A stretch of 16,820 bases of DNA from an uncultured Eubacterium sp. (GTDB taxonomy: Bacteria; Bacillota; Clostridia; Lachnospirales; Lachnospiraceae): the NCBI GenBank assembly GCA_905236295.1, contig CAJOQF010000133.1, positions 1 through 16,820 on the forward strand. Reading direction: 5' to 3'. Shown piece after piece: positions 1 through 16,820 of this stretch; within the stretch, counting starts at the first letter, position 1, and each line of letters opens with the position of its first letter. The notes beneath the pieces were generated by a model. The model was given only the letters and a program-made list of their open reading frames with translations, ran no database searches and was not told the DNA's origin. A program made the translations under genes and the position numbers.

Positions 1-300
1 GTTCCTGAGGAGGGATGCGAGTCTTATGATGAGGCCGAGGCAAGGATCCATTCATTCTGCGAAGAAAAGCTTTTCAAGGATGCCAAGAAATTTAATTCTT
101 GTTTAATTTTATGCCACGGCGCCATAATTCGTTCGTTTTTAAAGTATTTATTAGATATAAAAGCCGATGAGCTCTGGGATATCAGACAGCCGAACTGCTG
201 TGTCAATATATTTGATATAAAGGGAGACAATATAGAGATGATAGAGATGGCAAAGCTTTATTATGATGAAAAGTTTATGCCAAAGAGAAAGTTTACATAA
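1..300 (+). CDS. Histidine phosphatase family protein (C-terminal part)
   Basis: This open frame enters from the left edge and ends at TAA 298-300, giving 99 residues of the C-terminal part of a phosphoglycerate-mutase-like phosphatase. Visible marks are a PEEGCES stretch near the edge, which resembles the substrate-contacting PGGES region of the family. The second catalytic histidine follows in LILCHGAIIRSFLKYLL, the usual 'sHGgvir.ll' strand and helix. The first catalytic motif (RHG) lies outside the window. Members of this superfamily remove phosphate from small molecules such as sugar phosphates or alpha-ribazole phosphate through a phosphohistidine. The substrate cannot be told from this fragment. 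Its stop codon is one base from the recU start, so the two are probably co-transcribed. Confidence 0.75.
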   Translation, partial: VPEEGCESYDEAEARIHSFCEEKLFKDAKKFNSCLILCHGAIIRSFLKYLLDIKADELWDIRQPNCCVNIFDIKGDNIEMIEMAKLYYDEKFMPKRKFT

Positions 301-301
301 T

Positions 302-835
302 ATGGGCACATGGAATACCAGAGGACTTAGGGGCTCTACTTTTGAGGATGCAATCAACAGATCAAATGATACCTACAAAGAACTTGGTCTTTGTCTTATT
401 CAGAAAGTTCCCACACCTATTACGCCAATAAATATAGATCACAGTACAAGACATATTACGCTCGCCTATTTCGACCAGAAATCTACAGTCGATTACATTG
501 GAGTTGTACAGGGGGTTGCGGTCTGCTTTGATGCCAAGGAGTGTGCGACGGATACATTTCCACTTGCCAACATTCATCCCCATCAGGTCGCTTTTATGCG
601 TGACTTTGAGAAACAGGATGGAGTGGCGTTCATCCTTATCTATTATTCCGAGAAGGATATGATCTATTATATGAAGTTTTGCGAACTGGCCAACTTCTGG
701 GAGCGCATGGAAAAAGGCGGAAGGAAGAGCTTCAGGTTCGATGAGCTTGATGAAGAGAATTTTATTTTGCCGAAGAATGGAATTCTTGTCCCTTATCTCG
801 ACGGAATAGCAAGAGATCTTGATTCGAGAAATTAA
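302..835 (+). CDS. recU: Holliday junction resolvase RecU
   Basis: The 177-residue protein is a RecU-type Holliday junction resolvase, which cuts four-way junctions during recombinational repair and chromosome segregation in Firmicutes. The family pattern is clear: RGSTFEDAINRSN near the N-terminus (acidic E15), then STVDYIG with D64. Next come CFDAKE (D77, K79, equivalent to the FEAKE of Bacillus RecU), FPLANIHPHQ, and a C-terminal FWERMEKGGRKSF. The acidic residue at 77 is Asp where I recall Glu in Bacillus. ATG 302 was chosen because the family begins shortly before this GSTFE motif and the codon directly follows the upstream stop (TAATATG). An upstream in-frame ATG at 263 would overlap the phosphatase gene. 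Compared with Bacillus RecU (about 200 residues) the basic N-terminal tail is short. In many Firmicutes recU sits beside a penicillin-binding protein gene; here it does not. Confidence 0.93.
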   Translation: MGTWNTRGLRGSTFEDAINRSNDTYKELGLCLIQKVPTPITPINIDHSTRHITLAYFDQKSTVDYIGVVQGVAVCFDAKECATDTFPLANIHPHQVAFMRDFEKQDGVAFILIYYSEKDMIYYMKFCELANFWERMEKGGRKSFRFDELDEENFILPKNGILVPYLDGIARDLDSRN

Positions 836-836
836 G

Positions 837-866
837 TTGACATAATATATTTTGATATGGTAACAT
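837..866 (+). promoter_or_regulatory. Probable promoter of the his operon
   Basis: A perfect -35 box TTGACA lies at 837-842. After 18 bases comes TAACAT at 861-866, preceded by TG at 858-859, which makes an extended -10. It starts directly after the recU stop codon and is the only gap before hisZ. The expected transcript start near 873 leaves a leader of about 33 bases, too short for a T-box or a histidine leader peptide. Any histidine control would therefore act at initiation or on the enzymes. Confidence 0.55.
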
Positions 867-905
867 GGTAGCATACTAAAGTGACGAAGGAGATATAAAA
901 AAACT

Positions 906-2015
906 ATGAAAATTGATCTTTTGCACACTCCGGAAGGCGTGAGAGATGTCTACGGAACAGAGTGTGAAAACATGTACTATTTGAGAGATAAGTTCCATGA
1001 GATGTTCAAGTCATTTGGATTTAGTGCGATACAGACACCAACTTTCGAATTCTTTGACATATTTGGAAATGATATAGGAACGATTCCGTCAAAGGACCTC
1101 TACAAGTTCTTTGATCGCGACGGCAATACACTGGTTCTCAGACCGGATATCACACCGTCGGTTGCAAGATGTGCTGCAAAGTATTTTAATTCCGAAGATG
1201 TAGTAAAGCTTTTCTACATGGGAAACATCTTTATCAATAATCTTTCGTTTCAGGGCAGATTAAAGGAGGTCACTCAGGCGGGAGCAGAGCTTTTGGGTGA
1301 TTCGAGTGTTGATGCTGATGCGGAGATGATAGCAATGGCTGTCAAGTCGCTTTTGTCAGTCGGACTTGTTGATTTCCAGATCAGCATAAGTCATGTGGGA
1401 TTCTTAAAGAGCTTGCTTAAAGAGGCAAAGCTTGACGAGGATACCACGGATGAGCTTTATGAACTCCTTAAGAACAAGAATTACTGGGGAGTCAAGGAGC
1501 TGATCTCGCCTCTTGACATTCCGGATTCCTTGAAAAATCTTTTCTATATAATAGGAAATGTATATAACTCGCAGGATGAGCTTGCCGGACTGCGGGATAT
1601 AACGGGAGAATACAGCGAAGTTAAAAATGTTGTTGATTATATGATCGAGTTGTCGGATATCCTTAACTGCTACGAGGTGTTTGATCACGTATCTTTCGAG
1701 ATGGGTATACCTGAGAATATGCAGTACTATACCGGCATTGTATTTTCGGGGTATACATACGGCACCGGACTTCCGGTTATCTCGGGTGGTAGATATGACA
1801 AGCTTATCAGCTACTTCGGAAAGGATCAGTCGGCTATAGGATTTGCTTTTATAGTAGATGAGATTCTGCTTGCGCTGGAGCGGCAGGGCATAGAGATCCC
1901 TACTGAGGAAAAGCCTTTCGTCATTGAGTACGACAAGGCAGACAGAGATGACGCTATCAAGAAGGCGCTCAGACTTCGCAAAGACGGCGTCAAGGTAAGT
2001 TTGGTTCGAAAATAG
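906..2015 (+). CDS. hisZ: ATP phosphoribosyltransferase regulatory subunit HisZ
   Basis: The 369-residue protein is a catalytically inactive histidyl-tRNA-synthetase relative. It joins short-form HisG to form the ATP phosphoribosyltransferase, the first and feedback-controlled step of histidine synthesis. The class II synthetase-like core is visible: the start TPEGVRDVYG, the motif-2 region NTLVLRPDITPSVARCAAKY (about residues 74-95), and FYMGNIF. Later come MQYYTGIVFSGY and GGRYDKLISYFG (about 272-301). No anticodon-binding domain follows, as expected for HisZ rather than HisS. A strong ribosome site (GAAGGAGAT at 885-893) precedes ATG 906. It is the first gene of the his operon, 13 bases before hisG. 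At 369 residues it is slightly short for the family but complete at both ends. Confidence 0.95.
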   Translation: MKIDLLHTPEGVRDVYGTECENMYYLRDKFHEMFKSFGFSAIQTPTFEFFDIFGNDIGTIPSKDLYKFFDRDGNTLVLRPDITPSVARCAAKYFNSEDVVKLFYMGNIFINNLSFQGRLKEVTQAGAELLGDSSVDADAEMIAMAVKSLLSVGLVDFQISISHVGFLKSLLKEAKLDEDTTDELYELLKNKNYWGVKELISPLDIPDSLKNLFYIIGNVYNSQDELAGLRDITGEYSEVKNVVDYMIELSDILNCYEVFDHVSFEMGIPENMQYYTGIVFSGYTYGTGLPVISGGRYDKLISYFGKDQSAIGFAFIVDEILLALERQGIEIPTEEKPFVIEYDKADRDDAIKKALRLRKDGVKVSLVRK

Positions 2016-2028
2016 GATTGGAGACGAT

Positions 2029-2685
2029 ATGAGAGACGATAAATATCTTACTTTTGCTCTTGGTAAAGGCAGACTCGCCAACAAAACCCTTGAGCTCTTT
2101 GAAAAGATCGGCATTACGTGTGAGGAGATGAAGGACAAGGATACAAGGAAACTCATCTTTGTAAATGAAGATCTCAAAATGAGATTCTTCTTATCAAAAG
2201 GACCTGATGTGCCGACATATGTGGAGTACGGCGCTGCCGATATCGGTATTGTAGGCAGAGATACCATTCTTCAGGAGAAACGCAATATATATGAGGTGAT
2301 AGATCTCGGGTTCGGCAAATGCCGTATGTGTGTGTGCGGACCGAAGGAGGCAAAAGAGCTGCTCAATCACCACGAGCTCATCCGCGTTGCTACAAAGTAT
2401 CCGGAGATAGCAAAGGATTATTTCTACAACAAAAAACATCAGACGGTTGAGATCATCAAGTTAAACGGTTCTATTGAGCTTGCTCCGATAGTGGGTCTGT
2501 CAGAGGTTATAGTAGATATAGTGGAGACCGGTTCCACATTAAAAGAAAACGGACTTGAGGTGCTCGAAGAGATCTGTCCGTTGTCGGCAAGAATGGTTGT
2601 AAACCAGGTGAGCATGAAGATGCAGTACGATCGTATCAACAAACTGATAATGGATCTTAAAAATGCACTGGAAGATAAAAAATAG
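2029..2685 (+). CDS. hisG: ATP phosphoribosyltransferase catalytic subunit, short form
   Basis: The 218-residue protein joins ATP and PRPP to make phosphoribosyl-ATP, the committed step of histidine synthesis. It is the short form without the C-terminal regulatory ACT-like domain and therefore needs HisZ, whose gene lies directly upstream. Family marks are ALGKGRLANKTLELF at the N-terminus, the DIGIVGRDTILQE segment (about 73-85), and the PRPP-binding loop VDIVETGSTLKENGL near residues 162-176. ATG 2029 has a GGAG about 5-8 bases upstream. The gene is spaced 13 bases from hisZ and 16 from hisD. Confidence 0.96.
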   Translation: MRDDKYLTFALGKGRLANKTLELFEKIGITCEEMKDKDTRKLIFVNEDLKMRFFLSKGPDVPTYVEYGAADIGIVGRDTILQEKRNIYEVIDLGFGKCRMCVCGPKEAKELLNHHELIRVATKYPEIAKDYFYNKKHQTVEIIKLNGSIELAPIVGLSEVIVDIVETGSTLKENGLEVLEEICPLSARMVVNQVSMKMQYDRINKLIMDLKNALEDKK

Positions 2686-2701
2686 ATTGGAAGGAAATTA
2701 A

Positions 2702-3997
2702 ATGAGGATTTTAAAACTAGACAAAAGCACTGCAAATGATATTCTTGATTCTCTTTTAAAGAGAAGCCCCAACAACTATGGGGAATATGAAAACGCAGTT
2801 TCCGAGATAGTATATAATGTAAAGAAAGACAGAGACAAAGCACTTTTTGATTACACAAAGAAATTTGACAATGTCGATATTGATGCTTCATCCATACTGG
2901 TTACCGAAGAGGAGATAAAAGAAGCATACGAAAAGGTAGACAAGTCGCTTGTTGATGTTATCAGGAAATCTCTGGTAAACATCAGGGAGTACCACGAGAA
3001 ACAAAAACAGTATTCGTGGTTTGATTCAAAGACAAACGGCACAATGCTCGGACAGAAGGTTACTCCGCTGGGGAGAGTCGGCGTTTATGTTCCGGGAGGA
3101 AAGGCTGTATATCCGTCGTCGGTTCTTATGAATGTCGCACCTGCAAAGGTTGCCGGAGTCAGAGATATCATTATGACTACACCACCGGGAAAAGACGGAA
3201 AGGTAAATCCGTCCACTCTTGTCGCTGCAAAAGAGGCTGGAGTAGACAGGGTTTACAAAGTCGGAGGAGCGCAGGCGATAGCCGCACTCGCGTTTGGTAC
3301 AGAGTCTGTACCAAAGGTTGACAAGATCGTCGGACCGGGTAATATATTTGTTGCACTTGCAAAAAAGGCAGTGTTCGGATATGTTAGTATCGATTCCATT
3401 GCCGGACCGAGTGAGATACTTGTCATCGCCGATGAGACAGCAAACCCGACTTATGTTGCGGCGGATCTTTTGTCTCAGGCGGAGCATGACGAGCTTGCAA
3501 GCGCGATCCTTATAACCACGAGTCAGAAGATAGCGGACGAGGTTTCGGCTGAGGTCGACAGATTCTGCGAGATGCTTCCGAGAAGAGCTATTATAGAAAA
3601 ATCCCTTGAAAATTACGGATACATTCTCGTTGCTGACAATATGGATGACGCCATAGCAACGGCTAATGAGATCGCCTCAGAGCATCTTGAACTCATCACA
3701 GCCAACCCGTTTGATGTGATGACAAGGATTGAAAACGCAGGTGCCATATTTATAGGAGAGTATTCAAGTGAGCCTCTCGGTGATTATTTTGCCGGACCTA
3801 ACCACGTACTTCCGACAAACGGCACGGCCAAATTCTTCTCTCCACTGTCAGTTGACGACTTTATTAAGAAGTCAAGCATCATTTCATATTCGAGAGAAGC
3901 ATTGCAGGATGTTTACAAAGATATAATTTCCTTTGCTCAGAACGAGGGATTGGATGCGCATGCAAATTCTATACGTGTGCGTTTTGAGGAGGTTTAG
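2702..3997 (+). CDS. hisD: Histidinol dehydrogenase
   Basis: This 431-residue enzyme oxidises L-histidinol to L-histidine in two NAD-dependent steps, the end of the pathway. Length and residues match the family closely. The zinc ligands are in place (Q259 and H262 in SQAEHDEL, D361 in LGDYFAGPNH, H420 in LDAHANSIR), and the catalytic Glu-His pair is E327-H328 in ASEHLEL. The GRVGVYVPGGKAVYPSSVLM segment and the GPGN motif are also present. ATG 2702 follows GGAAGG. It overlaps nothing and ends one base before hisB, whose ribosome site (GAGGAGG) lies inside the last hisD codons, so the two are probably translated together. Confidence 0.97.
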   Translation: MRILKLDKSTANDILDSLLKRSPNNYGEYENAVSEIVYNVKKDRDKALFDYTKKFDNVDIDASSILVTEEEIKEAYEKVDKSLVDVIRKSLVNIREYHEKQKQYSWFDSKTNGTMLGQKVTPLGRVGVYVPGGKAVYPSSVLMNVAPAKVAGVRDIIMTTPPGKDGKVNPSTLVAAKEAGVDRVYKVGGAQAIAALAFGTESVPKVDKIVGPGNIFVALAKKAVFGYVSIDSIAGPSEILVIADETANPTYVAADLLSQAEHDELASAILITTSQKIADEVSAEVDRFCEMLPRRAIIEKSLENYGYILVADNMDDAIATANEIASEHLELITANPFDVMTRIENAGAIFIGEYSSEPLGDYFAGPNHVLPTNGTAKFFSPLSVDDFIKKSSIISYSREALQDVYKDIISFAQNEGLDAHANSIRVRFEEV

Positions 3998-3998
3998 G

Positions 3999-4592
3999 AT
4001 GGAAGATCTGAGATTTGCCGAGGTTACGCGAAAGACAAATGAGACAGACATCTCCATGACGCTCAAGCTTTTCGGTCACGGTGACAACAAGATAGATACA
4101 GGGATCGGATTTTTTGATCATATGCTTGACGGATTCGCCAGACATGGATTTTTTGACCTTGAGGTAAGTTGCAAGGGCGATTTAAACGTCGATACACATC
4201 ACAGTGTTGAGGATGTCGGAATTGTACTCGGATGCGCAATCAGCAGAGCGATCGACGACAAGAAGGGGATTAAGAGATACGGAAGCAGCATTATACCGAT
4301 GGATGAGACTCTGGTTTTGTGCTCGCTAGACCTTTGCGGCAGACCGTATTTCGGATTCGAGGCAGAATTTGCGACGGACAGAGTCGGTGATTTTGAGACA
4401 CAGACCGCGAGAGAGTTTTTTGCTGCGGTTGCAAACAACGCCGGCATGAATCTACATATAAAAGTACTTGACGGAATAAATGATCATCATAAAATAGAAG
4501 CTATGTTTAAAGTATTTGGAAGAGCGCTTGATGAAGCGACCACTTTTGACGACAGGATCATAGGGGCACTGTCCACAAAAGGAAATCTTTGA
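3999..4592 (+). CDS. hisB: Imidazoleglycerol-phosphate dehydratase
   Basis: This 197-residue monofunctional enzyme dehydrates imidazoleglycerol phosphate to imidazoleacetol phosphate. The manganese-binding His/Glu pairs are all visible: H41 in [21 protein letters not shown] (H67, H68, E71), and [17 protein letters not shown] (H163, H164, E167). The region [18 protein letters not shown] also fits. No phosphatase domain is attached, unlike the enterobacterial HisB. ATG 3999 is preferred because GAGGAGG precedes it at normal distance; an earlier in-frame ATG at 3933 would bury 66 bases in hisD and lacks family similarity. The stop codon sits inside the ribosome site of the next gene. Confidence 0.96.
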
Positions 4593-4606
4593 GGAGGAAG
4601 TTTTAC

Positions 4607-5887
4607 ATGGATAAGAAATTATTGACTGCCATTTTGTATTTGAAGGATGGCAACGCGGTAAAGAGTGCTGAAGACCACGAGGTAGTCGGCGATATATTGG
4701 AAATGTCATCACTCTACAGTGACAGCGGAATTGACAGGATCATTGTCTTTGATCTTTCCGAGGCTGATGTTGAGCATGAAAAAAATATTCATGTTCTCAA
4801 AGAGATCAATCGAATCGTTGAGATCCCGGTTGTTGCCGGAGGAAATATCAATCGACTTGAGGATATCAAAAAACTGCTTTACGCCGGATGTCGTCAGGTT
4901 ATCATCAACGCTTCGAAGCAGGGAGTGTTCGAACTTACAAAAGAGGGCATGGATAGATTCGGAAAAGACAAACTTATTCTTTCTCTTGTCAACGCTGACG
5001 TTCTCTTTAAGAATAAGGGAATTACAGATTTTGTCGATGAAGTGCTCGTTCTCAATGAGGAGAGTGCCAATTCATACGACGATATGTATGACAGCGAGTA
5101 CACTGTTTATGTTGGCGAATACAATTTTGATCGCTGTGTTGAGCTGTTAAACAGGGAAAAAGTAAACGGTATAGTCGGTGATTTCTTAAGCGATATTCAC
5201 ACCGACATCATGAAGCTCAAGAACAAATTTATCGATGCCGGAATCATGATGTCAAGGCTTGAGACAAACCTTAAGTGGAGCGATTTCAAGCTCAACTCCG
5301 ACGGGCTTATTCCCGTAATCGTTCAGGACTACAGAACATACGAAGTCTTGATGCTTGCGTATATGAATGAAGAGGCGTTTGAGACCACCTTGAAACTCGG
5401 CAAGATGACATACTATTCAAGAAGCAGAAAAGAGCTTTGGGTGAAGGGCATGACATCGGGTCACACACAGTACCTCAAATCCCTCACGCTCGATTGCGAT
5501 AACGATACCATACTGGCAAAGGTTTCGCAGGTCGACGGAATCGCATGTCATACCGGCGCCAGATCATGCTTCTTTAATGAGCTGGTTAAAAAGGATTATG
5601 TAGAAAAGAATCCTCTGACGGTATTTGAGAATGTATATAATGTTATCGTTGACAGAAAAGAAAATCCAAAGAAGGGATCGTACACCAACTATCTCTTTGA
5701 CAAGGGGCTTGATAAGATCCTCAAAAAACTTGGCGAGGAGGCAACGGAGATTGTCATTGCAGCCAAGAATCCCGATCAGGAGGAGATAAAATACGAGATC
5801 TGCGATTTCCTCTACCATGCTATGGTTCTTATGGTTGAGAAGGATGTGACCTGGGAGGATATCGCTCAGGAGTTGTCGCTCAGATGA
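4607..5887 (+). CDS. hisIE: HisIE bifunctional enzyme with a HisF-like N-terminal domain
   Basis: The 426-residue protein has three parts. Residues about 222-325 are HisI (phosphoribosyl-AMP cyclohydrolase): [32 protein letters not shown], metal ligands D296/D298/D300 in LDCDND, and C314/C321 in ACHTGARSC. Residues about 338-426 are HisE (phosphoribosyl-ATP diphosphatase): [12 protein letters not shown] and [15 protein letters not shown]. Residues 1-220 resemble a HisF/HisA barrel ([43 protein letters not shown]). However, the catalytic Asp of HisF strand 1 (D11 in Thermotoga HisF) is Tyr11, and the second (D130) is Asn129 in LSLVNAD. The N-domain is therefore probably not a working synthase and may be structural or regulatory. 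ATG 4607 has GAGGAGG at 4591-4597. It catalyses steps 2 and 3 of the pathway. Confidence 0.92.
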
Positions 5888-7740
5888 AAAAATTAGCTTT
5901 AAGTGATGAAATACTTATGAGCATCGATAAGCCGGAAAGGTATATCGGATGCGAGATAAATGAAATAATCAAGGATCCAAAGGATGTAAAGATCCGTTTC
6001 GCAATGTGTTTTCCGGACATATATGAGATCGGCATGTCAAATCTTGCCATGCAGATCCTCTATGATATGTTCAACAAGCGGGAAGATGTATATTGCGAGC
6101 GGGTCTTTTCGCCGTGGTTGGACCTTCACAAGATTTTAAAAGAAAATGATATTCCGCTTTTTTCGCTGGAGATGCAGGAACCGATAAAGGATTTTGATTT
6201 TCTTGGGATTACGCTTCAGTACGAGATGGCATACACAAATATTATCCAGGTGCTTGACCTTGCCGGAATTCCGGTTTTTTCAAAGGACAGGAAAAATGAT
6301 GACACGATCGTGATAGCCGGGGGACCCTGTACCTACAATCCGGAACCGATCGCTGATTTTTTTGATATCGTCTATATCGGTGAGGGTGAAAAGAGTTACG
6401 ACAAGATATTTGATCTCTATAACGAGTGCAGGGAAAATGGTTTTGACAGGGACGGTTTTTTAAAGAAGGCAGCCCATATTGATGGCATTTATGTTCCTTC
6501 ATTATATGATGTTGAATATGATACCGACGGTATGATAAAGGGCATGGTTCCGTTGTATCCCGATGTTCCTTCGGTCATAAAACGCGTGATAGTTGAAGAT
6601 GTGACGGATGCGCCTTATCCGGAAAAACCGATAGTTCCGTTTATGCAGATCACTCAGGATCGTGTCGTCCTTGAAGTAATGAGGGGATGCATCAGAGGCT
6701 GCAGATTTTGCCAGGCGGGCATGATCTACAGACCGACCAGACAGAAAGATGTGGAGACTCTTAAAAAACAGGCATCCATCCAGCTTAAGAACACCGGGCA
6801 GGATGAGATTTCCCTCTCATCCCTCAGTACGAGTGACTATGAGAGCCTGCCGCAACTGATCGATTTCCTTGTTGAGGATATAAAAGATAAGGGGATAAAT
6901 ATCTCGCTTCCTTCGCTCAGAATTGACGCTTTCTCACTGGATGTCATGAGCAAGGTTCAGGATGTTAAAAAGAGCTCGCTCACTTTCGCCCCCGAGGCGG
7001 GATCCCAGAGAATGAGAGATGTCATAAACAAGGGACTTACCGAAGAGAACATACTAAACGGAGCGCGTATGGCTTTTGAGGGCGGATGGAATAAAGTCAA
7101 ACTTTATTTCATGCTCGGACTTCCGGGCGAGGAACGATCCGATATCGAGGCGATACCTCACCTTGCCAATGAGATCGCGGTATGTTACTACGACGCGGTT
7201 CCGAAGGAGAAGCGCCAGGGTAAATGCCAGATCGGTATAAGTACATCGTTTTTTGTGCCAAAGCCTTTTACTCCGTTCCAGTGGATGAGCATGCACAAGC
7301 CGGATGACTATCTCGAAAAAGCAAAGATAGTAAACGACACCATGAAGGCAGAACTCAACAGAAAGAGCCTCAAGTACAACTGGCATCAGGCGGATGAGAC
7401 AGTGCTTGAGGGAGTGCTTGCAAGGGGCGACAGGAGATTGTCGGCACTTCTTTTTGAAGTGTATAAAAACGGAGGTATATTTGACTCATGGACAGAGAGC
7501 TTTTCTTTTCAAAGATGGCTTGATGCGTTTGATGCCTGCGATATAGATATGGGATTCTACATCTACAGGGAACGCGAAACGGATGAGATCCTTCCATGGG
7601 ATTTCATCGATATCGGAGTATCCAAGAGATTTCTTGTACGTGAATACGAAAACGCGAAAAAAGGTGTTGTCACGCCTAACTGCAGAGAAAAATGTTCGGG
7701 TTGCGGAGCGCTTAGCTTCAACACCGGAGTTTGTGTTTAA
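5884..7740 (+). CDS. B12-binding-type radical SAM protein, TIGR03960 family
   Basis: The 618-residue protein has the length and sequence of the TIGR03960 radical SAM family. The N-terminal third contains a Rossmann-like region ([52 protein letters not shown]). The cluster-binding motif is C269-x3-C273-x2-C276 in [10 protein letters not shown], followed by a TIM-barrel core with [12 protein letters not shown] and [19 protein letters not shown]. The C-terminus carries another cysteine group ([19 protein letters not shown]) that could bind a second cluster or metal. The substrate is unknown; in many Clostridia the gene stands next to a TIGR03936/DUF2344 gene and ribosomal-protein genes, hinting at rRNA or tRNA modification. 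It starts inside the hisIE stop (ATGA, 4-base overlap), which suggests translational coupling to the his operon. Its usual partner lies 1.8 kb downstream. Confidence 0.9.
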
Positions 7741-7767
7741 CATTTATAGTGGAGTGAGGAATATCTG

Positions 7768-8391
7768 ATGGCTTACAGGGTGCTGATAGTTGATGATTTT
7801 AAGATGGCGAGGATGGTATTTGAAAACGCCATAGAAATGTCCGATGAGTTTGAGTTGGTGGGTTCTTTTTCAAATGCTGAGGATGCGATCGCCTTTATAA
7901 AGAATTCCCGTGTGGATCTCTGCCTTATGGATGTGGTTATGCTGGAAGGACAGGACGGTCTTGCGGCATCGCAAAAGATTAAAGAAATGCGCCCGCAGAT
8001 AAAGATACTGGTTGTCACAGCTATGCCTGAGGTCTCTTATATTGAGAGAGCAAGGGATATAGGGATCGAGAGCTTCTGGTATAAGGAGGTTCAGGAACAG
8101 CCAATACTCGAAGTTATGAAACGCACGATGGCGGGAGAGTCGGTGTATCCGGATTCCCTGCCTACGGTCACTCTCGGAAATGCCGTCAGCACAGATTTTA
8201 CTGATAAGGAGATAATGGTTCTGAGAGAGCTTGTCTCCGGCGAATCGAATGGAGAGATAGCGTCCACACTCGCAATTTCTGAGCGAACTGTTAAGATGCA
8301 TATTAGCAATATGCTCTCCAAAACCGGATTTCGCTCAAGACTTGAGCTCGCAGTAAAAGCAAGAACCGGAGGATTGGTCATAAACGACTGA
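7768..8391 (+). CDS. NarL/LuxR-type response regulator
   Basis: The 207-residue protein has an N-terminal receiver domain and a C-terminal LuxR-type helix-turn-helix. Receiver residues are complete: acidic pair D9-D10, phosphoacceptor D55 in LCLMDVVM, T84 in VVTAMP and K106 in FWYKEV. The DNA-binding part, about residues 145-200, shows FTDKEIMVLRELVSG, then NGEIASTLAISERTVKMHISNM. ATG 7768 has GTGAGGA upstream. It lies 27 bases after the radical SAM gene and 102 bases before a soluble histidine kinase, its likely partner. A perfect palindrome starts directly after its stop codon and is a candidate binding site. The genes controlled and the signal cannot be read from the sequence. Confidence 0.92.
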   Translation: MAYRVLIVDDFKMARMVFENAIEMSDEFELVGSFSNAEDAIAFIKNSRVDLCLMDVVMLEGQDGLAASQKIKEMRPQIKILVVTAMPEVSYIERARDIGIESFWYKEVQEQPILEVMKRTMAGESVYPDSLPTVTLGNAVSTDFTDKEIMVLRELVSGESNGEIASTLAISERTVKMHISNMLSKTGFRSRLELAVKARTGGLVIND

Positions 8392-8409
8392 TATGTACTA
8401 AAGTACATA
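8392..8409. promoter_or_regulatory. Perfect 8+8 bp palindrome, candidate operator
   Basis: TATGTACT and AGTACATA are exact reverse complements separated by two bases (AA), starting at the first base after the response-regulator stop codon. A two-base gap cannot form an RNA hairpin loop and no T-run follows, so it is not a terminator. The symmetry and size fit a dimeric regulator such as a LuxR-type protein. It stands 85 bases before the kinase start in an AT-rich stretch, where it could control kinase transcription. I found no convincing -35/-10 pair there. Confidence 0.5.
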
Positions 8410-8493
8410 GTGAAAATATAAAATAAGTATTAAACTAGTCTTGTTCCTATATGTAATTTATTAAATAAATATAAGTTTTGAGGGGGAGATATA

Positions 8494-9459
8494 ATGAGTA
8501 AACTGAAATTTTTCCCTATGAGAGCTGTAAAAGAAAGTTTTGACCTGCTGCCGGCCGGGCTGCTTTACTGCTGGGAGGGAGGCCTTATTAAGCTCGCAAA
8601 TTCGAAGATGGAGGATATATGCAAAGCGCTTACTGGAGAGTCCTTAAAAAACGGCAAAGAATTCTGGCAGATGTTATATTACGGAGAAAATGAATATGTA
8701 CAGGGAGGTAATGATCCGATTGCCGTTTTGCCGGATAAAAAGACATACAGCTTTAAGAAAAACAGGATAAATTTCGATGGTTCTGTGTTGTATGAGATCA
8801 TTGCGGTGGATATAAGCAGCGAATACGAGTTAAACAGGCTTATAAGGAGAAGACAGGAGCACGCACGGTATGTAAATGCCAGACTTAAGGCGTTGGAGAG
8901 AACCGTAGAACTGGTCGCTGCCGAGAAGGAAGCGCTTAAAGCAAAGATAAAGATTCATGACAGCCTCGGACACAGCCTGCTTATGACAAAGAGACATCTG
9001 TTTAATCCAAATGAAACTGAGATTGAAGATATTATTGACGAATGGAAGAAGAATATTGCGTTTTTAAAGCACGAGGAGGAACATATCCATGAAGACCCAT
9101 ATTTTTTCAGCGGAGAACAGGCACTTGCGCTTGGAGTTGAGCTTGTGGTAAGGGGGGAGTTTCCAAAGGATGATAGACTGTCTGATGTCATAAACGATGC
9201 CATTACGGTCCATGTGACAAATGTATTTCGACATGCCCAGGGCGATAAAGCGATCCTTTCAATTACTGAAAATGAAAAAGGTTACACTATTGTTTTTACA
9301 AACAATGGAAAATTACCCAAAATAGAGATTGAGGAAAGCGGAGGACTTAAAAATTTAAGGACTGAGGTTGAAAATATCGGGGGTGCTATGAGTATAAAAT
9401 GCACTCCGGAGTTTGAACTTGTATTACAACTTCCCAAAGAGAGTAAATATGAGTTGTAG
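8494..9459 (+). CDS. Soluble sensor histidine kinase (HisKA_3/HPK7-like)
   Basis: The 321-residue protein has no signal peptide or membrane segment, so it should act in the cytoplasm. Residues about 15-110 look like a degenerate PAS domain (LLPAGLLYCWEGG, LANSKMEDICKAL). A charged helical stretch, about 111-150, leads into the phosphoacceptor box KIHDSLGHSLLMTKRHL with H155, the pattern of NarX-type kinases that pair with LuxR-family regulators. The C-terminal ATPase shows TNVFRHAQG (N-box, N243), FTNNGKLP and GGLKNLRTEVENIGG. A clear ribosome site (GAGGGGGAG) precedes ATG 8494. The response regulator gene lies directly upstream. The ligand sensed is unknown. Confidence 0.86.
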   Translation: MSKLKFFPMRAVKESFDLLPAGLLYCWEGGLIKLANSKMEDICKALTGESLKNGKEFWQMLYYGENEYVQGGNDPIAVLPDKKTYSFKKNRINFDGSVLYEIIAVDISSEYELNRLIRRRQEHARYVNARLKALERTVELVAAEKEALKAKIKIHDSLGHSLLMTKRHLFNPNETEIEDIIDEWKKNIAFLKHEEEHIHEDPYFFSGEQALALGVELVVRGEFPKDDRLSDVINDAITVHVTNVFRHAQGDKAILSITENEKGYTIVFTNNGKLPKIEIEESGGLKNLRTEVENIGGAMSIKCTPEFELVLQLPKESKYEL

Positions 9460-9478
9460 TAATTCCCGGATATTATCG

Positions 9479-9508
9479 TTGCAAATGGATATCGTGATGT
9501 ATTATAAT
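9479..9508 (+). promoter_or_regulatory. Probable promoter of the DUF2344 gene, leaderless layout
   Basis: TTGCAA at 9479-9484 and a perfect TATAAT at 9503-9508 are 18 bases apart. The -10 box overlaps the in-frame ATG at 9507, and the next in-frame ATG, at 9516, lies seven bases after the box, where transcription would be expected to start. There is no Shine-Dalgarno before either ATG. Confidence 0.5.
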
Positions 9509-9515
9509 GCCAACT

Positions 9516-10289
9516 ATGAAGATAAGGATTAAGTTTTCGAGAAAAGGACCGGTAAAGTTTTTAGGGCATTTGGATCTTATGCGCTATTTCCAGAAAGCCA
9601 TAAGGAGAGCCGGCATAGATATAAAATACAGTGAAGGTTTTTCTCCTCATCAGATAATGTCTTTTGCAGCACCTATAGGTGTGGGGATCGAGAGCGAAGG
9701 AGAATATTTTGATATCGAGGTAAACAGTTGTGCTGACCTTGAAGAGGCAAAAAAAAGCCTTGATGATGCAATGGCTGAAGGGATCGAGGTACTGGATTTT
9801 TTTGAGATTTCCGACAATACAAAGAAGGCAATGTCTGTTGTCGCAGCCGCCGAGTATGAAGTCTACGTAAAACCTGCCGATTGGAAATACGACCTTAAAG
9901 ATACAAATACGACCATGGCCATCTTTAAGGACGAGGCGGGCTTAAAAGAGGCTGTACACCAATATATAGACGAAGCCGATAGCATCAATGTCATCAAAAA
10001 GACAAAGAAGAGCGAAAAGGAGATCGATCTGAAAAAATTCATATACAGCATTGATGTTTTGGGTGCTGACGATGGCTACGATATTCCAAGGATAAGTATG
10101 ATGCTCGCAGCCGGTAGCATAGAAAATATCAAACCGGCGGCGGTTATTTCATACCTCTGCGAAAAGCTTGGAGTGGAGTGTGATATGAATGAGCTTCAGA
10201 TACTCAGAAAAGATGTCTTCATGTTGCGCGACGGACTGGAAGAGGGGTCAAAACCCGAAGATTTTATAAATTTATGCTTGACAGAATAA
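9516..10289 (+). CDS. TIGR03936 family radical SAM-associated protein (DUF2344)
   Basis: The 257-residue protein begins MKIRIKFSRKGPVKFLGHLD and continues LMRYFQKAIRRAGIDIKYSEGFSPHQ, then SFAAPIGVGIESEGEYFDIEV. This is the signature of the DUF2344/TIGR03936 family that accompanies TIGR03960 radical SAM proteins, either as a neighbour or fused. Its biochemical role is not established; linkage with RNase G and ribosomal protein genes in other Clostridia suggests a part in RNA modification. ATG 9516 is preferred to ATG 9507 because family members start MKIR and because the -10 box overlaps 9507, but 9507 (three more residues) cannot be excluded. Here it is separated from its partner by a two-component pair, and no rng, rplU or rpmA follows. 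Its 3' end contains the -35 box of the amt promoter. Confidence 0.85.
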   Translation: MKIRIKFSRKGPVKFLGHLDLMRYFQKAIRRAGIDIKYSEGFSPHQIMSFAAPIGVGIESEGEYFDIEVNSCADLEEAKKSLDDAMAEGIEVLDFFEISDNTKKAMSVVAAAEYEVYVKPADWKYDLKDTNTTMAIFKDEAGLKEAVHQYIDEADSINVIKKTKKSEKEIDLKKFIYSIDVLGADDGYDIPRISMMLAAGSIENIKPAAVISYLCEKLGVECDMNELQILRKDVFMLRDGLEEGSKPEDFINLCLTE

Positions 10290-10306
10290 GGGCAAAAGAT
10301 TATTAT
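10278..10306 (+). promoter_or_regulatory. Strong sigma-A-type promoter for the amt leader
   Basis: A perfect TTGACA at 10278-10283 lies inside the last codons of the DUF2344 gene. After exactly 17 bases comes TATTAT at 10301-10306 (five of six matches). Transcription should start near 10313, just before the first hairpin, giving a leader of about 130 bases before amt. Confidence 0.7.
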
Positions 10307-10326
10307 TAACAACATCAAAGGCAATG

Positions 10327-10358
10327 GCGTCGTGATCATAGGATCGCGGCGCTTTTTT
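10327..10358 (+). terminator. Rho-independent terminator, first hairpin of the amt leader
   Basis: An 11-base stem pairs 10327-10337 with 10342-10352, including two G-U pairs, around the loop ATAG. Six T follow at 10353-10358. It can end transcripts of the DUF2344 gene, but it also lies only about 14 bases after the predicted amt transcript start, so it may be an attenuator. A competing small hairpin, GGC-AATGGC-GTC at 10320-10331, would use part of the same stem. Confidence 0.8.
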
Positions 10359-10380
10359 CGTTTTATATCGAACTTGACAC

Positions 10381-10427
10381 AATGAGGTGTTTTCTGTTTT
10401 GTCGACGACAGAAAATGCCTCATTTTT
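10381..10427 (+). terminator. Second long hairpin with T-run, upstream of amt
   Basis: A 17-base stem pairs 10381-10397 with 10408-10424, broken only by two neighbouring wobble pairs, around a 10-base loop that contains GTCGAC. A run of five T (10423-10427) overlaps and follows the stem. It ends 15 bases before the amt start at 10443. It has the form of an intrinsic terminator but lies after the only good promoter, so it is better read as a regulatory structure in the amt leader. Confidence 0.65.
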
Positions 10428-10442
10428 GCCTTTGGAAATATA

Positions 10443-12206
10443 ATGAAAAGGATGTGGTTAACAGTGGCTAATGTGATGGACTTGATAAATGAGAATGTAT
10501 TTGGAGTTTGGTTTTTGGTTGGCGCCGCTCTGGTGTTTTGGATGCAGGCGGGATTTGCGATGGTAGAGGCAGGATTTACCAGAGCTAAAAATGCCGGTAA
10601 CATAATTATGAAAAATCTCATGGATTTTTGTATAGGTGCCGTGATGTTTATCCTCATAGGATTTTCGCTTCTTCTCGGAGAAGATGTGATAGGACTGATC
10701 GGTCAGCCCGGATTTGACATATTTTCATCTTACGGATCATTTGACTGGTCGGCATTTGTATTTAATCTTGTGTTCTGCGCAACGACTTCTACGATCGTCA
10801 GCGGTGCTCTCGCAGAGAGAACAAAGTTCTTATCATACTGTATCTATTCGGCAGTGATATCCGGACTTATTTATCCGATAGAGGCTCACTGGATCTGGGG
10901 AGGCGGATGGCTCTCAGATATGGGATTCCACGATTTTGCGGGATCAGCGGCAATTCATATGGTTGGAGGTCTCTGTGCACTTATCGGTGCCAAGATGCTC
11001 GGAGCAAGAATTGGAAAGTTTAAGAGAGATAAGGATAAGAAAGTTGTAAAGGTTAACGCTATTCCGGGTCACAGTATTCCACTCGGAGCATTGGGATGTT
11101 TTATCCTCTGGTTTGGATGGTATGGATTCAACGGTGCGGCAGCAACTTCAGTTGATCAGTTGTCATCAATCTTCCTTACCACGACGATAGCACCGGCAGT
11201 TGCAACCGTTGTCACGATGATATTTACCTGGTTAAAATGGGGTAAGCCCGATGTTTCAATGTGTCTGAACGCATCCCTTGCCGGTTTGGTTGCCATAACC
11301 GCCCCGTGTGATGTGGTTGACGGTTTCGGGGCAACTATAATAGGACTTGTTTCCGGATTATTGGTAGTATTTGGAGTTTACCTTCTCGATCACAAGCTTC
11401 ACATTGACGATCCGGTCGGTGCGGTAGCGGTTCATTTCTTTAACGGATTATGGGGAACGATAGCAACTGGACTCTTTGCGACAAAAACGGCTCCGGGAAG
11501 CGAGGTTGCAGGTCTTTTCTATGGCGGTGGTTTCAGACAGCTTGGTGTTCAGCTTTTAGGTATTGTAGCGGTATGTGCATTTGCGGCAGTTACTATAACG
11601 ATCACATTTGCAGTGATCAAGGCTACTATCGGACTCAGATGCAGCGCCGAGGAGGAGATCAACGGACTCGACACATCTGAGCATGGACTTCCGAGCGCAT
11701 ACGCTGATTTTGCACTCGCTTCAAGCATCAACAACTTCTCATCTGATGAGGAGACAGACAAATTGCCTGAAAACGCAGTGCCTATTGATGAGGCGGTTCC
11801 GATACAGATAACTTCGGCTCCGAAGAACAGCGCACCGCAGAGCGTCATAGCCTCAGATACATCATTTACGCAGATTACGATCATAGCCAGACAGAACAAG
11901 TTTGATGAACTTAAAGAGGCGATGAACAAGATAGGCGTAATGGGAATGACGGTCACAAATGTTCTCGGTTGCGGAACACAGAAGGGGCGTCCCGAGTTCT
12001 ATCGTGGAGTTTCCATGGAAGTTATGCTTCTTCCGAGAATCCAGATAGATATCGTTGTTGCAAAGGTAAGTCCTAAGCTTGTTATAGAGACGGCAAGAAA
12101 GGTACTCTACACCGGAAACTTCGGAGACGGAAAGATCTTTATATATCATGTTGATCAGGTTGTCCGCGTTCGTACAGGCGAAGCAGGATTTGCAGCAATA
12201 CAGTAA
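10443..12206 (+). CDS. amt: Ammonium transporter fused to a PII signalling domain
   Basis: The 587-residue protein joins an Amt/Rh ammonium channel (about 1-425) to a full PII domain (about 474-587). Channel marks: MQAGFAMVEAGFTRAKN, D164, the conducting twin histidines H172 in AAIHMVGG and H331 in VAVHFFNGLWG, and the cytoplasmic tail motif EEEINGLDTSEHGLPSAYADF. About eleven hydrophobic segments are visible. A loose acidic and Pro/Ser-rich linker, about 430-472, follows. The PII part shows FDELKEAMNKIGVMGMTVTNV, a T-loop with GRPEFYRG (Y520 at the place of the uridylylated Tyr51 of GlnB), GDGKIFIYHV and VVRVRTGE. PII normally blocks Amt as a separate trimer; here the block is built in. ATG 10443 has only a weak GGA; GTG 10464 (after AAAAGGA) and ATG 10476 are alternatives, and the family's conserved part begins near 10494. 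Confidence 0.95.
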   Translation: MKRMWLTVANVMDLINENVFGVWFLVGAALVFWMQAGFAMVEAGFTRAKNAGNIIMKNLMDFCIGAVMFILIGFSLLLGEDVIGLIGQPGFDIFSSYGSFDWSAFVFNLVFCATTSTIVSGALAERTKFLSYCIYSAVISGLIYPIEAHWIWGGGWLSDMGFHDFAGSAAIHMVGGLCALIGAKMLGARIGKFKRDKDKKVVKVNAIPGHSIPLGALGCFILWFGWYGFNGAAATSVDQLSSIFLTTTIAPAVATVVTMIFTWLKWGKPDVSMCLNASLAGLVAITAPCDVVDGFGATIIGLVSGLLVVFGVYLLDHKLHIDDPVGAVAVHFFNGLWGTIATGLFATKTAPGSEVAGLFYGGGFRQLGVQLLGIVAVCAFAAVTITITFAVIKATIGLRCSAEEEINGLDTSEHGLPSAYADFALASSINNFSSDEETDKLPENAVPIDEAVPIQITSAPKNSAPQSVIASDTSFTQITIIARQNKFDELKEAMNKIGVMGMTVTNVLGCGTQKGRPEFYRGVSMEVMLLPRIQIDIVVAKVSPKLVIETARKVLYTGNFGDGKIFIYHVDQVVRVRTGEAGFAAIQ

Positions 12207-12214
12207 ATGAAGTC

Positions 12215-12243
12215 TTGACTTGATTTTTTTGCTGGGATAATAT
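12215..12243 (+). promoter_or_regulatory. Probable promoter of dus, nearly leaderless
   Basis: TTGACT at 12215-12220 is followed by overlapping -10 candidates: GATAAT at 12236-12241, preceded by TG at 12233-12234 (spacer 15), and TAATAT at 12238-12243 (spacer 17). The ATG at 12251 lies 7-9 bases after these boxes and no Shine-Dalgarno is present. Confidence 0.5.
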
Positions 12244-12250
12244 ATTCAGC

Positions 12251-13276
12251 ATGAATGAGAATTTGACTGTTGCCATGGCTCCCTTAGAGGGGATCACTAC
12301 GGCGGTATTTAGAAAAGTATATAGGAAATATTATACAGGGGTGGATTTATTTTACACCCCTTTTCTTTCTGCAAATCACACTCATAAGTTCAAGAAAAGA
12401 GAGAAGAGGGAGTATCTTCCGTTTGACGATACTCTTATTCCGCAGCTTATCACGAACTCCCCGGATGATTTTTTGTGGGCGGCAAGAGTGCTGACTGAGG
12501 TTGGCTATAAGGAGATAAACTTAAATGCCGGCTGTCCTTCAAGCACTGTCTTTTCTAAGCGAAAAGGGGCGGGGATGCTCTTTGATACCGATGAACTCGA
12601 GCGCTTTTTTTCCGCGGTTTTTGAAGTGAAGGAAAAAGAAGATCTTGCTGAAGTTTCCGTAAAGACAAGGATAGGAGTGCATGATGCTTCCGAAGCGGAG
12701 GATATCGCAAAAGTATATTCGGCGTTTCCTTTTAAGGAAGTGATCATCCATCCGAGACTTAGGGTGGATTATTACAGGAATGATGTAGATCTTGGAGCGT
12801 TTAAACTTATGCGCGATATTATTACCCCGCCGGTGGCTTCGACAAGCTCAGCCACCGAGGCACCGGTCCCTGAGCTTGTCGAAGGGACATCCGTCGAAAC
12901 CACTCGCACTCTGATAATGTACAACGGCGATATCTGCTCTGTAGATGATGTTAAAGCTTTGCAAAAGCAAATTCCGGGAACAGACCGCATAATGATCGGA
13001 AGAGGTCTTTTAAAAAATCCTGCTCTTCCGCGGATGTTAAAGGGTGGTGAAGGCTTAAAAATCGAAGAACTAAAAGCCTTCCATTATGATCTGTATGCGG
13101 CGTACAAAGAAGAACTTGTAAATGACCGCGACATACTGTTTAAGATGAAGGAACTCTGGGGATACTGGGCAACCCTTTTTTCTGAGAACGATCGTCAGCT
13201 AAAGGCTATTCGAAAGACCAAAAATCCAAATGAGTATCACGCAGCGGTAGAGACGATATTTACTACAGTGTGCTGA
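12251..13276 (+). CDS. dus: tRNA-dihydrouridine synthase with an in-frame repeat insertion
   Basis: The 341-residue flavoprotein reduces uridine to dihydrouridine in tRNA. It shows the Dus pattern: MAPLEGITTAVFRKV at the FMN site, EINLNAGCPS with catalytic C95, VKTRIG (K138), VIIHPR (H167), YNGDICS (225-230) and IMIGRGLLKNP. The stretch of about residues 193-220, between the helix LMRDIIT and the strand LIMYNGDI, is not expected in the family. It reads PPVASTSSATEAPV and continues to TSVETTRT, and is coded by a palindromic repeat (separate entry). The rest of the fold appears intact, so the protein is probably active. ATG 12251 is the only start that keeps the FMN-site motif, and it has no ribosome site. 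It faces the convergent glycosylase gene 35 bases downstream. The Dus subtype is not clear. Confidence 0.9.
   Translation: MNENLTVAMAPLEGITTAVFRKVYRKYYTGVDLFYTPFLSANHTHKFKKREKREYLPFDDTLIPQLITNSPDDFLWAARVLTEVGYKEINLNAGCPSSTVFSKRKGAGMLFDTDELERFFSAVFEVKEKEDLAEVSVKTRIGVHDASEAEDIAKVYSAFPFKEVIIHPRLRVDYYRNDVDLGAFKLMRDIITPPVASTSSATEAPVPELVEGTSVETTRTLIMYNGDICSVDDVKALQKQIPGTDRIMIGRGLLKNPALPRMLKGGEGLKIEELKAFHYDLYAAYKEELVNDRDILFKMKELWGYWATLFSENDRQLKAIRKTKNPNEYHAAVETIFTTVC
12832..12888. repeat. Palindromic double-hairpin repeat inside dus
   Basis: Two small inverted repeats stand head to head. The first has arms GGTGGC and GCCACC (12832-12837, 12851-12856) around TTCGACAAGCTCA. The second has arms GTCCC and GGGAC (12866-12870, 12884-12888) around TGAGCTTGTCGAA. 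The two loops are exact reverse complements of each other, while the stems differ in sequence but keep their pairing. The 57 bases equal 19 codons without a stop. The core CTGAGCTTGTCGAA is one I recall in dispersed short repeats of unrelated bacteria; this is memory, not checked. Confidence 0.85.
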
Positions 13277-13286
13277 TGCAGTGTTA

Positions 13287-13312
13287 AGCCACGTAATTAT
13301 TGTTTCGTGGTT
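13287..13312. terminator. Weak hairpin between convergent genes
   Basis: AGCCACG (13287-13293) can pair with CGTGGTT (13306-13312), with one G-U pair, around a 12-base AT-rich loop. It lies between the stops of dus and of the minus-strand gene and touches the latter. No T-run follows on either strand, so a bidirectional terminator role is only possible. Confidence 0.3.
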
Positions 13313-14784
13313 CAATTGGCAGTCAGAACTTTATTGATAGTGTTTAATACATTTTTCTTGTCTGCGCTCCAAAGGGGAGCGATCAGGTCTTTTTTGTTTC
13401 CGTCACCTGTGAATCTGTGAACGACCAGATCCGGCGGTAAGCAGGCAAAAAGCTCACATATCAGATCAGCATATTCATTAAGACTCATTTGATCAAATGG
13501 GTTTTTTTTGTATTCGTCTGCAAGCCTTGTATTTCTTAATACGTGAAGCATGGAGAGTTTGATACCGTTAGAACCCGAATCTATCACATGAGTAAGTGTC
13601 TTTTTCATCATGGCCCGTGTTTCGCCCGGAAGTCCAAGGATAACATGGGTTATTATCTGTGATATTCCGATTTTTCTTAAACGGGTGAGTGCCTCATTGT
13701 ATGTTTTGAGCTCAAAACATCGGTTAATGAATTCCGCTGACTTTTTTGAAACGGTCTGCAATCCAAGTTCGATCCATACCGGTTTTTTGCTATTGATCTC
13801 CGATATAAGCTCCAATACATCATCCCCAAGGCAGTCCGGTCGGGTGGCTATGGACAGGACATCGATCTCGGGAGCGTTTATTGCTTCCGTATATAATCGT
13901 TTTAGTCTGTCGATCGTATCATAAGTTCCTGTAAAAGCCTGGAAATACGCGATAAATCCTACTTCCTTAGTCTTTGGAAGTTTATTTTTTAGTATCTCCT
14001 TTTGCGCTTTGATCTGATCGGCTACGGTGGCTGTATTTTTCATGTGTCCGGTGGTTTTGCTTGTCGTATACTCGGTGGTTTTGCATGTCGAAGCCACATT
14101 TATTTTCCCGGCAAAATCCCCGCTGCCTCCCGCGCTACAGAATATACAACCGTCACTGCTCAGGGTTCCATCCCTGTTTGGGCATGTAAACCCTCCATCC
14201 AGGGACAATCTGTAGAGCTTCTTGTTATAATTATCCGCAGCATAGTCATTCAGTGAATAGTAGGGTTTGTTAAGATCATTTCGGTTTAATCCTATAAGTA
14301 TCCTTCTGTAAGCATTGGTCAGGTCTGTAACTGACCATGCGGCGTTAGCCGGGCTGGTCGAAGGAAGTGGAATGGCATTCGGGTTTATTATTTCTCCTGT
14401 TTTCAGTGACGTTTTTATATATTTGTTGTATAATGTATATGACTTGTTTCCGTTGCAGTAGATCGCGGAAATATTAGACTCTTTTATCAGTGGGATCAGG
14501 TCGTTCGGAGTGACGTTTTCTATACTTGAGTCGGATGATCCGACAATGTCACAAGAGTGTATCACATCCCACAGAGCTATATTATGCGAGAGGAGAAGCG
14601 ATTTTTTCTCATCTATTGTTTCAGGAATTCTCTCGTTAAACACACCTGCAACTACTTCCCAGAATCTGTTCTGTGGATGTCCGTAAAAAAAAGACGCTTC
14701 GCGAGATTTTACTGACGGAAACGAACCTAAGATCAAAATTTTAGAGTTTTTATCATATACCGGTTTTATCGGATGTACTATCAT
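13312..14784 (-). CDS. Fusion of DNA glycosylase (UDG family 6-like) and TIGR01212 radical SAM protein
   Basis: One uninterrupted 490-residue frame holds two enzymes. Residues about 1-165 match the DNA-deoxyinosine/uracil glycosylase family: KILILGSFPSVKSREASFFY, then YGHPQNRFW (N39), LWDVIHSCD, and PSTSPANAAWS (142-151). Residues about 175-490 match TIGR01212/YhcC radical SAM proteins: YYSLNDYAADNYNKKLYRLS, then FTCPNRDGT and GCIFC, giving C201-x11-C213-x2-C216. Further on are AYFQAFTGTYD, SIATRPDC, ELGLQT and HVILGLPGETR. The glycosylase would remove deaminated bases; the substrate of the radical SAM part is unknown. Residues about 229-252 (VASTCKTTEYTTSKTTGH and following) are an extra repeat-coded insertion after GSGDFAG. 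No ribosome site precedes ATG 14784, but a -10 box lies six bases upstream. It is divergent from the secreted protein gene. Confidence 0.88.
   Translation of the reverse strand: MIVHPIKPVYDKNSKILILGSFPSVKSREASFFYGHPQNRFWEVVAGVFNERIPETIDEKKSLLLSHNIALWDVIHSCDIVGSSDSSIENVTPNDLIPLIKESNISAIYCNGNKSYTLYNKYIKTSLKTGEIINPNAIPLPSTSPANAAWSVTDLTNAYRRILIGLNRNDLNKPYYSLNDYAADNYNKKLYRLSLDGGFTCPNRDGTLSSDGCIFCSAGGSGDFAGKINVASTCKTTEYTTSKTTGHMKNTATVADQIKAQKEILKNKLPKTKEVGFIAYFQAFTGTYDTIDRLKRLYTEAINAPEIDVLSIATRPDCLGDDVLELISEINSKKPVWIELGLQTVSKKSAEFINRCFELKTYNEALTRLRKIGISQIITHVILGLPGETRAMMKKTLTHVIDSGSNGIKLSMLHVLRNTRLADEYKKNPFDQMSLNEYADLICELFACLPPDLVVHRFTGDGNKKDLIAPLWSADKKNVLNTINKVLTAN
14026..14097. repeat. Three 24-bp GGTGG units inside the glycosylase/radical SAM gene
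   Basis: GGTGG recurs at 14026, 14050 and 14074, exactly 24 bases (8 codons) apart. The units at 14050 and 14074 match at 19 of 24 positions; the first is degenerate. The unit at 14074 is also an imperfect inverted repeat, GTGGTTT against AAGCCAC. Read on the coding (minus) strand, 14071-14097 matches the dus repeat at 23 of 27 bases. It codes VASTCKTTE where dus has VASTSSATE, in the same reading frame. Confidence 0.8.
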
Positions 14785-14790
14785 AGCGGT

Positions 14791-14819
14791 ATTTTATCAT
14801 ATATACAATTTGGGGTCAA
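14791..14819 (-). promoter_or_regulatory. Promoter of the glycosylase/radical SAM gene, leaderless layout
   Basis: On the minus strand TTGACC (14819-14814) is followed after 17 bases by TAAAAT (14796-14791), five of six matches each. The ATG starts at 14784, six bases after the -10 box, so the first transcribed base is expected at or near the A of ATG. No Shine-Dalgarno lies upstream. Confidence 0.65.
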
Positions 14820-14852
14820 AATCGTGTTTTAAAATCAAAGGAGGGATTTTTG

Positions 14853-16109
14853 ATGAAGATGAAAAGATCTATTGGTATGATCATGGCGTTATTGCTAATG
14901 ATTGTCGGTTGTGCAGTGCCCGTGACTTCACATACCCCGGTTTATGCCAAGGGAAATACAGGCTATGAGGTTGAGGGCGGCAAGCTTTGGTTTGACAGTT
15001 CAAATGGCGAGATAACCTGGGCAGATGAGGGGGTAACTTCTGCGGACATCCCCAAAACAATAGATGGCGTTACGGTAGAGAGCATAGGGGAGTGGGCTTT
15101 TTATGATCATGAAGATCTGGTCTCGGTCACCTTGCCTGATACCATAAATAAACTTGAAAAGGGAGCCTTCTATGGTTGCACTTCTCTCGAATCTATCATC
15201 ATTCCGAAAAATGTAAAGAAAATAGAGCAGAGTGCATTTAAGAATTGCTACAGCCTTCTTGACATAAATTTCAAGGGCAATAAGGATCAGATAAGCATGA
15301 AGGATGCGTTTGATTATTGGTTTTATATAGATGGTGATTTTTCTAAAAGCTATAAAAAAGGCAAGTATTACAAAAAACTTCAAAAGCTAAAGCTGGGTAA
15401 AAATGTCAGGAATAACATCATTAATATCGCAAAATCCCAGTATGGTTATCACGAGGGAAAGAATAATAACGACCTTGCGGGAAACAGTAAGAGTAAGAAG
15501 AATTATACAGAATACGGATACTTCCACGGAAACAATCCGATCCTCTGGTGTGGAGAGTTTGCCGAGTGGTGTGCTGAGATGGGAGGCATTCCGACAAGCA
15601 TCCTCTATGAGAACAAGTATGCTTACAGCAAGACAAAATATGCGGGGAAAGGCGGAAGTGTTACCCTGCATAAGGGCGATATTGTCCGTGTGACTCATGA
15701 TGAAGGCGGGCATATGTTCCTTGTGGAGTCGGTAAAGAAAAAAGGCAATACAGTTACCCTTGTTTTCAGAGACGGCGGACATAATGATGGGGTTTACCAT
15801 GATACCTATAAGTTCAAAGCCAAGACAGGAAAGGGTATCGGTTATTACAGCGACTGGAAGATGCAGTTTGTGGTGACGCCTGATTACAGCAAACTTAAAT
15901 TCCATAAGATCAATTTTGACGCAAACGGAGGAAAGGTAAGTCAAAAATCCAAGTATCTTTCGGAGGGCGCAATCTACAGTGTCCTGCCCACTCCCAAAAA
16001 GAGCGGTAAGAAGTTTGCCGGATGGTTTACGGAAAGCGGTTATCAGGTTAAGCCGTATATGACGTTCGGTAAAAAGGCAGATCAAACGCTCTATGCACGT
16101 TGGAAATAA
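14853..16109 (+). CDS. Secreted BspA-repeat protein with CHAP-like hydrolase and InlB-type repeat
   Basis: The 418-residue protein starts with a signal peptide (KMKR, then a hydrophobic stretch to about 25). Cleavage is likely after VYA (32); IVGC at 17-20 also fits a lipobox, but the downstream paralogue lacks it, so ordinary secretion is favoured. Residues about 50-140 are BspA-type leucine-rich repeats (DGVTVESIGEWAFYDHEDLV, then TSLESIIIPKNVKKIEQSAF). Residues about 185-340 look like a CHAP/NlpC-type amidase: WCGEFAEWCAEMGG with C233, EGGHMFLVESV with H287, and FRDGGHNDGVYH. Residues about 350-418 are a Listeria-Bacteroides (InlB B) repeat: INFDANGGKV, GWFTESGY and LYARWK at the end. ATG 14853 follows AAAGGAGGG; TTG 14850 is less likely. 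It probably acts at the cell surface on peptidoglycan or a peptide bond; the target is unknown. Confidence 0.85.
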   Translation: MKMKRSIGMIMALLLMIVGCAVPVTSHTPVYAKGNTGYEVEGGKLWFDSSNGEITWADEGVTSADIPKTIDGVTVESIGEWAFYDHEDLVSVTLPDTINKLEKGAFYGCTSLESIIIPKNVKKIEQSAFKNCYSLLDINFKGNKDQISMKDAFDYWFYIDGDFSKSYKKGKYYKKLQKLKLGKNVRNNIINIAKSQYGYHEGKNNNDLAGNSKSKKNYTEYGYFHGNNPILWCGEFAEWCAEMGGIPTSILYENKYAYSKTKYAGKGGSVTLHKGDIVRVTHDEGGHMFLVESVKKKGNTVTLVFRDGGHNDGVYHDTYKFKAKTGKGIGYYSDWKMQFVVTPDYSKLKFHKINFDANGGKVSQKSKYLSEGAIYSVLPTPKKSGKKFAGWFTESGYQVKPYMTFGKKADQTLYARWK

Positions 16110-16130
16110 ACCAGATCAAAGGAGAGTTTT

Positions 16131-16820
16131 ATGAGATTACAAAGAATATCAGTCGCTTTTTTGATAACAATAATGTCTATCACAGCCGTATTTTGTATCC
16201 AACCATCTGCAATTGTACAGGCTGATTCACGGTATTATTACGGTGAAGTGGAGGGAATGCCCGGACTGGAGGTTCAGTTTGATAAGTCAGAGGGTTCTAT
16301 CACATGGATAAAAGGTGATCCTGTTGATGTTGAGATACCGTCAAAGATTGACGGAGTTACGGTAAAAAAGATCGGTTCAAATCTTTTTGCTAGGAAGAAT
16401 TCTCTTGAGAAAGTGGTAATTCCAAAGACGATCGAAGAGATAGGATACAATGCTTTTTCGCACTGCTACAACCTGGAAAAGATTGTTTTTAAGGGTGATA
16501 AGAAAAAGATAAAATATGACGGATTGTTTGTATTTAGCTATGATGCTTTTTTTAATAATACTTTTAGCAATTCTTATAAGAAGAGCAAATATTATAAGAA
16601 GCTTTCCAAGGTGAAGCTTTCCGGAAACTATGTAAGCGACGCAATAAAGATAGGTAAGAGTCAGCTTGGATATGTGGAGAGCAATAGTAAAAATAAGCTT
16701 TCGGGTACCGGAAAGGCAGGAAATGGTAACTTTTCCGAGTACAACTACATGGCCGGCAAACCTGATAAATTCTGGCTTTCATATGTTAATAATGACGACC
16801 GTTACGGCGGTTGGTGCGGA
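16131..16820 (+). CDS. Paralogue of the upstream secreted BspA/CHAP protein (3' end outside window)
   Basis: The open frame from ATG 16131 (after AAAGGAGAG) runs 230 codons to the window edge. It starts with a signal peptide (MRLQRISVAFLITIMS, likely cleavage after VQA at 31). BspA-type repeats follow (IDGVTVKKIGSNLFARKNSL, then KVVIPKTIEEIGYNAFSHCY). The SYKKSKYYKKLSKVKLSGN segment corresponds to SYKKGKYYKKLQKLKLGKN of the preceding protein. The beginning of the hydrolase domain is AIKIGKSQLGYVES, and the sequence ends at GGWCG, the catalytic-cysteine motif. Just before it, an insertion (LSYVNNDDRYGG) makes this version longer than the paralogue. It lies 21 bases after the first gene, so the pair is a tandem duplication in one operon. 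Confidence 0.83.
   Translation, partial: MRLQRISVAFLITIMSITAVFCIQPSAIVQADSRYYYGEVEGMPGLEVQFDKSEGSITWIKGDPVDVEIPSKIDGVTVKKIGSNLFARKNSLEKVVIPKTIEEIGYNAFSHCYNLEKIVFKGDKKKIKYDGLFVFSYDAFFNNTFSNSYKKSKYYKKLSKVKLSGNYVSDAIKIGKSQLGYVESNSKNKLSGTGKAGNGNFSEYNYMAGKPDKFWLSYVNNDDRYGGWCG

Follow-up and report, generated by a model that had tools for sequence, protein, structure and literature searches.

Why do two unrelated genes that converge on each other carry the same short sequence in the same reading frame? Within the window, the 16,820-nt stretch of an uncultured Eubacterium sp. contig analysed here, a radical SAM gene and a tRNA-dihydrouridine synthase gene (dus) have the 12-base sequence GTGGCTTCGACA in common, which in the radical SAM gene occupies positions 14097-14086 of the minus strand, the strand that codes for this protein. 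Over a 27-bp unit (14097-14071 against dus 12833-12859) 23 of 27 bases match in the same frame, giving the peptides VASTCKTTE and VASTSSATE, respectively. The genes are convergent and the arms are 1211 nt apart. These observations of the initial annotation were all reproduced. It had described a single dus copy, in the frame seen in the radical SAM gene; this copy is present, but dus actually holds two opposed copies, the second of which is in the other of two favoured frames. The features are as follows.

12251..13276, + strand: tRNA-dihydrouridine synthase family gene (dus; PF01207, E 6.9e-34)
12815..12904, + strand: extra stretch in dus (residues 189-218), net 22 residues above the nearest homologues
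12830..12862, + strand: copy of the REP-like element in dus, read in frame +0 (VASTSSATE), 34.0 bits, exact GCTTCGACAAGCTCAG
12859..12891, - strand: inverted second copy of the REP-like element in dus, read in frame -1 (PVPELVEGT), 41.0 bits with all six pairs of the stem
13312..14784, - strand: DNA-deoxyinosine glycosylase fused to MnmL/YtqA radical SAM protein (TIGR04274 and TIGR01212)
14023..14094, - strand: tandem units U1 (14094-14071), U2 (14070-14047) and U3 (14046-14023), the third weak
14029..14094, - strand: insert of 22 codons (66 bp; residues 231-252, boundaries set by the alignment) in the fusion gene
14068..14100, - strand: probable degenerate REP-like copy, frame +0 (VASTCKTTE), 18.1 bits

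In the fusion protein, TIGR04274 covers residues 5-153 and TIGR01212 residues 174-487, both above cut-off; MnmL/YtqA (TIGR01212) is a tRNA-modification radical SAM protein. Of the homologues aligned (P0002-P0037, 36 in all), 34 have the full set of three Pfam domains and the remaining two look like fragments; several relatives encode the glycosylase and MnmL/YtqA halves separately. Other fusions in the window are a HisF-like region joined to PRA-CH (HisI) and PRA-PH (HisE) domains (4589-5887, + strand), where the PF00977 match is limited to profile positions 6-128 of 228, and an ammonium transporter joined to a P-II domain (10443-12206, + strand).

The orthologue of the congener G001 aligns with residues 2-230 and 253-486 of the fusion protein on directly adjoining DNA, so 22 residues are extra here. 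The stretch concerned measures 58 residues, versus 36 in P0002, P0003, P0004 and P0036. It follows the radical SAM cysteines, and in the 36 homologues aligned out of 120 listed its length varies between 27 and 103 residues and its fillings are unrelated. Long unrelated fillings of this loop are found in P0037 and in P0014, the latter with SVEQPSEEQP-like repeats of its own, and insertions of differing origin seem to accumulate at this site. The extra dus stretch is 90 nt long here versus 24 nt in G001, and 61 residues versus 39 in P0123, P0124 and P0125; across 37 aligned homologues (of 120 listed, the 99% identical P0122 being omitted) it ranges from 34 to 64 residues. The comparison with orthologues suggested in the initial annotation shows that the nearest homologues of either protein lack the insert. 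Distant orthologues with the same residues, which would have spoken against a repeat, did not turn up at the loop concerned in any of the 36 aligned radical SAM or 37 aligned Dus sequences. The inserts had also been proposed to form surface linkers. The AlphaFold2 models predict low-confidence coil at both, with residues 221-248 as the sole segment of the radical SAM protein with pLDDT below 50 and Dus residues 191-220 as coil between a helix and a strand (block means 60-76; model mean 93.5), values that are low in part because few relatives align there. The radical SAM insert is accordingly predicted to be disordered, within a loop of variable length.

The shared sequence belongs to a family of hairpin repeats with the consensus gtNNcTTCGACARGCTCAgNNacCGG, copies of which are present in both genes. 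In the genome assembly (2.14 Mb, 387 contigs, 79.9% complete), GCTTCGACAAGCTCAG was found 41 times at up to 2 mismatches, versus 0 times for the reversed control. Among the aligned copies the loop TTCGACARGCTCA is constant, and the arms vary yet remain complementary. Stem cells are paired in 82.9% of cases versus 70.3% in shuffles. Double-change stem cells number 37, against 16.7 ± 3.0 in shuffles and no more than 14 when the controls are slid. Of the five measures, two were unremarkable, namely both-side-changed pairs (193 of 500 shuffles as high) and further pair types (38 of 500). A covariance model (33 nt, 6-bp stem, 11-nt loop) was built from 38 copies, which are the 41 without the two window copies and a further copy at the edge of a contig. 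It has at least 79 genome matches at E ≤ 1 and at least 54 at E ≤ 0.01, the latter a lower bound because 150 of 754 first-look candidates were scored. The genome search, the covarying stem and the model together establish the repeat family that the initial annotation had surmised.

At 25 bits or more there are 58 copies, 31 of them coding and 27 outside coding sequence. Some form arrays: an FtsK-like gene has four copies at 45 bp spacing and grpE has three at 42 bp. The four copies in the FtsK-like linker (L115, G000:C179:3587-3754; L133, G000:C303:22-54) encode 15-residue repeats of the ETYVEPEPPVSEPVE type, and contigs C179 and C303 may be the two ends of one gene. In the window, the model gives 41 and 34 bits to the two copies in dus and 18.1 to that in the radical SAM gene; the next-best match, at 4904-4936 with 14.3 bits, was taken as chance. 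An Rfam search of the window gave nothing at gathering scores.

That the radical SAM and dus copies have one frame in common would alone prove little. Frames were therefore tabulated genome-wide, as the initial annotation had proposed. A copy was called coding if it is read through by an ORF that is at least 100 aa long and that, beyond the element, reaches a codon score of 20 bits or more, the score being trained on 11 window stretches; the contig-edge copy on C285 was dropped from the model and the frame test. By this definition 47 of the 79 copies are read through by a coding ORF and 32 are not. Down to 18 bits, the 47 coding copies are distributed as 27 in frame -1, 17 in +0, 2 in -0 and 1 in +1. 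Among coding copies of at least 25 bits, all 31 are in two frames, either -1 (22) or +0 (9). Frames -1 and +0 are stop-free in all 31, +2 in 29, -0 in 26, +1 in 24 and -2 in 3; if open frames were equally likely, 13.7 of 31 would be expected in -1 or +0 (tail 6.6e-12). The result holds when one copy is taken per gene, with 22 of 22 genes versus 9.7 expected at 25 bits or more (1.2e-8) and 27 of 29 versus 12.5 expected at 18 bits or more (1.3e-8). For these counts 24 ORFs were merged into 22 genes (copies of at least 25 bits) by joining the C70 ORFs, two C80 ORFs representing fragments of a single gene, and contigs C179 and C303 with the FtsK-like gene. With coding signal on both flanks, 23 of 23 copies at 25 bits or more and 33 of 35 over all scores are in the two frames. 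An even spread over six frames, which had been named as the outcome that would count against the proposal, is thus not seen.

The frame rule as an artefact of the ORF method was considered and rejected, as the same method gave spread frames on 44 copies from Sphingomonadaceae-type genomes. That sample comprises 36 stretches of two genomes, mostly chosen for unpaired copies, and 15 of its 44 copies lie in ORFs (frames -1 5, +1 3, +2 3, +0 2, -0 2). Coding signal on both sides is present for 3 of the 15 (frames -1, +1 and -1) and on one side for the other 12, so the sample neither confirms nor denies a two-frame rule in those genomes.

The peptide encoded in frame -1 is AEPVEA-like and that in frame +0 is ASTGSA-like; in the window, the radical SAM copy and the left dus copy use +0 and the right dus copy uses -1. 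The initial annotation had offered two reasons for in-frame retention, a harmless linker or a preferred insertion register. The two-frame restriction supports retention as such and leaves the choice between them, in which we favour selection on the peptide as the simplest account. The register explanation, a short target of fixed codon phase that would yield one frame per orientation without any peptide selection, is unlikely, although it too predicts what the strong copies display, exactly one frame per orientation (-1 and +0). It would demand a target of almost invariant codon phase in 22 genes, and no conserved flank beyond the element is visible by eye. The peptides themselves also weigh against it: for two stem versions, the favoured frames have a net charge of 0 to -3, and the other frames are closed by stops except in 4 cases, of which 3 give a net-positive peptide and one a neutral peptide (HFDRLSDR). 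By mean Kyte-Doolittle hydropathy the favoured-frame peptides are no more hydrophilic than the rejected ones, a point on the side of the register. Changes in the core at codon positions 1, 2 and 3 number 4, 9 and 12 in the 27 frame -1 copies, versus 14, 13 and 16 at the same positions in the 32 non-coding copies; for the 16 frame +0 copies they number 9, 9 and 9, versus 13, 14 and 16. These counts are suggestive at most.

Conserved proteins are the usual hosts. A Pfam match at E ≤ 0.001 was obtained for 23 of the 24 ORFs with copies of at least 25 bits (one below the curated cut-off), including Rnf-Nqr, CysRS, bacterial topoisomerase, GrpE, FtsH, NAD-dependent DNA ligase, CobQ-like, FtsJ-like, HisRS-like and FtsK proteins, short names that we take to correspond to the Pfam titles. 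In raw counts of the 31 coding copies at this score, the best Pfam stretch contains 6 and excludes 24, and the remaining copy is in an ORF with no Pfam match. The copy sits between two domains in CysRS and the CobQ-like protein, before the domain in GrpE and after it in FtsH.

The radical SAM copy itself is far weaker than its dus counterparts. The radical SAM/dus match tops the list of inverted-repeat pairs in the window; alone it is weak evidence, because another pair (I2, 25 nt, 84%) ranks directly behind. With the model made without window copies, the 18.1 bits correspond to E 0.0076 over the window, 0.99 over the genome and 4.4e-5 over the 96 bases round the insert, a stretch picked because of the match. 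It is the lowest-scoring of the 79 genome-wide matches listed, a level at which about one chance match is expected. Chance alone was rejected as the origin of the 27-bp match, since separate evidence comes from the insert, from the 24-bp repeat and from the model of the family.

The initial annotation had counted three 24-bp tandem copies and proposed that the element duplicates locally. Only the first two units stand out clearly, with a weak third, since the identities are 18/24 for U1-U2, 15/24 for U2-U3 and 11/24 for U1-U3; the three-copy count therefore does not hold in full, and local duplication is supported for two units. All self-matches in the window of at least 18/24 at periods 12-60 (13 offsets) sit in the radical SAM insert at period 24. 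Tandem Repeats Finder did not list the 24-bp repeat of this gene.

The insert could instead have arisen when a variable loop expanded in tandem, unrelated to the element and resembling it by chance, a proposal compatible with the frame rule elsewhere. The genome-wide E of about 1 speaks for it, and the same loop has long unrelated fillings in other homologues, visibly repetitive in P0014. We nevertheless regard it as improbable. Two of the units each fit the GTGG-stem consensus at 18/24, and the GCAAA loop variant of this copy, CTTCGACANGCAAA, occurs exactly at 3 other genome sites (7 matches at up to 1 mismatch, versus 4 for the reversed control). The copy is also in the allowed frame +0, and 1.2 kb away there is an insert of equal net length that holds strong copies. 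We infer that the worn radical SAM copy belongs to the repeat family. That the inserts are kept because they are useful, in tuning or partner binding, is very improbable: both window genes and several other hosts do work on tRNA or core processes (CysRS, HisRS-like, FtsJ-like, FtsH, GrpE, FtsK), but the hosts are unrelated, placement varies, copies are degenerate and three congeners give no match. These explanations partly overlap and are not all mutually exclusive.

In-frame palindromic insertion is of a known kind; new are this family and its two-frame rule. A review describes 19 Rickettsia reading frames with palindromic elements (RPEs) and an active RPE-bearing guanylate kinase (PMC2229807). 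As in that description, a palindromic repeat lies here in frame within genes with conserved domains, and orthologues without the element exist for both the radical SAM gene and dus. The likeness is one of description; the model here measures 33 nt versus 105-146 bp for the RPEs of the review, and the element differs from them in its distant host and its two-frame rule. The rule was not found in the REP and RPE literature covered, the original RPE descriptions lying outside it.

Di Nocera et al. (2013, PMC3733652) describe GTAG- and CGTC-tagged REPs as short multi-copy hairpins, some of them paired and others located within ORFs, among which are genes for tRNA synthetase, for tRNA pseudouridine synthase and for DNA ligase. 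According to the same source, REPs in ORFs are known from several phyla, and its authors suggest flexible linkers or loops. The present element resembles these REPs in being a short multi-copy hairpin, partly paired and partly within ORFs. In that account tagged REPs are mostly intergenic, versus 31 of 58 copies of at least 25 bits coding here. The element also differs from them in its constant loop and varying stem, and no unpaired GTAG or CGTC tag is found in columns 1-3 of alignment A1, where a frequent TGTC overlaps the stem. It is a short (20-40 nt) hairpin palindrome with many dispersed copies. We call it REP-like and not a REP because the definition as given in PMC12306157 is mainly extragenic, and 31 of the 58 copies are coding, 27 outside coding sequence.

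A likeness in sequence exists to hairpins of Sphingomonadaceae-type genomes, which have the core CTTCGACARGCTCAG in common with the element and a complementary stem that varies. Among the matches listed, those copies form mostly inverted pairs about 40-60 nt apart, which we take to be REPIN-like. Their 3' flank is often AACGG, here CCGG, and in the sample their frames spread over five, versus two among the strong copies here. The exact core has 23 copies in the present genome and one each in 2 of 298 other genomes of the family, which is probably Lachnospiraceae to judge by the organisms named for similar proteins. It was found in 3 of 12 further genomes examined, all Sphingomonadaceae-type, with 84, 88 and 5 copies; the same 15-nt core accounts for the 84 and 88 exact copies of G330 and G332. 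In three congeners no match to the covariance model was obtained at E ≤ 0.01 among the best 150 of 338 to 588 candidates each.

No Y1 transposase (PF01797) was detected in the 79.9%-complete repeat-bearing genome or in G332 or G331. G330 has one PF01797 match, and the repeat core is absent from its 3.3-kb locus. The congeners G002 and G003, which lack the repeat, hold 6 and 2 Y1_Tnp matches. A plasmid search returned 4 records with a best E of 0.9. Exact 14-mers of the repeat gave nothing in the published literature, and 12-mers together with the peptides PELVEG and PEPVEA gave no paper on a bacterial repeat, judged by title. No literature was found on REPINs and RAYTs in Sphingomonas, and nothing relevant by title on REPs in Lachnospiraceae.

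The reading we prefer, at a probability of roughly 0.75, is that a now worn REP-like hairpin was inserted into the radical SAM loop and duplicated by 24-bp steps, and that copies in genes are filtered for frame by selection on the peptide. A mobile hairpin-forming repeat would have entered a length-tolerant loop by transposition, perhaps through a Y1/RAYT-type enzyme (none found in this genome). Insertions would arrive in any frame. Within genes they would survive only in frames whose ASTGSA-like or AEPVEA-like product is flexible, is either neutral or acidic, and falls in a loop, a linker or a terminus; frames with stops or mostly basic peptides would be purged. The tandem step may reflect replication slippage in multiples of three. 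Points against this reading are the weakness of the radical SAM copy, the 3 of 47 coding copies in other frames, the hydropathy result and the +1 frame of one of the 3 copies from Sphingomonadaceae that have coding signal on either flank.

The family constitutes a natural experiment in turning selfish DNA into protein, with one short element, one genome and 22 genes holding strong copies, among which the frame rule is without exception. Two Sphingomonadaceae-type genomes hold its core in abundance, and a distant family in which it is otherwise almost absent has one species where it has expanded; this split distribution raises the question of its route of travel and its mover. It is conceivable, if rather unlikely, that the core is itself shaped to be translatable, with one harmless frame per orientation, which gives ASTGSA for one strand and AEPVEA for the opposite one. 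If so, it would be a gene-dwelling hairpin tolerable to its host, and its copies would form, in this lineage, a standing source of disordered linkers in proteins such as CysRS, FtsK, FtsH, GrpE and the CobQ-like protein.
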